Shown piece by piece: positions 1 through 64,000 of a stretch of DNA of 64,000 bases. Source of the stretch: Bacteroidaceae bacterium. Its GTDB lineage: Bacteria > Bacteroidota > Bacteroidia > Bacteroidales > Bacteroidaceae. Made by a program: the position numbers and the translations under genes. The stretch's first letter is position 1. Each line of letters begins with the position of its first letter. A model generated the notes under the pieces. It was not told where the DNA came from. It made no database searches and was given only the letters and a program-made list of their open reading frames with translations. Location: the NCBI GenBank assembly GCA_017965425.1, contig JAGCPY010000061.1, positions 1 through 64,000 on the forward strand. Reading direction: 5' to 3'.

Positions 1-591
1 ATAGTTGTTTTTGGTTGAACGACAAAACATTGCGGTGGTTTTATCGTCCCTGTTTGTCCCTTTTTGTTCTTTATCTTGATGTCTCATGATGATGGTGCAT
101 GAAAGGCGATTGCGGCGCGCTGGGCTGTAGTAATTTTGCATTGTCAAACCAAGAGAAGTGGCTCAAACCCTTAAGAGAAGAAACCTAAGAGTTGGTTGAA
201 GAGTGTTAGCGCTTTTGCCAATGGCTTGGGTGGTTCCCTTTTCTTTGGCATTGATAATGACGGCACGAAGAAGAAGGTGGTGGTGAAGTAGCAAATCATT
301 CCACCTTATTATAATGTTCGCATGCAGCACTCGGCTCATGCGGACATTTTCTTCTGCAATTTGCTGCTGTACTTGTTCAGACATCAAATGCAGCTATCAA
401 TTGGCGTCGTGAACACCTTTGAAAGATGGCAAATACCAATAGAAAAGCATAAAAACATCCCGTTTTTAGCCTCCGTACAAGAAAAACAAGGCAATCGTTG
501 CACGCGTTCCACGAAAAATGATTACTTTTGCATTGGTTTAATATGTAAATCTTTCCAAAAGTTATTATCGACAACCTTAATAAATGTTTTT
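1..591. other. Non-coding stretch at window start, nothing recognised
   Basis: No open frame here resembles a known family. A 74-codon minus-strand frame (163-387) gives an unfamiliar, low-complexity peptide and I do not call it. The stretch may be the eroded end of a neighbouring element that lies outside the window. The next gene starts at 592. Confidence 0.4.
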
Positions 592-2214
592 ATGAAACAA
601 ATAATCCTTGCAATGTTTGCAGCCGTAGCGCTCCTGTTAGGCATGGGCGCTTGCAAAGATTCTGATGACCCTGCAATCTCCAGCCGGCAGGAGATCGAAG
701 AGAGCCTCATCGGTCTGTGGTACGAGGAGTTCGACTATGAGGACGTCACCGAGGACGGCAAGCCCTTCAACCATGCCCTGATTGCCGTGGAGGCCAAAGC
801 CGACCACACGGGCTACGTCGCGCTGGCCGTGTTCGACGATGAATTCAACGAGCCGCTTGAGATTTACGGCGGTCCTACGGATGCCCCGTTCACATGGCAG
901 GTGACAGACAAAGGACATGTCACCCTGACAGACCCGAATACAGGCACGAGCATCAAGTTGGCTCCTACGCGCAGTGACGGGAACCACAGCGACTTTGTCG
1001 ATATTGGTCAGATTGATATGAATTGTACGCAGGGTAGCGTCGCCTTCAGCAATGCTTCCCATTCTGGCTCGCTAAAAAGGGCTGGAAGCAATAAGAGCAA
1101 TTTGATTCAGGACTGGATGGCGAAGTCCACCCTCCCACGAGCCTGCATCACCGACAGTATACCTGTGGAGCTTTTCCCCGATTATATGAACTACGTGTTC
1201 AACTACCCATCCATAGACCCCTACGGCAATCCCTGCACACTCAGCGGAACCATCACGGTCAACAAGTCGCTGCTGAGCGAGAACAAGCCCTTCAACGGCA
1301 TCCTGCTCTTCAACCATTTCACCATCTACGCCACCACGCAGGCACCTTCACGCGGAGCCGTCGAGTTCCCGACGGGAGCCGCCTTCACAGACTTCATCAT
1401 CGTCGCCCCCGACTACTACGGCTTCGGCATCACGGAGAAAGAGCCGCAGGCCTATTGTATCTCACGAGTCAACGGCCGCAATTCCCTCGATGCCTACCTC
1501 GCTGCCAAGCGGCTGATAGAAGACCTGAAGGTGAAGAAAGGCAAAGACTTCGTCATCGCAGGCTATTCGGAGGGCGGGCAGACAACAATGGCCGTGCTGC
1601 GCGAGATTGCTGAACGCCATCCCGAGATAAAGGTCAAACGTGCCTTCGCCGGCGCCGGACCCTACGACATCAATTCGATGTACGATGCCATCACCAAGGG
1701 TGTCACCGAGATGCCCAGCACCGTCTGCAACCTGCTCTATGCCTACAACCACTTCTTCCGTCTGGGGTTTGACATCCACGACTATCTGAAGGATCCCGTG
1801 GCCAGCCACTTCGACGAGTGGTTCCTCAGCAAGAAATACAAGCGCCTGGCTCTTGACTTGGAGCTTATCAAGACCCAGAAGACGAGTGACTTCTGCACCG
1901 CTGCCGTGCTCGATAACGGCAGTACCCTGTCGCGCCGGTTCAAGGCCGCCTTCAGCGAGGATGCCCTCACCAGCGGCTGGACACCCCGCAGCGACTTCGA
2001 CGTCATGCTTTTCCACGATACCGATGACGATGTCGTTCCGGTGGAGAACTTTTATGTCATGAGCAAGTTCCTCAAAGATCACGGTGTCAAGACACAAGAG
2101 TTTGTCGGTAAGTACAGCTCCGAAGTGACCAAGGAACTCGGCATCACCAACCATGAGGTATCTGGCGTTACCTTTTTCCTCAGGATTATCGAGTGGATAA
2201 CGGCGAACTATTGA
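592..2214 (+). CDS. Secreted lipoprotein, alpha/beta-hydrolase (esterase/lipase-like)
   Basis: A 540-residue lipoprotein. I chose the ATG at 592 because it opens a clean signal peptide with a lipobox (GMGAC, lipidated Cys about residue 21); the open frame extends upstream but gives no plausible signal. Residues 25-150 look like a small lipocalin-type beta domain. The rest is an alpha/beta-hydrolase with a nucleophile elbow GYSEGG (Ser about 326), an acidic HDTDDD turn near 475-480 and a candidate catalytic His in NHEVSG near 521. This arrangement is known in Bacteroidetes secretory lipase-like proteins. The substrate cannot be read from sequence. It stands alone, with non-coding DNA on both sides. 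Confidence 0.8.
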   Translation: MKQIILAMFAAVALLLGMGACKDSDDPAISSRQEIEESLIGLWYEEFDYEDVTEDGKPFNHALIAVEAKADHTGYVALAVFDDEFNEPLEIYGGPTDAPFTWQVTDKGHVTLTDPNTGTSIKLAPTRSDGNHSDFVDIGQIDMNCTQGSVAFSNASHSGSLKRAGSNKSNLIQDWMAKSTLPRACITDSIPVELFPDYMNYVFNYPSIDPYGNPCTLSGTITVNKSLLSENKPFNGILLFNHFTIYATTQAPSRGAVEFPTGAAFTDFIIVAPDYYGFGITEKEPQAYCISRVNGRNSLDAYLAAKRLIEDLKVKKGKDFVIAGYSEGGQTTMAVLREIAERHPEIKVKRAFAGAGPYDINSMYDAITKGVTEMPSTVCNLLYAYNHFFRLGFDIHDYLKDPVASHFDEWFLSKKYKRLALDLELIKTQKTSDFCTAAVLDNGSTLSRRFKAAFSEDALTSGWTPRSDFDVMLFHDTDDDVVPVENFYVMSKFLKDHGVKTQEFVGKYSSEVTKELGITNHEVSGVTFFLRIIEWITANY

Positions 2215-2319
2215 CACGGGAAGCGACCAAACAGATGCGCACATGTATACACAATCGTGTCAAGTCCAGTTTCTTGAGGCCATGAAGCCCTTACGCTTTT
2301 GAAGATGTTTACGCGCATA

Positions 2320-2499
2320 CTATGATTCTTGTTTAGTCAGATGCCAATTGTGGCAGAAAGGACAACGATAGACACGACGCTCTTGACGTGCTCCGCTACG
2401 TGAGTGCCGACAAGAGGCCATTGCAAGCATCGCAGCAATCTTGTCACGATACGATATTTTTCCTGTTGCTTCACAAACAGATGCGGCAGTTGACTTCAT
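2320..2499 (-). CDS. Small CxxC-x-H putative zinc-ribbon protein
   Basis: A 59-residue basic protein if the ATG at 2499 is used; the frame is open further up to 2757 but the extra N-terminus looks random and would overlap the divergent toxin-antitoxin promoter. The C-terminal YRCPFCHNWHL resembles small Bacteroidetes proteins that end in a CPxC-xx-WHLT motif and are common in mobile regions. No function is known to me. The ribosome-binding site is weak, so the start and expression are uncertain. Confidence 0.4.
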   Translation of the reverse strand: MKSTAASVCEATGKISYRDKIAAMLAMASCRHSRSGARQERRVYRCPFCHNWHLTKQES

Positions 2500-2664
2500 A
2501 TTATCCCATTGGATGATAAGTGAAGAATTGATAACGCGTACAAAGGTACAGAGAATTAAGCACATTATGGCTACAATAAGCATGAAAAGGTGTCGAAGTA
2601 CCCCTATTTTAGCCTCTGCAATCACTTTTTCGGCGCTTAATGCTTCATTTTGACTCCTTTTTAG

Positions 2665-2672
2665 TATTTTTG
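2665..2672 (+). promoter_or_regulatory. Candidate -7 box of the toxin-antitoxin operon
   Basis: TATTTTTG matches the Bacteroidetes TAnnTTTG element and lies about 70 nt before the antitoxin start. A TTTG at 2649-2652 is closer than the usual 19-21 nt spacing, so the -33 element is uncertain. Confidence 0.35.
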
Positions 2673-2741
2673 CAACGGATTCCGCTCTGAATGCGGTTTC
2701 CAAAGACACAATAGTAATCGTAACAATCGGATTCAAGACAC

Positions 2742-2945
2742 ATGGCAACTTATACAATTACATTGAACGAGCGAACCTCCGCTGGTAAGGCACTTATGGC
2801 TTATCTGGAGGCATTGGGCGTGCTCGTCTCCAAGGTCACACCAAAGGCTAAGAGCAGTTACTTGCGTTCTCAAGAAGACAAACAGGCTGGTCGCGTAGAA
2901 AAATTCTCCTCATCAGAGGAAATGTTCAAGTCTTTAGGTATCTAA
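2742..2945 (+). CDS. Type II antitoxin, RelB/DUF2683-like
   Basis: A 67-residue protein with a short N-terminal strand (ATYTITLNERT) followed by helices, the usual shape of ribbon-helix-helix antitoxins that precede YafQ/RelE toxins in Bacteroidetes. The C-terminal half (SSSEEMFKSLGI) is polar and would wrap the toxin. The stop is 6 nt before the toxin start, so the two are co-transcribed and probably translationally coupled. Such antitoxins normally repress their own promoter, alone or with the toxin. Confidence 0.75.
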   Translation: MATYTITLNERTSAGKALMAYLEALGVLVSKVTPKAKSSYLRSQEDKQAGRVEKFSSSEEMFKSLGI

Positions 2946-2951
2946 TCATCC

Positions 2952-3224
2952 ATGTACGAGATCGGAATGACCAAGACGTTCCGCAAAGACACGGAACGAT
3001 GTCGCAAGCGTGGGTATGACATGGAACTGCTCAAGACCGCCATACGTTTGCTTGAAGCTGACGGTCAACTTCCAAAGAGTTACTACCCTCATAAACTTTC
3101 GGCTCAATATGGCGGATGTTGGGAATGTCACATAAAGCCTGACTGGCTCTTGATTTGGGAGCAGAACGATACAGAACTGACTCTCTTGTTCACAGGAACA
3201 GGTACTCATTCCGACTTGTTCTGA
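2952..3224 (+). CDS. Type II toxin, YafQ/RelE-family mRNA interferase
   Basis: A 90-residue RelE-fold protein. Family hallmarks are the N-terminal TKTFRKDTERCRKRGYD helix, the YYPHKLSAQYGGCWECHI segment (core strand with conserved His and Cys-His) and the DWLLIWEQND strand near residue 60. YafQ-type toxins cut mRNA in the ribosomal A site; activity here is inferred from family. It follows the antitoxin by 6 nt. Length and catalytic region look complete, so the pair is probably functional and may stabilise this accessory region. Confidence 0.85.
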   Translation: MYEIGMTKTFRKDTERCRKRGYDMELLKTAIRLLEADGQLPKSYYPHKLSAQYGGCWECHIKPDWLLIWEQNDTELTLLFTGTGTHSDLF

Positions 3225-3419
3225 ATGGACATAAGACTGCGCTCGACCTTTGGTCGCTTCAAGCCTGAAGAACGTCCACTTTTGATTCTTGTTTCAGATA
3301 ACGATTTCCCCCGCTCGGCATCCCGAAGGGTGTCGCTTACCTTAGCAAAAATACGTCGAACAGCGTAAGCGAAGTAGATTGCTCATGTTTTTTCATTCTA
3401 AGAGAAACAAAATAGTATT

Positions 3420-3770
3420 ATGACTCGAAAGGAAATCATAGACAAGCTTGATTGCGTTGAAAGGGAGGTGAAGGAAATCAGGGAGTATCTTTCGCAGAGT
3501 GAGGTAGGAGCGGTTACGCATGTAGATTTTCCATTAGCCATTGAGCCAGACTTCAAATTGGAATATACGTTAGAGGATTTGTACAGAGAGTTTGGCAGCA
3601 AGAAATCTTTGGCTCACCGATTAAAGACGGCTCTCCAAAAGCGAAATATCAAAACCTTGGAAGGTTTTCTGTCACTCACGCCAGGCGAATTGTTAGATTT
3701 GGAAAACGTCGGCTACGACACATTGCTTCGCACTAAAAAGGCTTTGAGTAGGTTGGGGATTGATTGGTGA
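3420..3770 (+). CDS. Hypothetical protein with RpoA-CTD-like helix-hairpin-helix
   Basis: A 116-residue protein. Residues 1-30 form an amphipathic, probably coiled-coil helix (KLDCVEREVKEIREYL). Residues 70-116 (LTPGELLDLENVGYDTLLRTKKAL) match the helix-hairpin-helix pattern of the RNA polymerase alpha C-terminal domain, which binds DNA or protein. Small proteins of this kind occur in Bacteroidetes accessory DNA; no function is established to my knowledge. It is followed by a strong bidirectional hairpin. Confidence 0.5.
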   Translation: MTRKEIIDKLDCVEREVKEIREYLSQSEVGAVTHVDFPLAIEPDFKLEYTLEDLYREFGSKKSLAHRLKTALQKRNIKTLEGFLSLTPGELLDLENVGYDTLLRTKKALSRLGIDW

Positions 3771-3837
3771 ATGAAAGGTTATCGAGCAAACTATATGTGT
3801 TATAGGACAAGGAAAGTGTATTGTGCCACATTTAATA

Positions 3838-3875
3838 TTAGGGGGCGGTTCTTGGTTCATAGAACTGCCCCCTAA
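3838..3875. terminator. Strong hairpin between converging genes
   Basis: A 15-bp stem (TTAGGGGGCGGTTCT pairing with AGAACTGCCCCCTAA, one G-T wobble) closes an 8-nt loop. It separates the plus-strand HhH gene from the 3' end of the minus-strand RES gene and can serve both as a terminator. Confidence 0.75.
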
Positions 3876-3891
3876 TCTGTACTATCATGGG

Positions 3892-5100
3892 TTATACTCC
3901 AAAAACATTTTCAAGATTTACTCCAGCTGTAGAAAAAAACGATTCAATTGTAGCTTTCATTTGGACTTCGGCTCCATTGTCTATAGAATGCACCAAGAGT
4001 TGTTCTGTATCTTCTTTCCATTTCCTTACACTTGTTGGATCCATGATGTTTATGATATCTTCTTTGTCGGATTTTATCTCTTTAAGAGGTGAATTCTGAT
4101 TATTCAATTGCCCATACGCATAACTCTCAAACATAGGTATTGTATAGTCCTTTCCCACAAAACGAATAATTTCATCTGAAAGTGGTGAGTGTATTCCATT
4201 TTCATTACTAATCATGGTGACTTTCAACTCCTTTATCCTTTTACGCATCTGTTTCCAGATAATGGTATCATTTTCGTTGAATCCTAGATAATCAAAGGAG
4301 CAAGTTATTTGTCCCTCGTTCAGTTTTCCTTTTACAACATACAGAAGTTTCATGTGTTGTTTTACGAAATCTGGTCTAATAGCAAGATTGTATGTGCTAC
4401 CTAACATTTTTACACTCGGATATATTATAGCGTCCGTTTGGTATATCCCATTCATGGTCGCTTTCTGTAGATTGAGAATGCTATGCGCTATGGCTCCCGA
4501 TAAATAGTAGATATACTTATTTTCAGCAAATGGACTTTTCGCATCATGTGGTATGGAAAAGACTTTTCAGATAAGGTCTGTCATCCTTCTGATACAAGGA
4601 AAGCGGTCAATGCAGTTTTTCATTTCCAAGGCCTTTTCGTCACCGTTGGCAGATAGTTCACATAATATCTTGTACGGAACACATGGATATGACAGCATGC
4701 TTGCGTTATCTTTAACAGCCCAAATACCTGCATAGAATTCGTCGCCTTCTGTAATGTCTGTTTCTAATAGTGAAGTCTTAATATCATTTGCTGCGTAGAA
4801 TGTTGGCGCGTCTAAGGTGTTCATTCGCCCTGGTTCATGGACGGAAGGAGGATACGAGAATCTCTGTGCATGCGTAATACAGTCAGAATCTCCATTCGTT
4901 TTGTTGATTTTCACACACCTGACCAAATGAGTAAATAATGTGTTGCAATTAATTTGTGGAAACAAATAACCAGACACATCTTGCATAATACTTTTTGCTT
5001 CATTACAAGATGTCACAGAACGGAGCCTTTCAATTTGACACTCAAGGTATGAGAAAGCATCGTTTGCTATGCATACAATTTCATCTTTTAATTCATCCAT
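3892..5100 (-). pseudogene. RES-domain protein interrupted by one in-frame TGA
   Basis: Two open frames on the same strand and in the same phase (5100-4567 and 4455-3892) are separated only by a TGA at 4569-4567 and 37 open codons. Read through, they make one 402-residue protein. Residues 80-125 (QRFSY, GRMN, FYAANDIKTSLLETD) and the segment after the stop (SGAIAHSILN, IIYPSVKMLGSTYNLAI) carry the Arg, Tyr, Glu and Ser positions expected in the RES fold, a family with NAD-degrading toxins and larger proteins of this length. The TGA splits the RES fold, so the protein is probably inactive unless the stop is read through or is an assembly error. The start is 66 nt beyond the distal end of the CRISPR array, on the same strand. 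No Xre-type antitoxin is beside it. Confidence 0.6.
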
Positions 5101-5166
5101 ATAATCTTATTTTCATTTAGAAAACTAACAGTTTCAGCAAGCAGCAAAAGCAGAGTTGGCACGTAG

Positions 5167-5664
5167 CTTGTAAATACCACCATTATGTATGCCTTTTACA
5201 GCGGCTGCTGTGGCATAGCCGAGTTGGAGAGTCTTGTAAAAACCACCAATTTTTAAGCCTTTTACAGCAAGAATTCTGTAATAGTTTTTTCAAAGATACT
5301 TGTAAAAACCACCAATTTTTAAGCCTTTTACAGCCGACACGCCGACGTGTCAGTTCTGGCAGTGCTTGTAAATACCACCAATTTTTAAGCCTTTTACAGC
5401 GGAAGGCGAGGTGTTTGGAATCGCGGACGCCTTGTAAATACCACCAATTTTTAAGCCTTTTACAGCATCATAAATCTCGCTTCATCAAGTCTTGCACTTG
5501 TAAATACCACCAATTTTTAAGCCTTTTACAGCACTGGTCGGACTTGTTGCGCACACAGAACGCTTGTAAATACCACCAATTTTTAAGCCTTTTACAGCTG
5601 TGCCGCAGGCGGATGTCGTATTGACAGCCTTGTAAATACCACCAATTTTTAAGCCTTTTACAGC
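5167..5664 (-). CRISPR. CRISPR array, 8 repeats of 36 nt, 7 spacers of 30 nt
   Basis: Repeats occupy 5167-5202, 5233-5268, 5299-5334, 5365-5400, 5431-5466, 5497-5532, 5563-5598 and 5629-5664. Every spacer is exactly 30 nt and all seven differ. The five repeats nearest the nuclease gene are identical; the next two share one change (T to A at repeat base 9, plus strand), and the last (5167-5202) has a scrambled centre. This polarity makes 5664 the young end and 5167 the trailer, so the array reads on the minus strand with the nuclease gene. In that sense a repeat starts GCTGTAAAAGGCTT and ends GGTATTTACAAG, with a possible 6-bp TGTAAA/TTTACA end stem. The first repeat contains the nuclease stop codon; there is no leader. 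No spacer match inside this window was noticed by eye. Confidence 0.97.
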
Positions 5665-7475
5665 CCATCTAATCTAAGATGTTGATGGTTAGAATGGTGA
5701 TACTCATTTGGTACTATTGAAACGGATTCTAAGCTCTCACAATTCTTCTTGGCAGAAGATTCGGTAACTGCTTTAGCTACGTTTCTATGCTTTCCCGCAT
5801 GATGATTACAATTTTTACGTCCAACGCCACCATTGTGACGATTAACGGACGAGAATTTTAATGTTTTGTGAGATGTTCCCAAGAAATAAGCCACATCCCT
5901 GTCTTTGAGCCGACTATCTTTAAACTTCGCTATGCCTTTTTCTTCGAGTTTACAGAAGATAGGATAATCGACTTTCATACGTTCTATATCATAGTCTTTT
6001 AGTTCTTCGCTTTCTGGTCTGAGGTGTTGCAAGTTAAATGCTGAAAGCATATCTCGCTGGTGGGTTCGTCCAATTGATAAGGTTACGGTACGCTCATTCA
6101 ACTCATGTTTTGTAAACTTCCCAATGGTAAAGTCAAACTGTGTCGCAGCATTCTTGATTTCAACCTTATGGAATTTACCCCCTAAAGAGCGTACCTTGTT
6201 TTGCAAAATACTGACAAACATTGCTGGAGCATGATGTGCAACTGACTTGCCAAAGCGTCGCTTACATCGTATTTTCCCATTTTTGCCCCTTTTAGTTTCT
6301 TTTGCACGTTTAGCCCAACTATCAATAGGGTTGTTCTCTACGATAAATTCATCTCCTTGGGACAGCAAGGCATTTGCCATATCTATATGTTGCTGCTTAC
6401 GGATTGCGGCCTGCTTTCTGTAAAGTTCCCGTCGTTCTAACTTCAAACGTTTGTAGCGATTGGAAAAAGTCCATTTCCTACGTTCACCTTTTTCCCGCTT
6501 TTTGTATGTTTTGTCTTCGTTAAAGAAATCTGGATTAGTGTCGCGTTTGCTTCTGTCCATCTTACGATTGATGCGCCATAAATCGTGCTCTATGCTATCA
6601 CATCTATCTGCGAGTTTATCCAAGGAAACACCTTGCAATGAAGATACTGCAATAGTAGAAGGGCCAACATCAATTCCCACAGTACCATTGCCCAGTGAGC
6701 GGTTCTTTTGCGGTTTCTCTCCTTTTATAGTAAGCTGTACATAATATTTGTATTTGCCACGTATGTATTCTCTGGAAACAATTATCTTCCTAACACTGCT
6801 TAAACCACCCTTAAGAGCATACATTTCATACTCTGTCAGTTCTTTATCTGGGTTAATAGGCAGGTGGATGAACTTTGCATGACTTCGTTGTTTCCCATTG
6901 ATGTTAAAAGACAACATCATGTGAGTCAAGTCCAAGACAAAACCGCTAAAGCCTTTATTATTCCGACAACCAAATGTATTAAGTTCGCCTTCTTCCTTAA
7001 ATGATATACGTTTGCTTTTAGAATCATAAATACGCTTTTCCCACGCTTGCTGAATTCGCAAGCCAAGTTCTTCGAGTATGGACGCATTGATGCCCAGCGA
7101 GCCATAGGTTAATCCGCTACCGATATTTCGGTTCTTAAACTTGGGAACAAAGTCAGAGATTCCGTTAGAAGCTTTTTTACCAGAATTTTTAGAACGACGT
7201 GAATAAGTGTATGGGAACTTGACAATAGCAGGATTGCCGTTCCTATCACAGAAGTCCTTGAAAGTGATTGGATGATGCTCCCAGAAATCCCGTTTCTCGT
7301 CATTGTCCTTGCAATCACGATATACTTTTTGCTGCGATAGGTAGATGTAATGATGAAGAAGTTTTCGCTGCACCATATTATATATACGGCGCAGATGCTC
7401 ATACCTTTTGTTGAGGATGTCTGCTTGCCACGGCTCAACTTTCAAAGGCAGTGTCAATACGAATTCTTCTATCAT
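5658..7475 (-). CDS. TnpB/Cas12-like RuvC nuclease of a compact type V-like CRISPR system
   Basis: A 605-residue single-effector candidate. The N-terminus (FVLTLPLKVEPWQADILNKRYEHLRRIYN) matches the start of TnpB and small Cas12 proteins. RuvC motif I is GTVGIDVG (Asp269), motif II is EFIVENNP (Glu380) and motif III is HQRDMLSAFNL (Asp475), so the catalytic triad is intact. Residues 290-360 form a long basic helical region. The zinc-ribbon position between motifs II and III (443-475) has lost all four expected cysteines. After motif III come about 120 residues, longer than in ordinary TnpB; the last 60 are His-, Lys- and Asn-rich and may be shaped by an RNA encoded in the same DNA. Length exceeds TnpB (about 400) and is near small Cas12 types. 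The last seven bases lie in the first CRISPR repeat. No transposon ends or TnpA are visible. A guide-directed DNA nuclease role is inferred from family and context; subtype unassigned. Confidence 0.9.
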   Translation of the reverse strand: MIEEFVLTLPLKVEPWQADILNKRYEHLRRIYNMVQRKLLHHYIYLSQQKVYRDCKDNDEKRDFWEHHPITFKDFCDRNGNPAIVKFPYTYSRRSKNSGKKASNGISDFVPKFKNRNIGSGLTYGSLGINASILEELGLRIQQAWEKRIYDSKSKRISFKEEGELNTFGCRNNKGFSGFVLDLTHMMLSFNINGKQRSHAKFIHLPINPDKELTEYEMYALKGGLSSVRKIIVSREYIRGKYKYYVQLTIKGEKPQKNRSLGNGTVGIDVGPSTIAVSSLQGVSLDKLADRCDSIEHDLWRINRKMDRSKRDTNPDFFNEDKTYKKREKGERRKWTFSNRYKRLKLERRELYRKQAAIRKQQHIDMANALLSQGDEFIVENNPIDSWAKRAKETKRGKNGKIRCKRRFGKSVAHHAPAMFVSILQNKVRSLGGKFHKVEIKNAATQFDFTIGKFTKHELNERTVTLSIGRTHQRDMLSAFNLQHLRPESEELKDYDIERMKVDYPIFCKLEEKGIAKFKDSRLKDRDVAYFLGTSHKTLKFSSVNRHNGGVGRKNCNHHAGKHRNVAKAVTESSAKKNCESLESVSIVPNEYHHSNHQHLRLDGL

Positions 7476-7504
7476 AGATTAAGTTTCAATGCTCTAACAT
7501 GTTG

Positions 7505-7512
7505 CAAAAATA
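7505..7512 (-). promoter_or_regulatory. Candidate promoter of the nuclease-array unit
   Basis: On the minus strand TATTTTTG matches TAnnTTTG, 30 nt upstream of the nuclease start at 7475. A TTTG at 7528-7525 sits only 12 nt further up, less than the usual 19-21 nt, so the -33 part is unsure. With no leader at the array, this may be the only promoter driving both nuclease and crRNAs. Confidence 0.4.
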
Positions 7513-7640
7513 GGCAAAAATCTCCAAAGTATCGCAGAAAAACCAAAAATTATAGTTAATAGGGACTCTTTTCGTGCCTTTTTTCCCTAAAACGTTTCTA
7601 TTCGTATGGTTCTCTCCGTTTTTATATGTAATTTTATATG

Positions 7641-7648
7641 TAATTTTG
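7641..7648 (+). promoter_or_regulatory. Candidate -7 box for the 7672 ORF
   Basis: TAATTTTG fits TAnnTTTG and lies 24 nt before the ATG at 7672. It diverges from the nuclease promoter about 130 nt away. No clear -33 TTTG is seen. Confidence 0.3.
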
Positions 7649-7671
7649 CCCGTAGTAAACGAAGGAACATA

Positions 7672-7923
7672 ATGCATATCCGTTATTTCTCTGAAAGAAC
7701 AATCTGTCAACTGAAACCACAGCAGGGATTATCAGAACCTTGTCAACGTCGGGCGCTTGATGTGACATTGGCCTGCAAGTTGACGTTAACTTATGGCCAG
7801 TTTCATTCGGCAATGCTTCATAGGGAGTTGTTCATGGGTGAAAAGAAGACTTCCTATCAGCAGGCAGAGCGAATGGCGGTAATTACACTCAGTCCCACCA
7901 CGATAGCAACTTATATTCCCTAA
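7672..7923 (+). CDS. Hypothetical small protein divergent to the nuclease
   Basis: An 83-residue frame whose ATG at 7672 is preceded by GAAGGA at good spacing. I do not recognise the family. It is Cys-, Gln- and Arg-containing with no clear membrane segment. Just after its stop another frame (7925-8086) stays open for 53 codons and ends in ADVIIRADAGK, faintly like a DDE-transposase strand, so the area could be a decayed insertion sequence rather than a gene. It is the only open frame between the nuclease and the AraC gene and could be tested as an accessory partner. Confidence 0.3.
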   Translation: MHIRYFSERTICQLKPQQGLSEPCQRRALDVTLACKLTLTYGQFHSAMLHRELFMGEKKTSYQQAERMAVITLSPTTIATYIP

Positions 7924-8187
7924 TGAGGTGGTAGAGGTGGAAGGCTTTCTGCTGGCGAAGACTTACAATGGAGAGTATAGCCCTGTCTCTGTCGCCCTTC
8001 TGCTGTGCATTCTTCTCAATTATCCTTTTGCTAAAAACTCAAGAAACTCTGCCGATGTTATTATACGCGCTGATGCGGGAAAATAATTGCTGAACACGCA
8101 GAATTAAGAAAAAAGAACCGAATATATCTTCCTGAACTCCATGATTGATTGTCAAGTTGGTGAACATATCCACAAGTTTTGACGGCA

Positions 8188-8375
8188 ACGTGTACACCTT
8201 CCACCCATAAGGTGTACACCTTCCAAGCGGATGGTCAACACACAGCCTCCTTCACCCACTATACATTGATTATTACGCCAGAAAGCCTCAATCCCTCACC
8301 TATTCCTCACCTGCAAGTTTCTCGTTTTCATCCGATTATCAAGCATGGTGAGGGAATGAGGGATTTTTTGTGGAA
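8188..8375. repeat. Dispersed repeat copy A: GTGTACACC hairpin plus CCTCACC repeats
   Basis: An 11-bp inverted repeat (8190-8200 with 8209-8219, GTGTACACCTT/AAGGTGTACAC) is followed by about 70 nt and then CCTCACC direct repeats at 8288-8311, which pair with GGTGAGGGAATGAGGG near 8346-8363. The first 120 nt align at roughly 75-80 percent by eye with the minus strand of 25557-25430 (copy B). Both copies lie in gene-free DNA. Confidence 0.7.
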
Positions 8376-8536
8376 TCAAGTGGAAGTATGAATACGCGGT
8401 AACATTACTCACATTTAGCTGTTGGTTTGATGAGTTCCTCATACCTGGCTTTCATCCCCTCGCAGAGGAAGGAGGCGCGAATGAGGGTCTGCATTTATCA
8501 TTTATGTGCTTTCGGCATCAATAAATGATGAAAACA

Positions 8537-8568
8537 TTTGGCTTTTTGTTTGTTTCATCATATATTTG
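8537..8568 (+). promoter_or_regulatory. Promoter of the AraC-family gene
   Basis: TTTG at 8537-8540, then 20 nt, then TATATTTG at 8561-8568: a textbook Bacteroidetes sigma-70 promoter, 30 nt before the ATG at 8598. Confidence 0.6.
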
Positions 8569-8597
8569 CAGCACAATAGAGCGTTTTGCCATCAAGA

Positions 8598-9494
8598 ATG
8601 AAAAAGATTCTGAAAGTCAATAATCCCAACGACTATGCACGGTTCGTGGATGCTCCGGTGCTACATCCGCTGGTCAGCATCATCCACTATGACGAGCTGG
8701 CCCCCTTTCGTCATAGCCTGAACAACTATGGTGTGTATGGGTTGTTCATCCAGCGGCAGTTTCCCCATAATCTCTCTTATGGCATGAGGAAACTGCAGGT
8801 GAGCGATGGCTCCATCATTGCCGTGGAACCTGGACAGATAGGTGGACTGGAAGATAATGGCGAACGCATCTCGTTGTGTGGTTGGGTGCTGCTTTGGTCG
8901 CCCGAGCTGTTGCACGGCACGGATCTGGAACGTCAGATTGACCACTATCAGTTCTTCTCGTATTTCTTTGATGGTTCGCTGCGTATGGAACCCAACGAAT
9001 GGCTTTGCATTACGCAGTTGGTGGCGCAGATGCGACAAGAGCTAAAGACACACGAGGACTCGCCGTCTTTAAGAAATTTACTGCTGGCTTATCTGCGCCT
9101 GATACTGGAATACTGCAACCGCATCTACCAGCTCCAGCTGTCTGAAGAGAATAAGGGAGAGACCGACCTGCTAAAGCGTTTTCACAACCTGCTGCAGACC
9201 TATTTCCGCGAGAAACGCCAGTTGTCGCAAGGCCTGCCTACCGTTACTTGGTGTGCCTCCCAGCTGGCCTATTCGCCCCGTTACTTCGGCGACATCGTTC
9301 ACAAGACCACGGGCGGCACAGCCATAGGCTATATCCATAACTACATCATCAACCAGGCGAAGAGTCTGCTGATGCAAGGACATAACATCAGCGAGACTTC
9401 CCGACTACTCGGCTTCGACTATCCCCACCACTTCACTCGCCTCTTCAAACGTACTACAGGCCTCTCGCCCAGCGAGTTTCTGGGGAAAACGTAG
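8598..9494 (+). CDS. AraC-family transcriptional regulator
   Basis: A 298-residue regulator; the ATG at 8598 is preferred over an upstream TTG. Residues 1-170 form a cupin-like sensor half, and the last 100 residues are the double helix-turn-helix: WCASQLAYSPRYFGDIVHKTTG and ISETSRLLGFDYPHHFTRLFKR with the usual TGLSPSEF ending. It acts in the cytoplasm by binding DNA. Its target is unknown; the symporter-regulator gene 87 nt downstream is the nearest candidate. A second, decayed copy of its C-terminal region lies at 11845-12085. Confidence 0.9.
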   Translation: MKKILKVNNPNDYARFVDAPVLHPLVSIIHYDELAPFRHSLNNYGVYGLFIQRQFPHNLSYGMRKLQVSDGSIIAVEPGQIGGLEDNGERISLCGWVLLWSPELLHGTDLERQIDHYQFFSYFFDGSLRMEPNEWLCITQLVAQMRQELKTHEDSPSLRNLLLAYLRLILEYCNRIYQLQLSEENKGETDLLKRFHNLLQTYFREKRQLSQGLPTVTWCASQLAYSPRYFGDIVHKTTGGTAIGYIHNYIINQAKSLLMQGHNISETSRLLGFDYPHHFTRLFKRTTGLSPSEFLGKT

Positions 9495-9580
9495 ATGTAA
9501 CCGAATTGTAATCGTCATTTTTAGGGTGTTTTGGATGTTTTTGCATACCTTTGCGGCGTCATCATAAAACAAACTAATAT

Positions 9581-11539
9581 ATGACCATTGAATTGTTATT
9601 CCGTTTGCTCGGTTCCTTGGCATTACTCATCTACGGCATGAAGACCATGAGCGATGCCTTGCAGAAAATGGCAGGACCGAGTTTGCGACACGTTTTAGCC
9701 CGTATGACAGGCAACCGGTTCAGCGGTATGCTGACAGGAACCATGGTCACTTGCGCCGTTCAGTCCTCCTCAGCAACGACAGTGATGACCGTCTCGTTTG
9801 TTTCAGCAGGCTTGCTCACGCTGGCACAGGCCATCTCGATTATCATGGGCGCCAACATCGGCACTACGCTCACAGCATGGATCATGTCCCTCGGCTACAA
9901 TCTCGACCTCACGCTCGTCGTGTTCCCCGCCTTCTTCGTCGGCATGGTGCTCATCTACAAGAAACGTCACCGCGTCGCAGGCGACTTCCTCTTCGGCATT
10001 GCCTTCTTGTTCTGGTCGCTGGTCATGCTGAGCAGCGTGGGACGTGAAATGGACTTGGCTCATAATGAAGATGTGGTCATTTTCTTCGCCTCATTCGATA
10101 CCGGCAGCTATTTCACCATCTTTGCCTTCCTGATAGCCGGCACCCTCATCACCTGCGTAGTGCAATCGTCGGCAGCCGTGATGGCCATCACCATACTGTT
10201 GTGCTCCACGGGAGTGCTGCCCATATATATGGGTATCGCCTTGGTCATGGGCGAGAACATCGGCACTACGGCCACGGCCAATCTTGCCGCACTTGGTGCA
10301 GGAACAGAGGCCCGACGGGCTGCACTTGCCCACCTGCTGTTCAACGTGTTTGGCGTCATCTGGGTGCTCTCCGTGTTCTATCCCTTTGTCGATATGGTGT
10401 GCCATCTCGTCGGCTACGACCCGTCCGAGTCGGGACAAGCAGAGCGGATACCCGTGGTCCTCGCGATGTTCCACACCTGTTTCAACGTCCTGAACACCGC
10501 CCTGCTCATCGGTTTCATCCCCCAGATAGAGCGGATAGTATGTCGGCTGCTGCCCGTGAAAACCGCCGAGGCCGAACTACCTACCACCCTGCACTTCATC
10601 AGCCGAGGCGTCATCCAGACACCCGAAATTGCCATGCTGCAAGCGCAGAAGGAAATCGTGCACTATGGAGAACGCATGCACCGCATGTTCGGAATGGTTT
10701 GTGCCATCATCGACGAGAAGGACAGGAAGGAGTTCGAGAGCCAGTACGCACGCATCGAGCGCTACGAGACCATAGCCGACAACATGGAAATGGAGATTGC
10801 CGACTATCTGGAACAGGTGGGCAAACAACACCTGTCGGACGACTCAAAGGATAAGGTACGTGTGATACTTCGCCAGATTGGCGAACTGGAATCCATCGGC
10901 GACGCATGCTACAAGATAGCACGTACGGTGAATCATCTGCGCGACAACAAAGAGGACTTTACCGCCGAGCAATACGTCAAGCTGCACGATATGCTGCAAC
11001 TGGTGAACGAGGCTGTCGTACAGATGATTGTCGTGGTGAGCGGACGGCACAAAGACCTCTCGCTCTCAGACTCACAATCCATCGAGAGCGACATCAACCA
11101 TCTGCGCGACCAGCTCCGCAGCGAAACCGTCGAGGGCGTCAACGCACACCAGTACACCTACACACTCGGCACTCTCTACAGCGACATCGTGTCCGACTGC
11201 GAGAGAATTGGCGACTACGTAATGAATGTCGTAGAAGCACGCCTCGGCAAGCGACTGCTTAGTTACAACGGCCTGCAGCTGAACCTCGACAAGAGGACGG
11301 CCACCGTCGACGGCACGCCCGTAAGCCTCACGCCCACAGAGTTCTCGCTGCTCCAACTGCTTCTGCAGAACCGCGGCAAAGTGCTCTCGAGGCAACATCT
11401 GATGGAGACCGTCTGGGCTGGTGTCATCGTCACCGAACGTACCGTAAACGTCAACATCACGCGCCTGCGCAAAAAGCTCGGTCCCTACGCACATAATATC
11501 GTCAGCCGAACTGGCTTTGGCTACGTGTTTGAAGAGTAA
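9581..11539 (+). CDS. Na/Pi symporter with PhoU domain fused to an OmpR-type DNA-binding domain
   Basis: A 652-residue inner-membrane protein. Residues 1-310 are a Na/Pi cotransporter core with the duplicated QSS signatures (QSSSATT at 61-67, QSSAA at 195-199) and GANIGTT/GENIGTT motifs. Residues about 340-550 are a PhoU-like helical domain, as in NptA relatives. From about residue 560 to the end lies a winged helix of the OmpR/PhoB C-terminal type (LTPTEFSLLQLLLQNRGKVL, TVNVNITRLRKKLG, TGFGYVF), which ordinary family members (about 550-600 residues) lack. The frame is open throughout. It suggests a membrane-tethered regulator that couples phosphate transport to transcription; this is inference. 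Confidence 0.88.
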   Translation: MTIELLFRLLGSLALLIYGMKTMSDALQKMAGPSLRHVLARMTGNRFSGMLTGTMVTCAVQSSSATTVMTVSFVSAGLLTLAQAISIIMGANIGTTLTAWIMSLGYNLDLTLVVFPAFFVGMVLIYKKRHRVAGDFLFGIAFLFWSLVMLSSVGREMDLAHNEDVVIFFASFDTGSYFTIFAFLIAGTLITCVVQSSAAVMAITILLCSTGVLPIYMGIALVMGENIGTTATANLAALGAGTEARRAALAHLLFNVFGVIWVLSVFYPFVDMVCHLVGYDPSESGQAERIPVVLAMFHTCFNVLNTALLIGFIPQIERIVCRLLPVKTAEAELPTTLHFISRGVIQTPEIAMLQAQKEIVHYGERMHRMFGMVCAIIDEKDRKEFESQYARIERYETIADNMEMEIADYLEQVGKQHLSDDSKDKVRVILRQIGELESIGDACYKIARTVNHLRDNKEDFTAEQYVKLHDMLQLVNEAVVQMIVVVSGRHKDLSLSDSQSIESDINHLRDQLRSETVEGVNAHQYTYTLGTLYSDIVSDCERIGDYVMNVVEARLGKRLLSYNGLQLNLDKRTATVDGTPVSLTPTEFSLLQLLLQNRGKVLSRQHLMETVWAGVIVTERTVNVNITRLRKKLGPYAHNIVSRTGFGYVFEE

Positions 11540-11844
11540 AGAGAAAAACCACAGAGAACACATATAGCGTGGGATAAATCATCGCTCTGACCTGATAAAA
11601 ACATAAAAAGGCTTGCGCAAAAAGGTCTTTTCCTACCAAAAGCTTTGCACCTTAACTTGTAAATCAAAAGACAAGGGTTCTGCACAATATGGAAGACATA
11701 AAGAACACATAATTCAAAAGAGTTCCAGTTGTTCCTGTTCCAATTAAGGTTCCGAGGAGACGCAGGCTACCAAAGGGAATATACACTGACGCAGAGATAG
11801 AACTGACCGTCTATGGCAGCCAGAAAGGCGACCCCGAGCACCTA

Positions 11845-12085
11845 CTGCGCCTCCGAACTGGCCTATTCGCCCCGGTTACTTCGGCGACATCGTTCACAAG
11901 ACCACGGGCGGCACAGCCATCGGCTATTTCCATAACTACATCATCAACCAGGCGAAGAGTCTGCTGATGCAAGGACATAACATCAGCGAAACTTCCTGTC
12001 TGCTCGGCTTCGACTTCCCTCACCATTTCACCGCCTTTTCAAGCGGATAACGGGTATTACACCAACAGAGCTTTGGGGGAAATGA
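11845..12085 (+). pseudogene. Duplicated fragment of the AraC gene 3' end
   Basis: About 200 nt from 11855 are nearly identical to 9252-9450 of the AraC gene (TATTCGCCCC, GACATCGTTCACAAGACCAC, ATCAACCAGGCGAAGAGTCT), followed by a diverged tail that still resembles TGLSPSEFLG codons. A base loss near 12030 breaks the frame and there is no start. The copy brackets the symporter-regulator gene with the intact copy, as expected after a local duplication followed by decay. Confidence 0.8.
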
Positions 12086-12103
12086 CCATTATCCATTCTT
12101 CAT

Positions 12104-12176
12104 AATTCATAATTCACAATGAGCACTCCGTTTGGAGTAAGACTTTTCAAGCGCAGCCAATTGTGAATTATGAATT
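12104..12176. repeat. 17-bp perfect inverted repeat
   Basis: AATTCATAATTCACAAT (12104-12120) pairs exactly with ATTGTGAATTATGAATT (12160-12176) across 39 nt that contain a smaller ACTCC/GGAGT hairpin. Short AT-rich palindromes of this kind are frequent between Bacteroidales genes; this one may terminate transcription leaving the AraC fragment. Confidence 0.6.
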
Positions 12177-12205
12177 GCCAATTATCAATTATTTCAGGAA
12201 AAAAC

Positions 12206-12236
12206 TTTAGGATTCACTAAATAAGTAGTAACTTTG
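12206..12236 (+). promoter_or_regulatory. Promoter of the methyltransferase gene
   Basis: TTTA(G) at 12206-12210, 19 nt, then TAACTTTG at 12229-12236. It lies 33 nt before an ATG at 12270 that opens the original reading frame of the methyltransferase. Confidence 0.5.
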
Positions 12237-12391
12237 CAGCCGAAGAAACAAATCATACACCATAACAGCATGAATCCCAACTACAGCAATTATCTTCTTC
12301 ACGCCAAAGTCGATGCTATGGCGAAGTTCTGAACCTGGAAAAGCTTGTTGAAGGCGAGAAGAACTCTCTGGACCAGATACGATCCTACTTC

Positions 12392-13180
12392 TTGCTTAAT
12401 AACTGGGCTTACCGCTTTTTCCACTCCCATGACGGCTTTATGCACTTCCGCATCTCGGCCAACGGCTGCTTTACCGACGAGGATGTCTATCTGCAGCCCG
12501 ACGCTGTCTCGCCCTTTATCAAGCCAGGCCACGTCGTCATGGAGCTTGGGTTCGGTCAGGGTTCCAACCTGCACTACCTCTCACGCAGCCACCCCGATGC
12601 CACCTTCATCGGCGTAGACCTCCAAACGCTGAAGCGGAAGGACATGCCGGAGAACGTGACCACCTACACCCAGGACTACAGCGACCTCTCGCGCTTCGAG
12701 GACAATTCGGTAGATGTGATGTATGCCTTCGAGACCATTGTCCACAACACCGACAAGGAGAAGATTTACAGCGAGGTGCATCGTGTACTGAAACCCGGCG
12801 GCGTGATGATTGTGTACGACTATGCACTGCGTGCACCATACGACACCTTCGACGACCATATCCATATGGCCATCGCCCTTATCTCAAAGGGCGGCGCGGT
12901 CGCCATGATTGAGTCATTGGAGGAGCTGAACGCCCATTACGCCCACTGCGGGCTGACGCTGGAGAAATGGACTGATTACACGCACGGGATATTGCCCGAC
13001 CTTAAGCGTTTGGAGCGTAAGGCTGCCAAAATCATGCGCCGTCCCTGCCTCGCAAAACTGATGTTCCTATTGCTACCCGAACAGTTTGTCACAAACATCA
13101 TCCTCGGCTATCTGGGCTATGACATGAACAATGCCGGCATTGGCTATTATTGCGAGTGGGTGCTGAGGAAACGTTGCTGA
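12392..13180 (+). CDS. SAM-dependent methyltransferase, 5' end frameshifted
   Basis: The intact part is 262 codons from a TTG at 12392, a class I methyltransferase: VVMELGFGQGSNL (SAM motif I), FIGVDLQ (motif II acidic end) and RVLKPGGVMIVYDYAL (post-motif III), like methyltransferases that act on sterols or small molecules. Coding sense continues upstream (YGEVLNLEKLVEGEKN) without a start, while a good promoter and ATG at 12270 begin a frame (MNPNYSNYLLHAKVDA) that stops at 12330-12332. Loss of one base near 12316 explains both. The gene is therefore probably disrupted, or the base is an assembly error. Confidence 0.7.
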   Translation: MLNNWAYRFFHSHDGFMHFRISANGCFTDEDVYLQPDAVSPFIKPGHVVMELGFGQGSNLHYLSRSHPDATFIGVDLQTLKRKDMPENVTTYTQDYSDLSRFEDNSVDVMYAFETIVHNTDKEKIYSEVHRVLKPGGVMIVYDYALRAPYDTFDDHIHMAIALISKGGAVAMIESLEELNAHYAHCGLTLEKWTDYTHGILPDLKRLERKAAKIMRRPCLAKLMFLLLPEQFVTNIILGYLGYDMNNAGIGYYCEWVLRKRC

Positions 13181-13191
13181 ATGTTGCCCCG

Positions 13192-15426
13192 TCAAAGGAT
13201 ATTGATGGGTACAATGAGTTTGAAAGTGATATTACGTCCCATATTAAAGACTCCCTGGCGACCCGTCATGCTGTTTATGTCGGCATATTTTAGTCGGCTC
13301 AGGTGATTCTGATAGGCTCGGTTCAGCAAGTTGTCGGCAGTGACATAGAGATCGGCGACTTTCTTACCCTTCCAAGTTAGTTCGGTTCCAGCAGAGAGGT
13401 TCAGTAGTGTGTAGCCGGGCGTGGCAGTCTCTGTATTATCCACTGAATAGACATGACTCTGTTTCAGATAACACTCCAGAGTGGCTGTGATGTAGAGATT
13501 GTCGGCAGAGAGACCTTTGGCCTGATGAGTGTGGCGTGAATGAGAACCAATGGTGGGATGGCTATGATGCAACAGTTCCCACTTCAGCTCCGATGTCCAA
13601 CGAGGAGCAGGCGTGTAAGGCAGATATTTCTGCGCTTGTGTCTCATGTAACTGACGGGCGTCAACCAAAGAAAAGGTGTTCTCGAAATGCAGCGAATGGA
13701 TGGGATGGAAATCCACGCCAGCCTCGAAACCCAGCAGACGTGCGTCACCCTGTGTGTAACGATATACAGGATGACCTTGAGGCTCATCGGGAAAACCAGC
13801 GAGTACGCGATGGTGTTCATTGCCTTTCATGAAGATGTAGTTGTCAATCCGGTTGGCAAAGAGAGCCAACTGCGCCGACACATAGCGGGATGTGAAGTCA
13901 ATCCCCAAGTCGGCTTGAAGGCTGTATTCGGGGTTCAGCTGTTGGTTGCCCAATTCATAACGCAGCGCTCCTTCGTGCGACCCGTTTGAACCTAATTCGC
14001 TCATATTCGGTGCTCGGAATCCACGAGCCACATTCAAGCGTAGGTTCAGATGATCGCTCATGTTCCACACAGCCCCCACGCTGCCTGTCACTCCGTTGAA
14101 GTCGCGGCTGAAATCGGTAAAACGCATAACTCCCTCCTCCTTTAATGCTTCGCCATGCAGGTAGCGATGGTCATAGCGCACGCCACCATTCAGTGTCCAT
14201 CTGTTCAGTTGCTTGCTGGCAGTGGCATAAAGGCCGACGTCGAAAAGATGATAGGCGGGAATGAGGAACTCCTCTCCCAGATTCTGTGACTGTTGCCACA
14301 TGCCTTGTGTGCCTGCCGATAGTTTCCAACCGCTGAACTCACTGGTCAGATAGCGCAGGTCGTAGGTGATGGTGTGAAGTTTGAAGAACAATGCAGGAAA
14401 AGTTGCTTCATCGTGCTCTGCATCTTCGTCCTCGTCGTGGTCATGCTCCTCAAACTCCTGACGGCGATTCTGCTGATAACCAATGATGGCCTTCAGCCAA
14501 CCATGCGACAGGTTCAACGAGTTATCCGACACCAGCTTGAAGTGCTTCACTTGCTGGTAGGGTAAGGACTTTTTGTAACTTTTCGGAGAAACGGATGAGC
14601 ACACCAACGTGCCAGTGGTGGCATCACGCTCGCCCTCGATGATACCGGGTGTCTGGTGATACCATGTCCCTGTCAGCCGCGCATAGCCCCATTGTTTCTG
14701 TAATCCCATCATGAACCGTCCCGCCATCTCCTTAAACTGTGAGCCAGGCACATAACCGTCGTACTTGTTTTTATAAGCGTGAGCCAGCTTGCCACTCCAA
14801 CGAGCATCCCAAACAAGCCCTTGCTGGTTGCCACCCAAATTGAGCGAATAGCCCAGCAAACCGTTGTTTGTCTGATACTCAGCCGTAGCATTGCCTTTCA
14901 GTTCACCCTCAATAAGCGTGGGTTGACTATGCAGGATGACAACTCCGGCCATCGCGTCTGAACCATACATCAGCGAGGCAGGTCCTTTCAGAATCTCTAC
15001 GGAGTTCACGCTACCCCCGTCAACCTCCACGCCGTGCTCGTCGCCCCATTGCTGCCCCTCTTGACGCACTCCCTCACTCATCACCACCACACGGTTGTAA
15101 CCCAATCCGCGGATGATGGGTTTCGAGATGCCGCTGCCCGTGGTCAGTTGGCTCATGCCTGGTTGATGGGCAAGAGCATCGATGATATCGGTGGAAGCCG
15201 TCGAACGCAGTTTCTTAGCATCGACAAGACTTATCGGAGCCGTTGAATGCTTTAACTTTGTTTTGCCAGTCACTCCTGTTACCGTTACCTCGTTCAGCTG
15301 CATGTGGCGGAAGAACACGTCCGCGCTGTCGTTGGAGTGGTTATGTTGACGGGGCTCTATGCTGTCTTGTGCTGCCATCGTCAGGCATATACCCGACAAC
15401 AGCAGAATGATAAAATGTCTTTTCAT
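13192..15426 (-). CDS. TonB-dependent outer-membrane receptor, probably metal (ZnuD-like)
   Basis: A 744-residue receptor with a signal peptide (residues 1-19), a plug (LNEVTVTG, then SKPIIRGLGYNRVVVMSEGV and VEILKGPASLMYGSDAMAGVV) and a 22-strand-type barrel ending in an aromatic-poor final strand. An extracellular-loop segment is His/Asp/Glu-rich (HDHDEDEDAEHDE, about 335-347), and the region after the signal is His-rich, as in the zinc receptor ZnuD. There is no SusD partner, so glycan import is unlikely. A small Cys/His-rich exported protein lies directly upstream on the same strand. Zinc or another divalent metal is the best guess. Confidence 0.85.
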   Translation of the reverse strand: MKRHFIILLLSGICLTMAAQDSIEPRQHNHSNDSADVFFRHMQLNEVTVTGVTGKTKLKHSTAPISLVDAKKLRSTASTDIIDALAHQPGMSQLTTGSGISKPIIRGLGYNRVVVMSEGVRQEGQQWGDEHGVEVDGGSVNSVEILKGPASLMYGSDAMAGVVILHSQPTLIEGELKGNATAEYQTNNGLLGYSLNLGGNQQGLVWDARWSGKLAHAYKNKYDGYVPGSQFKEMAGRFMMGLQKQWGYARLTGTWYHQTPGIIEGERDATTGTLVCSSVSPKSYKKSLPYQQVKHFKLVSDNSLNLSHGWLKAIIGYQQNRRQEFEEHDHDEDEDAEHDEATFPALFFKLHTITYDLRYLTSEFSGWKLSAGTQGMWQQSQNLGEEFLIPAYHLFDVGLYATASKQLNRWTLNGGVRYDHRYLHGEALKEEGVMRFTDFSRDFNGVTGSVGAVWNMSDHLNLRLNVARGFRAPNMSELGSNGSHEGALRYELGNQQLNPEYSLQADLGIDFTSRYVSAQLALFANRIDNYIFMKGNEHHRVLAGFPDEPQGHPVYRYTQGDARLLGFEAGVDFHPIHSLHFENTFSLVDARQLHETQAQKYLPYTPAPRWTSELKWELLHHSHPTIGSHSRHTHQAKGLSADNLYITATLECYLKQSHVYSVDNTETATPGYTLLNLSAGTELTWKGKKVADLYVTADNLLNRAYQNHLSRLKYADINSMTGRQGVFNMGRNITFKLIVPINIL

Positions 15427-15477
15427 TCTGTGATAAATTAAATGAATAATGGATTGTTATGTAGGATCGAATGGCTC

Positions 15478-15825
15478 TCAGACAGCAGGAGGACCACGTG
15501 TCACGATGATGCTCAATGTCTGCGGAAGAAGGGTCGGCTGGCATTGAGCATAACTAAGCTTACATAAACAATCTGGCAGTACCACATTCACCACTTCTGC
15601 AACAACTTTCGGAAGCGACAAGAATTGGCAGAGCACGCATTCCTGCATCGTTTGCTCCTCTTGGCCAATATGCCCTCCGCAATGATGCTGTACGCAATCT
15701 GCACAATCTTCCTCGACAACAGACGGCTGGATGGGGTGGATGTGAAGCGACGATAACAACCACATTGGCAGCAGCACTGCCAACAACACTCTGGATGCTA
15801 TCACTCGCTTTATCATCACATTCAT
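15478..15825 (-). CDS. Small Cys/His-rich exported protein upstream of the TonB receptor
   Basis: A 115-residue protein with an N-terminal membrane/signal segment (ASRVLLAVLLPMWLLSSLHIHP) and metal-ligand clusters DCADCVQHHCGGH and ECVLCQF, plus two later cysteines. It resembles the DUF2946-type small proteins found beside copper or zinc receptors. It lies 51 nt before the receptor gene and is probably co-transcribed. Two starts are possible (15825 or 15816); the -7 box lies so close that the first would be nearly leaderless. Binding of a metal in the periplasm is inferred. Confidence 0.65.
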   Translation of the reverse strand: MNVMIKRVIASRVLLAVLLPMWLLSSLHIHPIQPSVVEEDCADCVQHHCGGHIGQEEQTMQECVLCQFLSLPKVVAEVVNVVLPDCLCKLSYAQCQPTLLPQTLSIIVTRGPPAV

Positions 15826-15829
15826 GGTG

Positions 15830-15837
15830 CAAAGGTA
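15830..15837 (-). promoter_or_regulatory. -7 box for the metal-receptor operon
   Basis: TACCTTTG on the minus strand, 4 nt before the ATG at 15825. Transcription would begin at or just after that ATG, which favours either a leaderless mRNA or the second ATG at 15816. Confidence 0.45.
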
Positions 15838-16131
15838 AGTAAAGAATTGTTGTAATCACCAAGAAAAGGCTTGAAAATTTGCGAGGACAAACAAAAAAAG
15901 TTGCTGCCTAAAGCGTAGAGGCGTCTATTCCTTGTTGTTCCTTTTCAAAACTACCATCACTTTCATCACTTATCAATCCACTCCATTGCTTTACTGATGG
16001 ATGTTTTTGAAAATGCTGAGAGGATGTTTCTATCTTTAAATCGCATTCTCCTATAATAATTGCCATCATTGGGTTACTTCCCTTATTCTTCTGCCATAAA
16101 GAGGAAACAAACCATCAAATAAATAGTAATT
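15838..16131. other. Intergenic region between divergent genes
   Basis: About 290 nt of AT-rich DNA without a supported gene or repeat. It must hold the promoter of the SPFH gene, but no clear TAnnTTTG box was found in the last 60 nt. Confidence 0.4.
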
Positions 16132-17076
16132 ATGGAAAACAAAGAGTTCACCTACCAAGGAACCACGCTCAATGGTTTCGCTATGTTGTTCCTGAATCTG
16201 GCACTCACCATCGGTGCCATCGTGCTGTTTGTCCTCACCATCAACTATGAGTCTTGGCAGATAGGCGTAGCCAGCGGGTTGATGTTGCTCATCTCGCTGT
16301 TCCTCTGGGGCGGCTTCATCATGTTGGAACCAGGCGAAGCACGCGTGGTGATGTTCTTCGGCAAGTATGTCGGCACTTTCACGCGCACCGGCTACTACTG
16401 GATAAACCTTTTCACCACGACCAAAACACTCTCTCTGCGTGCCCGCAACCTGGATGCCGAACCCATCAAGGTCAACGACAAGGAGGGCAACCCCGTGATG
16501 ATTGGCCTGGTGCTCGTTTGGCGATTGAAAGACACCTATAAGGCTTTGTTCGAAATTGACTCACAGACGATGGCCGCCAGTGGCGGTGCCCAAACAACAG
16601 GCATGAACGTGAAGTCGATGATGGCAGCCTTTGAACGTTTCGTTCGCGTACAGAGTGATGCCGCCTTGCGTCAGGTGGCAGGGCAATATGCCTACGATGA
16701 CACCGAATCACGCTCTGCAGATATCACTTTGCGCAGTGGCGGTGAGGAAATCAACGATCAACTGGAACAGAAACTGACCGAGCGTCTGTCGATGGCAGGC
16801 ATCGAGGTCGTCGAGGCACGCATCAACTATCTGGCCTACGCCCCGGAGATTGCCGCCGTCATGTTGCGTCGCCAGCAAGCAACAGCCATCATAGCCGCCC
16901 GCGAGAAAATCGTCGAGGGAGCTGTCTCAATGGTAAAGATGGCTCTTGACCAGCTTTCTGCTCAAGACATTGTCCACCTCGACGATGACCGCAAGGCTCA
17001 GATGGTCTCCAACCTCCTTGTCGTCCTCTGCGGCGAGGACAATGCTCAGCCCATCGTCAACACGGGAAGCATCTGA
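16132..17076 (+). CDS. SPFH/Band-7 domain membrane protein
   Basis: A 314-residue protein. Two membrane segments (about 20-40 and 45-68) precede an SPFH domain that starts with [19 protein letters not shown] and contains [21 protein letters not shown]. The C-terminal half is a charged helix with AARREKI-like repeats ([20 protein letters not shown]). SPFH proteins oligomerise at the cytoplasmic membrane and organise microdomains or proteases; the partner here is unknown. It converges with the GH20 gene, only 8 nt apart. Confidence 0.85.
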
Positions 17077-17084
17077 GGTGAAGC

Positions 17085-19052
17085 TTACTTCTGCTCCACC
17101 TTCAGATTCAACACACGACTGCGGAGAGCAGCATCGGTACGTTGAAGAGGAAAACGCAACGTACGAATGACACGCATTTTCTTGTTGTTCGGAAACAACG
17201 GGCGCTCGTCGGGAAACATCGTCTCGACGAGTTTTCCGTTGACATAGAGACGGGTTTCGCGATTGTCTCCTTCGATGTCTATGTGTTCTTTGACGCCAGA
17301 ACGCAAGGCATGGCGGAAGGTAAAGAGATAGCCGTCGCGAACATAGCCAAGACGACCTGTGACAGGATCAGCAAGGTAGAACTCAGCTTCATTGTCACGG
17401 AAGAGGGCTGTTCCACGAGTTTCTTTCTCACTTTCGATGTCGAAACTGACACGATAGGGCCAGCCGATGAAGGGCACTGAACGGGTGGAGGCGGGTGCAA
17501 CCACAGATTCGGAAAGGACGGTTCCCTGAGAATAACGACCTAGGTCGTTGATACCAGGTGCTTCGCCTATGTTTGCCGCCAAGCGCACCCACTCATTACA
17601 AGTGCGCAAGGTGTCGGAACTCCAACATTTTTCGGCCATCACCTGCAAGGCAGGGAAGACACGATGATGGATGTCGGCCACAGCGATGCCATTCCCCACA
17701 ATGTCGTTCCAAACGGCAAACATGCCGCCTTGGATATGTGGGTCGCGCTCGGGGAAACGCTTATTGCCAATCTGGGCAGGTGTCCACTGCTTATATAAAT
17801 AAGGTATATTCAAGTAATCATAGTAGTAGCCGGCAGCGGGCACTATGTATGTCATGCCGTCGGGAATGCTGACGAGCTGGTAGCCAAGCCGCATCATCGA
17901 GTCAGGTTCTGCATAGCCATTGTACCACGCATACATGAGCACATTATCGACCTTCACGGGAGTAGTGCCGCGGGCATGGGTGAGAGCACCCCATAGAGCG
18001 GCCTGCTTGCCGTGAGCTTCCACGGTATGAATAAGGTGGTCGGTCAACGAGCGGAAACGCTCTACGATGTCTTGTCTCTTATTGCTATATTCGTCTGTTC
18101 CAATGTGGACACGTGGTCCTGCGAAGACGGGCTCTGGTCCTTCCATGTACTCCGAAAAGAGGCTATCTACGAAGGGGATGACCTCTGGGTTGGTCAACTC
18201 CAGATGATCCATGCCGAACTCCTTGCTGCCAAGCGAAGGACGGTAATGAGAGAAAGCAAGACTATGAGCAGGCACATCTATTTCAGGGATTATCTCCACA
18301 CCTATAGCCGCAGCTTCGAGGACAAACTGACGGAACTCCTTTTTTGAGTAGCTTCCGTCTTCGGCGGTAAGGCCTGGGAAGCGTTCACTTTCTAAGCGGA
18401 AGGCAGCGTAAGTCTCGTCCCAATTGTTGTGGAAGAAATCGGGAAAGCCATTGTCGTTGAGGTGAACATTGAGGGTGTTCATCTTGTAGTAGGCCATCGT
18501 GCGAACGAGGCGACGCAGGTAATCCAAAGGTATGTATTTGCGGCCACAATCTATCATCAGACCACGCAGGGGATAGTCGGGGCGGTCTGAGATGCGTCCA
18601 AAGGGCAAAGCTTCCACTCTTCCCGCAACAGAAGGGAATGGCAGCGCCATCTGCAAGAGGGTTTGCACGGCATGGAAAGAGCCACGTTCAGTGGCTTCGA
18701 TGCGGATGCTCTTGGCGATGTCGATGGTGTAGCCTTCCGCACCTAATTGTTTCTGATTCTTGTAAATGAAAAGAATGTCTGCGACATTGGCCTTCTTCGC
18801 TTGGGCGACTGTCAGTGAAAGACCTGCAGTTTTCAAATCACGTGCCAACGCTTCAGCAACAGGACGCAAGCGGACATCGGAGTAAAGAATGCGACTTTTG
18901 GGAGTTATTGAGAGCGCTCCTTCCCCACCCTTCCACTCATGAATAGCTGGAATGGTGAAAGGACGTGGATTCACAACAGCTTTTGCTGTCAGATTCATTG
19001 TCGCTAACAGGAGAAACAGGCAAAGACGATTGATTTGTTGTAAGGAGGACAT
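17085..19052 (-). CDS. Beta-N-acetylhexosaminidase, GH20
   Basis: A 655-residue exported glycosidase. The signal peptide covers residues 1-25. A GH20 N-terminal alpha/beta domain (about 30-150) precedes the (beta/alpha)8 domain beginning at YPLRGLMIDCGRKYIPLDYL; the catalytic Asp-Glu pair is in HIGTDEYS (the common form is HxGGDE, so one Gly is Thr). The last 130 residues (from about 530) look like a laminin-G-type beta domain. It removes terminal GlcNAc/GalNAc from glycans, probably host or dietary glycoproteins. It is the last gene of the minus-strand run from the ABC exporter. Confidence 0.88.
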   Translation of the reverse strand: MSSLQQINRLCLFLLLATMNLTAKAVVNPRPFTIPAIHEWKGGEGALSITPKSRILYSDVRLRPVAEALARDLKTAGLSLTVAQAKKANVADILFIYKNQKQLGAEGYTIDIAKSIRIEATERGSFHAVQTLLQMALPFPSVAGRVEALPFGRISDRPDYPLRGLMIDCGRKYIPLDYLRRLVRTMAYYKMNTLNVHLNDNGFPDFFHNNWDETYAAFRLESERFPGLTAEDGSYSKKEFRQFVLEAAAIGVEIIPEIDVPAHSLAFSHYRPSLGSKEFGMDHLELTNPEVIPFVDSLFSEYMEGPEPVFAGPRVHIGTDEYSNKRQDIVERFRSLTDHLIHTVEAHGKQAALWGALTHARGTTPVKVDNVLMYAWYNGYAEPDSMMRLGYQLVSIPDGMTYIVPAAGYYYDYLNIPYLYKQWTPAQIGNKRFPERDPHIQGGMFAVWNDIVGNGIAVADIHHRVFPALQVMAEKCWSSDTLRTCNEWVRLAANIGEAPGINDLGRYSQGTVLSESVVAPASTRSVPFIGWPYRVSFDIESEKETRGTALFRDNEAEFYLADPVTGRLGYVRDGYLFTFRHALRSGVKEHIDIEGDNRETRLYVNGKLVETMFPDERPLFPNNKKMRVIRTLRFPLQRTDAALRSRVLNLKVEQK

Positions 19053-19082
19053 TGCGATTGTAATTAGTTGGTTTACTTATTA

Positions 19083-20450
19083 TTATTTTAATGGTTCACG
19101 GAAAACGAGTTGGAGAGAATCGGCCAGCGTGCGGGCTCTAAGCCAGTCCGCGAGCTGTTTTGTTTGTTCCGCAGAGAGACGTTGATGAGGCACCATGCCG
19201 ACGACAGCTAAGGTCATGGGAATCGTTTGCGTAGTGTCGGTTCGCATTTCCATTGCGCGTGTCAGCGTGAAAGTCTGGACTTGCGGATAGAGCACACGCA
19301 ACTCAGGACGCAGCTGTGCAGCCAATTGTTCACAATGTTCATACGTGTCTAACGCCACTTCCAGTTCATGAATCTGCTGGCTCTGCTGTAGAACGGTTTG
19401 TTTGTAGTCGGTCTTGGAGGACTCCAATTGTCCTACGAGATGGAGCAAGCTGTCTGATTGCGTGCCTTGAATGACCGAGAGATGATAGTCAGCCAGCCGA
19501 TATTCCTGTAGCCGTTGTTCGGCAAGAGCAATCTGTGTCTCGTCCACTTTTTGTCCAATTACCGCCACACGCAGGAGTTTCTGATCGCGGTCGATATGCT
19601 GCGAGATGATTTGTGTGCCGGCCCAAGAAAGTTCCTCATTCACAAACCTCTCCACGTTCTGGCTAAAGAAACTTTGGCGGATGAGCGAGAAGGTCATGAT
19701 GCCAGCCGGCACCATTGTCAGAAAAACAACAGTTAAAAGAATGCGACGGGCACGCAAGGTCTGCTCTGGTGTAAGTTCTTTATGTTCTTTGAATTTCATC
19801 AGTCGGACACCCAAGTAAGTGGCCAAAGAAATGAAAACGGTGTTAATAAAGAACAGGTAGAACGCACCGAGGAAAAACAGCCATTGCCCCGTGGCAACGC
19901 CATATCCAGCCGTGCAAAGCGGCGGCATCAATGCCGTGGCGATGGCCACACCAGGAATGACATTGCCTTTTCCGCCACTGGCGATGGCCACAATGCCTGC
20001 CGCACCGCCGAAAAAGGCAATCATCACGTCGTAAAGCGTAGGGGCGGTGCGTGCCAACAGTTCTGACTGTGCTTCCTTGTATGGCGATAGCAGGAAATAG
20101 ATGGTGGCCGTGAGGACACTGACAGCAGTGGCCACGGCGAAGTTCTTGGCAGAGGAACGCAACAGTGTCAGGTCGTTGATGCCCACGGCAAGTCCCATTC
20201 CAACAATCGGCCCCATCAGCGGTGAGATAAGCATGGCACCGATGATAACGGCCGTTGAATTGACGTTCAACCCCAACGATGCAACGAAGATAGCAAAGAC
20301 AAGCACCCAGAGATTCGCACCGCGAAAGGCGGCATCGGCTCGGATATTGGCAATGGTCTGTTCCTCTGGAACCTTGTTGGCACGAAGGTCAAAATAGTGC
20401 TTCAATTCCTGAAGGAGATAGTCTTTAAGGCGTTGCATAACAGCTGACAA
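19083..20450 (-). CDS. DUF389-family membrane protein
   Basis: A 455-residue protein with a DUF389 membrane domain (residues about 45-250; signatures STAVIIGAMLISPLMGPI and VIPGVAIATALMPPLCTAGYG) and a soluble C-terminal half with a coiled-coil stretch (about 335-375). The biochemical role of DUF389 is not established. It starts 7 nt after the adaptor gene of the ABC exporter and is probably in its operon. Confidence 0.85.
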   Translation of the reverse strand: MSAVMQRLKDYLLQELKHYFDLRANKVPEEQTIANIRADAAFRGANLWVLVFAIFVASLGLNVNSTAVIIGAMLISPLMGPIVGMGLAVGINDLTLLRSSAKNFAVATAVSVLTATIYFLLSPYKEAQSELLARTAPTLYDVMIAFFGGAAGIVAIASGGKGNVIPGVAIATALMPPLCTAGYGVATGQWLFFLGAFYLFFINTVFISLATYLGVRLMKFKEHKELTPEQTLRARRILLTVVFLTMVPAGIMTFSLIRQSFFSQNVERFVNEELSWAGTQIISQHIDRDQKLLRVAVIGQKVDETQIALAEQRLQEYRLADYHLSVIQGTQSDSLLHLVGQLESSKTDYKQTVLQQSQQIHELEVALDTYEHCEQLAAQLRPELRVLYPQVQTFTLTRAMEMRTDTTQTIPMTLAVVGMVPHQRLSAEQTKQLADWLRARTLADSLQLVFREPLK

Positions 20451-20457
20451 AGGTTAA

Positions 20458-21666
20458 TTAGTTCTTGTCTTTCTCTTCTACGATGATGCCTCCACGAACG
20501 GTCTCGTCTTGGTTCAGGCCTGAACGTATTTCGATATTGATGCCATCAGAGATTCCAGTCTCTACAGCGCGTCGCTCGTATGCGGGTTCGCCGGAAACGG
20601 CATTCTGAAGGACATATACAAAAGTGCTGTCACCGCTGAACTCGATAGCCGCTTCAGGAATCGTGAGAACTCCTTGAGCCTCTTCCAGCACAATTTTTGC
20701 AGTGGCACTATAGCCGCTGCGGATGAGTGGAGCTGCACCTTGACCTTTCTCATCGACAGGAACCCTGACAGCAGCTTTGATTTCAAACTGGTTGGCACCA
20801 CCTGTAGTCGCCGTGGCTTTCGGGCTAATATATTCCAATGCAGCAGAGAAACGGAGATCCTGCAAGGCGCCGATAGTAATATCCATAGGCATACCGGTTG
20901 ACAACCGACCTACTTCCGTTTCGTCGATATTGCCTCGGAAGATGAGGTTGCTCATGTCGGCGACAGAGGCGATGGTGGTGCCGTCATTGAAGGTATTGCT
21001 AAGGATGACCGAATTACCTACCTTCACGGGGACGTCGAGGATGATGCCGCTGATAGTGCTGCGGACGAGCGTATTGGACGAAGAAGCGTTGGAGGCTGAT
21101 ACACCGTCTCGGGTCAGTTCCAATTGCTCCTGTGCAATGGCGGCTTCCTCACGTGCCTGGTTGAACGTCTGGCGAATTTTCTCATAGTCATTGGCGCTGA
21201 TGAGCCCTTTGTCATAGAGTGTCTTTTGGCGTTCGTGGTCAACACGTGCCTGATCCAGGTTCAGGTGAGCCAAGCGCACACGGCTTTCTGCGGAAGCCAG
21301 CTGGTTCATGTCTGGAATGACCTTCAGCTTTGCGATGACCTCCCCTGCTTCCACATGCTGTCCGGCTTCTTTCAGCAGTTCCGTGATGATGCCGCTGATT
21401 TGGGGCTTGACAGCCACCTCGTCCCTTGGCTCGATCTTTCCTGTTACCACCGTGGTCTTCGAGAGGTCACGAACAGTGGGCGTAAACGTCTCATACCTCA
21501 CAGGCTTAGGACGCGAGTTGAGGTAGAGGAAGATAAAGGTGCCAAGGAAAAGCAGGATTACAAATGTGATAAGAAGGTAGCGAAAGAAAGAACGCACCTT
21601 CCCACCAAACTCCCTTCTCTTGAGGGAGGGCGTGACTGTAGATGATTGCATTTTATCCATTATCAT
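20458..21666 (-). CDS. Periplasmic adaptor (membrane-fusion protein), MacA-like
   Basis: A 402-residue adaptor with one N-terminal membrane helix (about 28-50), split lipoyl halves (VKPQISGIITELLKEAG and TLVRSTISGIILDVPVK), a helical hairpin between them (about 125-190) and a beta-barrel plus proximal domain. It links an inner-membrane exporter to an outer-membrane channel. It follows the two permeases. No TolC-like gene is in the window. The N-terminus carries a TPSLKRREFGGK peptide encoded by a G-rich insert-like motif (see finding). Confidence 0.88.
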   Translation of the reverse strand: MIMDKMQSSTVTPSLKRREFGGKVRSFFRYLLITFVILLFLGTFIFLYLNSRPKPVRYETFTPTVRDLSKTTVVTGKIEPRDEVAVKPQISGIITELLKEAGQHVEAGEVIAKLKVIPDMNQLASAESRVRLAHLNLDQARVDHERQKTLYDKGLISANDYEKIRQTFNQAREEAAIAQEQLELTRDGVSASNASSSNTLVRSTISGIILDVPVKVGNSVILSNTFNDGTTIASVADMSNLIFRGNIDETEVGRLSTGMPMDITIGALQDLRFSAALEYISPKATATTGGANQFEIKAAVRVPVDEKGQGAAPLIRSGYSATAKIVLEEAQGVLTIPEAAIEFSGDSTFVYVLQNAVSGEPAYERRAVETGISDGINIEIRSGLNQDETVRGGIIVEEKDKN

Positions 21667-21708
21667 TTATATATTGTTTATTCATCTTTTTATCAACGGG
21701 TTAGCCTG

Positions 21709-23028
21709 TTACTCCTCCCGCATCGCATCCACAGGCTTGATGGACATTGCCCTGGCGGCTGGAGCCAATCCAGCAAGCACACCGAGGGCCGCCAGCAATG
21801 CTGCTGCTCCAATGGCTGTCCAAAAGCCCACTTGAAAGTGACTCTGCACGATGCCATCCTCCGTGAAACCCATCTCCATCATCTGAAGGATGAGCACGGC
21901 AAAGAGGATGCCGCTCATGCCGGCTACCGAGGTAAGCAACACACTTTCAGAGATAATCTGCGAGAGTATCATGCGTGGGGTGGCACCGATGGCACGTCGG
22001 ATGCCGATTTCAGTCGTGCGTTCCTTCACCGTCACCATCATAATGTTAGAAACGCCGATGGCTCCTGCCAGCAACGTCCCAATACCGACTAACCAAATGA
22101 GCAGGTCCACACCGGAAAAGAGGTTGTCCATCAACCCAAAGAGCACCTCTGTGTTGAATACCATCACCGCCTTCTCATCGGTAGGATCTATGTCATGAGC
22201 ACGGGCAACCACCTCACGGATCCGAGGCGTGATGTCGCTGATGGCCGTACCACGACGGGCTGTGATGGCAATCATTTCTATGTTCTCGCCCATGTTGAAA
22301 GCGCGCTGCATCAAGGAGATGGGAATGATGACGGCTTCATCTGCAGATCCGTTGATGCTCATATTGCCACCAGCATAGTTGACGCCAATCACCGAATAAT
22401 AAGCCGAATCCAAGCGGATAAGTTGACCACACGGATCGCCACTTCCTGGAAAGAGCGACTTATAGACTCGCTTTCCCAACACACACACCTTGCGCTGCTG
22501 GGCGATGTCCATTTCGTTGATGAAGCGACCATAGTACATCTTTGGCGCTTCCACCTTAGCGTACTCTGGCAGCTGTCCTTTCACGTTAGCGTTGTATTTA
22601 TGGTCACCATTGACAACCTGCACGCCCCACTTGGAAATGACGGGTGTGACCACATCCAGTTGCGGCACTTGTGCACGCAGGCGGGCAACGTCGCCTGTTG
22701 TCAAATCCCAGTAACGTCCTTTGCGGAAGCCGTGGAAAGGCTTCGTCGTCGGCTGATCCCAGATGATGGCGGAGTTTGTGGCAAAACCTTCGAAGTTGTT
22801 ATTGAGCATCTCCTTCAGCCCGTCGCCACCACCAATGAGGGCCACCAGCATGAACACACCCCAGAACACGCCGAACCCCGTGAGCAAAGAGCGCGTCTTG
22901 TTGCGAAGCAGCGTTTCCAGCAGTTCGCGAAAGGAATCAAAGTCGAAGAGCCACCAAGGGCCACCTCCCACCCTGCCCATTGACGGGGTCGGCTTTTGTG
23001 CTGGTTGAAGATGACTTTTTATATTCAT
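21709..23028 (-). CDS. ABC transporter permease, MacB/FtsX type (second)
   Basis: A 439-residue permease with one N-terminal membrane helix (LLTGFGVFWGVFMLVALIGGG), a large MacB periplasmic domain and three C-terminal FtsX helices including ERTTEIGIRRAIGATPR, the coupling helix. The first 25 residues (KPTPSMGRVGGGPWW) are unusual for the family and coincide with a G-rich motif; the true start could be further in. It pairs with the permease upstream and the ATPase. Confidence 0.88.
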   Translation of the reverse strand: MNIKSHLQPAQKPTPSMGRVGGGPWWLFDFDSFRELLETLLRNKTRSLLTGFGVFWGVFMLVALIGGGDGLKEMLNNNFEGFATNSAIIWDQPTTKPFHGFRKGRYWDLTTGDVARLRAQVPQLDVVTPVISKWGVQVVNGDHKYNANVKGQLPEYAKVEAPKMYYGRFINEMDIAQQRKVCVLGKRVYKSLFPGSGDPCGQLIRLDSAYYSVIGVNYAGGNMSINGSADEAVIIPISLMQRAFNMGENIEMIAITARRGTAISDITPRIREVVARAHDIDPTDEKAVMVFNTEVLFGLMDNLFSGVDLLIWLVGIGTLLAGAIGVSNIMMVTVKERTTEIGIRRAIGATPRMILSQIISESVLLTSVAGMSGILFAVLILQMMEMGFTEDGIVQSHFQVGFWTAIGAAALLAALGVLAGLAPAARAMSIKPVDAMREE

Positions 23029-23083
23029 TTCTTAGAAGATAACATTTCGCCCTACCCAAACGGGAGGAGTCATGAGTGGGTCT

Positions 23084-24340
23084 TTATTCTGCCCTCAACG
23101 CCTCTATGGGCCTAATCTTTGCGGCCTTCATGGCAGGCATCAGGCCGGCTATCGTTCCAGCAATGATGAGTACAAGGGTTACGCCGAAGCATGTACCGAG
23201 ACTCACGGTGGGATCCACGAAGACGGTGGTCGTGAACAACCCCGTCTCGATGGGTTTCGAACCCAAAGTCGCGTCCATATAGAGATTGGCACCAATGCCC
23301 AGAAGCATACCGATGTAACCGAAGAAACCCGTCACCACGATGCTCTCCACAATGATGATGCGGAGGATGCTCAGGGGTCGTGCGCCGATGGCTTTGCGGA
23401 TGCCAAATTCGCGCGTCCGCTCACGCACTGTGATCAGCATGATATTCGAGACACCTACGATGCCACTGAGCAACGTGAACAGGCCGATGATCCAAAGAGC
23501 CGTCTGCAAGATGCTCATCCCCTTTGCCATTTGCATGGCTTGGGTAAAGCGATTCCAAATCCAAATGGCATCCTCGTCGTCGGGTGCTGCCCGATGCTGA
23601 CGGTTGATTGTGGCACGATAGCGTTTCTCAAAAGCCTCGTTCTCCACCTCCGTTTCTAAGCCATGGAACGTGAAAGCTATGCGGCCCACGTGGTTGCCCT
23701 CGTTGTAAATCGTCTGCAAGGTAGTGAAAGGCACATAGATATCCGTGCTCATGCGGCTCTTGTCCTCCTGTTCTATGCCCACCACGGTGAACGCCATATC
23801 CCCGACCTTTATGGTTTGTCCGAGCAAAGACAACGGAGCTCGAGGAACCAGCTCACTCGCCTGATTCTCTGAGATGACCATCGTCTTTCTTCGGTCACGT
23901 ATGTCTATATCGTTGATGAATCGTCCCGCAGCCAACTTCCGTTTGTTGATCACCGCATCCACGGGGAATACCCCCCTGAGTCCGCTGCTGACGTAATTCT
24001 GGCCGACAACAACTGACACGTTACTCTCCGTCAGCACCGCACCAGCCCTGTCTATGTGCTGAGAGAAGCGCGTCTGGGTCGTGTTCAGGTCTGCATCCTC
24101 CAGACGAATCTCTCTCCCTTCCTTCAGCCCGTCGTACGCCTTCGAGGTCAGCCCTCCGAAAACCATCATCGAGTTATCCACGTATCGATCGTTGTTCTCA
24201 GCCTGTGCATTGATGAGGCCGTTTCCCGCCCCCAACAGCACCACAAGCATGAAGATGCCCCACGCCACCGCAAAGCCCGTGAGCGAGGTGCGCAACTTGT
24301 TACGCCGCATCGTCTGCCAGATTTCAGCTATCAGTTCCAT
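23084..24340 (-). CDS. ABC transporter permease, MacB/FtsX type (first)
   Basis: A 418-residue permease with the same architecture as the next gene: N-terminal helix after MRRNKLRTSLTGFAVAWG, MacB periplasmic core, and FtsX helices with the coupling motif RERTREFGIRKAIGARPLS. Two different permeases with one ATPase imply a heterodimeric exporter or mechanotransmitter. It begins 13 nt after the ATPase stop. Confidence 0.88.
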   Translation of the reverse strand: MELIAEIWQTMRRNKLRTSLTGFAVAWGIFMLVVLLGAGNGLINAQAENNDRYVDNSMMVFGGLTSKAYDGLKEGREIRLEDADLNTTQTRFSQHIDRAGAVLTESNVSVVVGQNYVSSGLRGVFPVDAVINKRKLAAGRFINDIDIRDRRKTMVISENQASELVPRAPLSLLGQTIKVGDMAFTVVGIEQEDKSRMSTDIYVPFTTLQTIYNEGNHVGRIAFTFHGLETEVENEAFEKRYRATINRQHRAAPDDEDAIWIWNRFTQAMQMAKGMSILQTALWIIGLFTLLSGIVGVSNIMLITVRERTREFGIRKAIGARPLSILRIIIVESIVVTGFFGYIGMLLGIGANLYMDATLGSKPIETGLFTTTVFVDPTVSLGTCFGVTLVLIIAGTIAGLMPAMKAAKIRPIEALRAE

Positions 24341-24353
24341 CGTTATTCACCTT

Positions 24354-25016
24354 TCATTCTTCTATCACCCCATCCTTTATTCTGATGATTCTGTTCGTCT
24401 GTGCAGCCACACCAGGATCGTGTGTGACGATAATCATCGTGATCTCTTCTTCGCGATTCAGCCTCTTGAGCAGTTCCATCACTTCGACCCCCGTCTTTGA
24501 GTCCAACGCTCCGGTCGGTTCGTCGGCGAGAATCACCTGTGGACGCGTCACCAATGCACGTGCAATGGCAACCCTTTGTCTTTGTCCGCCTGACATCTCG
24601 TTGGGATAATGGGCGGCCCATTCCGTCAACCCCATCTTCTCCAACTCCTGCATCGCCAGCTGATGTCGCTTGTGCCGGGCCACACCTTGATAATAGAGTG
24701 GCAGTTCCACATTCTCCACTGCCGTTTTGAAACCTATCAGGTTGAACGACTGGAAGATGAAGCCAATCATGCGATTACGGTACACTGCAGCCCGCGTTTC
24801 CGAGAGGTCCTTGATCAAGTTGCCAGCCAACTCATACACGCCCTCATCGTAATCGTCCAAAATACCCAATATATTCAGCAAAGTTGACTTGCCCGATCCA
24901 CTGGCGCCCATGATGCTGACCAGTTCACCTTTCGCGATATCCAGATCTATGCCTTTCAGCACGTGCAACGGCTGAGCGCCAGCGTAAGTTTTGTGAATGC
25001 CTTGTAGATGAATCAC
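24354..25016 (-). CDS. ABC transporter ATPase, MacB/LolD type
   Basis: A 220-residue ATPase with Walker A GASGSGKST, Q-loop FIFQSFNL, signature MSGGQRQRVAIARAL, Walker B VILADEPTGALDSKT and switch THD. This is the LolD/MacB subgroup that works with FtsX-type permeases. It is the first gene of the operon; a promoter lies at 25048-25080. Confidence 0.92.
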   Translation of the reverse strand: MIHLQGIHKTYAGAQPLHVLKGIDLDIAKGELVSIMGASGSGKSTLLNILGILDDYDEGVYELAGNLIKDLSETRAAVYRNRMIGFIFQSFNLIGFKTAVENVELPLYYQGVARHKRHQLAMQELEKMGLTEWAAHYPNEMSGGQRQRVAIARALVTRPQVILADEPTGALDSKTGVEVMELLKRLNREEEITMIIVTHDPGVAAQTNRIIRIKDGVIEE

Positions 25017-25047
25017 AACAATAACTATTAAAGTTTAAAAGCGGCGA

Positions 25048-25080
25048 CAAAGTTACTCATTTCTTATTAGTCGGACGAAA
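25048..25080 (-). promoter_or_regulatory. Promoter of the ABC exporter operon
   Basis: TAACTTTG (25055-25048 on the minus strand) with TTTCG at 25080-25076, 20 nt apart, 31 nt upstream of the ATPase start. Confidence 0.5.
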
Positions 25081-25300
25081 GAGTAGTGTGAAAAGTTGTG
25101 AAACTTTTGCACGTCTTTTGTTTGGCTCCTTCGACTTTTCTGCAAGACAATTCATAATGTCGTCTGTTACAATGTCATAAGACGGGCTGCAACCAATTAG
25201 TTTTTCCACATTCTCCAACCTGGCTTTTCCATAAAAAAACCTCAATCCCTCACCTTTTGCTCTAACAATCTGAAACAAAGAAGTTTGAAGGTGAGGGATT

Positions 25301-25388
25301 GGTGAGGAATAGGTGAGGGATGGTGAGGGATTGCGTTTTTTCTGGATTTCAAATGCAATCCCTCACCATCCCTCACCTATCCCTCACC
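25301..25388. repeat. 34-bp inverted repeat of GGTGAGGGAT units
   Basis: 25301-25334 pairs with 25355-25388 at 33 of 34 positions across a 20-nt AT-rich loop. Each arm is itself three tandem GTGAGG(G)AT units. More units flank it (25239-25256, 25290-25300, 25434-25450). It would form a very stable hairpin. It sits about 250 nt upstream of the ABC operon promoter. Confidence 0.85.
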
Positions 25389-25429
25389 GAAGTCTCACCT
25401 GTAAATACCTGAGAAACAACAAAGTAAAG

Positions 25430-25560
25430 CAAGAGGTGAGGGATTGAGGGATTATTGATGAAAAATACAAGGATAGAGGGTGGGTGAAACCATGATTTGA
25501 CAATCTGTCTGGAACGTGTACACCTTATGTGCGGAAGGTGTACACGTTCCTGGCAGAACG
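25430..25560 (-). repeat. Dispersed repeat copy B with a 16-bp palindrome
   Basis: On the minus strand this aligns with 8188-8310 (copy A). It contains a perfect 16-bp inverted repeat, 25511-25526 (GGAACGTGTACACCTT) with 25535-25550, loop 8 nt. The adjoining CCTCACC tract is also shared with copy A. No gene is present between 25017 and 25824. Confidence 0.75.
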
Positions 25561-25753
25561 CCTACAGATTTACCCTTTTTATTGTTCCACCTCTTCTCAT
25601 CTTGAATCTCTGAAGCCCGATTTCCCACCAAAAATGTGACATATAGCACGAATAATAATAAGATTGTGCGTAAGAAAGCCTTGATATCTATCTTTTCAAG
25701 GCAATTTGTGCATTTTTTTCCCTCGGTAGTCTCATTGTAACGGATATTTTATC

Positions 25754-25761
25754 TATATTTG
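25754..25761 (+). promoter_or_regulatory. -7 box for the GH30 gene
   Basis: TATATTTG, 64 nt before the ATG at 25825. No good TTTG is found 19-21 nt upstream. Confidence 0.4.
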
Positions 25762-25824
25762 CAGCGCTCATCAGGTGGGTTAATCGTTCAAGAATAGGAA
25801 ATATTACCAATAAATCTTACCATA

Positions 25825-27348
25825 ATGAAAAGAATCCTCACCACCTTTGGTGTACTGGCTGTTGCCACGGTCGTCTGTGCCCGAACCATCACAGTCACCA
25901 TTAGCAACACCCGACATCAGACGATTACAGGTTTTGGCGCAGCCTGCTGTGACGGTGCCATGTGCCCATACGGCACCGACACGCAGCCAGTGAAACTGCT
26001 TTATGGCCCTACATCTAAGATTGGCCTTAACATCATGCGTATGGAAATCTCGCCGAACTTCAAGGGCGACATCACCGCTTCCGACATCGGATGGGACACA
26101 CCTTACGACTGGCAGGGCTCGGTGCCTTCGGCGAAAATCGTGAAAGACCGCGGCGGCATTGTCTTCGGAACTCCCTGGTCGCCTCCCGGCGATTACAAGA
26201 CCAACGGCACAGCCCAAGGCGGCAACAGCGAGGACCAAGGCTTCCAAAGAGGCGAACTGCGTGAGGACTGCTACGACAAGTTCTTCCCTTGGATGAACAC
26301 CTTCCTGAAATACATGAAATCGAAGGGCGTAGCCGTTGATGCCGTGTCTATTCAGAACGAGCCTGACTGGTGGGTGAACTACTCGGGCTGTCTCTACTCG
26401 CCACAACAACAGCTCAACCTTGTCAAGAACTATGCCCACATGCTGGATCGCGAGACATTTAAGGGAGTGAGACTCATTAGTGCAGAGCCCCTCGGTTTTC
26501 GGCAAGATTATTCCGACATGCTTTTAAATGATCCCGTAGCACGCGAACAAATCGACATCATCGCGGGACACCTCTATGGTCATCCACCATTGGAAAATGG
26601 CAACATGAAGGATGCCGCTGTGCTGGCAGCAAAATACGGCAAAGAGGTCTGGATGACCGAACACTCGGTGACCGACAACATCGACCGCCTGCCGAACTGG
26701 CACGAGCAACTGATTTTTGCTGAAGAGCTGAATGAGTGTATGCTCGCCGGCTGCACTGGCTACATCTATTGGTATATGCGTGCCCATTGGGCTTTCGTCG
26801 GCACCGGCGAAGCAAAGTACAATCCAGGCAATACCAAGAACCGCCTTTTGCCGCGCGCATACGTGATGTCACATTTCTCCAAGCACGTCACCGGCTCCAC
26901 TCGTTTGGAAGCCAGGGCTAGCGTCTCCACTGGCACAAATTCCTTCTTCGAGACTTCGGCATATATCAAAGGCGACTCGCTCATTGTTATGGCCATCGAC
27001 ACCACACAAAACGAATATGACCTCGTCCTCAGACTGCCCTTCAAAGTCAAAAGCGGCACCCATCTGCTTTCAACGGGCAATGAGACGTCAAAGCTGTGTC
27101 AATCGACGCCCATCGACATCGATGAACCTGTGCAGCGCCTGACAGTCAGTATGCCTGCACGCAGCTTAAACACCTATATCTTCATGATAGACAGAGGAGA
27201 AACAGACGTTGAAGCTCCACAAATAGCTCATGGAGTGGCTAACGGTTCATTCTTCGACCTACAAGGACGTCGCATGGTGAAGCCACGAGGACTTTATATT
27301 GAGCAACGTCCAGACGGATCAACCAGAAAGGTTTTCCGAAGAAACTGA
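25825..27348 (+). CDS. GH30 glycoside hydrolase (xylanase/glucuronoxylanase-like)
   Basis: A 507-residue exported enzyme with a signal peptide (residues 1-19). The (beta/alpha)8 domain begins at TITGFGAACC; the acid/base Glu is in SIQNEPDW and the nucleophile Glu in VWMTEHS, both at GH30 positions. A beta-sandwich side domain covers about 350-455. The C-terminus FFDLQGRRMVKPRGLYIEQ is the Prevotella-type tail seen on exported proteins. GH30 includes glucuronoxylanases and beta-glucosidases; subfamily 8 is my guess from the motifs. It converges with an esterase gene, fitting xylan breakdown. Confidence 0.85.
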   Translation: MKRILTTFGVLAVATVVCARTITVTISNTRHQTITGFGAACCDGAMCPYGTDTQPVKLLYGPTSKIGLNIMRMEISPNFKGDITASDIGWDTPYDWQGSVPSAKIVKDRGGIVFGTPWSPPGDYKTNGTAQGGNSEDQGFQRGELREDCYDKFFPWMNTFLKYMKSKGVAVDAVSIQNEPDWWVNYSGCLYSPQQQLNLVKNYAHMLDRETFKGVRLISAEPLGFRQDYSDMLLNDPVAREQIDIIAGHLYGHPPLENGNMKDAAVLAAKYGKEVWMTEHSVTDNIDRLPNWHEQLIFAEELNECMLAGCTGYIYWYMRAHWAFVGTGEAKYNPGNTKNRLLPRAYVMSHFSKHVTGSTRLEARASVSTGTNSFFETSAYIKGDSLIVMAIDTTQNEYDLVLRLPFKVKSGTHLLSTGNETSKLCQSTPIDIDEPVQRLTVSMPARSLNTYIFMIDRGETDVEAPQIAHGVANGSFFDLQGRRMVKPRGLYIEQRPDGSTRKVFRRN

Positions 27349-27370
27349 GCAGGGCTGATGGCAGCCCCTG

Positions 27371-29116
27371 CTATTTGAGAATGTAGCTTAGGAATTCGCC
27401 GATGCGATCGAGATAAGTGTAGCTACCCGTCCCTGGAACGGCTGTCCGCTGGAAACAATGGGGGCGGGTAGCTAATGTATGCAACTCGCACTGAATGCCC
27501 ATGCTGCGCATCTTCTCCCAGGTCTTCACGGAGTTCATGGCCGCCCAACCGTCAGCATCGCCGTGGACAAAGAGCATCGGAGCCGTCCGAAGGTCGAAAC
27601 TGAACTCAGGAACCAACAAAGCCTCATCCTCGTTGCCGCCAGTCTTATTGTATCCATCTACTCCGTCTGTCAGAGCGTAGGCAGGATAGATGCCAATGCC
27701 CCACTGGACGTGACATGGCTGGCGGTCTATGTCATCGACGGGCAGGTATGACTGATGCTGAGATGACGTGACACCCATCAGCGTGAGATGGCCTCCCGCA
27801 CTACTGCCCATGATGCCTATCTGGTTGGGGTCGAGCCCAAGGCTCTCTGCCTTGCTGCGCACTATGCGAATGGTGCGCTGCAAATCTTGCCAGGCGGTAG
27901 TGTGTTTGGCCAATCCGTTCTTGGGCCGAGGCGTACGGTACTTCATGGTGACGACCGTCATTCCACGTTCATTTAAGTAGCGCCGAGCGGGTGCCACTTC
28001 AAAGCCGTCGGGGTCGTTACCTTGATAGCTACCACCAGAATAGATAATCTGTATAGCTTTGGTCTTCAACTCTTTTGGGAAGTGCCATTCAAGGTAAGGT
28101 TTACATTGGTGCTCCTGTGCACAAGGCATCTTGCCTTCCGGCCACACATCTTCCATCGTTTTCTCACGGCGAGCATCGTCACTGGCAAAGCGTTTCATCA
28201 GTTCCTCCTCAGGCGATAACTCACCAAGGAATCCCATCTGCCTCATGAATTCAATGCCGCGTTCCAATCCGTAGGCTCCATGTCCCTTACCTGGATAAAG
28301 ATGTAATTCGGCTGGCACCTTGTGCTTACGCAACTCACGATAAATGAGCGTTGATCCGTTAGGCGAATACGGATCCGTGCCACCATGATGCAGACTGACG
28401 GGACATGTCTTCTCGTCGAACTTGAAGATAGATGAAAGGTGCACGTCAGTTCCATAGCCTTGACGGGTAGCGGGTGTTCCAGCCTCGGCATCAGTAGTCA
28501 CATAAGCAGGTGCATTGATAAGTGCCCAGTTGATATGGCATGGCAATTCGTCCAACTTATCCACAGGTGCGTAGGCGGGTGTCTGAGAGCTGGTAGCCAA
28601 CAATGTGGCCAAGTGTGAACCCGCCGACATGGATATGACACCGATTCTCTCTGGGTCGAAGCCGCGTTTCCGAGCTTCGCTGCGAACCATGCGCACAGCA
28701 CGCTGACCATCTTCCCATGCTGTTTGATAGAGGGGAATGCCTTGAGGACGTGGTGTGCGATAGACAAAGTTCACACACTGAAAACCCAGCTTTGTAAACG
28801 TTTCACGCCACATCTTAATGAGACCTACGTCACAGCAGTTTTGATAAGAACCACCAGAAATGAGGATCATGCAGCCAAGCACAGGGGTGTCCTTGGAAGG
28901 AGCATCGAACCATTCAAGATAAGCAACACGATGTTTATCAGCCTTGAAACCCTTACTGCCAACCTCGTCTGTCATAGCGGCTATCTGGTGGGGCTGGGCA
29001 TCAGGCATCTTGCCCTTCGGCCAAATGGTCTCACGTTCCCAAGCGGAAGCACTCAGAGAACAGCACAGACACAACAACAGGAAGAAATGGCTCACATTCA
29101 AATTCTTCTTCATCAT
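27371..29116 (-). CDS. Exported tandem alpha/beta-hydrolase (two esterase domains)
   Basis: A 581-residue protein with a signal peptide (about 1-26) and two homologous esterase units. Unit 1 has VLGCMILISGGSYQN, GVISMSAGSHLA and HHGGTDPYSP; unit 2 has AIQIIYSGGSYQG, GIMGSSAGGHLT and VHGDADGWAAM. Each has a Ser elbow (SxSAG or GSSAG), an Asp and a late His (GKGHGAYG; RPHCFQ). Single-unit relatives are acetyl-xylan esterase-like enzymes. Fused pairs could remove two kinds of acyl group. It is the last gene of a minus-strand run and faces the GH30 gene. Confidence 0.8.
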   Translation of the reverse strand: MMKKNLNVSHFFLLLCLCCSLSASAWERETIWPKGKMPDAQPHQIAAMTDEVGSKGFKADKHRVAYLEWFDAPSKDTPVLGCMILISGGSYQNCCDVGLIKMWRETFTKLGFQCVNFVYRTPRPQGIPLYQTAWEDGQRAVRMVRSEARKRGFDPERIGVISMSAGSHLATLLATSSQTPAYAPVDKLDELPCHINWALINAPAYVTTDAEAGTPATRQGYGTDVHLSSIFKFDEKTCPVSLHHGGTDPYSPNGSTLIYRELRKHKVPAELHLYPGKGHGAYGLERGIEFMRQMGFLGELSPEEELMKRFASDDARREKTMEDVWPEGKMPCAQEHQCKPYLEWHFPKELKTKAIQIIYSGGSYQGNDPDGFEVAPARRYLNERGMTVVTMKYRTPRPKNGLAKHTTAWQDLQRTIRIVRSKAESLGLDPNQIGIMGSSAGGHLTLMGVTSSQHQSYLPVDDIDRQPCHVQWGIGIYPAYALTDGVDGYNKTGGNEDEALLVPEFSFDLRTAPMLFVHGDADGWAAMNSVKTWEKMRSMGIQCELHTLATRPHCFQRTAVPGTGSYTYLDRIGEFLSYILK

Positions 29117-29133
29117 GGCAATATGTTTCTAAG

Positions 29134-29715
29134 TTAAAAAGACTTGGAAGCTAAATCCCGACCGACAGAAAGGGCTTTGAGGTTGGCTTCAACGATGTCT
29201 TCGCCTTTATGAGCAAAAACACGCCTGACAGCTTCTTCGAGCTGACCATAATCCAATCCTATGGCTTGCTGAGCACCACCCAAGAGGATGACGTTAGCGC
29301 TGCGAGGTACACCATTGTCCTTCGATAATTGTTCGATGTCAAGGGTAACAACATGAGGCAACGAAGATAGCGCCTCAGCAATGTCCTTCATGTCGGGATA
29401 ATTAGGAATATTGACGAAAGGCGAACTGGAGGTAACCACCCATCCTTCTGGATGCAGATAAGATACATAGCGCAAGGCTTCCATCGGTTCCATGGAAATA
29501 ATGACATCGGCCTTTCCCTTGGGGATAAGGTCGCTGTGAATGGGTTGGCTGCTGATGCGAAGGTTGGATTGCACGTCGCCGCCACGCTGGCTCATACCGT
29601 GCACCTCAGCTTGCTTGATATAGAGGTTCTCGTGCATGGCTGCTTCGCCGATAATGGTCGCAATGGAGAGGATGCCTTGCCCTCCCACACCGCAGAGAAT
29701 GATATCCGTTTTCAT
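29134..29715 (-). CDS. iorB: Indolepyruvate:ferredoxin oxidoreductase, beta subunit
   Basis: A 193-residue gamma-type 2-oxoacid oxidoreductase domain (IILCGVGGQGILSIATIIGEAA; HGMSQRGGDVQSNLRIS). With IorA it oxidatively decarboxylates aryl pyruvates to acyl-CoA using ferredoxin, or runs in reverse. It follows iorA by 2 nt. Confidence 0.88.
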   Translation of the reverse strand: MKTDIILCGVGGQGILSIATIIGEAAMHENLYIKQAEVHGMSQRGGDVQSNLRISSQPIHSDLIPKGKADVIISMEPMEALRYVSYLHPEGWVVTSSSPFVNIPNYPDMKDIAEALSSLPHVVTLDIEQLSKDNGVPRSANVILLGGAQQAIGLDYGQLEEAVRRVFAHKGEDIVEANLKALSVGRDLASKSF

Positions 29716-29717
29716 CG

Positions 29718-31355
29718 TTATTTCAGTTTTTCCTTGGCATGACGTTTAGCAGTTTGGATGCATTCACGGCGCGGAATGATGACGCTGACCCCGTGATAGT
29801 TGATTTCTTCTCGGATGATGCGGGTTATTTCGGGCATGTTCTTTGACAAAGGAACAACCACGTGAAGATGTTCTTCTGGAACCCCAAGTCCGCGGCAAAT
29901 GGCTTCGTACTTGCTGAAACCAGCCGAGTCCTGTCCGCCGGTCATAGCTGTGGTAAGGTTGTCGGAGATGATGACGGTGATGTCGGCGTTCTCGTTGACG
30001 GCATCGAGAAGACCTGTCATACCGGAATGAGTAAAGGTGCTGTCACCTATCACGGCGACAGCAGGCCATTGGCCAGCATCGGCTGCTCCTTTGGCCATCG
30101 TAATGCTGGCACCCATGTCAACGCAAGAATGGATGGCATGATAAGGGGGCAGAAAGCCGAGCGTATAACAACCGATGTCGCCGAAAACACGCGGATTGTC
30201 GAATTCACCAAGCACTTCATTCAACGCCGTATAGACATCACGATGGCCACATCCTTTGCAAAGGGCTGGCGGACGTGAAACGACAACACTCTGAGATGCA
30301 TTAATCCGATTTTCTTCACTGTTTGCTGCTTCCCCATGCTTCAACGCAGCAGCCACACAGTCGGGGGTCAGTTCGCCGGTACGAGGCAATTCCCCTGTGA
30401 GGCGGCCCAAGATATGAGGAGTATTGAAGACTCCCCGCACTTGTTCCTCAATAAATGGCTGCCCCTCCTCGACAATAAGCACTTTCTCGCAGCTCTCCAT
30501 GAGTTCGCGCACCAGTTTCCGAGGCAGCGGGTATTGCGAAATCTTGAGAAGAGGAATCTCTTCCCCACCCTTCCCTTGATAAAGGTCATCGAAAGACTCC
30601 ATGACATAGTTGTAGGCTATTCCGCTGGCGATGATACCCAGAGGTGTTTTTTGAATATGAGCATGGATTAGTTGGTTATAGCACGAACGAACGGCATCTT
30701 CTTCCAGCTGTGTTTGTTGTGCTGTCACCTTATCGTTACGCCGACGGGCATTGGCTGGCAACAACACCCAATTGGATGCCACGGCATCGTAGTTCATCTG
30801 ATTCTCGGGACGAGCCTGCTCCTTAACCTGTACAACGGCACGCGAATGTGCCATGCGGGTGGTGACACGCATCAACACAGGTAATTGCTGTTGCTCAGAA
30901 TAGTCAAAGGCTGCTTCCATCATGTCGTATGCTTCTTGCTGGGAAGAAGGCTCGAAAGTAGGTATCATGGCAAACTTGCCGTAGAAACGGGAGTCTTGCT
31001 CGTCCTGGGAAGAGTGCATCGAAGGATCGTCAGCCACGACCACGACCAAGCCACCTCCAACACCTGTCATGCCACTATTGACAAAAGGGTCGGCACAGAC
31101 GTTCAGACCTACATGTTTCATGCAAACAAGAGCACGCTTACCCATGAAAGACATGCCCAGGGCTGCTTCCATGGCAGTTTTCTCGTTCGTACACCAGCGC
31201 GAATGGACGCCACGTTGACGAGCAAGAGGGCTGGATTGGATGTATTCGGTAATCTCGGTTGAGGGAGTGCCCGGATAAGCATAGACACCTGAAAGGCCAG
31301 CGTATATGGCTCCTTGGGCAATGGCCTCGTCGCCTAACAATAATTGTTTTTTCAT
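29718..31355 (-). CDS. iorA: Indolepyruvate:ferredoxin oxidoreductase, alpha subunit, no ferredoxin domain
   Basis: A 545-residue subunit. Residues 1-180 form the pyrimidine-binding domain (AIAQGAIYAGLSGVYAYPGTPSTEI), and the TPP domain follows CKGCGHRDVY with GDIGCYTLG and VIGDSTFTHSG. The protein ends at CIQTAKRHAKEKLK, where longer IorA proteins continue into a two-cluster ferredoxin domain; none is present. A loop (QGKGGEEIP, about 260-270) is encoded by a G-rich motif repeated elsewhere in the window. Pairs with iorB. Confidence 0.88.
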   Translation of the reverse strand: MKKQLLLGDEAIAQGAIYAGLSGVYAYPGTPSTEITEYIQSSPLARQRGVHSRWCTNEKTAMEAALGMSFMGKRALVCMKHVGLNVCADPFVNSGMTGVGGGLVVVVADDPSMHSSQDEQDSRFYGKFAMIPTFEPSSQQEAYDMMEAAFDYSEQQQLPVLMRVTTRMAHSRAVVQVKEQARPENQMNYDAVASNWVLLPANARRRNDKVTAQQTQLEEDAVRSCYNQLIHAHIQKTPLGIIASGIAYNYVMESFDDLYQGKGGEEIPLLKISQYPLPRKLVRELMESCEKVLIVEEGQPFIEEQVRGVFNTPHILGRLTGELPRTGELTPDCVAAALKHGEAANSEENRINASQSVVVSRPPALCKGCGHRDVYTALNEVLGEFDNPRVFGDIGCYTLGFLPPYHAIHSCVDMGASITMAKGAADAGQWPAVAVIGDSTFTHSGMTGLLDAVNENADITVIISDNLTTAMTGGQDSAGFSKYEAICRGLGVPEEHLHVVVPLSKNMPEITRIIREEINYHGVSVIIPRRECIQTAKRHAKEKLK

Positions 31356-31409
31356 ATCATTGGTTATTAGTGGCCATACAGGAGAGTATGACCCTATGGA
31401 TGATTGTTA

Positions 31410-31943
31410 TTATGCAAAGAGGTTTATCCAATGACGCATCCGCTGAAGTCCTTCTTCGCCAAAGCGTTCAAGGCTATGCAAGACTTGTTCAGGGGTACGG
31501 ACACGCTGAAGATGGCTCTTGGAGAAGAACTTGTCGGCATAGCAGATAATCTGTTCCTCAATGGTCTCTGGCAAGAAATCTTGAAAGGGCAGCGGTAGTT
31601 GTTGTTGACGGATGACCTCAGCAGTCAAGCCCGTCCCTGTGTGGCGCTCTGCCACACGTGCATGTAAAGGCAAGCCTTCAGCCCTGAGCAGTTCAGCGCC
31701 GAGCAAACCGTGACGAATATATGGCTCTTGTCCGTAACAGAAGATGCCAGGAGCATTGGTTCTGAAGACACCAATGTCATGAAGCATGGAGGCTTCGAAA
31801 AGGAACTCTTCATCAGCTCCCAATTCCGGGTGACGCCGTGCAACATCTAAGGCCATGTCTGCAACAGCCCGGCTGTGTGTCAGCAAGATATGGAGCAAAG
31901 GCGGGTTGTCGGAATAGTATTTATCGATGAGTTCTTCGGTCAT
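31410..31943 (-). CDS. HD-domain phosphohydrolase
   Basis: A 177-residue HD protein with metal ligands HSRAVADMAL and MLHDIG (the H...HD pattern), then RHGLLGAELL and HTGTGLT. Members hydrolyse nucleotides or phosphate esters; the substrate is unknown. It sits 54 nt before iorA and 3 nt after the C10 peptidase gene, in the long operon. Confidence 0.8.
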   Translation of the reverse strand: MTEELIDKYYSDNPPLLHILLTHSRAVADMALDVARRHPELGADEEFLFEASMLHDIGVFRTNAPGIFCYGQEPYIRHGLLGAELLRAEGLPLHARVAERHTGTGLTAEVIRQQQLPLPFQDFLPETIEEQIICYADKFFSKSHLQRVRTPEQVLHSLERFGEEGLQRMRHWINLFA

Positions 31944-31946
31944 GTT

Positions 31947-33740
31947 TTATTTGTGCAACCATTTTCGCCTGTTCTGTATAACGATTCCATGTGCAGCATC
32001 GCTTATCCGTCGGCCTCCCAAGTCATATCTGTCGGTGTCTGCCTTGCCGTGAATGCCGGTTTGCCAAGGCGTTCGTATGGTTGTGGCTACAGGCGTTGTA
32101 AAATCAATCTGTTGCTTTACTTTCCAAGGGCATCGGACGAGCAACGTATAGTGAGTGGCAGGAGTGAGATACGAAAAAGTCACTTGCAACTCTTCGGTCT
32201 GCCCGGCAGGAGTCGAAAGCACGCGGTAATGACGGGCATCCTCTTCTTCTTGGCCATCGGCAAAGAGGCAAAAGGTGACCATGTCACCCGCAAAGCCGTC
32301 GGCAGCTTGGTTGCGAACAGAAATGGAGAAGGTGTAGGAGAAGAGGTCATCGACCATCGGCAGACATTCGCCAACGACATCCCCCCACTCCATCACGGGC
32401 AACGTTCCCTTGGCTATCTGAACAGGCGTGGTAAAAGGTATGGTCTCGTCATCGTGGGAAATACCAAAGATGCGCTCTCCGGCTTCCATAAACTGAAGAT
32501 AGACGCGTTGAGTGCGCGTTTCACCTGGAGCCAAAGTAAGCCCTGCAAGACCTACATAGTCAGCTTGGTAGAAGATGGCCGTGTCAGTGGGCAGGTATGT
32601 CATGACCTCGTAGGTATAGGTGACACTGTCTGTTCCCGTGTTGAGGAAATGGAAGTCAGCAGGAACATAGCCCTGCAAGTCGGGCTGACGCAAGAAGTCC
32701 ACGGCCAACAACTTCACACCAAGGCTGTCTAACGAAAGCGTATCGGGTTCCAACGGACGCATTTCAGACGAAGGGTGCATGAATAAAGCTCCTTGATTGC
32801 AGAAAAAGCCTTGTGCCATCCCGTCAAGGGGATAGTCAGTAGGTTCCCATGGATTCAGCCAATCGAGGTCATACCAGCCATCATAGTTGCCGCCATAGCC
32901 CCAATTGACGTGATAATAGCCACGATTGTCCACACCATCGATATTGAAGGCATGACCTCCCATCGTCATGTTGTGACCCACGTAAGCTATCGGACGGTTA
33001 TTCTGCAACTCGTATAACAGCATAGCGTGCCAGCGCTGAGGCGTATATAATATACGATCAAAGTAGCGGGCCATGCCGTAACCGAAAGCGCGCTGCAATG
33101 GCTCTACGGCACGATACGTACTGGCTCCAGAAGAACCTATACCATAATTCATGTGAACGGCCATTCCCGCAGCCAACGTGGGCAAGGCGATGGCCATTCC
33201 CTGTTCTTGAGTCCACCCGTCACGATAATCCTGCAGATAGTTGTCCCAGTCGAATCGCGTTCCTGGCAGAAGATCATCCAAAACATAGTGGTCGGTCGTC
33301 CATCCAAACAAGGTATCGAGCAAAGCCTCTGGATAGCGATAGTAGGCCAGAATCTGCTCTATGCTGGTAGCCACACAACCTGAAAGGCAACGCTCATCGC
33401 TCTGCTGGCCATCGTCATCTATCCAACGGGGACACAGAAGGTTGTAAGGTTCCTCTTGATCACGGATAGATTGCAATAATGGACCTATGGTGTGCGACGA
33501 GGCCAATGCCTGTCCGCGTCGAATGGCACGAGCCTTGAACGGTGACTGAATATGCCGGCGAGAAGAAAGCTGACGATGTTCGAATTTACGGTTTCCTAAC
33601 AACTGACGAAGAGCCTCCGGCATCAGGCCAGTACGTTGAACATCATGTGCCACAAGTTCCCCTTCAGACAATAAATCATATTGTGCTGAAACGGGGATGA
33701 CAGCAAGCATTATCAACAAGGAAACCAACCACTTGAACAT
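31947..33740 (-). CDS. C10-family (streptopain-like) secreted cysteine peptidase
   Basis: A 597-residue pre-pro-peptidase with a signal peptide (residues 1-19) and a propeptide to about 110. The catalytic Cys is in CLSGCVATSIEQILAYY and the His in MGGHAFNIDGVDNRGYYHVNWGYGG, both typical of C10 with the NWGW-like strand. The C-terminal half is beta-rich. The C-terminus YDLGGRRISDAAHGIVI resembles Prevotella export tails. Such enzymes degrade host or dietary protein outside the cell. Confidence 0.88.
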   Translation of the reverse strand: MFKWLVSLLIMLAVIPVSAQYDLLSEGELVAHDVQRTGLMPEALRQLLGNRKFEHRQLSSRRHIQSPFKARAIRRGQALASSHTIGPLLQSIRDQEEPYNLLCPRWIDDDGQQSDERCLSGCVATSIEQILAYYRYPEALLDTLFGWTTDHYVLDDLLPGTRFDWDNYLQDYRDGWTQEQGMAIALPTLAAGMAVHMNYGIGSSGASTYRAVEPLQRAFGYGMARYFDRILYTPQRWHAMLLYELQNNRPIAYVGHNMTMGGHAFNIDGVDNRGYYHVNWGYGGNYDGWYDLDWLNPWEPTDYPLDGMAQGFFCNQGALFMHPSSEMRPLEPDTLSLDSLGVKLLAVDFLRQPDLQGYVPADFHFLNTGTDSVTYTYEVMTYLPTDTAIFYQADYVGLAGLTLAPGETRTQRVYLQFMEAGERIFGISHDDETIPFTTPVQIAKGTLPVMEWGDVVGECLPMVDDLFSYTFSISVRNQAADGFAGDMVTFCLFADGQEEEDARHYRVLSTPAGQTEELQVTFSYLTPATHYTLLVRCPWKVKQQIDFTTPVATTIRTPWQTGIHGKADTDRYDLGGRRISDAAHGIVIQNRRKWLHK

Positions 33741-33760
33741 AATTAGATAAAGTTTTACTT

Positions 33761-34708
33761 TTAGTCAATTCCGACAAAGTGCCGCCCCTCTGGAGTGAGG
33801 CAATTTTTCAACGCCTCAACAGGCAAACAGAGGTTAGGAAGCCCCCAGGCATACGCTGCAATTTCATATTGCTGATAGATAAAGCTGATGCCATCGCGTG
33901 TCAGCCAAGGTCGTGCCTGTGGCAGTGGCAAGCCATACTCCAACTCATTCTCAGGCGTGTCAGGATCATCGTAAAGGATCAGGTTGTCGAAGAGCGCAGA
34001 ATCTGTGTAGATTTTCTCTTCGACACCCTCGTTGAAGTAACCCATGAGACCTTTCTTGAGCAATTCAACCAGCTCAGCACGCTTACTCATGTCGAAACAA
34101 TCCCAGCCGAAAGGTCGTCCGTCGCTCTTGCGGAAGGAAATACCCTCGGAGTTGTAGCCACCGTGGGCACCACCTAAATAGACTTCATGCCCCGATGACA
34201 TCGTTACGTAGGAATCTGTATTCTCCAAGAGCTCGATGGACAGATGGTTGAGGAAACTACCGCTATAGCCTTCTTCGGCCATTGCACGAAGATCTTTCTG
34301 CATGTGGTCAAGACCTTGACGGCCATAGAACCGAACATAGTCCTCTGCAAAATGTTCGGTTCCTTCAGGACTGGCTTGCACGAAAGAATCGATGTCCAGA
34401 CTTTCATAGCTGGGAATGCAACGGTTGCGTACTTCATCACAAAGCCAATTGAAGATTTGCTGTACAAGGAGGCTCGAATCTTCCTCAGAGGGGAAGTCAA
34501 CACGGATAGTTTGGTAGGCATGTGCGTCCATGTAACTGATACTGTCTTCGAACTCCACAGTACAGAAAGTAAAAGCCTGTGCCGAGTCAGCCTCCCCACC
34601 CTTTCCCTTGTTGAAGAAGTCGCAAGAGACAAAAATAGAAGAAAGCATAGGCACCGCAAACAACGCCCAAAGGCGGAAACAACTTTTCCTCATGTTCCTA
34701 TTCTTCAA
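33761..34708 (-). CDS. DUF3298-type lipoprotein
   Basis: A 315-residue lipoprotein with lipobox IFVSC (Cys about 29) and an RsiV-like DUF4163/DUF3298 fold (YQTIRVDFPSEED; VTMSSGHEVYLGGAHGGYNSEG; FGWDCFDMSKRAELVELLKKGL). The start could be MRKSCF at 34693. The FNKGKGGEADSA stretch right after the lipid site is encoded by a G-rich motif. RsiV binds lysozyme, but this protein lacks a sigma-factor partner here, so its role is open. Confidence 0.75.
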   Translation of the reverse strand: MKNRNMRKSCFRLWALFAVPMLSSIFVSCDFFNKGKGGEADSAQAFTFCTVEFEDSISYMDAHAYQTIRVDFPSEEDSSLLVQQIFNWLCDEVRNRCIPSYESLDIDSFVQASPEGTEHFAEDYVRFYGRQGLDHMQKDLRAMAEEGYSGSFLNHLSIELLENTDSYVTMSSGHEVYLGGAHGGYNSEGISFRKSDGRPFGWDCFDMSKRAELVELLKKGLMGYFNEGVEEKIYTDSALFDNLILYDDPDTPENELEYGLPLPQARPWLTRDGISFIYQQYEIAAYAWGLPNLCLPVEALKNCLTPEGRHFVGID

Positions 34709-34732
34709 TTATTACCTCATTATCAGATACAC

Positions 34733-35401
34733 TTAGGCACGCACAGAGGCAATGATGTCCAAGCATTCGCGGCATTTGTCGGTAACATACTTCCAATCTT
34801 CGGCTGCCACCTTGTCTTTTGGGAACAGTTTACTGCCCATTCCCACACAGAAGACACCTGCTTTGAACCAACTCTTGAGATTCTCTGCATCTGGCGAGAC
34901 GCCTCCCGTGACCATAATCTTCGACCACGGCATAGGAGCCATGAGCCCTTTGACCATGTTGGGGCCATAGACATCACCAGGGAAGAGCTTTGTCAGGTCG
35001 CAGCCCAGCTCCTGTGCCTTGCCAATCTCGCTGACGCTGCCGCAGCCAGGACAATAAGGAACAAGCCGACGATTGCAGACAGGGGCTATCTCTGGATTGA
35101 ACAAAGGCCCCACAACAAAGCAAGCCCCCAGTTGCAAATACATCGCAGCCGTAGGAGCATCCACTACAGAGCCTATACCCAGAGCCAGCTCGGGACATTC
35201 CTTGGCGGCAAACTTCACACATTCTGCAAACACTTCCTGAGCGAAATCGCCACGATTGGTGAACTCGAAGGCACGCACGCCGCCTTCGTAACAAGCCTTG
35301 ATGACCTGCTTGGCCACCTCTGCGTCTTTATGATAGAACACGGGCACCATCGGTGCCTCCTTGATTTTGGCCAGAACGGCCAGCTTATCAAATCTTGCCA
35401 T
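34733..35401 (-). CDS. eda: KDPG/KHG aldolase
   Basis: A 222-residue class I aldolase with the Glu in [18 protein letters not shown], and the Schiff-base Lys in [10 protein letters not shown], then [11 protein letters not shown]. It splits 2-keto-3-deoxy-6-phosphogluconate into pyruvate and glyceraldehyde-3-phosphate. It lies 59 nt after kdgK; together they make the last two steps of uronate degradation. Confidence 0.93.
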
Positions 35402-35460
35402 AGTTTAAATAATCGAGATAACGTGATGACTTAATAACGTGTTGACGAAAAAGATGAAGG

Positions 35461-36483
35461 TCAGCGCTGCACGCGACCGTTGGCACTGCCACCAGCTAAG
35501 GCTTCCACCTCCTCTGCCGAAACCAAGTTGAAATCACCATTGATGGTGTGTTTCAGCGCACTGGCTGCTACGGCAAATTCAAGAGCTTCGCCTTGGGTGT
35601 CCTTGGTCAGAAGGCCGTGGATGAGGCCGCCGGAGAAACTATCGCCTCCACCCACACGGTCGATAATAGGATTGATGTCGTAGCGCTTGCTTTGGTAGAA
35701 TTCCTTACCATCAAAGATAAGTGCTTTCCAACCATTATGTGTGGCAGAGAAGCTTTCACGCAAGGTCGAGACGACGTACTTGAAACCGAACTCCTCACGC
35801 ATCTGGCGGAAGATGCCTTCATAACCCGAAGCGTCAGTCTTGCCACCTTCTACGTCGGCATCTGGCTTGAAGCCCAAACAGAGTTCTGCATCTTCCTCAT
35901 TGCCGATGCAGACATCGACATACTTCATCAACGGGCGCATGATACTGATGGCCTTTTCGCTTGTCCACAGTTTCTTTCGGAAGTTCAGGTCCACACTAAT
36001 CGTGACACCATGACGTTTGGCTGCTTCACAAGCCAGACGAGTCAGCTCTGCTGCCTTGTCGCTGATAGCCGGAGTGATGCCGCTCCAATGGAACCAATCG
36101 GATCCTTCCATGATGGCATCAAAATCAAAATCTGAAGGCACCGCCTCAGCAATGGAACTGTGGGCACGGTCATAGATGACTTTGGAAGGACGCATGGAAG
36201 CGCCCGTCTCAGCATAGTATAGACCTATGCGGTCGCCACCACGAGCAACAAAGCGGGTATCGACGCCATAGCGACGAAGCGCATTAACGGCAATCTGTCC
36301 GATTTCGTGCTTGGGAAGCTTGGACACAAAGTAAGCGTCGTGGCCATAATTGGCCAACGAGATAGCCACGTTGGCCTCGCCGCCACCGGGGATGATGCGG
36401 AAGGATTCTGATTGGATGAAACGGTCGTTGCCTTGAGGCGACAGGCGAAGCATGATTTCGCCGAGAGTGACAATCTTTGCCAT
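35461..36483 (-). CDS. kdgK: 2-keto-3-deoxygluconate kinase (PfkB family)
   Basis: A 340-residue PfkB kinase. The N-terminal GEIMLRLSPQGNDRF and PGGGEANVAISLANYG and the C-terminal VGGGDSFSGGLIHGLL (with the catalytic Asp) are the family signatures. The eda neighbour points to KDG as substrate. The ATG at 36483 follows a promoter at 36532 with a palindrome that could be an operator. It is the first gene of an eight-gene minus-strand run. Confidence 0.9.
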   Translation of the reverse strand: MAKIVTLGEIMLRLSPQGNDRFIQSESFRIIPGGGEANVAISLANYGHDAYFVSKLPKHEIGQIAVNALRRYGVDTRFVARGGDRIGLYYAETGASMRPSKVIYDRAHSSIAEAVPSDFDFDAIMEGSDWFHWSGITPAISDKAAELTRLACEAAKRHGVTISVDLNFRKKLWTSEKAISIMRPLMKYVDVCIGNEEDAELCLGFKPDADVEGGKTDASGYEGIFRQMREEFGFKYVVSTLRESFSATHNGWKALIFDGKEFYQSKRYDINPIIDRVGGGDSFSGGLIHGLLTKDTQGEALEFAVAASALKHTINGDFNLVSAEEVEALAGGSANGRVQR

Positions 36484-36524
36484 AGAACAATGGTACTTTA
36501 TGAATGTTTGATGTGTTTTCGGTG

Positions 36525-36544
36525 CAAAATTAGAGATAATCTCT
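36525..36544 (-). promoter_or_regulatory. kdgK promoter with candidate operator
   Basis: TAATTTTG (36532-36525 on the minus strand) is the -7 box. Directly upstream lies a 13-nt palindrome AGAGAT-A-ATCTCT (36532-36544), between the expected -33 and -7, a natural place for a repressor. Confidence 0.4.
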
Positions 36545-36654
36545 TAAAAAGTCATGCTCTTCTGACGTTTTTTAAGGCAAAATGGGTAAAAAAGACAGAT
36601 ATTCGCGGTAGAATGCGCTATTATCTCAAATAAAAGCCGTATCTTCGCGCCTAA

Positions 36655-37929
36655 ATGAATAAAGGTTTAGTTGCCCTCAGTCCTATCGCTGTCTTCTTGG
36701 CAGTTTATGTCGTCACCAGCATCGTTGCAGGAGATTTCTACAAGATGCCCATCAGCGTGGCCTTTCTCATCACGTCGGTTTACGCCATCTGTGTGACTCG
36801 CCATCTGCCGCTTCACGACCGCATCACCCTGTTCTCTGAGGGAGCTGGCCATCCAAATATGATGCAGATGATTTGGATCTTCATCCTTGCTGGCGCTTTC
36901 GCAGCCTCTGCAAAGGGGATGGGAGCAATCGACGCCACGGTCAACCTCACGCTTCGTCTCTTGCCAGACGGCCTTTTGTTAGCAGGTTTGTTTGCTGCCG
37001 CATGTTTCATTTCGCTAAGCATTGGAACCAGCGTTGGAACCGTCGTGGCACTCACACCCATCGCTGCAGGCATTGCCGATGCCACGGGTACCACGACAGC
37101 GTTCCTGACTGCGATTGTCGTCGGAGGAGCGTTCTTTGGTGACAACCTGAGTTTCATTTCCGACACCACCATTATGGCCACGCGCACACAGGGCTGTCGC
37201 ATGAGCGACAAGTTCAAGGTCAACTCCATGATTGTCGTCCCAGCCGCAGCTATCGTCCTCGTTGCATACGTCGCTCTCGGAACACAAATCCACTCGCCGC
37301 AGACGCTTCCCGTCGTGGATGCCTTGAAAGTGCTTCCCTACGTGGTTGTGCTCGTCTGCGCCATTGCTGGAATTGACGTGATGGTCGTGCTCCTTGTCGG
37401 CATCATCCTCAGCGGAATCATTGGCATCGCCTATGGCAACTACGACATCTTCGGATGGTTCGGTGCATTGGGTGACGGCATCCTGGGCATGGGCGAACTG
37501 ATGATTGTTACCATGCTGGCCGGAGGAGTTATGCAGCTCATCCGGCACGGAGGAGGCATTGAATATGTCGTCCAGCACTTGACGCGCCGCATCCACGGAA
37601 AACGTGGAGCCGAACTTGCCATTGGTTCTCTGGTTGCCTTCACCAATGTCTGCACGGCCAACAACACCGTGGCCATCCTTACCGTGGGACCTATCGCACG
37701 CGAAGTGGCCACCCGCTACGGCATCGACCCGCGCAAGAGCGCAAGCCTTCTCGACACCTTCTCCTGCTTGGCACAATCCGTGATTCCCTACGGCGCACAA
37801 CTGCTCATGGCGGCCTCTCTTGCAGCCATCAATCCAATTGAGATTATACCTTATTTATATTATCCGTTCACCATGGGAGCCTGCGCCTTGCTTTGCATTC
37901 TTTTACGTTATCCAAGACGCTACTCTTAA
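36655..37929 (+). CDS. NhaC-family Na+/H+ antiporter
   Basis: A 424-residue polytopic membrane protein with about 11 hydrophobic segments. Family hallmarks include SIGTSVGTVVALTPIAAGIAD, VVGGAFFGDNLSFISDTTI and, in the second half, TNVCTANNTVAILTVGPIA. It exchanges Na+ for H+ or organic ions. It is transcribed divergently from kdgK; a weak TATCTTCG box lies 10-15 nt before the start. rsmG follows closely. Confidence 0.87.
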   Translation: MNKGLVALSPIAVFLAVYVVTSIVAGDFYKMPISVAFLITSVYAICVTRHLPLHDRITLFSEGAGHPNMMQMIWIFILAGAFAASAKGMGAIDATVNLTLRLLPDGLLLAGLFAAACFISLSIGTSVGTVVALTPIAAGIADATGTTTAFLTAIVVGGAFFGDNLSFISDTTIMATRTQGCRMSDKFKVNSMIVVPAAAIVLVAYVALGTQIHSPQTLPVVDALKVLPYVVVLVCAIAGIDVMVVLLVGIILSGIIGIAYGNYDIFGWFGALGDGILGMGELMIVTMLAGGVMQLIRHGGGIEYVVQHLTRRIHGKRGAELAIGSLVAFTNVCTANNTVAILTVGPIAREVATRYGIDPRKSASLLDTFSCLAQSVIPYGAQLLMAASLAAINPIEIIPYLYYPFTMGACALLCILLRYPRRYS

Positions 37930-37951
37930 CTTGTCCATCAACCACATCACT

Positions 37952-38575
37952 ATGGAACTCATCAACAAATACTTCCCAGGTCTTTCGGCTGAACAGCTCG
38001 ACCGCTTTGCGGGTCTCGATGCACTCTACCATGACTGGAACTCCAAAATCAACGTCATCAGCCGCAAGGATATCGACAACCTCTATGAACACCATGTGCT
38101 CCACAGCCTCGGCATCGCACAAGTCATCCGTTTTCGCCCAGACACCCGCGTGATGGACCTTGGCACCGGTGGAGGGTTCCCAGGGATCCCTTTGGCCATC
38201 CTCTTCCCAGAAGTGCAGTTCCATCTGGTCGATAGCGTCGGCAAGAAAATCCGCGTCTGCAACGAAGTCATAGCTGCACTCGGCTTGCAGAACGTGACAA
38301 CGCAACAGACACGTGCAGAGGAGATGAAGCGCGTCCAATATGATTTCATCGTGAGCCGTGCAGTCATGCCTCTGGCTGACCTCGTCAAGATTTGCAGGCC
38401 CTTTATCTCACGGAAACATCACAATGCCCTGCCCAATGGACTCATCGCCCTTAAAGGAGGAGAACTGGTGCACGAAGCCGCTGCCACCAAAGGCGAGAAG
38501 CTCATCACATCCCTCTCTGACTATTTTCAGGAAGAGTATTTCAAAACCAAGAAAGTCGTTTACGTACAACTCTGA
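37952..38575 (+). CDS. rsmG: 16S rRNA (guanine-527-N7)-methyltransferase
   Basis: A 207-residue methyltransferase with RKDIDNLYEHHVLHSL, VMDLGTGGGFPGIPLAI (SAM motif I), LVDSVGKK and VSRAVMPL, all standard for RsmG/GidB. The ATG at 37952 is used because the longer frame runs back into nhaC in another phase. It methylates G527 of 16S rRNA. Confidence 0.95.
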   Translation: MELINKYFPGLSAEQLDRFAGLDALYHDWNSKINVISRKDIDNLYEHHVLHSLGIAQVIRFRPDTRVMDLGTGGGFPGIPLAILFPEVQFHLVDSVGKKIRVCNEVIAALGLQNVTTQQTRAEEMKRVQYDFIVSRAVMPLADLVKICRPFISRKHHNALPNGLIALKGGELVHEAAATKGEKLITSLSDYFQEEYFKTKKVVYVQL

Positions 38576-38607
38576 TTAGGTTGTCACCATTCCTCATTCT
38601 CATCCCC

Positions 38608-39273
38608 ATGCTTACCGTCCAAACATTTCCTGTCAACCCTCTTTCAGAGAACACATACATCGTCAGCGACGAGACGCAAGAAGCCGTCATCATCGACTGT
38701 GGAGCGTTCTACGACCAAGAGCGTGAAGCTATTGATAAATACATTTCTTCAAAACAGTTAAAACCTGTTGCTCATATCCTTACGCACGCTCACTTCGACC
38801 ATATCTTTAGCGCAGCCTTCATCTATGACCGCTATGGACTCAAAGCCCGTTGCCATCAAGCCGACCTGCCACTCTTCGAGCATGCTGAAGAACAGATGCG
38901 CGACATTCTCGGTCACGCCCTACGGCATTATACGAACAGCCCCGCAGGCGAACCCCTCACCGACGACTCCGTCATCACTTTCGGCACACACCAGCTCACC
39001 CTCATCCCAACACCCGGACACACACCTGGAGGCGTCTGCTTTTACTGTGCCGAAGAGCACATCCTCTTCTCTGGCGACAGCCTCTTCCAAATGAGCATCG
39101 GACGCACCGATTTCCCTGGAGGCGACCATTGGTCACTCATACGAAGCCTCCACAAACTCTTGCGTGAACTGCCTGACGACGTCATCGTCTATCCCGGACA
39201 CGGAATGCCCACAACCACTGCCGACGAAAAGAAACACAATCCTTATTTCTGTGACCTCGAGCCGGATTCCTGA
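38608..39273 (+). CDS. MBL-fold metallo-hydrolase, glyoxalase II-like
   Basis: A 221-residue hydrolase with ILTHAHFDHI (HxHxDH), TPGHTPGG, SGDSLF and YPGHG metal-ligand motifs. The ATG at 38608 starts exactly at the conserved first strand; a TTG at 38581 is less likely. It resembles YcbL/glyoxalase II-like thioesterases. Downstream of rsmG and probably co-transcribed. Confidence 0.88.
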   Translation: MLTVQTFPVNPLSENTYIVSDETQEAVIIDCGAFYDQEREAIDKYISSKQLKPVAHILTHAHFDHIFSAAFIYDRYGLKARCHQADLPLFEHAEEQMRDILGHALRHYTNSPAGEPLTDDSVITFGTHQLTLIPTPGHTPGGVCFYCAEEHILFSGDSLFQMSIGRTDFPGGDHWSLIRSLHKLLRELPDDVIVYPGHGMPTTTADEKKHNPYFCDLEPDS

Positions 39274-39324
39274 CAGCCAGGCCCTTTCTTCTTACGCATC
39301 CTCTGTGTATTTTTGACCTATAGC

Positions 39325-40125
39325 TCATTTCATGACTTCCAGAAGCTTACCATAGGCATCAAAAGCTCGACGAGTGGAAAGCCACAGCGTCAGAATCAGG
39401 GAAAGCATGGAAGATGTCATTGTAATGATGACTATCATCATCTGGTATTTCACCGCCACGTCAGGCGAAGAACCACCCAGAATCTGGCCAATCATCGTAC
39501 CTGGCAAAGCGACGATTCCCATGACCGCCATATTCGCGATGCAGGGAGTGAAGCTCTTAATCACCGCCTCACGCATGAAGGGCAACCAGGCTTCATAACG
39601 GGAAGCGCCATTGCCAAGCAGATAGTAGTAAGTTGCCTGTTCACTCTCTATGCCGCTGTAGAAAGTCGAAAGCGTGAGGACATTTACACCCAACATATTC
39701 CCCATGAGAATGCCCATGATGGGAATAAAATAACGTGCCGTGAATGGATGGTCGAGTTGCAACACCAAACAAAGGAAATAGAAACCCACAATCAGAGCAG
39801 ACACCACGAAACTGGAAAAAGCAGGAATGGCCACTACTTTCCAACGCAACCGTGTCCGTTCACCCATCGTATGTGTGGCAATCACCGCCATCACAATCAC
39901 CCAAAGCGTGTTCAACCAAGGATAATCCCACTCAAAGAGATAGCGTAAATAAATGCTGATGAAAAACAGTTGCACAATCATTCGCGCAGCAGCAATCAAT
40001 GTTGCACGCACCAACCCTGTCCGCAGTTTCCACAAGAAGAAGAGCGGAACGAGCAACAACAACAGCCCAATGACCAAAGAAGAAATACTGATGTCCACGA
40101 TGCCTAACGGCTTTTTCGCTTGCAA
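39325..40125 (-). CDS. FetB/UPF0014 ABC-type export permease
   Basis: A 266-residue membrane protein with seven hydrophobic segments. The FetB signatures are RMIVQLFFISIYL, TMGERTRLRWK, YFIPIMGILMGNMLG and ALPGTMIGQILGGSSP. In E. coli FetAB exports iron. No FetA ATPase is adjacent, so the partner must be elsewhere or absent. Confidence 0.85.
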   Translation of the reverse strand: MQAKKPLGIVDISISSLVIGLLLLLVPLFFLWKLRTGLVRATLIAAARMIVQLFFISIYLRYLFEWDYPWLNTLWVIVMAVIATHTMGERTRLRWKVVAIPAFSSFVVSALIVGFYFLCLVLQLDHPFTARYFIPIMGILMGNMLGVNVLTLSTFYSGIESEQATYYYLLGNGASRYEAWLPFMREAVIKSFTPCIANMAVMGIVALPGTMIGQILGGSSPDVAVKYQMMIVIITMTSSMLSLILTLWLSTRRAFDAYGKLLEVMK

Positions 40126-40194
40126 AGAAACAGCTTTCTACCCATTCCCGCAAGCTTTTTCCTGAAATAATTTGCTTTTTTTCGTGTCCTGTGT

Positions 40195-41199
40195 CTATTG
40201 ATGTGGGCAAGCAACTGGTCGAGGGGATTTCGGGGTTGAGAGTTCATCCATCAACTGCATAACCGTCAGAGAATGGTCAAGGAGGCGATTCATAGCCATG
40301 AAGTCCTCTCGACGAAGAAGGTCGGCAAAGGCTTCAAACTCAGGAGCAAGCCGATGAACGACAGGCGGCAAAGGAATCTGACGGGATGGCTGACCACGGA
40401 GAGAAAGGGTCATGGACGAGATGGTGCTGACAGGGCCATCAATGCGCAGCCAACCATCGTCGCCTTGAAGGAGACCGAAACTGGGCGCATCGGTGTCCTT
40501 GGCACCTGTACAAAGCGCTGTAAGGCCAACATATTCCAATACAGCAGAACCTGACAGATCCACACCATTGAAGCCTCGACGGGCAAAATAATGTGCAGCC
40601 AGGGGAAGACCTAAAAGAGCAAGGGTGAAGTGGAGATTATAGATGTTGATGTCCATCATAGCACCGCCACCAGCTACAGGGTCGAAGGCCGGCAGCACCT
40701 CACCACGCAGGTAAGCATCAAAACGGCTGGAACGTTGGCTGTAGTTACATTCGACGTGACGGAGGGTTCCCAATTGTGGCAGGAGTTCCGTTTGCAGGAG
40801 GTGGAAAGCGGGCAAGTGCAGCAACGTGACGGCCTCGAAGAGCATCAGCCCACGGCTGCGCGCTTCCTCGGCCAGACGGGCAAGCTCGCGATGTCTCATG
40901 CACGCCGGCTTCTCGAGGATAACGTTTTTCCCAGCTTGCAACGCCTGCAAGGCGTAGGCGTAATGCACGCTATTGACAAGAGCGACATAGACGGTATCGA
41001 CCTGCGCATCAGCGAGCACAGCTGCATAATCCGTCGTGACCACAGGAATCCCGAACCGCTCAGCCAACGCCTGCGCTTTCGCCAACGAATGTTCGCGGCA
41101 CCAAATGCTCCGAACCATTATGCCGTCCGTAGCTGCCATCACCGGCAGCGCCTCATGCACAATCTTACCTGTGCCAATAATAGCGACATTCATACACAT
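40195..41199 (-). CDS. Gfo/Idh/MocA-family oxidoreductase
   Basis: A 334-residue NAD(P)-dependent enzyme with Rossmann motif VAIIGTGKI and the family EKP motif (NVILEKPACM), followed by the C-terminal beta-sheet domain. The substrate is probably a sugar or polyol but cannot be named. The start may be 41193. It is monocistronic with its own promoter. Confidence 0.88.
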   Translation of the reverse strand: MCMNVAIIGTGKIVHEALPVMAATDGIMVRSIWCREHSLAKAQALAERFGIPVVTTDYAAVLADAQVDTVYVALVNSVHYAYALQALQAGKNVILEKPACMRHRELARLAEEARSRGLMLFEAVTLLHLPAFHLLQTELLPQLGTLRHVECNYSQRSSRFDAYLRGEVLPAFDPVAGGGAMMDINIYNLHFTLALLGLPLAAHYFARRGFNGVDLSGSAVLEYVGLTALCTGAKDTDAPSFGLLQGDDGWLRIDGPVSTISSMTLSLRGQPSRQIPLPPVVHRLAPEFEAFADLLRREDFMAMNRLLDHSLTVMQLMDELSTPKSPRPVACPHQ

Positions 41200-41228
41200 C
41201 GTGCCAACATGTTTATCGTTTCTGGGCG

Positions 41229-41236
41229 CAAAGATA
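41229..41236 (-). promoter_or_regulatory. -7 box of the oxidoreductase gene
   Basis: TATCTTTG on the minus strand, 30 nt before the ATG at 41199. Confidence 0.45.
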
Positions 41237-41447
41237 TAAAAAATCCACTAAAAAGCATTCAATACACGAATTTTTACTACCTTTGTAAACAGAACCTCAT
41301 AGAAGACTTCGTCCTTGAATATCGCTGCAAAGATACACACTCATAGCTGCATAACCAAATCTTCGGCGTGAAGCACAGATTTCATGGACGGGAAACACGC
41401 ATTCACTGCCGTGAAACGTAGAATACGAAAACAATTACCATCACGAC

Positions 41448-41545
41448 TGCAACCTTCACCCCTTCACACAACCTTCACACATCCCTTCACGATTTTAATT
41501 ATTGACATTCAGCAAGTTAAGCCAGAACGTGAAGATGTGAAGGCA
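41448..41545. repeat. GTGAAGG/CCTTCAC repeat cluster with imperfect inversion
   Basis: Four CCTTCAC units (41450-41490) face CGTGAAGATGTGAAGG (41528-41543). The inner arms 41471-41490 and 41528-41543 pair with small gaps. The design resembles the GTGAGGG repeat at 25.3 kb and the GTGACTTT repeat at 57.1 kb. It follows the hsdR stop, so it may end transcription of the restriction operon. The rest of 41240-41578 shows nothing else. Confidence 0.55.
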
Positions 41546-41578
41546 TTTTGAGGTTTGTTCACGCGCGCGAAGATGGTT

Positions 41579-44500
41579 TTATTCATAGCTGTCTTCTTCG
41601 GCGGCCATCGGCAACGGCTCGTTCTCTTCCTCAAACGTAGGATACATGGTCACGATGTGCGGCTGCACAGTCTCTTCTGCCGTGCCCAGGAACTTATGCA
41701 GGTATGCTTTCAGCTTCTCAATGACCGTCTGTTTCTTCTCCCCGCTTTCAGGCAGGAAGGGGTTCACGGGGGGCAGTATCTTGGCGATTCCCGTGCCCGT
41801 CTCGGTCACATAGCCATCCATGAAGGCACGCTGCATGAAGGCTTCTGTCTCTACAGGTTTCAGACGCTCTTCTTCGATGATGGTGTTCAGCTGTCTTTTC
41901 TTCTCTGCTTCGATGAACGCTTCCCAATCGTCACCCACATTCCTGCCCTTTTCGGGTGTCATGCTCTCGATGAACTTCTCTATCAGGTCGCGTTTGTCTC
42001 TCATGTCAGGGCTGGCTTCCACCTCCTTGCGGATTTTCACGATGATGGCCTTGTCCTCACAGTTCTTGTCGTGGTACTGCTGCACCAGTTGCAGGATATA
42101 GCTGATGTTCACCTGCACCTGCTTCACCAGTTCCATCTCAAACACGATGTCGTCGGCAATGGATTCCTGATCGCCGCCCGTCTGTGGCCTGAACTCTTCG
42201 TGCAGCGTGTTGTACCATCCTCTGTAGTCTTGGAACTGCGATTCTGACACCAGCAGCCGCTCGCCCTCGAAATCGTCAAAGGCACTCAGCACGTTCCTCA
42301 GTCGCAGGAACTCGCCAAACAGTCGGATAAAGCTCTTCTTGGTTTCCTCGTCCAGTATGTTGGCAATCTTCTCCACGGGGTACTGCTCCAGGAGTCTTCT
42401 CACCAATTCCGTATAGGGCTCGTGGAAGTGTCCTTTCTCGTCTTCATATCCGTTGCTGTAGTAGTCCTCAAACGATTTCAGGAGCACCAGTCCACTGGCC
42501 TTCTCGTCGCCGAAGATGGCCAGGCTCTTGTTGGTGGCCTCCTCCAGATTGCGGAAGCAGACGATGTTGCCGCAGTTCTTCACGGCATTCAGGATGCGGT
42601 TTGTCCTGCTGTATGCCTGCAGCAGACCGTGCATCTTCAGGTTCTTATCCACCCACAGCGTGTTCAGCGTCTTCGCGTCGAAGCCCGTCAGGAACATACC
42701 CACCACTATCAGGATGTCTATCTGCTTGTTCTTCATGCGCAGCGACACATCCTTGTAGTAGTTCTGGAACGAATCCCCATCCGTTGAGTAGTTGGTGCCC
42801 CACATCTGGTTGTAGTCCTTGATGGCAGCCTCCAGCGCGTCGCGCGACTGCATATCCATCTTGCCTGTTCCTTCGGGGTTCTCGTCCTCGCCAAGTCCCC
42901 ATTCATCTTCCTCAGGCTCATTGGCTGAGTAGGTGAAGATGATGGCCACTTTCAGGTCGGGAGCTCCTGCCTCGGCCAGCTGCCGCTTGAACTCGTTGTA
43001 GTATTGGATGGCTGTGGGCACGGCATCAACGGCCAGGATGCTGTTGAATCCGCGCGTCTTCACCTTCATTTTCTGCTCCTCAGCCTTCTTACCCTTCCTG
43101 ATGACATCCTCCACATTCAGCAGCTTACTCATGCCGTATGCCTCTGCGCCCTGCTTCGTTTTTTCTGCAAAGTGCTCGATGATGTAGCGGGTGACGATGC
43201 TGATGCGCTGTGGATGGTGCAGCGCCTCGTCTTTGTCGATGCCCCACACCTGCTTGCGTTCCACGTCGTTCTTCATCTTCATCGTGCTCTCGTAATCCAC
43301 ATGGAATCGGAGCACGTTCTTATCCCTGATGGCATTGATGATGGTATAGGTATGTAGTGGCCTTGTGGGCTTGCCTTGGTCGTCGGGCTCACCGCCAAAC
43401 AGCTGTGCCGTCGTAGAGTATTTGCTGCCCTTGTGCGCATTGACTGCAAAGATGGGAGTACCCGTAAAACCAAACATCAGGTACTTCTTGAACCGCTTGG
43501 CTATTTCCTGGCGCATATCACCAAACTGGCTCCTATGGCATTCATCGAATATCAGCACGATGTTCTCCTTCGTCAATATCTCGCGCAGCCGCTCGTCATT
43601 GTCGTAGAACTTTGGCTTCATCAGGTTCGACAGCTTCTGAATGGTCGTGATGATGATATGGCAGTCATCGCGCTTCAGCTGACTCAGCAGCACCCTTGCC
43701 GATGAATTAGAGTTCGCACAGTCCTTCTCGAAGTTGTCGTACTCCTTCATCGTCTGGTAGTCCAGATCCTTTCTATCCACCACAAACAGAACCTTCGACA
43801 CCTGCTCCATTTTCGAAGCCAGCTGGGCAGTCTTGAACGAGGTCAGCGTCTTGCCTGAACCTGTGGTGTGCCAGATGTAGCCACCAGCCTTGATGGTTCC
43901 TTGCCAACGGTTGTAGATAGCTGTCTGTATGCGCCCGAGAATCTTTTCCGTTGCTGCTATCTGGTAGGGGCGCATCACCAACAGCTGCTTATCCACATTG
44001 AACACACAGTACTTCGTCAGGATGTTCAGAATGGTATGCTTGGCAAAGAAGGTAGTGGTAAAGTCCCGCAGGTCGGTCAGCAGCGTGTTCTCCTGATCGG
44101 TCCAGTAAGAAGTAAACTCAAACGTGTTGCCGTCGGTCTTCTGCCGGCGCGGGCCTCCGTCGGCCTCTTTCTCTTTGGCATAGCGGGTAGTGTTCGAGTA
44201 GTATTTCGTTTCCGTGCCGTTAGAGATGACGAATATCTGCACATAGTCGAACATCGCCCTGCCTGCCCAGAAGGAGTCCCGCAGATAGCGGTTGATCTGG
44301 TTGAAAGCCTCCTTGATGGCCACCCCTCTGCGCTTCAGCTCCACATGCACCAAGGGCAGACCATTGACCAGTATCGTCACGTCATAGCGATTCCTATGCG
44401 CTCCGTCCTCCACCTCGTATTGGTTGATGACTTGAAGGCGATTGTTATAGACGTTCTGTTTGTCTATCAGTTTGATGTTCTTCGTCAACCCGTTGTCCAG

Positions 44501-44833
44501 CGTCAGGTTCAGCACATAGCCCTTGCCCTGTATCATCTCCGTCTTATCGACAATGGTCATCTGCTCATTCGAAATCATAGGCAGCAGTCGCGCCCATTCC
44601 GAGTCGCTCAGCGCCACCTCGTTCAGCAGTTCCAGCTGACGGCGCAGGTTCTTCAGCAGCCCTGCCTCATCCTTGATATGGGCGTACTCATAGCCCTGCC
44701 CTTGGAGTTGCTTGATCAGCGATGTCTCCAGTGCAGCCTCGCTCTGGTACCCTTCAGCAGGCTTTGGCTCCACCTCGTAGTGAGCCATCACCGTCGAATG
44801 CTCCTGTTCTACTATGATTTTATAGTCGTCCAT
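41579..44833 (-). CDS. hsdR: Type I restriction enzyme, R subunit
   Basis: A 1084-residue motor-nuclease. The N-terminal PD-(D/E)xK nuclease shows RYDVTILVNGLPLVHVELKRR; the helicase has Walker A WHTTGSGKTL, motif II LIFDECHRSQ, motif III FGFTGTPIF and VGMFLTGFDAKTLNTLWVDK (motif V region). It cuts unmodified DNA after translocation. It is the last gene of the M-BRO-S-Fic-R operon. Confidence 0.95.
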   Translation of the reverse strand: MDDYKIIVEQEHSTVMAHYEVEPKPAEGYQSEAALETSLIKQLQGQGYEYAHIKDEAGLLKNLRRQLELLNEVALSDSEWARLLPMISNEQMTIVDKTEMIQGKGYVLNLTLDNGLTKNIKLIDKQNVYNNRLQVINQYEVEDGAHRNRYDVTILVNGLPLVHVELKRRGVAIKEAFNQINRYLRDSFWAGRAMFDYVQIFVISNGTETKYYSNTTRYAKEKEADGGPRRQKTDGNTFEFTSYWTDQENTLLTDLRDFTTTFFAKHTILNILTKYCVFNVDKQLLVMRPYQIAATEKILGRIQTAIYNRWQGTIKAGGYIWHTTGSGKTLTSFKTAQLASKMEQVSKVLFVVDRKDLDYQTMKEYDNFEKDCANSNSSARVLLSQLKRDDCHIIITTIQKLSNLMKPKFYDNDERLREILTKENIVLIFDECHRSQFGDMRQEIAKRFKKYLMFGFTGTPIFAVNAHKGSKYSTTAQLFGGEPDDQGKPTRPLHTYTIINAIRDKNVLRFHVDYESTMKMKNDVERKQVWGIDKDEALHHPQRISIVTRYIIEHFAEKTKQGAEAYGMSKLLNVEDVIRKGKKAEEQKMKVKTRGFNSILAVDAVPTAIQYYNEFKRQLAEAGAPDLKVAIIFTYSANEPEEDEWGLGEDENPEGTGKMDMQSRDALEAAIKDYNQMWGTNYSTDGDSFQNYYKDVSLRMKNKQIDILIVVGMFLTGFDAKTLNTLWVDKNLKMHGLLQAYSRTNRILNAVKNCGNIVCFRNLEEATNKSLAIFGDEKASGLVLLKSFEDYYSNGYEDEKGHFHEPYTELVRRLLEQYPVEKIANILDEETKKSFIRLFGEFLRLRNVLSAFDDFEGERLLVSESQFQDYRGWYNTLHEEFRPQTGGDQESIADDIVFEMELVKQVQVNISYILQLVQQYHDKNCEDKAIIVKIRKEVEASPDMRDKRDLIEKFIESMTPEKGRNVGDDWEAFIEAEKKRQLNTIIEEERLKPVETEAFMQRAFMDGYVTETGTGIAKILPPVNPFLPESGEKKQTVIEKLKAYLHKFLGTAEETVQPHIVTMYPTFEEENEPLPMAAEEDSYE

Positions 44834-44844
44834 AAGGCGTTGTT

Positions 44845-45726
44845 TTATTCTTCTTGTTCGTAATAGTAAGAGTAATCAATACCCTTCATAAAGGTTTCGC
44901 GATCATTAATCTTATCCGTAAGGGCTTGCTCGAGCAACTGCTTGATATGAGCACTATCCGTCTGACTTTCTATCATAGCGTTCAGATATTCTTTCTTATC
45001 TATCTTGCTCCAATCTACGCACATCTTCAAACGCTTCTTAAAGATCAAATCAAGCCAGATACGTGTAGAACGGCCATTGCCCTCCATAAAGGGATGGGCT
45101 ACATTCATCTCCACATACTTATCTACAATCTCATCGAAAGTTGTCTCTGGCATCTGCTCAATGGATTTTAGATTATCATGCAGATATTCAGCCAGGCAGA
45201 ACAGCGTATTACCCTTAGAGATAGTCTTCGTGCGTATCTTACCAGCAAAGTCGTACAACCCGCCAAAGAGGTAAGCATGAATCTGCTGCAGCGCTTTTAC
45301 CTTACCCACATCTTTATCTGCCACAAGGTTACTTTCCCATAGTGTATAAGCCTTTTTTCGGCTTTGTCCATCGATAGTATTGTCGCTATATGTAAACCAG
45401 TCGAGGAAGTCCATTGCACGCTGATTATTAGTGTATTTCGCCAACAATCTTATGCCCTCTGCATCTAACACGTCCGTATCGTATCGCTTACCATCAGCAG
45501 CACGCAATTTCAGTTGGTTAGTGGCACTAACCAACTCATTTCCTTCCTTGCGAAGTTTGGTCTTAAGATACTTCCAGTAGTTGCGATTCTTCTTGTGGTC
45601 CGACTGGTCATTGATAGCTCCCACCACATCCTGGACAGAGAACCACCACTTGGAATTCTCCTCATCCCAAATGGCTCTAACCTCATGGTCTTTATAGAAG
45701 CGGAAAGATATCTTGCTCATATTCAC
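44845..45726 (-). CDS. BRO-N plus Fic-domain protein inside the restriction operon
   Basis: A 293-residue protein. Residues 1-110 look like a BRO-N/antirepressor domain (VRAIWDEENSKWWFSVQDVV). Residues 120-225 are a Fic domain: YLFGGLYDFAGKIRTKTISKGN and the catalytic loop HPFMEGNGR (211-219) with all key residues. The tail ALTDKINDRETFMKGIDYSYYYE is typical of stand-alone Bacteroidetes Fic proteins. Fic enzymes usually AMPylate proteins. It lies between hsdS and hsdR with 7-11 nt gaps, so it is part of the operon. Confidence 0.9.
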   Translation of the reverse strand: MNMSKISFRFYKDHEVRAIWDEENSKWWFSVQDVVGAINDQSDHKKNRNYWKYLKTKLRKEGNELVSATNQLKLRAADGKRYDTDVLDAEGIRLLAKYTNNQRAMDFLDWFTYSDNTIDGQSRKKAYTLWESNLVADKDVGKVKALQQIHAYLFGGLYDFAGKIRTKTISKGNTLFCLAEYLHDNLKSIEQMPETTFDEIVDKYVEMNVAHPFMEGNGRSTRIWLDLIFKKRLKMCVDWSKIDKKEYLNAMIESQTDSAHIKQLLEQALTDKINDRETFMKGIDYSYYYEQEE

Positions 45727-45733
45727 TCAAAAG

Positions 45734-46909
45734 TTAGCAGTTTATTCCGATAATACTCATATTGCTTTCGCGCTGCTTCAGCTGCGCTTCAAGGTTCTGG
45801 ATAGAGGCCTCAAAGGTATCGAGGATGGAGACAATGCGCTGCTGCTCGTGGAGGGAAGGGAGCATAAGACTTAACAACCTTAAATCTTTAACATTTATCT
45901 GTCTTAACGCAGTACCATTAGTCTTATCTGCGATTATTTTTTGAAGACGTACCCCTTTTAATTGATAATAAACAAACATCTTGGTTATCTTGTCATCTAT
46001 TGTTATAGGAACAATGCCTCTTGTTACATTACAATCTTTAAGCGTCTCTGAAGCCAAACTCATTACTCCTGTAGTTCCTCGAACACAGAATAAAATCTCA
46101 TTACCGCGTAAAATTGTTCTCTTATATGAATCAGATATTTCTTTGGTTGTCTTTTTTAGGCCTTCTTGTCCTACATACATAGTTATAAGATCAACTGGCC
46201 GAACAACATGAACTCCATGCTGAACATCATCACCTGGTTGAACAATACCGTAAGAAAGAGAACAATTATTAGACACAACTTCTTCCAACGTCTTCATCTC
46301 CACCCCCTCTTTTCCTTCAAGGTCGAGGAGTTGGTCACGATAATATTCGTATTGTTTTCTTCGCTGGGCTATCTGCTCCTTAAGGTTGTCTATAGCAGAA
46401 GTGAAGGTATCAAGAATTCCCACTATCCGAGCCTGCTCTGAGAGGGAGGGGATGGGGATGAGGATAGATGCAAATTTATCTTTAGAAAGTCCAAACCTTG
46501 TCAGCCCCTGAGCTTTCTTTAATATCTGTTTCTTGACAATTTCTGTATCAAAAGCGTAGTTGATATAATAAGATAAAAGCATATCACTTTCGAATAATCT
46601 ATACCTCATTATATGATAACTGTACACTGCATTAGAAATAGTTTCTTCAATAACTGAAGAATGTCCTATATCGTCAACTGTTTCGGATGATGGTGTAACA
46701 AAAATATCGCCTCTTTTAACGGTACAATCTGCTATCTTCTTTTCCGGAGCTGATACCAGCATTTGAGGAACAGTGGAATCTATATGTTTGTGATGATACA
46801 CATCAACATAGTTTAACAGGGTAACAAGTTGTTCCCCTTCAACAATCTTCTTATCTGTTCCAATGTTCTCGAACTTACCTATTTCTCCTAATTTCTTCCA
46901 CTCCACCAT
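45734..46909 (-). CDS. hsdS: Type I restriction-modification specificity subunit
   Basis: A 391-residue subunit with two target-recognition domains. Each ends in a conserved coiled-coil helix: SLSEQARIVGILDTFTSAIDN (about 155-175) and SLHEQQRIVSILDTFEASIQN (about 350-370). The two halves bind the two parts of a split recognition site. The internal repeats could allow domain exchange. No second hsdS copy or inverted repeat for shuffling is seen. Confidence 0.92.
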   Translation of the reverse strand: MVEWKKLGEIGKFENIGTDKKIVEGEQLVTLLNYVDVYHHKHIDSTVPQMLVSAPEKKIADCTVKRGDIFVTPSSETVDDIGHSSVIEETISNAVYSYHIMRYRLFESDMLLSYYINYAFDTEIVKKQILKKAQGLTRFGLSKDKFASILIPIPSLSEQARIVGILDTFTSAIDNLKEQIAQRRKQYEYYRDQLLDLEGKEGVEMKTLEEVVSNNCSLSYGIVQPGDDVQHGVHVVRPVDLITMYVGQEGLKKTTKEISDSYKRTILRGNEILFCVRGTTGVMSLASETLKDCNVTRGIVPITIDDKITKMFVYYQLKGVRLQKIIADKTNGTALRQINVKDLRLLSLMLPSLHEQQRIVSILDTFEASIQNLEAQLKQRESNMSIIGINC

Positions 46910-46912
46910 ACC

Positions 46913-47767
46913 CTACTCTCCTATCTTTTGATTATCCACTTCATCCGTACTCTCGGGCAGCAGATAGTCGCTGGCCTTTTCTTTGGTGATGACACTGCGC
47001 CCCAGCTTGCTCTCCAGTTGCTTGCGTGCTGCCTTAGCTACGCTACCACCTTCTTTCGCCACCTGTGTCTGAGCATTGTAGCCTTTAGGATTTCGGTCTT
47101 TGGAGAGTTCTGTGGCAGATGCTTCCGCAAGGATATTGAGGGCTATCTCCAGGTTGCTCATATTGTCGCGCAGGTTCTCCTTCTTCAAACCCTTATAGTG
47201 CTTATATTGCTTAATGGTAAAGCCACTCCATTCGCGTGTGATGATGTCTGTCAAAGAGGCATATTCCAACCCCTCTTGCACTCCTGTGCGCTTCCACTCA
47301 TCCGTCAGTTCCTTGCGCACTTCTATCGACTTGATGCGCTGGTTGATCCATGCCTCGCTATACCCCAAGCGCCTGTAGTCAACAATGGCCTGATCAATGC
47401 TCTTCTCCGGGTCTTGCATCTGGTCAAGACGTTGGCTCGCCACCTGTGCCATCCATTGCTTGAAAGGTTCAGCCTTAGGTGATGGGATGGACTGAATGAT
47501 GCGGAAAAGGCCTTCTTGATTGGCGCAATTCACCCGTTGCTTGCCTCCTGGAGTTTGTATAGAAAGGGGGGTGACAATTTGTCCCCACCCTTTAGCAAGT
47601 TCCGGGTCACGCTTCTTCATTTTCTTAATGTAATCCGTCGGGTTGACACTATCTGTTAGTGCTTCCACAACATCTACTACGCAGAAGTACCACTTCTCTT
47701 GCTCGTCGTCCCAAACGGTACGCACTTTGCGCTCCTGAAAAAGTTGTATGGCTTGTTTCTTTGTCAT
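46913..47767 (-). CDS. BRO-N/DinD-like protein inside the restriction operon
   Basis: A 284-residue protein. The BRO-N domain (VRTVWDDEQEKWYFCVVDVVEAL) is followed by DinD-like helical parts (SIDQAIVDYRRLGYSEAWINQRIKSI; SNLEIALNILAEAS). DinD-type proteins are DNA-damage-inducible and one inhibits RecA in E. coli; the role here is unknown. It lies 15 nt after hsdM and 3 nt before hsdS. Confidence 0.85.
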   Translation of the reverse strand: MTKKQAIQLFQERKVRTVWDDEQEKWYFCVVDVVEALTDSVNPTDYIKKMKKRDPELAKGWGQIVTPLSIQTPGGKQRVNCANQEGLFRIIQSIPSPKAEPFKQWMAQVASQRLDQMQDPEKSIDQAIVDYRRLGYSEAWINQRIKSIEVRKELTDEWKRTGVQEGLEYASLTDIITREWSGFTIKQYKHYKGLKKENLRDNMSNLEIALNILAEASATELSKDRNPKGYNAQTQVAKEGGSVAKAARKQLESKLGRSVITKEKASDYLLPESTDEVDNQKIGE

Positions 47768-47782
47768 CGCTATCTACAGATT

Positions 47783-49342
47783 TTACTCTCCTAATTCTTT
47801 CACTATCGCCTCAATCTTCTTGTTCAGCTCATTGCCCTCTGCAACAAGTGACAAGAGCTTGGCATTGACCTCTGCGATGTCAATCACCTCGCGCGTGTCT
47901 TCCTGCTCCACATAGCTGCTGACGCTTAGGTTGCAATCGTTCTCTAAGATGTCATCATTCTTCACCAGTTTGGCAAGGTATTGCTCGTCCTTGCGGTTCG
48001 CAAACAGCTCCATAATCTTGTCCTGATGCTCAGGCAGGAGTACGTTCTTGTTGCCATCCTTTTGGAACAGCTTGCTGGCATCGATGAAGAGGACAGAGGC
48101 GTCCGTCTTGGCACTCTTCTTCAGCACAATGATACAGGTGGCAATGCCCACGCCGAAGAAGAGGTTGGCAGGCAACTGGATGACGGTATCGACGCGGTTG
48201 TTCTTGATGAGATACTGGCGTATTTTCTTCTCGTCGCCGCCACGATAGAGCACACCTGGGAACTCTACGATGGCAGCTGTGCCTCGTTCGCTGAGGTGCC
48301 ATAGCATGTGCAAGGTGAAAGCCAAGTCGGCAGCACTTTTAGGTGCTAAGACTCCAGCAGGAGCGTAGCGATCGTCGTTAATCAAGATGGCATTGTCCTT
48401 GCCTTCCCATTTCAGCGAGTAAGGAGGATTGCTCACGATGGCATCAAAGGGAGCATCCTGCATGTGCTGGGGCTTCAGCAGCGTGTCCTCCAGACGAATG
48501 TCGAAGTTATCGTAGTTCACATTGTGCAGGAACATGTTGATGCGGCAGAGGTTGTAGGTCGTGGGGTTCACCTCCTGACCAAAGTATTGCAGATTGGGGT
48601 TCTGTTTGCCTACCGTCTTGGCAAATTTCAACAACAATGAGCCCGAGCCACAGGCAGGGTCATAGACCTTCTGGATATTGGAGTTATTCCATGAGGCCAG
48701 ACGAGCCAACAGCTCACTCACCTGCTGAGGGGTGAAGAACTCTCCGCCACTCTTGCCGGCATTGGCGGCGTACATCTGCATCAAGAACTCGTAGGTGTCG
48801 CCGAAGGTGTCGTTCTCCGTGTCGTCGTAGCGCGAACCCAGGTCCATCGCCGCCACCGTCCGCAGCACCTTTGCCAGCAGCTGGTTGCGCTTGATGACCG
48901 TGGAGCCCAGCGCCGAGTTATCGACGGCAAAATCCGAGAACAGCCCGCGCAGGTCGTCCTCCGACTCGGTGCCCTGCGCCGACGCCTCGATGCTGCGGAA
49001 GATGCTCGTCAGACGTTCATTCAGGTTCTCGTCCTTGTCGGCAGATTGTACCACATTTTGGAACAATTGCGAGGGCAAAATGAAATAACCTTTTTCTTCC
49101 ACCATCTTCTTGCGGATGTTCTCTGCCATCTCGTCGCTGATGGTGGCATAGTTGAAGTCAGGTTGCCCTGCATCCACCATCAATCCGTGAATATAGTCGC
49201 AGATATTCTCCGAGATAAAACGATAAAAGATGCTGCCCAAGACGTATGCCTTAAACTCCCATCCATCCACGCTGCCGCGCAGATCATTGGCTATCTTCCA
49301 TATTGTCTTGTGCAACTCCGCACGTTCGTTTTGATTTGCCAT
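47783..49342 (-). CDS. hsdM: Type I restriction-modification methyltransferase subunit
   Basis: A 519-residue N6-adenine methyltransferase with an HsdM N-terminal helical domain (1-150), SAM motif VYDPACGSGSLLLKFA and catalytic NPPYSLKW. The C-terminal residues form the coiled coil that holds HsdS. First gene of the operon. Confidence 0.95.
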   Translation of the reverse strand: MANQNERAELHKTIWKIANDLRGSVDGWEFKAYVLGSIFYRFISENICDYIHGLMVDAGQPDFNYATISDEMAENIRKKMVEEKGYFILPSQLFQNVVQSADKDENLNERLTSIFRSIEASAQGTESEDDLRGLFSDFAVDNSALGSTVIKRNQLLAKVLRTVAAMDLGSRYDDTENDTFGDTYEFLMQMYAANAGKSGGEFFTPQQVSELLARLASWNNSNIQKVYDPACGSGSLLLKFAKTVGKQNPNLQYFGQEVNPTTYNLCRINMFLHNVNYDNFDIRLEDTLLKPQHMQDAPFDAIVSNPPYSLKWEGKDNAILINDDRYAPAGVLAPKSAADLAFTLHMLWHLSERGTAAIVEFPGVLYRGGDEKKIRQYLIKNNRVDTVIQLPANLFFGVGIATCIIVLKKSAKTDASVLFIDASKLFQKDGNKNVLLPEHQDKIMELFANRKDEQYLAKLVKNDDILENDCNLSVSSYVEQEDTREVIDIAEVNAKLLSLVAEGNELNKKIEAIVKELGE

Positions 49343-49387
49343 TCTTTATTATATATGATTTAAGTCCGATTTACGCTTATGACGCGG

Positions 49388-49395
49388 CAAATATA
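49388..49395 (-). promoter_or_regulatory. -7 box of the hsd operon
   Basis: TATATTTG on the minus strand, 46 nt before the hsdM start. The upstream element is not clear. Confidence 0.4.
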
Positions 49396-49666
49396 GTGAT
49401 TTTTCTCGAATCGTCAGCAAGTATGAGACTATTACACGTCAGGGTACAAAGAAGCCTTGAATGATTTGTTTGTTAATGTATCCCAGAACACCATAGAATG
49501 GTATATAGCCATTGGATTGCCAATTCAAACTCCTTTGCTTCATTTAAATCACACTTTTCTGGACGAACCACCATACTTTTTGCCAATTTTATGAGGGAAT
49601 AGACGTAATATTCTCACTATTCTTTATTGATGGTAGTGTGGACGGGAGCATTAAAAGGCTGCCGCC
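49396..49666. other. Intergenic stretch, nothing recognised
   Basis: About 270 nt of AT-rich DNA between the hsd promoter and the 3' end of ald. No supported gene, RNA or repeat was seen. Confidence 0.4.
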
Positions 49667-50773
49667 CTACAGCTCAATTGGGCTGTAGGGCAGGTTGAAG
49701 GCATCGGCGACGGCCTTGAAGGTGATGCGGCCATCGACGATGTTGAGTCCACGGCAGAGGCTTTCGTCATCGCGGCAAGCCTGCTGCCAGCCTTTGTCGG
49801 CAAGGGCAAGGGCGTAGCGGAGGGTAGCGTTGGTAAGAGCGATGGTGGAGGTGTTAGGCACGGCACCAGGAATGTTGGCCACGCAGTAGTGGACGATACC
49901 ATCAATGTCATAAACGGGTTCGCTGTGCGTGGTGGGACGTGAGGTCTCGAAGCAGCCGCCCTGGTCGATGGCCACGTCAACGAGTACCGTGCCGCGCTGC
50001 ATCAGACCGAGCATGTCGCGTGTGATGAGGTGAGGCGCCTTGGCACCAGGGATGAGGACGGCTCCGACGATGACATCTGTCGTGGGCAGCTCCTTGCGGA
50101 TATTGTGCTCCGTGGAATAGAGCGTACGGACATTGACGGGCAGCTCAGCTGACAGCTGTTTCAGACGCGGCAGGGAGATGTCGGCAATAGTGACGTCGGC
50201 ACCAAGTCCAGCTGCCATGCGTGCTGCAGCTTCACCCACAACACCGCCTCCGAGCACCAAGACACGTGCCGGCTTCACACCTGGCACACCGCTGATGAGC
50301 TTACCTGAACCACCCTTCGTTTTCTGGAGATAATATGCTCCGTTGAGGGCTGCCATACGTCCGGCCACCTCACTCATTGGTAGCAGCAACGGCAGGGCGC
50401 CATTGGGAAGCTGTACGGTTTCATAAGCGAGACAGACAGCATGGCTGGTGAGCATAGCATCGGTGAGCGGACGGTCGCATGCGAAATGGAAGTAGGTGAA
50501 GAGCAACTGACCGGGGCGCACCAGCGGGTACTCTGGCTCAATGGGTTCCTTCACCTTCACAATCATCTCTGCCTGTGCATAGACATCTTCGATGGACGGC
50601 AACACCTGGGCGCCAGAACAAATATATTCTTCATCGGCGAAGCCACTGCCCTCGCCTGCTGTGTGTTGTACAACCACTTGATGTCCGTGGCGCACGAGTT
50701 CGGCAACACCTGCAGGTGTCATGCCGACACGGTTTTCATTGTTTTTGATTTCTTTGGGGATTCCGATGAGCAT
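49667..50773 (-). CDS. ald: Alanine dehydrogenase
   Basis: A 368-residue NAD-dependent enzyme: MLIGIPKEIKNNENRVGMTP start, substrate Lys in VKVKEP, catalytic His in YFHFACD, Rossmann motif VLGGGVVGEAAA and the family pattern IPGAVPNTSTIALTNAT. It converts L-alanine to pyruvate and ammonia or the reverse. It ends the sialic-acid run; pyruvate from NanA could feed it, though this link is inference. Confidence 0.93.
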   Translation of the reverse strand: MLIGIPKEIKNNENRVGMTPAGVAELVRHGHQVVVQHTAGEGSGFADEEYICSGAQVLPSIEDVYAQAEMIVKVKEPIEPEYPLVRPGQLLFTYFHFACDRPLTDAMLTSHAVCLAYETVQLPNGALPLLLPMSEVAGRMAALNGAYYLQKTKGGSGKLISGVPGVKPARVLVLGGGVVGEAAARMAAGLGADVTIADISLPRLKQLSAELPVNVRTLYSTEHNIRKELPTTDVIVGAVLIPGAKAPHLITRDMLGLMQRGTVLVDVAIDQGGCFETSRPTTHSEPVYDIDGIVHYCVANIPGAVPNTSTIALTNATLRYALALADKGWQQACRDDESLCRGLNIVDGRITFKAVADAFNLPYSPIEL

Positions 50774-50818
50774 AACTGGAGAGAGAACTGAGTTAATAAT
50801 GAAAAGAGAAGAGGAATA

Positions 50819-52060
50819 TTACTGACGTGCAGCGAGGTCTTCGAAGATCTTCCAGACGTTGAGGAGGCCACGAGGAACGTGGAAGCAGCCTTTCCACTTG
50901 CCGCCCTTGAGGGGCAGCAGTACTTCGCCCTGACGGTTGAGATAGCCGTACCACTCGGGATATTCGGTATCGCGGAAGTGGGTCCATGTGTAGTCGTGGA
51001 CACGCTGGAACCATTCGAGGCATCGCTGGTCGCCTGTGAGCTGGTAGCCTTTGATGAGTGAGATGAGTGTCTCGAGGTGTACCCACCAGAGCTTCTGGTC
51101 GAACTCGAGCTCATGACGGGGTTTGCCGAGGCGATCCATGAAATAGAAGACGCCGTCGTACTCTTTATCCCATCCGTACTCCACTTCTGCGAGGCAAATA
51201 TCGACGGCTTTCCTGATGAGCTCGGGACGGTTCATGCGCTTGCCGAGGTCCATGACGAACCACATGGCTTCGATGGCATGTCCGGGGTTGAGCTTGCGAC
51301 CGTCGAAACTGTCCACGAGGTTTCCATCCTTGCCGAGGGCTTCGACGATGAGGCCTAGTTCGGGACGATAGAAGACATCCATGACTTCGTGCAGGCAGTC
51401 GTCGATGGCTTTCTGCAGGAAAGCGGGTTCGAGCAGGGGTTCTATTTCCAGAGCGACGTTGCAGAGGATCATGGGGAGGTCGAAGGTCTTCAGGGCTCGT
51501 GCACCAGGAGAGGCTTTGCTCCAGCGGCCTTTGGGGTTGTCGGTCTTGGAGAGGACGATGTCGAAGGTGCGCTTGGCGATAGAGGCGTATTCGGCAGAGA
51601 GGGTATCTGCGGCGATGGAATCGCCGCACACACTCACCGCAGAGAGGCCACTCTTGGCGGCTGTGGCGAGGGCGATGGAGAGTTGTCCGAAGGCGATGAC
51701 GGCGAAGGTGTAGGAGAAGATGTTATAGGGTTCTACGAGGGGATGGCCTTCGCGATCGAGGGCAAAGTACCAGTTGAGGTTGCCATCGTGTCCGTATTTC
51801 TTGAGGAACTCGGCACCCTGAATGGCGGCATCGAGCCACTCCTGCCGGGGCTCTACGGTGTTGTAGAGCTTGGAGAACATCCACACCTCACGGCCTTGCA
51901 GCCAGATGAACTTGTCGGTGTCGTAAACGCTGCCGTCGCGGTCGAGGCAGGTGAAATAGCCGCCGAAGTCGAGGTCCTGGGACTTGTTGAGCCAGAAGGG
52001 GACGACGCGGTCGAGGAGTTCAGAGCGATATTGCTCTGCTAATTGTTTGAAATCTACCAT
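50819..52060 (-). CDS. AGE-family epimerase (N-acylglucosamine 2-epimerase)
   Basis: A 413-residue (alpha/alpha)6-barrel enzyme with LNKSQDLDFGGYFTCLDRDG, KFIWLQGREVWMFSKLYN, LNPGHAIEAMWFVMDLG and the late KLWWVHLETLISLIKGY motif holding the catalytic His residues. Next to nanA its likely reaction is ManNAc to GlcNAc. The gap to the symporter gene contains a repeat cassette. Confidence 0.9.
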   Translation of the reverse strand: MVDFKQLAEQYRSELLDRVVPFWLNKSQDLDFGGYFTCLDRDGSVYDTDKFIWLQGREVWMFSKLYNTVEPRQEWLDAAIQGAEFLKKYGHDGNLNWYFALDREGHPLVEPYNIFSYTFAVIAFGQLSIALATAAKSGLSAVSVCGDSIAADTLSAEYASIAKRTFDIVLSKTDNPKGRWSKASPGARALKTFDLPMILCNVALEIEPLLEPAFLQKAIDDCLHEVMDVFYRPELGLIVEALGKDGNLVDSFDGRKLNPGHAIEAMWFVMDLGKRMNRPELIRKAVDICLAEVEYGWDKEYDGVFYFMDRLGKPRHELEFDQKLWWVHLETLISLIKGYQLTGDQRCLEWFQRVHDYTWTHFRDTEYPEWYGYLNRQGEVLLPLKGGKWKGCFHVPRGLLNVWKIFEDLAARQ

Positions 52061-52080
52061 ATAGTTTCTATTTATAAAGA

Positions 52081-52264
52081 AGTTAATAATTAGTTTTCAC
52101 ATAAATTCGAGACATAAATTATTCATGAATTCAAGACATAAATTATATAATGGTCTGTATTCATCATCTTAGAGTTAATAATTTGTTTTTACATAAATTC
52201 GAGACATAAATTATTCATGAATTCAAGACATAAATTATATAATGGTCTGTATTCATCATCTTAG
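52081..52264. repeat. 92-bp direct tandem repeat, two copies
   Basis: AGTTAATAAT starts at 52081 and again at 52173; the copies are nearly identical over about 90 nt. Each contains a 47-nt block (52099-52145 and 52191-52237) that is inversely repeated at 52764-52810 beyond the GxxExxY gene. Confidence 0.85.
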
Positions 52265-52278
52265 AGTTGGGATGGGTT

Positions 52279-52758
52279 TTAGTGAGTAAGGGAGAAACGT
52301 TGATAGTCATCATCTTGAGGTTCACTATCAGCAGGATAAAGGAAATCCATGTTTCGGTCAAGCAATATACATTCATTTGTCTCATGAATATAGGCATAGC
52401 GCTCACCCTGTAATGATGGACGTCCGAAATTGAGGAGTAGTCCTATAGGCGAAAGGGTTAGTCTCATATAGTTAAAGAGCTGTGCCCTATGAGCAGGAAT
52501 GATATCTGATGTAGCTTTCAACTCAACCATTACATCTCCAACCAACAAATCTGTCCGATAGGTTTTGTTCATCCTACGGCCTTTATAATAGCAAGGCAAT
52601 TCAACCTCTTGCTGGCTGGGAATACCCATTGATTCCAATTCCATCTGCAAGGCTTCAGCATAAAGAGCTTCTAATAGTCCCCAATTCAATTCCTTGTGGA
52701 CTTTTAACGCAGCTCCAATAATGCTATATACGATATCTTTATACTCCTTGGGATTCAC
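52279..52758 (-). CDS. GxxExxY protein (PD-(D/E)xK-like)
   Basis: A 159-residue protein with the name motif GLLEALY (about 27-33) and nuclease-like residues in YRTDLLVGDVMVELKAT (Asp, then ExK). The family is widespread in Bacteroidetes; its function is unknown. The gene sits inside the sialic-acid cluster, between the symporter and the epimerase, and its flanks are 47-bp inverted repeats, which suggests an inserted cassette rather than a pathway gene. Confidence 0.88.
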   Translation of the reverse strand: MNPKEYKDIVYSIIGAALKVHKELNWGLLEALYAEALQMELESMGIPSQQEVELPCYYKGRRMNKTYRTDLLVGDVMVELKATSDIIPAHRAQLFNYMRLTLSPIGLLLNFGRPSLQGERYAYIHETNECILLDRNMDFLYPADSEPQDDDYQRFSLTH

Positions 52759-52763
52759 AATAC

Positions 52764-52810
52764 TAATTCATGTCTTGAATTCGTGAATAATTCATGTCTG
52801 GAATTCGTGT
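52764..52810. repeat. Right inverted repeat of the GxxExxY cassette
   Basis: The reverse complement of this 47-nt block matches 52191-52237 at about 41 of 47 positions. It lies 5 nt upstream of the GxxExxY start and 9 nt after the symporter stop. Confidence 0.8.
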
Positions 52811-52819
52811 AAAATAATT

Positions 52820-55800
52820 CTATTCCTTGGGCAGCGTCTTCCATGTGAGTCCCTTCTGCTCTTCTCTCTGAGGCATGAAGATGCTGAGGATGAGGGCTAC
52901 GAGGACGCTGACGAGCATGGAGACGAAGCCGAAGAGGAGGAAGTTGGCCTGGGTGCAGAAATTCATGTAGAGGACGGTGGCTGTGCCACAGAGGAAACCG
53001 ATCATGGCAGCTCTGGAGCCAATGCGCGGGAAGAAGATACCCATCATGAAGAGACCGCCGATGGCACCGCTGAGGAGGCCGAGGATGGTGTTGAAATAGT
53101 CGAGGAGTGACTGTATGTCCACGGTGGCCATGAGCCAAGCGATGGCCATGCCGATGAGGCCTGCACAGATGCCTGCGATGCGGGCGGTGCGGACGGAGGT
53201 ATCGCCGGCAGAGGAAGCGCCGGACACACTCTTGGCGGCTTTCTTCCATTTCGACCAGAGATCCACGGTGAAGGCGGTGGAGATGGAGTTAATGTTGGAG
53301 GCGATGGTGGACATGGTGGCAGCAAAGACGGCTGCGATGAGTAGCCCTGCAAGGCCTGCGGGTAGCTGGCTCATCATGAAGAAGGGGAAGATAGCATCTC
53401 CCTTGGCCATGGTGATGTCGAGTTCGGCAGGATGGGTCTTGAAGAAGGTGTAGAGGCCTGTGCCGATGGTGAAGAAGGCGATGGTGACGACGACGGACAT
53501 CAAGCCATTGGTCAGGATGCCGCGGGCAGCACTCTTCTCGTCGGAGGTGGTGAGGTAGCGCTGGATGACAGTCTGGTCGCTGGTGTAGGAGATGAGGTTG
53601 TTGGCCAGGCCTCCGAGGATGACTACCCACCATGTGGCATTGACGAAGTCGAAGGGATTCTCTGCATCGAAGAGGAAGAGACGGAACTTGTCGTGGTCGG
53701 TGGCAATCTGCCAGAAGTCGGAGGCTCCGTTCTCGCCTGTATTCACGATGAGATAGACGGCGGCGAGGATGGCACCTCCCACGAGGATGATGCCCTGGAT
53801 GACATCGCCCCAGACGACGGCTTCGACACCGCCCATGGTGCAGTAGAGAATGGTGATGAGGGCCATCAGGGCTATACATATATAAATATTGATGCCTGTG
53901 ACGGCGGTCATGGCCAAGGATGGCAGGAAGAGGACGAGAGCCGTGCGTGCCACCATGAAAACGATGAAGAGGATGGAGGCCATGAGACGGGTGGCGCTGT
54001 TGAAACGACGCTCCAGGTACTCGTAGGCGGTAGTGACGTTCAGGCGACGGAAGAAGGGCAGATAGTAGCGTATGACGGGGAACGAGACGAGCAGGATGCA
54101 GATCTGCATGGGATAGTAGGTCCAGTCAGTAGCGTATGCCTTGGCGGGAATCGACATGTAGGTGATGGCGCTGAGCATGGTGGCGAAGATGCTGATGCCT
54201 GCAGCCCACCAGGGGATGCGTCCGCCGCCCTTGAAGAAGTCGTCGCTGGAGTTCGAGGCACGGCGCATGAAGTAGTAGCCGAGATACACCATGCCGAGGA
54301 GATAGAGGATGAGGACTGTCCAGTTGAGCCATCCGAAGTGAGCGGTGTATGAGATATCGACGCGTGTGACATCGGAAGAACGGACACCGGGTTTCTCTTC
54401 ACCTCCGACGACGATGGCAGAGAGGGAGGAGCTTCCTGTTCCAGACGGAACAGGCACTACGGCCGCACCGGCACGGGCGATGAGGGGACTGTCGAAGAGC
54501 TCTGCCCAGGAGTCGGTGACGGTGTGATAGACGAGGATGCTGCGACGGAAGCGATACCATGCTGGCTGCTGCGTCATGTAGGTATGTGCCTCTTCGCGGA
54601 GGGCTTGAAGACGGTCGGCAGCGGTAGCCGTGTCTGCGAGGAGGGCGTTGCGCTGCAGGGCAGTCTCGAAAATGGCTTTGTTCACGCCACCGAAGCAGAG
54701 GATATGAGCGGCACCGGAGGGGATGGCAGAGGCACCTACCAAGGCGAGGACATCAAGACTCGCTTCCTGCCCCATTGTCTGGGGGAGAGCCTCACTCTCG
54801 TTTGAACATGGGAGGTGCTGGGGCTTTGCCATCAGTGATGTGGGCAGCCACTCTCGTTTCCTCGTGTCGTAATAGACACCATTGGCGACGGCTTTGCAAT
54901 AGCGTGGGTCGAAGCCACCGAGGAGGTAGAAATTGGAGCCTAAGGCACCTTTCTGTACGACGGCACAGGGCTGCACGCGTGCAGGACCGGGCATCTCGGG
55001 CAGCTCTTCCCACGCGGCACCTGTCTGGGCCTCAAACCATGCGGCAGGCAATGGCCATTTCAGGCGGAAGGCTTGGCGATTGATGATGCCATTATGCTGA
55101 CCTCCGGCGATGTAGATGAAGCCATCACCATAAGCGGCGGCAAAATTGTCGAGGGCGACGGGGAGAGGGGGAAGATCCTGGGACTGCAGCTGTCCTGCCT
55201 TGGTGAAGGAGAGGAGGACAGCGAAATCTTCGCTCTTCTGCCCGTCGGCCGTACCGCCGAGGCAGACGACACCCTCGGGAGTGGTGACGCTGGCGCCATA
55301 GGCGAGGGCACAAGGGAGGGAGCCAACGCGCTGCCAGGCAGCGCCTGGGGAGGAGAGAGCCGCCCCGGCGGAAAAACCGCCGGGCACACTACCAGCGGCG
55401 GAGGCAGAAGCAGAAGCGCCGCACGCAGAAGCAGAGGCAGAAGCGGAGGGGGCAGAACCAGAGGCAGAAGCAGAAGCGGAGGGGGAAGCGCCGCACGCAG
55501 AAGCAGAGGCAGAAGCGGAGGGGGAAGCGCCGGAAGCAGAAGCAGAAGCGGCAGAACCAAAAGCAGAAGCGGAGGCAGAAGCGATGTCGAGGACATAGAT
55601 GTCGGTGTAGAAGGCTTTCTGACCGCCGTCTGCGGCAGGGATGCCGGGGAAGTTACAGCCGCCTGCTATGAGGATGCGACCTGCGGTCTGACCTGCGAAG
55701 GCACCACTGACGCCTTGACCGCCAAAGGCGGAGAGGGCTGGGATGGGTAGGAATGAGACGTCGTTGAAGCGATGGGACTCTCCCGTCACGACTGCAGGTT

Positions 55801-55909
55801 CACCCCCCTGCCCCTCCCTCGCAGGGAGGGGAGTAGTATCGTTTGCTGATGAAAAACTTGCTATGAGAATCGCCAGAGCGAAAAGAGACATGATTTTTTT
55901 CATTATCAC
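52820..55909 (-). CDS. Sialic-acid mutarotase (kelch) fused to Na+/solute symporter
   Basis: A 1029-residue fusion. A signal peptide (about 1-22) leads to a kelch-type beta-propeller of the cyclically permuted mutarotase family (AGGCNFPGIPAADGGQKAFY; FYLLGGFDP; ILCFGGVNKAIFE; IVVGGEEKPGVRS), about 40-520. A sodium:solute symporter with about 13 membrane helices follows from FGWLNWTVLILYLLGMVYLGY. The propeller would face the periplasm and supply the right anomer to the transporter; nanA next door points to N-acetylneuraminate. The start may be the second Met (55903). Residues 109-174 are a Ser/Ala low-complexity insert. Confidence 0.87.
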   Translation of the reverse strand: MIMKKIMSLFALAILIASFSSANDTTPLPAREGQGGEPAVVTGESHRFNDVSFLPIPALSAFGGQGVSGAFAGQTAGRILIAGGCNFPGIPAADGGQKAFYTDIYVLDIASASASAFGSAASASASGASPSASASASACGASPSASASASGSAPSASASASACGASASASAAGSVPGGFSAGAALSSPGAAWQRVGSLPCALAYGASVTTPEGVVCLGGTADGQKSEDFAVLLSFTKAGQLQSQDLPPLPVALDNFAAAYGDGFIYIAGGQHNGIINRQAFRLKWPLPAAWFEAQTGAAWEELPEMPGPARVQPCAVVQKGALGSNFYLLGGFDPRYCKAVANGVYYDTRKREWLPTSLMAKPQHLPCSNESEALPQTMGQEASLDVLALVGASAIPSGAAHILCFGGVNKAIFETALQRNALLADTATAADRLQALREEAHTYMTQQPAWYRFRRSILVYHTVTDSWAELFDSPLIARAGAAVVPVPSGTGSSSLSAIVVGGEEKPGVRSSDVTRVDISYTAHFGWLNWTVLILYLLGMVYLGYYFMRRASNSSDDFFKGGGRIPWWAAGISIFATMLSAITYMSIPAKAYATDWTYYPMQICILLVSFPVIRYYLPFFRRLNVTTAYEYLERRFNSATRLMASILFIVFMVARTALVLFLPSLAMTAVTGINIYICIALMALITILYCTMGGVEAVVWGDVIQGIILVGGAILAAVYLIVNTGENGASDFWQIATDHDKFRLFLFDAENPFDFVNATWWVVILGGLANNLISYTSDQTVIQRYLTTSDEKSAARGILTNGLMSVVVTIAFFTIGTGLYTFFKTHPAELDITMAKGDAIFPFFMMSQLPAGLAGLLIAAVFAATMSTIASNINSISTAFTVDLWSKWKKAAKSVSGASSAGDTSVRTARIAGICAGLIGMAIAWLMATVDIQSLLDYFNTILGLLSGAIGGLFMMGIFFPRIGSRAAMIGFLCGTATVLYMNFCTQANFLLFGFVSMLVSVLVALILSIFMPQREEQKGLTWKTLPKE
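55388..55585 (-). repeat. Coding Ser/Ala low-complexity repeat in the mutarotase domain
   Basis: About 200 nt made of GCttCt-type hexamers encode 66 residues, mostly Ser-Ala with regular ACGAS/GASPS breaks, in units of about 16-18 codons. It falls in a loop of the first propeller blade. The frame is kept. Confidence 0.85.
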
Positions 55910-56052
55910 TCTTTTTTAAAGGTTACTACTCCCCTCGCCCTCAAGGTTTCCCTCGCCCTGCGGAGAGGGGTTCCCGAAAGTGTCGTCCTGCTGGGCCAAG
56001 GCGAGGGATGAGGCCGGAATTGGGGTGATGCTTATTGATTACGGGGTGAAGC

Positions 56053-56979
56053 TTATTTATTGCAATGATTGAAGAAGTCGATGGCTTCGAGTTCTTTGCG
56101 AAGCTGCACTTCCTCCTCGGGCGTAACGTTTTGGAAGGGTGTGCGGTTGGGTCCGAGGTCAAGTCCGATGAGCTTCATGATGCGCTTTCCGCCCACGATA
56201 TTGCCACGGAAGTGAACGATGACGTCGATGACATCCTGTGCGTAGTTCTGCAGTTCGCGAGCCTTCTCGAGGTCGCCTGCCGCCCATGCTTCCTGTATGC
56301 CTACGAGGCAACGGCCGTTGTAGTTGGTGGTGCCTCCGATGCCACCCTGTGCACCGCCCATGGCGAGGCATGGAAGGATGGTCTCGTCCTGACCATGGAG
56401 CATATCGAACTTTCCGTCTTTATAACGGCGGCATCTGTTGTACTCGTAGAGGCTCTCGAAGGTATATTTGATGCCGGCGAAGTTGGGGATGCGCCCATCG
56501 ACAGCGCCGAGGAAGTCGTACATGGAGAGGAACGCGCCGTTGAAGGCGGGGATATGGTAGAAATAGAAGGGCAGTTGTGGTGCTCCACAGGCGATTTCCT
56601 CGCAATATTTTGCGAGTTCCTCGATACGGCCAACCTTAGGGAAGGGAGGTGCCATGGCACCGATTCCGAAAGCTCCGATAGCCTGAGCGTGCTCGGCCAG
56701 TTTACGGCTGCTGCGCACACAAGTGCTGCCGACATGCACGATGACTTTGAAGTCGTCCAACGCCTTTGTAGCGTCCATCCAAGCCTCTGCGATCTGCTTG
56801 CGCTCGTCCTCGGTCAGCATATAGCCTTCGCCGCTGGAACCATTGATAAACACGCCTTTAAGTCCGTTGCGATGCAACAAAGCAGCGTATTCGGGGATGA
56901 TGGAGAGATTGATGCTGCCATCGGCGTGCATCGGAGTAAAGGGGGCGTCGATGAGGCCCTTGATTTTCTCGAACTTCAT
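56053..56979 (-). CDS. nanA: N-acetylneuraminate lyase
   Basis: A 308-residue class I aldolase of the DHDPS/NAL family: GLIDAPFTPMHADGSIN, FINGSSGEGYMLT, Tyr in FYFYHIP and Schiff-base Lys in FAGIKYT. It cuts N-acetylneuraminate to ManNAc and pyruvate. First gene of the cluster, with a near-perfect promoter upstream. Confidence 0.93.
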   Translation of the reverse strand: MKFEKIKGLIDAPFTPMHADGSINLSIIPEYAALLHRNGLKGVFINGSSGEGYMLTEDERKQIAEAWMDATKALDDFKVIVHVGSTCVRSSRKLAEHAQAIGAFGIGAMAPPFPKVGRIEELAKYCEEIACGAPQLPFYFYHIPAFNGAFLSMYDFLGAVDGRIPNFAGIKYTFESLYEYNRCRRYKDGKFDMLHGQDETILPCLAMGGAQGGIGGTTNYNGRCLVGIQEAWAAGDLEKARELQNYAQDVIDVIVHFRGNIVGGKRIMKLIGLDLGPNRTPFQNVTPEEEVQLRKELEAIDFFNHCNK

Positions 56980-57023
56980 AGGTTTTCAGTTTTTAGTTAG
57001 TCTTAGGTTTGCTTATTTCGGCA

Positions 57024-57055
57024 CAAAGATACATTCATTTCCTGAAACGACCAAA
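57024..57055 (-). promoter_or_regulatory. Promoter of the sialic-acid cluster
   Basis: Minus strand: TTTG (57055-57052), 20 nt, TATCTTTG (57031-57024), 44 nt before nanA. Confidence 0.65.
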
Positions 57056-57111
57056 TTTTAACGGGCAGGAATGTGTAAAAAACCGTTAAAGCGGCGCAAT
57101 TGCTTCGGAAC

Positions 57112-57318
57112 GTGACTTTGTGACATGTGACTTTGTGACATTAAGGACTTCCCGACATCGAAAAAAGGTTCTCGCAGCATACGGCACTACCAACGTACCA
57201 TAAAACTGCTAAGATATAAGTTATTATTATATATGATATAATAATAAAATTCTATTCCAACTCTTTTTCCCACTATTGGAACCCCTTAATGTCACAAAGT
57301 CACATGTCACAAAGTCAC
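57112..57318. repeat. 35-bp perfect inverted repeat around an AT-rich core
   Basis: 57112-57146 and 57284-57318 are exact reverse complements. Each arm is a double GTGACTTTGTGACA unit followed by TTAAGG. The 137-nt core includes a second palindromic AT stretch near 57220-57246. It separates the nanA promoter from the queuosine riboswitch operon. Confidence 0.9.
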
Positions 57319-57361
57319 AGCGGAGAGAATGTGTCGTGGTGTGCAAAATGCAGCACTATTA

Positions 57362-57393
57362 TTTGGCCGTCTCGAAGGAAAGCCGTATCTTTG
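57362..57393 (+). promoter_or_regulatory. Promoter of the queuosine operon
   Basis: TTTG (57362-57365), 20 nt, TATCTTTG (57386-57393). Transcription would start just before the riboswitch. Confidence 0.65.
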
Positions 57394-57405
57394 CAACCGC
57401 AAACC

Positions 57406-57444
57406 GCAGGGGTATCCCAGACCACCCCCTATAACAAAACAAGG
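57406..57444 (+). promoter_or_regulatory. preQ1-I riboswitch
   Basis: AGGGGT (57408-57413) pairs with ACCCCCT (57424-57430) to form P1; the loop TCCC can pair with GGA of the downstream AAGGA (57441-57445) as the pseudoknot P2, with the A-rich tail ATAACAAAACAAGGA between. This is the preQ1-I layout. The AAGGA is also the ribosome-binding site, 4-5 nt before the ATG at 57449, so ligand should block translation of the transporter and perhaps the operon. Confidence 0.8.
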
Positions 57445-57448
57445 AATT

Positions 57449-58120
57449 ATGAATAGAAAAGAACCTGTGAGCGTAACGTTCATGTTGCTCGGCGTCACGT
57501 TCTGCGTTTGCCTCATCCTGGCAAACCTCTTGGCAACCAAACAAATCCAATTCGGTCCGTTGAATCTAACGGCAGGCGTACTGGTCTTCCCCATCTCGTA
57601 TGTGGTAAACGACTGCATCACAGAAGTGTGGGGCTATCGTCGCGCCAAACTCATCATCTGGACGGGTTTCGTGATGAACTTCGCCTTCGTGCTGCTGGCA
57701 TGGCTGGCCGACCTCATTCCGGGTGCACCCTACTGGACGAACCAAGAAGGATTCCACGCCCTGTTCGGCCTGGCACCGCGCGTGGCATTGGCATCGTTTG
57801 CCGCCTTCATCGTGGGGTCATTGCTGAATGCCTACGTGATGAGCGTGATGAAAATTCGCGACAAAGGACGTCGTTTCTCACTGCGTGCCATCGCCTCGAC
57901 CATCGCCGGTGAACTCTCCGATTCGCTCATCTTCTTCCCCATCGCACTGGGCGGCATTGTCCCTAAAGAGAACCTTTTACTGATGATCGTCAGCCAGGTC
58001 GTTGTCAAGACGCTATACGAAGTGGTCATGCTACCCGTTACCATCCGCGTCGTGGCATGGCTGAAACGAACCGAGGGTGTGGACGTTTACGATGACGGCA
58101 TCCATTACAGCGTGATATAA
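57449..58120 (+). CDS. Queuosine precursor transporter (YhhQ/QPTR family)
   Basis: A 223-residue membrane protein with six hydrophobic segments; family signatures LLATKQIQFGPLNLTAGVLVFPISYVVNDCITEVWG and STIAGELSDSLIFFPIA. It imports queuine or 7-deazaguanine precursors such as preQ0/preQ1. The ATG at 57449 is fixed by the riboswitch ribosome-binding site; the long upstream frame is not coding. queC follows. Confidence 0.92.
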   Translation: MNRKEPVSVTFMLLGVTFCVCLILANLLATKQIQFGPLNLTAGVLVFPISYVVNDCITEVWGYRRAKLIIWTGFVMNFAFVLLAWLADLIPGAPYWTNQEGFHALFGLAPRVALASFAAFIVGSLLNAYVMSVMKIRDKGRRFSLRAIASTIAGELSDSLIFFPIALGGIVPKENLLLMIVSQVVVKTLYEVVMLPVTIRVVAWLKRTEGVDVYDDGIHYSVI

Positions 58121-58248
58121 GCATAAGAATAATCTTTACTCATATATCACCTGGGCAAGACTCTTAAAAGAGCGAGGCAAGACTCATAAGACATCGGATG
58201 AGTCACAGAAACAAGCACCTTTCATCTGACATATAAGACAAGAAAATC

Positions 58249-58965
58249 ATGAAACCAATGAATAAAGAGACCGCCTTGGTGGTGTTCAGCGGCGGTCAGG
58301 ATTCGACGACGTGTCTGTTCTGGGCACTGAAACATTTCAAGCAAGTGGTCGCACTGACCTTCATTTACGGTCAAAAACACGTGCTGGAAGTGGAAAAAGC
58401 CCGTGAAATAGCAGCCATAGCAGGCGAAGTGGCCCGCAAAAACGGCCTGAACGAGGGCGGAGGCGACGTAGAATGGCACCAGATGGACGTCTCGTTCATT
58501 GGGCATCTCGGTCGCAATTCACTCACAGACAGCACGATTACGATGGACCAAGAGAAGCCCGCCGATGGCCCTCCGAACACGTTTGTGCCCGGCCGCAACC
58601 TGTTTTTCCTATCGATAGCAGCCGTTTTTGCCCGCGAAAGGGGTATCAACCATCTTGTCACAGGCGTCTCGCAAACCGATTACAGCGGCTATCCCGACTG
58701 CCGCGATGCCTTCATCAAAGCATTGAACGTCAGCTTGAACCTGGGCATGGACGAGCAGTTCGTCATCCACACGCCTCTCATGTGGATAGACAAGGCGCAG
58801 ACGTGGGCAAAAGCAGACAGAATGGGCGTCTTCGACCTCGTACGCTACAAGACGCTCACCTGCTATAACAGCATCCCTGGCGACGGATGCGGACACTGCC
58901 CGGCCTGCAAACTCAGAAGAGAGGGGTTGGAACAATATTTAAAGCGGAACAAGAGCATATTTTGA
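58249..58965 (+). CDS. queC: 7-cyano-7-deazaguanine (preQ0) synthase
   Basis: A 238-residue enzyme: ATP loop [37 protein letters not shown] and the zinc cluster [10 protein letters not shown] near the C-terminus. It converts 7-carboxy-7-deazaguanine to preQ0. The start is 58249 or 58258. With the transporter it forms a queuosine operon; queD, queE and queF are not in the window. Confidence 0.95.
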
Positions 58966-58968
58966 ATA

Positions 58969-59886
58969 ATGGCACAAAAGTTTGAAATACAGATACTTGG
59001 ATGTGGCTCTGCACTACCCACGAGGAAACATTTTCCAACGTGTCAAGTAGTGAACCTGCGAGATAAACTCATCCTCATCGATTGTGGCGAAGGTGCACAA
59101 TTGCAATGGCGCTATACAGGGTTGAATTGGCAGCGCATCACCCACATCCTGCTGTCTCACGCCCATGGCGACCACGTCTTTGGCTTGCCAGGCCTCCTCT
59201 CCACAATGGGCTTGCTTGGACGAACTCAGCCACTATTTATCCATGGTCCTTCTAATTTGCAGACCTATTTGGAGTTTATGAAAGCTCATTTTTTCGCCGA
59301 CATCGACTATGAAATCCAGTTTCATGCTATAGATACGACGCAACACGCCCTCATTTTCCAAGACCGCTCGATGGAAATTTGGTCGTTGCCTTTAAAGCAC
59401 CGTTTACCTTGTTGTGGTTACCTCATTAAAGAGAAGCCTGAACAGCGACATATACGACGAGAAATGATTGATTTCTATGGCATTCCACTATGGGCCATCA
59501 ACAACATCAAAGCAGGTCAAGATTGGACGACAGCAGAAGGGGAAATCATTCCAAACAACCTCCTCACCACCCCACCCTCCCCCGTGCGCAGCTATGCCTA
59601 CTGCTCTGATACAAGCCCAGTTATGGAACTAACGAAGTGGTGCGAAGGAGTCGATTTGATGTACCACGAAGCCACCTACGCAGAAACAGAATCCAGCCTC
59701 GCAGTGAAATACAGCCACAGCACGACACGTCAGGCAGCCCAAATCGCCAAGGAAGCCCATGCCAAGCGTCTGCTCATCGGACACTATTCCTCTCGATATG
59801 AAAATGAAAATTTGCTTTTACAAGAGGCTCAAGAAGTCTTTTCTGACACCATTTTGGCTCATGAAGGACTGCGTATAACACCATAA
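58969..59886 (+). CDS. rnz: Ribonuclease Z
   Basis: A 305-residue tRNase Z: ILGCGSALPTRKHFPTCQVV, zinc motif LLSHAHGDHVFGLPGLLS, YAYCSDTSPV, HEATYAETE and the C-terminal LLIGHYSSRY. It processes tRNA 3' ends. It starts 3 nt after queC and is probably co-transcribed. Confidence 0.95.
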   Translation: MAQKFEIQILGCGSALPTRKHFPTCQVVNLRDKLILIDCGEGAQLQWRYTGLNWQRITHILLSHAHGDHVFGLPGLLSTMGLLGRTQPLFIHGPSNLQTYLEFMKAHFFADIDYEIQFHAIDTTQHALIFQDRSMEIWSLPLKHRLPCCGYLIKEKPEQRHIRREMIDFYGIPLWAINNIKAGQDWTTAEGEIIPNNLLTTPPSPVRSYAYCSDTSPVMELTKWCEGVDLMYHEATYAETESSLAVKYSHSTTRQAAQIAKEAHAKRLLIGHYSSRYENENLLLQEAQEVFSDTILAHEGLRITP

Positions 59887-59918
59887 AAGCAAAAATATTG
59901 TGTTTTTTTACGAAAAAA

Positions 59919-59950
59919 TTTGTGAGAACCAAGAAAAAGACCTATATTTG
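59919..59950 (+). promoter_or_regulatory. Promoter of the small secreted protein gene
   Basis: TTTG (59919-59922), 20 nt, TATATTTG (59943-59950), 28 nt before the ATG at 59979. Confidence 0.6.
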
Positions 59951-59978
59951 CCAACGGAAAATAAAAGAAACGTAGCGT

Positions 59979-60284
59979 ATGAAGAAAAAATATCTCATCT
60001 TGGCACTTGTCGCCATACTTGTTCCTCTGCCCATTTTCGCCAATGAAGACGGTGAAAATGAAGGTATTGAGCAAGAATTGGCTACCGTGAGAATTAGCGT
60101 GAATGGGACGCAGATCCACATCACGGGTGCCATGGGTAAAACGTTGGAAATCTATGATGTCTTAGGCGTAAGAGTAGGCACTATTAAGATTGACAGCGAA
60201 GAAAAAACACTCAATCTTAACCTGAAACGTGGATGCTATATCCTCAAATTGGAAAAAGTCGTCCGTAAAGTCTCGATAAAGTAA
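59979..60284 (+). CDS. Small exported protein with sorting-tail-like beta domain
   Basis: A 101-residue protein with a signal peptide (1-21, ending IFA) and a domain resembling Bacteroidetes Por-type C-terminal sorting or DUF3244-like modules: VRISVNGTQIHITGAMGKTLEIYDVLGVRVGT, KRGCYILKL and VRKVSIK. It lacks any other domain, so it is a tail without cargo. Function unknown. Confidence 0.6.
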   Translation: MKKKYLILALVAILVPLPIFANEDGENEGIEQELATVRISVNGTQIHITGAMGKTLEIYDVLGVRVGTIKIDSEEKTLNLNLKRGCYILKLEKVVRKVSIK

Positions 60285-60346
60285 TCCACTTCACCACATT
60301 TCAAATCACACCACTTTGTCAAACCACATACCATCATAAGAACACT

Positions 60347-60377
60347 AAGGGTCGGAATCCTCTTCCGGCCCTTTTCA
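60347..60377 (+). terminator. Rho-independent-type terminator
   Basis: AAGGGTCGGAA pairs with TTCCGGCCCTT across TCCTC (11 bp, one G-T), then TTTTC. Follows the small exported protein gene. Confidence 0.7.
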
Positions 60378-60393
60378 GAAACCAACTCAACAC

Positions 60394-60834
60394 ATGAAAC
60401 CCACCCAGCAAACCCTCCAGCAAATCGAACGTGCCATCCGTAAAGTGACCATCAAGTTCCCGCAAGACGCAGATGCAGTGCTCACAGACATCCACCTTCA
60501 AGTGAAACCAGACAGTGGTGAATTGCTGGCTTTCGACGATGAGATGAACGAACTCACACGCATTGTCGTTGACCAATGGCTGGAACCCACCGAGGAAGAC
60601 CTCTACCAAGCAGCTGCCACCATCATCAAACAGGTACTGGGTACAATGCGTGAGGAACTGGAACACATGAGCATCCTGCGCCCCTACTCTTTTGTGCTGA
60701 TGGGTGAAGACCAGGAAACAATCTGCGACCTCTATCTCGTCGATGATGACAATCTTATCCTTGACACCGAATTGCTGAAAGGTTTGGATAAAGAGCTGGA
60801 CGAATTCCTGGCCAAACTAATGAAGGATAATTAA
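60394..60834 (+). CDS. Hypothetical cytoplasmic protein
   Basis: A 146-residue acidic protein without membrane segments; helices and strands alternate (ESGELLAFDDEMNELTRIVVDQW; YSFVLMGEDQETICDLYLVDDDN). I do not recognise the family. The DIHLQVKPDSGEL and LMGEDQETICDLYLVDDDN parts look like conserved strands of a small alpha/beta fold. It is framed by two hairpin terminators, so it is probably a single-gene unit. Confidence 0.6.
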   Translation: MKPTQQTLQQIERAIRKVTIKFPQDADAVLTDIHLQVKPDSGELLAFDDEMNELTRIVVDQWLEPTEEDLYQAAATIIKQVLGTMREELEHMSILRPYSFVLMGEDQETICDLYLVDDDNLILDTELLKGLDKELDEFLAKLMKDN

Positions 60835-60871
60835 GTATTCTCCCTCTTCCCTCAACGAATGAGACGAAAAA

Positions 60872-60899
60872 AGGACGGCCTTAAAGGGTAGGTCGTCCT
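60872..60899. terminator. Bidirectional terminator
   Basis: AGGACGGCC pairs with GGTCGTCCT (one G-T) across 10 nt; T-rich on both outer sides. It lies between converging genes. Confidence 0.65.
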
Positions 60900-60927
60900 G
60901 AGATTCTTTTATAATGCAGCGATAGCC

Positions 60928-61419
60928 TCAACGTTCATGCTGTGGGCGAGAACCTTCGTGAAACTTATCCTTTCCCCATTTTCCACCTCGCTGACCTTGC
61001 ACCATGCGACGGTGGAAATCATCCTCTGCCGACATGACTTTAAAAACTTTTTCAGCTGGCACTGTCTTGAGGATACGTTTGTAGTAGCTCTCCTCTAACT
61101 GTGCCATTTCAACCTGTAGTTTTTTGATTTTCAATATTGTGCTTGCATAAGCATCAGAATCGCCCTTCGCGTCTTTCTTCAACTGGTGGATTTGCTTGCC
61201 CATCTTGCGCTGCGACGCGCGCATCTCGTTATAGAGCGGGAAAAACGCCTTAGCCTCTTCAGACGTCAGATTAGCAGCCTTCGTCAGCGACTCCTCCACC
61301 ATCTGCTGAAACTTCTGAGGGTCAAAGCGTGGGCCGCCTTTTCGTTCATGAGGTTGTGCCCATGCGCCTATAGAAAGCGTTGCCATGAGCAACAAAAATA
61401 GCATCTTTTTCATAGTCAT
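60928..61419 (-). CDS. Spy/CpxP-like periplasmic protein
   Basis: A 163-residue protein with a signal peptide (1-21, AWA) and a helical, charged body (LTSEEAKAFFPLYNEMRASQRKMGKQIHQLKK) of the Spy/CpxP stress-chaperone type; the tail is basic and Gly/His-rich. It is third in a sigma-factor operon, as expected for a cell-envelope stress response. Confidence 0.7.
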   Translation of the reverse strand: MTMKKMLFLLLMATLSIGAWAQPHERKGGPRFDPQKFQQMVEESLTKAANLTSEEAKAFFPLYNEMRASQRKMGKQIHQLKKDAKGDSDAYASTILKIKKLQVEMAQLEESYYKRILKTVPAEKVFKVMSAEDDFHRRMVQGQRGGKWGKDKFHEGSRPQHER

Positions 61420-61438
61420 GTAAATTTAAGTGCGTCCG

Positions 61439-61813
61439 TTAATACGCCTCTGTGAGATAGTAGGCAATCTTGTTATTGTCAAGCAGTTCGTAGTCAAGGA
61501 CATCGTCCAGATTCTCGTCGTTAAACACAAACTCCGTAGCATCCATCGATGCATCCATGACAGGCTGATGCAGATAAAGATAAGCGCCCGCGCCTATGCA
61601 CACACCCACAAAAACGGCAGCTGCTGCATAGCGGACAATACGGCGGAACAGATTTAATCGTTCCACCTTTGAAGCCTCGTGCACAGGCGATGTCAACCTT
61701 TCACGCTCCATTCGTTCCATCAACCGGCTGGTGAAGCTTTCAAAGTAGCCGTCAGGCGTTTGGAACGGGTTGCGTCCTGTGTCGTGCTGTCGTATGAGTT
61801 CTTCTTCTTTCAT
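61439..61813 (-). CDS. Single-pass membrane protein, probable anti-sigma factor
   Basis: A 124-residue protein. The N-terminal 60 residues are cytoplasmic and carry RNPFQTPDGYFESFTSRLMERM, a common start of Bacteroidetes anti-sigma-like proteins; one membrane helix follows (about 68-88). It lies directly after the ECF sigma gene. Confidence 0.6.
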   Translation of the reverse strand: MKEEELIRQHDTGRNPFQTPDGYFESFTSRLMERMERERLTSPVHEASKVERLNLFRRIVRYAAAAVFVGVCIGAGAYLYLHQPVMDASMDATEFVFNDENLDDVLDYELLDNNKIAYYLTEAY

Positions 61814-61860
61814 TTTTTTATGTTTTATCTGATTCTAAGACCCATAAGCGAGTCAAAGGT

Positions 61861-62433
61861 TTAATCGTGTTGGTGGAAAAAGTCTGAAATCTTCCTGACG
61901 GCATGATGATATGAGGCTTTCAGAGCCCCAACGCTGGTTCCAAGAAGGTCACTCATATCTTCATATTTCATCTCATCAAAATACTTTAGGTTGAAGACTT
62001 GACGTTGCTTGTCTGGCAACTGTGCAATAGCCTCCTGCAACTGTCTTTCCGTCTCGTCACCGTCAAAGTAAGGGTCGCTTTCCAAACGCGCAGCCACGCC
62101 CACAGCAGCATCATCGTCCAAACTCAGCGACTGACGCTTGCGTTCGAGAAAATTTAACGTTTCATTACTGGCAATTCTAAACAACCACGTTGAAAGACGT
62201 GCCTCGCCACGAAAACCGTCCAAGCCCGTCCACGCCTTGATGAACGAGTTCTGTAGCACATCATCAGCATCATCATGCGAAAACACCATACGCCGAATCT
62301 GCCAATAGAGCTGCTCTTTGAAGTGATCCACCAATACCGTGAAAGCCTGCTCGCGACGATTCTCGTCACGCAATTGTTCCACCACTTGCTGTTCGTTCCA
62401 CGCCCTGTTCATTTTTTCCGTCAGACGTTTCAA
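61861..62433 (-). CDS. ECF RNA polymerase sigma factor
   Basis: A 190-residue sigma-70 of the ECF class: region 2 (VDHFKEQLYWQIRRMVFSHDDADDVLQNSFIKAWTGL) and region 4 (LPDKQRQVFNLKYFDEMKYEDMSDLLGTSVGALKASYHHAVRKI). It directs RNA polymerase to envelope-stress-type promoters. Upstream of the anti-sigma and Spy-like genes. Confidence 0.92.
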   Translation of the reverse strand: MKRLTEKMNRAWNEQQVVEQLRDENRREQAFTVLVDHFKEQLYWQIRRMVFSHDDADDVLQNSFIKAWTGLDGFRGEARLSTWLFRIASNETLNFLERKRQSLSLDDDAAVGVAARLESDPYFDGDETERQLQEAIAQLPDKQRQVFNLKYFDEMKYEDMSDLLGTSVGALKASYHHAVRKISDFFHQHD

Positions 62434-62535
62434 AAAAAGACCCTTTTTCGATGAAAAAGTTTAATTGTTTGTACCAATCAGATACTTCTTGGCTTTTTGT
62501 TCGTGCAAAAGTACGTTTTTTTCGTGAAAAAGCAG

Positions 62536-62543
62536 TAACTTTG
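62536..62543 (+). promoter_or_regulatory. -7 box for the DUF486 gene
   Basis: TAACTTTG, 47 nt before the ATG at 62591, with a T-rich stretch about 20 nt upstream. Confidence 0.45.
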
Positions 62544-62590
62544 CAACCGATTTTTAAGGAAAAGCAGTAAAATAGTCGCAATTGTCCATC

Positions 62591-62956
62591 ATGCCTGCCC
62601 TTCAAACCATCCTTCTATTATTAGCCAGCAACGTCTTCATGACCTTTGCATGGTATGGCCATCTACGCCTCCAACAAGCAGGCATCAGCACACATTGGCC
62701 ACTTATCGCCGTTATCGCCTTTTCATGGAGCATCGCCTTCATCGAATATTGCTTTGCCGTACCTGCCAACCGCATTGGGTTCATGGGGAACGGAGGACCT
62801 TTTACACTCGTGCAGTTGAAAGTCATTCAGGAAGTGATTTCCCTCAGCATTTTCACGGTCATTGTCGGCTTCCTTTTCCAGGGGCAAGGTCTTCATTGGA
62901 ACCATCTCGCCGCCTTTATTTGCCTCGTCCTCGCCGTCTATTTTGTCTTCAAGTAA
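62591..62956 (+). CDS. DMT-family membrane protein (DUF486)
   Basis: A 121-residue protein with four hydrophobic helices, one drug/metabolite transporter half: LLLLASNVFMTFAWYGHL, IAFIEYCFAVPANRIG, FTLVQLKVIQEVISL and LAAFICLVLAVYFVFK. DUF486 members are small and uncharacterised. The ATG at 62591 is used rather than an upstream TTG. Confidence 0.85.
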   Translation: MPALQTILLLLASNVFMTFAWYGHLRLQQAGISTHWPLIAVIAFSWSIAFIEYCFAVPANRIGFMGNGGPFTLVQLKVIQEVISLSIFTVIVGFLFQGQGLHWNHLAAFICLVLAVYFVFK

Positions 62957-62960
62957 AAAA

Positions 62961-64000
62961 TCAAAACTCTATAAGGAAGCGTGCATTTAGCTGGCGTCCT
63001 GTAAGATAATTGGGAACTGCATATTGCTGACGCCGAATGTCAGTAATCCATAGATAAGAAGCAACATTGCTGATGCCAAGAAGGTTAAAGCAGTCAAGCC
63101 CCAGCCACACATTTCGGAGGTTTCGCCCGAAACCATGACGGTGATGATCTTCGTTGTCGAGCAATCGATAGCTCATGCCGAGGTCAACACGACGATAGGG
63201 AGGTGCACGGAAAACATGACGTTCAAGACCTGAGTGTGGCGTACCAAAGGGCAATCCATCTGCAAAAGCCATCTTGAGAGTCATCTTCCAGCGATCTGTG
63301 CCAGGGAAATAATCAGAGAAGAAGAAGTTGATGTTCCATCGTTGATCGGTTGGCTGTGGAATGTGTTTGCCGTGAAGCTCCATCTGTGCCTTCATCAGCG
63401 AAAAAGATATCCAGGAGTCTGTGCCAGGCACGAACTCGCCATACACCTTGAAATCTGCGCCTACTACGTAACCATTGCCTTCGTTGCGTCCGTAATAGAC
63501 GACCTTGAGGTTATCTACGTTGTAAGGATTGAGACGGTTCTGAGCCTTGTAATATGCCTCAGCTGTAAACTTGAAGGGACGTCCGGCTACGTGAAAACGA
63601 TACTCTCCACCTAAAACGACCTGAAAAGATTGTTGACTCTGAATGTCCTTATTTAGTTGGACGACCGTGGCCCCATCGATAGTCATCGTATCGCGCAATT
63701 CTTTGTAGAAAGGGGCTTGATAATACATGCCAGTAGCCAGACGGAAAGTAAGGCGATCGTTCTTGGCTGGCACAAAGCCCACGCTGACACGTGGCGATAA
63801 CAATGTCTCGCCATTCCACGACCAGTGACTGAGTCGCACACCATAGTTAAGGGAGAAGATGCCAAGCCCTGTTTCACGTCGCCATGTGTCCTGTGCAAAA
63901 AATTCCAAACGGTTAGAGGATGTCTCCTGCACACTCTTGAGATTATAGATGAGTTCGAGGCGGTCGCCATAGTGTGGCATGGAATAACCCGCAGAATCAC
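62961..64000 (-). CDS. TonB-dependent receptor-like protein, C-terminal part (runs off the window)
   Basis: About 346 residues of an outer-membrane beta-barrel, open to the window edge; the true start lies outside. Strands such as ESFRLEFFAQDTWR-like alternation, SLNYGVRLSHWSWNGETLLSPRVSV, YRRVDLGMSYRL and VWLGLDCFNLLGISNVASY are typical of the C-terminal barrel, and the protein ends in a Phe (RFLIEF), the barrel-assembly signal. The plug is not visible, so the ligand is unknown. Confidence 0.85.
   Translation of the reverse strand, partial: DSAGYSMPHYGDRLELIYNLKSVQETSSNRLEFFAQDTWRRETGLGIFSLNYGVRLSHWSWNGETLLSPRVSVGFVPAKNDRLTFRLATGMYYQAPFYKELRDTMTIDGATVVQLNKDIQSQQSFQVVLGGEYRFHVAGRPFKFTAEAYYKAQNRLNPYNVDNLKVVYYGRNEGNGYVVGADFKVYGEFVPGTDSWISFSLMKAQMELHGKHIPQPTDQRWNINFFFSDYFPGTDRWKMTLKMAFADGLPFGTPHSGLERHVFRAPPYRRVDLGMSYRLLDNEDHHRHGFGRNLRNVWLGLDCFNLLGISNVASYLWITDIRRQQYAVPNYLTGRQLNARFLIEF

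What the first reader, a model, noticed from the sequence alone, without database searches (positions are those of the whole stretch)
5167..7475. Compact single-nuclease CRISPR locus: TnpB/Cas12-like RuvC protein joined to a CRISPR array
A regular array (36-nt repeats, 30-nt spacers) and a 605-residue protein with an intact RuvC triad (Asp269, Glu380, Asp475) are on the same strand and physically overlap. TnpB and small Cas12 proteins are RNA-guided nucleases and type V arose from TnpB; a TnpB-like protein with a true array and no transposon parts looks like a transitional or unassigned type V variant. That it is guided by these spacers is inference.
Basis: partly seen in the sequence, partly recalled or inferred. 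Interest (0 to 1): 0.95.

Follow-up and report, generated by a model that had tools for sequence, protein, structure and literature searches.

The report
TnpB-derived CRISPR system with embedded tracrRNA
This bacterial locus looks like a minimal CRISPR immune system built from a jumping-gene nuclease whose guide RNA has split in two, a fixed part hidden in the end of the nuclease gene and an array of acquired pieces, while one array-less relative still seems to carry the unsplit RNA.

Summary
In detail: eight 36-nt repeats with 30-nt spacers (5167-5664, minus strand) overlap by 7 nt a 605-aa RuvC protein with an intact D269/E380/D475 triad. It is no chance pairing. Of 33 complete effectors collected, all from Bacteroidales genomes and counting the window, 32 have such an array and 33 keep the triad. 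Arrays lie downstream, upstream or two genes away, but follow a conserved RNA (clear in 31 of 33 arrays, weak in two) that pairs with the repeats like a tracrRNA. In the window it overlaps the last ~62 codons of the ORF, which in this clade show little protein-coding signature. Two overlapping spacers of one relative match a tail gene on a viral contig; near-identical effectors share no spacers. In 18 carrier genomes no cas1 or tnpA lies beside the effector. Nearest outgroups found are IS200/IS605 TnpBs; one member (Prevotella communis) has no array and an apparently unsplit omegaRNA. Best reading: an unassigned, TnpB-descended type V-U system with a split guide. About 50 such TnpB-to-CRISPR events are already inferred in print, so it is a new variant of a known kind. 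Expression, PAM and cleavage are untested; no target was found for the window's own spacers.

The parts
5658..7475 (-). Effector ORF, 605 aa, TnpB/Cas12-like; RuvC triad D269 (6669-6671), E380 (6336-6338), D475 (6051-6053)
   Evidence: guided_TnpB profile E 3.5e-9, below its cut-off; triad invariant in 33 of 33 complete members.
5665..5852 (-). tracrRNA-like element (minimum extent; ends not mapped). It overlaps codons 544-605 of the ORF
   Evidence: conserved RNA directly 5' of the first repeat in relatives; no clear third-codon-position excess here, unlike the core ORF.
5818..5851 (-). Hairpin of the tracr-like element (GTCC...GGAC outer stem, inner stem-loop)
   Evidence: Read by eye; a like hairpin in non-coding DNA of L020-L022 and in L044.
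5806..5811 (-). UUGUAA, proposed pseudoknot partner of repeat positions 30-35 (UUACAA), 6 of 6 pairs
   Evidence: In the window clade it lies after the hairpin, not in the 5' hairpin loop where the other clades have it.
5694..5707 (-). Anti-repeat segment; 12 consecutive pairs with repeat positions 21-32
   Evidence: repeat-tracr swap test 0 of 20000 permutations over 18 repeat types. The window alone is not significant against shuffles (95 of 500).
5167..5664 (-). CRISPR array: 8 repeats of 36 nt (sense GCTGTAAAAGGCTTAAAAATTGGTGGTATTTACAAG), 7 spacers of 30 nt; tracr-distal repeat (5167-5202) degenerate
5629..5664 (-). First (tracr-proximal) repeat; contains the ORF stop codon

Best explanation
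A self-contained, single-effector type V-U-like CRISPR system descended from an IS200/IS605 TnpB. The effector gene is transcribed on the minus strand into the array. The RNA 5' of the first repeat, embedded in the 3' end of the ORF, is a tracrRNA. It pairs with each repeat (an anti-repeat helix plus a pseudoknot with the repeat's 3' end), as the two halves of a TnpB omegaRNA do. The tracr:crRNA pair loads the RuvC effector, which then cuts DNA matching the spacers, mainly phage DNA. Shown by sequence: the array, the intact catalytic residues, the conserved tracr-like RNA, cognate repeat pairing across the family, spacer turnover, and one relative's phage protospacers. Inferred: expression, processing, PAM, DNA cleavage, and immunity as the role in the window strain.
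For: 32 of 33 complete effectors have an array. 153 of 159 spacers are 29-30 nt. A tracr-like RNA lies directly 5' of the first repeat whether the array is down- or upstream of the gene; its motif is in 28 of 29 clade A/B arrays. Cognate repeat:tracr pairing beats all 20000 permutations over 18 repeat types. 6 of 10 predicted pairs of the tracr fold have kept two-sided changes. Two overlapping spacers of L027 match one viral contig, 30/30 and 29/30, in a gene with a major tail protein match. In 26 of 28 arrays of three or more repeats the tracr-distal repeat is the more degenerate, in 0 the tracr-proximal one. No spacers are shared between effectors up to 98.8% identical.
Against: No protospacer for the window's spacers: exact cores of 3 of 7 in viral contigs, the whole array against phages and all loci held gave nothing. 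The motif is missing in the window and in both clade C loci. The window's own anti-repeat is not significant against shuffles (95 of 500), nor are 7 other arrays of 31 at 25 of 500; the clade-A-only swap test is not significant (2398 of 20000), and permutations do not correct for relatedness. No cas1 near the effector in 18 carrier genomes, and cas1 matched in only 6 of them, so the source of new spacers is unknown. The two L027 protospacers show no common 5' flank.
Confidence: 0.82

Rival explanations
1. The array is an orphan of another CRISPR type and the TnpB-like gene beside it is an unrelated selfish or domesticated gene.
For: No cas1 on the effector's contig; the window's genome has two cas1 genes on other contigs.
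Against: 32 of 33 complete effectors carry an array; repeats diverge with the effector clades; repeat 3' ends match the RNA 3' end of the array-less relative.
Confidence: 0.03
2. The repeat RNA works alone (crRNA-only, as in Cas12a or Cas12m) and the conserved upstream RNA is just a leader.
For: Clade B repeats contain a small inverted repeat (GGTG..CACC); the window's anti-repeat pairing is weak by itself.
Against: Pairing with the repeat is cognate across 18 types, and the same kind of RNA exists as one continuous molecule with the repeat 3' end in L044.
Confidence: 0.1
3. The system is RNA-guided but not mainly anti-phage immunity: it controls other mobile elements or genes, or works for the element that carries it.
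For: Many arrays are short; L043/L045 sit with DdmD- and DdmE-like genes; L044 has one short putative guide.
Against: L027 has 40 spacers, two from a tailed-phage-like contig; RuvC triad intact in 33 of 33.
Confidence: 0.15
4. Arrays arose twice in this family (clade C and the A/B lineage), and L044 keeps the ancestral unsplit omegaRNA.
For: An AU test rejects all array carriers as one clade without L044 (p 0.009).
Against: L044 and clade C are on long branches; loss of the array with re-fusion in L044 explains the tree equally well. This concerns history and does not compete with the best explanation of function.
Confidence: 0.3

Closest known systems
Subtype V-U: TnpB-like candidates with arrays not assigned to a subtype (Nat Microbiol 2025, PMC12669027; passages seen)
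   Same: Small TnpB-like effector, CRISPR array, no adaptation genes seen alongside; the paper says about 50 independent associations of TnpB with arrays and/or adaptation modules have been inferred.
TranC, transposon-CRISPR intermediates (Jin et al., Cell 2025; only the title seen, in a reference list; name and content recalled)
   Same: Recalled concept: TnpB-derived effector whose omegaRNA is split into tracrRNA and crRNA.
   Different: No TranC sequence was at hand; use of both RNA forms by one protein is not shown here.
Cas12f (V-F) and C2c8 (V-U2)
   Same: Best Cas12 profile matches; Cas12f uses crRNA and tracrRNA (PMC10097598, passages).
   Different: Weak scores (best Cas12f E 7.4e-14 over 29 members), in the range seen for outgroup TnpBs; c2c8 at most 49.2 bits against a cut-off of 350.
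IS200/IS605 TnpB (for example Geobacillus virus E3, Mycoplasmatota plasmid)
   Same: About 31% identity over about 85%; few cysteines before the third RuvC motif in both (0-2 in the family; outgroups by eye); published TnpB omegaRNA overlaps the 3' end of tnpB (PMC10097598).
   Different: The outgroups have tnpA beside tnpB in 4 of 8 records fetched; the family has arrays and no nearby Y1 transposase in 18 genomes.
TnpB/Cas14a-like genes next to arrays in Clostridium novyi sensu lato (PMC8473940; passages seen)
   Same: TnpB-like genes beside solitary CRISPR arrays.
   Different: Other phylum, in a putative phage-inducible island; the word tracrRNA does not occur in that main text. No sequence comparison was made.

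Membership tests
Class 2 type V CRISPR-Cas (broad) | Single RuvC effector with D, E, D catalytic residues | tested here: met
   33 of 33 complete members.
Class 2 type V CRISPR-Cas (broad) | Effector consistently linked to a CRISPR array with unique spacers | tested here: met
   32 of 33 complete members; no spacer shared between the 31 arrays compared nor between close pairs including L043/L045.
Class 2 type V CRISPR-Cas (broad) | Spacers derived from mobile genetic elements | tested here: inconclusive
   Met for one relative (L027 spacers 1 and 4). For the window, 3 of 7 spacers were searched by core and the array as a whole, nothing found.
Class 2 type V CRISPR-Cas (broad) | crRNA-guided DNA targeting | not testable with these tools
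   Needs RNA and biochemical data.
Cas12f / subtype V-F | Effector groups with Cas12f | tested here: inconclusive
   Cas12f model E 3.3e-6 in the window, best 7.4e-14 in the family; IS605 TnpB outgroups match the Cas12f models in the same range. No Cas12f sequence was in my trees.
C2c8 / V-U2 | NCBIfam c2c8 cut-off (350 bits) | tested here: not met
   At most 49.2 bits among four members with bits shown; 2 of 29 members match at E 0.01 or less, the window not.
Cas12m / V-M | Non-canonical RuvC triad (His at the first position; PMC10442227 passages) | tested here: not met
   Asp269 in 33 of 33.
IS200/IS605 transposon TnpB | Element with tnpA and transposon ends | tested here: inconclusive
   No Y1 transposase near the effector in 18 genomes, but tnpB elements without tnpA are common (PMC6452270) and ends were not mapped.
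IS200/IS605 transposon TnpB | NCBIfam guided_TnpB cut-off (100 bits) | tested here: not met
   36.4 bits in the window. Some outgroup TnpBs also miss it (69.2 to 98 bits).
TranC (transposon-CRISPR intermediate) | TnpB lineage whose guide RNA is split into tracrRNA and crRNA (recalled) | tested here: inconclusive
   Sequence evidence agrees; the defining paper was not readable.
TranC (transposon-CRISPR intermediate) | Activity with both crRNA and single omegaRNA (recalled) | not testable with these tools
   Would need biochemistry.

The most novel reading that the evidence does not exclude
One bacterial family holds both states of the TnpB-to-CRISPR transition, and the change may run both ways. 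Its ancestor already had a split guide with an array, L044 then lost the array and fell back to a single omegaRNA-like guide, while the tracr-array cassette moved around the effector gene (behind it, before it, or two genes away beside DdmD/DdmE-like genes).
Probability: 0.3. Interest if true: 0.82.

Novelty: new variant of a known kind. Interest (0 to 1): 0.62.

Why it matters
How transposon nucleases became CRISPR effectors is an active question: one published proposal is that the tracrRNA-crRNA pair came from a split omegaRNA whose crRNA part later expanded into an array (Nature 2023, PMC10097598, passages seen). Inside this one protein family I see an apparently unsplit omegaRNA, a tracr still overlapping the effector ORF, and tracr-array cassettes free of the ORF. 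That gives a close-range set to test which RNA and protein changes are needed. The effectors are compact (492-615 aa over 33 members). At least one near-identical pair with different spacers (L066/L067) lies in two draft genomes where cas1 was not detected, so spacer acquisition is an open, testable question.

Tried and rejected
Rejected: chance array (exact period; arrays with 32 of 33 complete effectors); orphan array; membership in C2c8 and Cas12m (tests above). Tried without result: close-relative scan of genome contigs with the single protein (17 pattern matches, none a relative; the scan with the alignment, worked); viral contigs with the effector alignment (none); protospacers by array BLAST in phages and plasmids (nothing convincing); exact cores in viral contigs for window spacers 1, 2, 4 and L027 spacers 2, 3: none. 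The L033 17-mer gave 13 matches, of which one search shows none longer than 19 nt. The first listing of spacers against held loci was cut at 151 rows; rerun whole (644 hits, 24 not behind a repeat end: the two L104 protospacers, the L033 17-19-mers, and the L027 self-overlaps). Rfam: nothing at gathering threshold, nothing for L044, only sub-threshold rows in the window. Promoter/terminator scan of 4900-7800 no better than shuffles. L044's putative guide in its own genome: one exact hit, its own place, and one with a mismatch; no conclusion. My first reading that L043/L045 lack arrays was wrong: the RNA model found tracr and mini array about 6 kb downstream. Counting anti-repeat pairs on the MAFFT alignment was dropped because the helix register differs by one between clades; I used the duplex swap test instead. 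The pseudoknot 6-mer count alone is weak: a fully pairing UUGUNN is upstream in 28 of 34 own loci, but for each of the five tail types 24 to 70% of the loci with other tails also hold one (8/30, 8/33, 23/33, 4/11, 12/29).

Literature: searches listed no paper that I could recognise as describing this family. Of those listed I saw passages of six. The library lacks most subscription journals, so this does not show that the family is unpublished.
Full report
OBSERVATION. On the minus strand, eight 36-nt repeats at an exact 66-nt step occupy 5167-5664, with seven 30-nt spacers. A 605-aa ORF lies at 5658-7475; its stop codon is inside the first repeat. The ORF has no Pfam match above cut-off, a guided_TnpB match at E 3.5e-9 below the curated cut-off, weak Cas12f and Cas12u1 matches, and no meaningful match among solved structures. 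A profile of 29 relatives reached one chain below E 1, 9j09, named 'Transposase', at E 0.0034.

THE FAMILY. The protein occurs once in its own genome. Matches were found in 8 of 399 genomes sampled from its family, own genome and one fragment included (E 1e-5); in 1 of 393 from the order and 1 of 345 from the phylum, each time only its own (stricter limits 1e-20 and 1e-15); and in 10 of 200, 5 of 45 and 1 of 17 genomes of three genera centred on carriers. A pattern scan of genome contigs gave 31 loci: 30 with Bacteroidales, Bacteroidaceae, Prevotellaceae or Prevotella titles, several naming ruminant gut samples, and one distant Lachnospiraceae protein. That scan used two short peptide patterns from seven members, so it finds close relatives only. 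I kept 33 complete effectors: the window, L017-L039, L041-L045, L065-L067 and L071. Left out were L040 (frame broken), L047 (fragment), L046 (distant) and loci that repeat the same contigs. D269, E380 and D475 are invariant in 33 of 33; lengths run from 492 to 615 aa.

ARRAYS. 31 arrays with 159 spacers were mapped (L040's array included), 153 of 159 spacers being 29-30 nt. Two further mini arrays, two repeats and one spacer each (one cut by a contig end), lie about 6 kb downstream of the L043 and L045 effectors. So 32 of 33 complete effectors have an array; L029, L036, L043, L045 and L065 show two repeats only. The exception is L044 (Prevotella communis E15-14, complete chromosome): no array within 6 kb and no hit to the RNA model in its genome. 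Layouts: gene, RNA, array in 10 (window, L017-L022, L065-L067); RNA, array, gene in 20 (L023-L039, L041, L042, L071); two genes between effector and RNA-array in 2 (L043, L045). Among 28 arrays with three or more repeats, the tracr-distal repeat is the more degenerate in 26, equal in 2, the tracr-proximal one in none, so spacers probably enter on the tracr side.

THE TRACR-LIKE RNA. Between core gene and first repeat of L020-L022, and in the same place relative to the array when the array precedes the gene, lies a conserved non-coding stretch. A motif in it (GAGTATAGMGCRAGT, up to 2 changes) was found about 75 nt 5' of the first repeat in 28 of 29 clade A/B arrays; the window is the one without it, and both clade C loci lack it. 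A model built from 23 such regions, the window's among them, scores the window at E 7e-13 (partly by construction), clade C weakly (33.5 and 28.1 bits), and found the L043/L045 elements (40.4 bits, E 0.001). In the window clade (window, L017, L018, L019, L065) this stretch is read as the C-terminal end of the ORF (residues 544-605). Differences there by codon position are 23, 21, 29 (window/L017), 11, 10, 10 (L017/L018), 6, 10, 11 (L017/L065), 14, 10, 7 (L018/L065) and 1, 1, 0 (L018/L019), against 139, 125, 288; 107, 66, 266; 86, 42, 248; 101, 68, 256; and 6, 6, 14 in the core. The preceding residues 512-543 keep the coding pattern in three of the four pairs that differ there. So the annotated 605 aa include about 62 codons whose conservation is mostly that of RNA; whether they are translated is unknown.

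PAIRING. Repeats fold against the 75 nt upstream of the array. Against 500 dinucleotide shuffles, 23 of 31 arrays do better than all but 25 or fewer; the 8 others are window (95), L019 (41), L020 (281), L021 (83), L022 (331), L023 (34), L042 (30) and L065 (87). So taken one by one the clade A loci are mostly not convincing. The better test is the swap: over 18 distinct repeat types, cognate pairs average -23.0 kcal/mol against -18.4 for permuted pairs, reached by 0 of 20000 permutations; clade B alone 27 of 20000; clade A alone 2398 of 20000, not significant. Permutations do not correct for relatedness. A second contact, repeat positions 30-35 with a UUGUNN upstream, pairs at 5 or 6 of 6 in 31 of 34 loci. 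By my reading it sits in the loop of the same 5' hairpin in 25, and elsewhere, after the next hairpin, in the five window-clade loci; L023, L036 and L042 are cut by contig ends, and L024 truly lacks it. Position 31 is G-C in clade B, L043/L045 and L044 and U-A in the others; position 30 is A-U in clade C, U-A in most others, and mismatched in L020-L022. The 6-mer count alone is weak (see Tried and rejected). The arrangement resembles the pseudoknot of ISDra2 omegaRNA, where bases -6 to -2 pair with bases about 100 nt upstream (PMC10097598). In the predicted fold of the tracr core, 6 of 10 pairs keep two-sided changes.

AN UNSPLIT RELATIVE. In L044 the region after the stop codon resembles the L020-L022 RNA and runs without a break into ATATAAGGTAATGACAAG, close to the repeat 3' ends (GGTAATTACAAG in L017), followed by a short T-rich stretch. 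This looks like an omegaRNA with a single guide. The nearest outgroups found are TnpBs at about 31% identity, four of eight records with tnpA beside them. On the trees clade C branches first and L044 falls with the A/B lineage. Holding all array carriers together without L044 is rejected (AU p 0.009), so either arrays arose twice or L044 lost its array. L044 and C are on long branches, which makes this uncertain. No Cas12 of a known subtype was in these trees.

TARGETS AND TURNOVER. L027 spacers 1 and 4 overlap by 22 nt on the same strand. Both match viral contig IMGVR_UViG_3300031867_003498 (L104), 29/30 and 30/30, inside a gene with a major tail protein match (phrog_1407, E 2e-10) on a contig that also has a portal gene (E 7.7e-29). 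Seven spacer patterns were scanned in viral contigs; this is the only specific hit, and none is for the window. No spacer is shared between the 31 arrays, not even between effectors 98.8, 98.0 and 97.1% identical, and the single spacers of L043 and L045 (98.6%) differ. So spacers turn over. Yet cas1 was matched in 6 of 18 carrier genomes (17 with a complete effector, one with a fragment), never on the effector's contig except a partial match 1.7 Mb away in L044's chromosome; most are incomplete drafts.

WHAT IT IS NOT. No Y1 transposase lies on the effector's contig in 17 of 18 genomes, and in L044's single chromosome the nearest is about 280 kb away, so it is not an autonomous IS200/IS605 element; transposon ends were not mapped. 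Not C2c8 by the curated cut-off. Not Cas12m by its triad. Cas12f membership is inconclusive: matches are weak and in the range seen for TnpB outgroups.

COMPARISON WITH PRINT. The 2025 classification (PMC12669027, passages) says about 50 independent associations of TnpB with arrays and/or adaptation modules have been inferred and groups such candidates as V-U. TnpB-like genes beside arrays are also described in Clostridium novyi sensu lato (PMC8473940, passages). The omegaRNA-splitting idea is stated in PMC10097598 (passages). Jin et al., Cell 2025, is known to me from its title in a reference list and from recall. I therefore file this as a new variant of a known kind. The unusual points are the tracr inside the ORF, the three layouts and the array-less relative.

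CONFIDENCE. Array, triad and family linkage are shown. The tracr role is strongly suggested by conservation and the family-wide swap test, less by the window alone. Guided cleavage and immunity are inference.

Noticed in passing
L043:7678-11382 and L128:9304-11535 (L128 = L045's contig): Next to the effector are a 1235-aa DdmD homologue (PADLOC DdmD E 9e-28; PDB 9ix4 DdmD E 2e-44) and a 744-aa protein with a short match to DdmE (9iw3, E 1.8e-4), followed by tracr and a one-spacer array: a CRISPR effector and a DdmDE-like plasmid-defence pair apparently in one operon. The two copies carry different spacers.
   Followed up: partly
L043:5372-5737: One of a set of similar small genes upstream of the effector; this one matches DUF3853 (E 4.7e-12).
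   Followed up: no
L044:7453-7643: Array-less member with an apparently unsplit omegaRNA; TATCGCC just after it could pair with GGCGATA inside the same RNA (by eye).
   Followed up: partly
L066 and L067: Near-identical effectors (98.8%) with a near-identical upstream RNA and the same downstream neighbour (DUF3841 match for L066's copy), but repeats that differ in the middle and no shared spacers.
   Followed up: partly
window 2952-3224: YafQ/RelE-type toxin gene (Pfam E 6.9e-31).
   Followed up: no
window 4567-5100: Small protein with a marginal RES-domain match (E 5.7e-5) just after the array.
   Followed up: no
window 52081-52268 and 55404-55583: A 92-bp direct duplication and a low-complexity GCAGAAGCAGAG-like repeat.
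   Followed up: no
own genome G000 contigs C30 and C87: Two cas1 genes on other contigs; could supply adaptation in trans or belong to other CRISPR types.
   Followed up: no
L040: Effector frame broken after 52 codons although the upstream RNA motif and a four-unit array remain.
   Followed up: no
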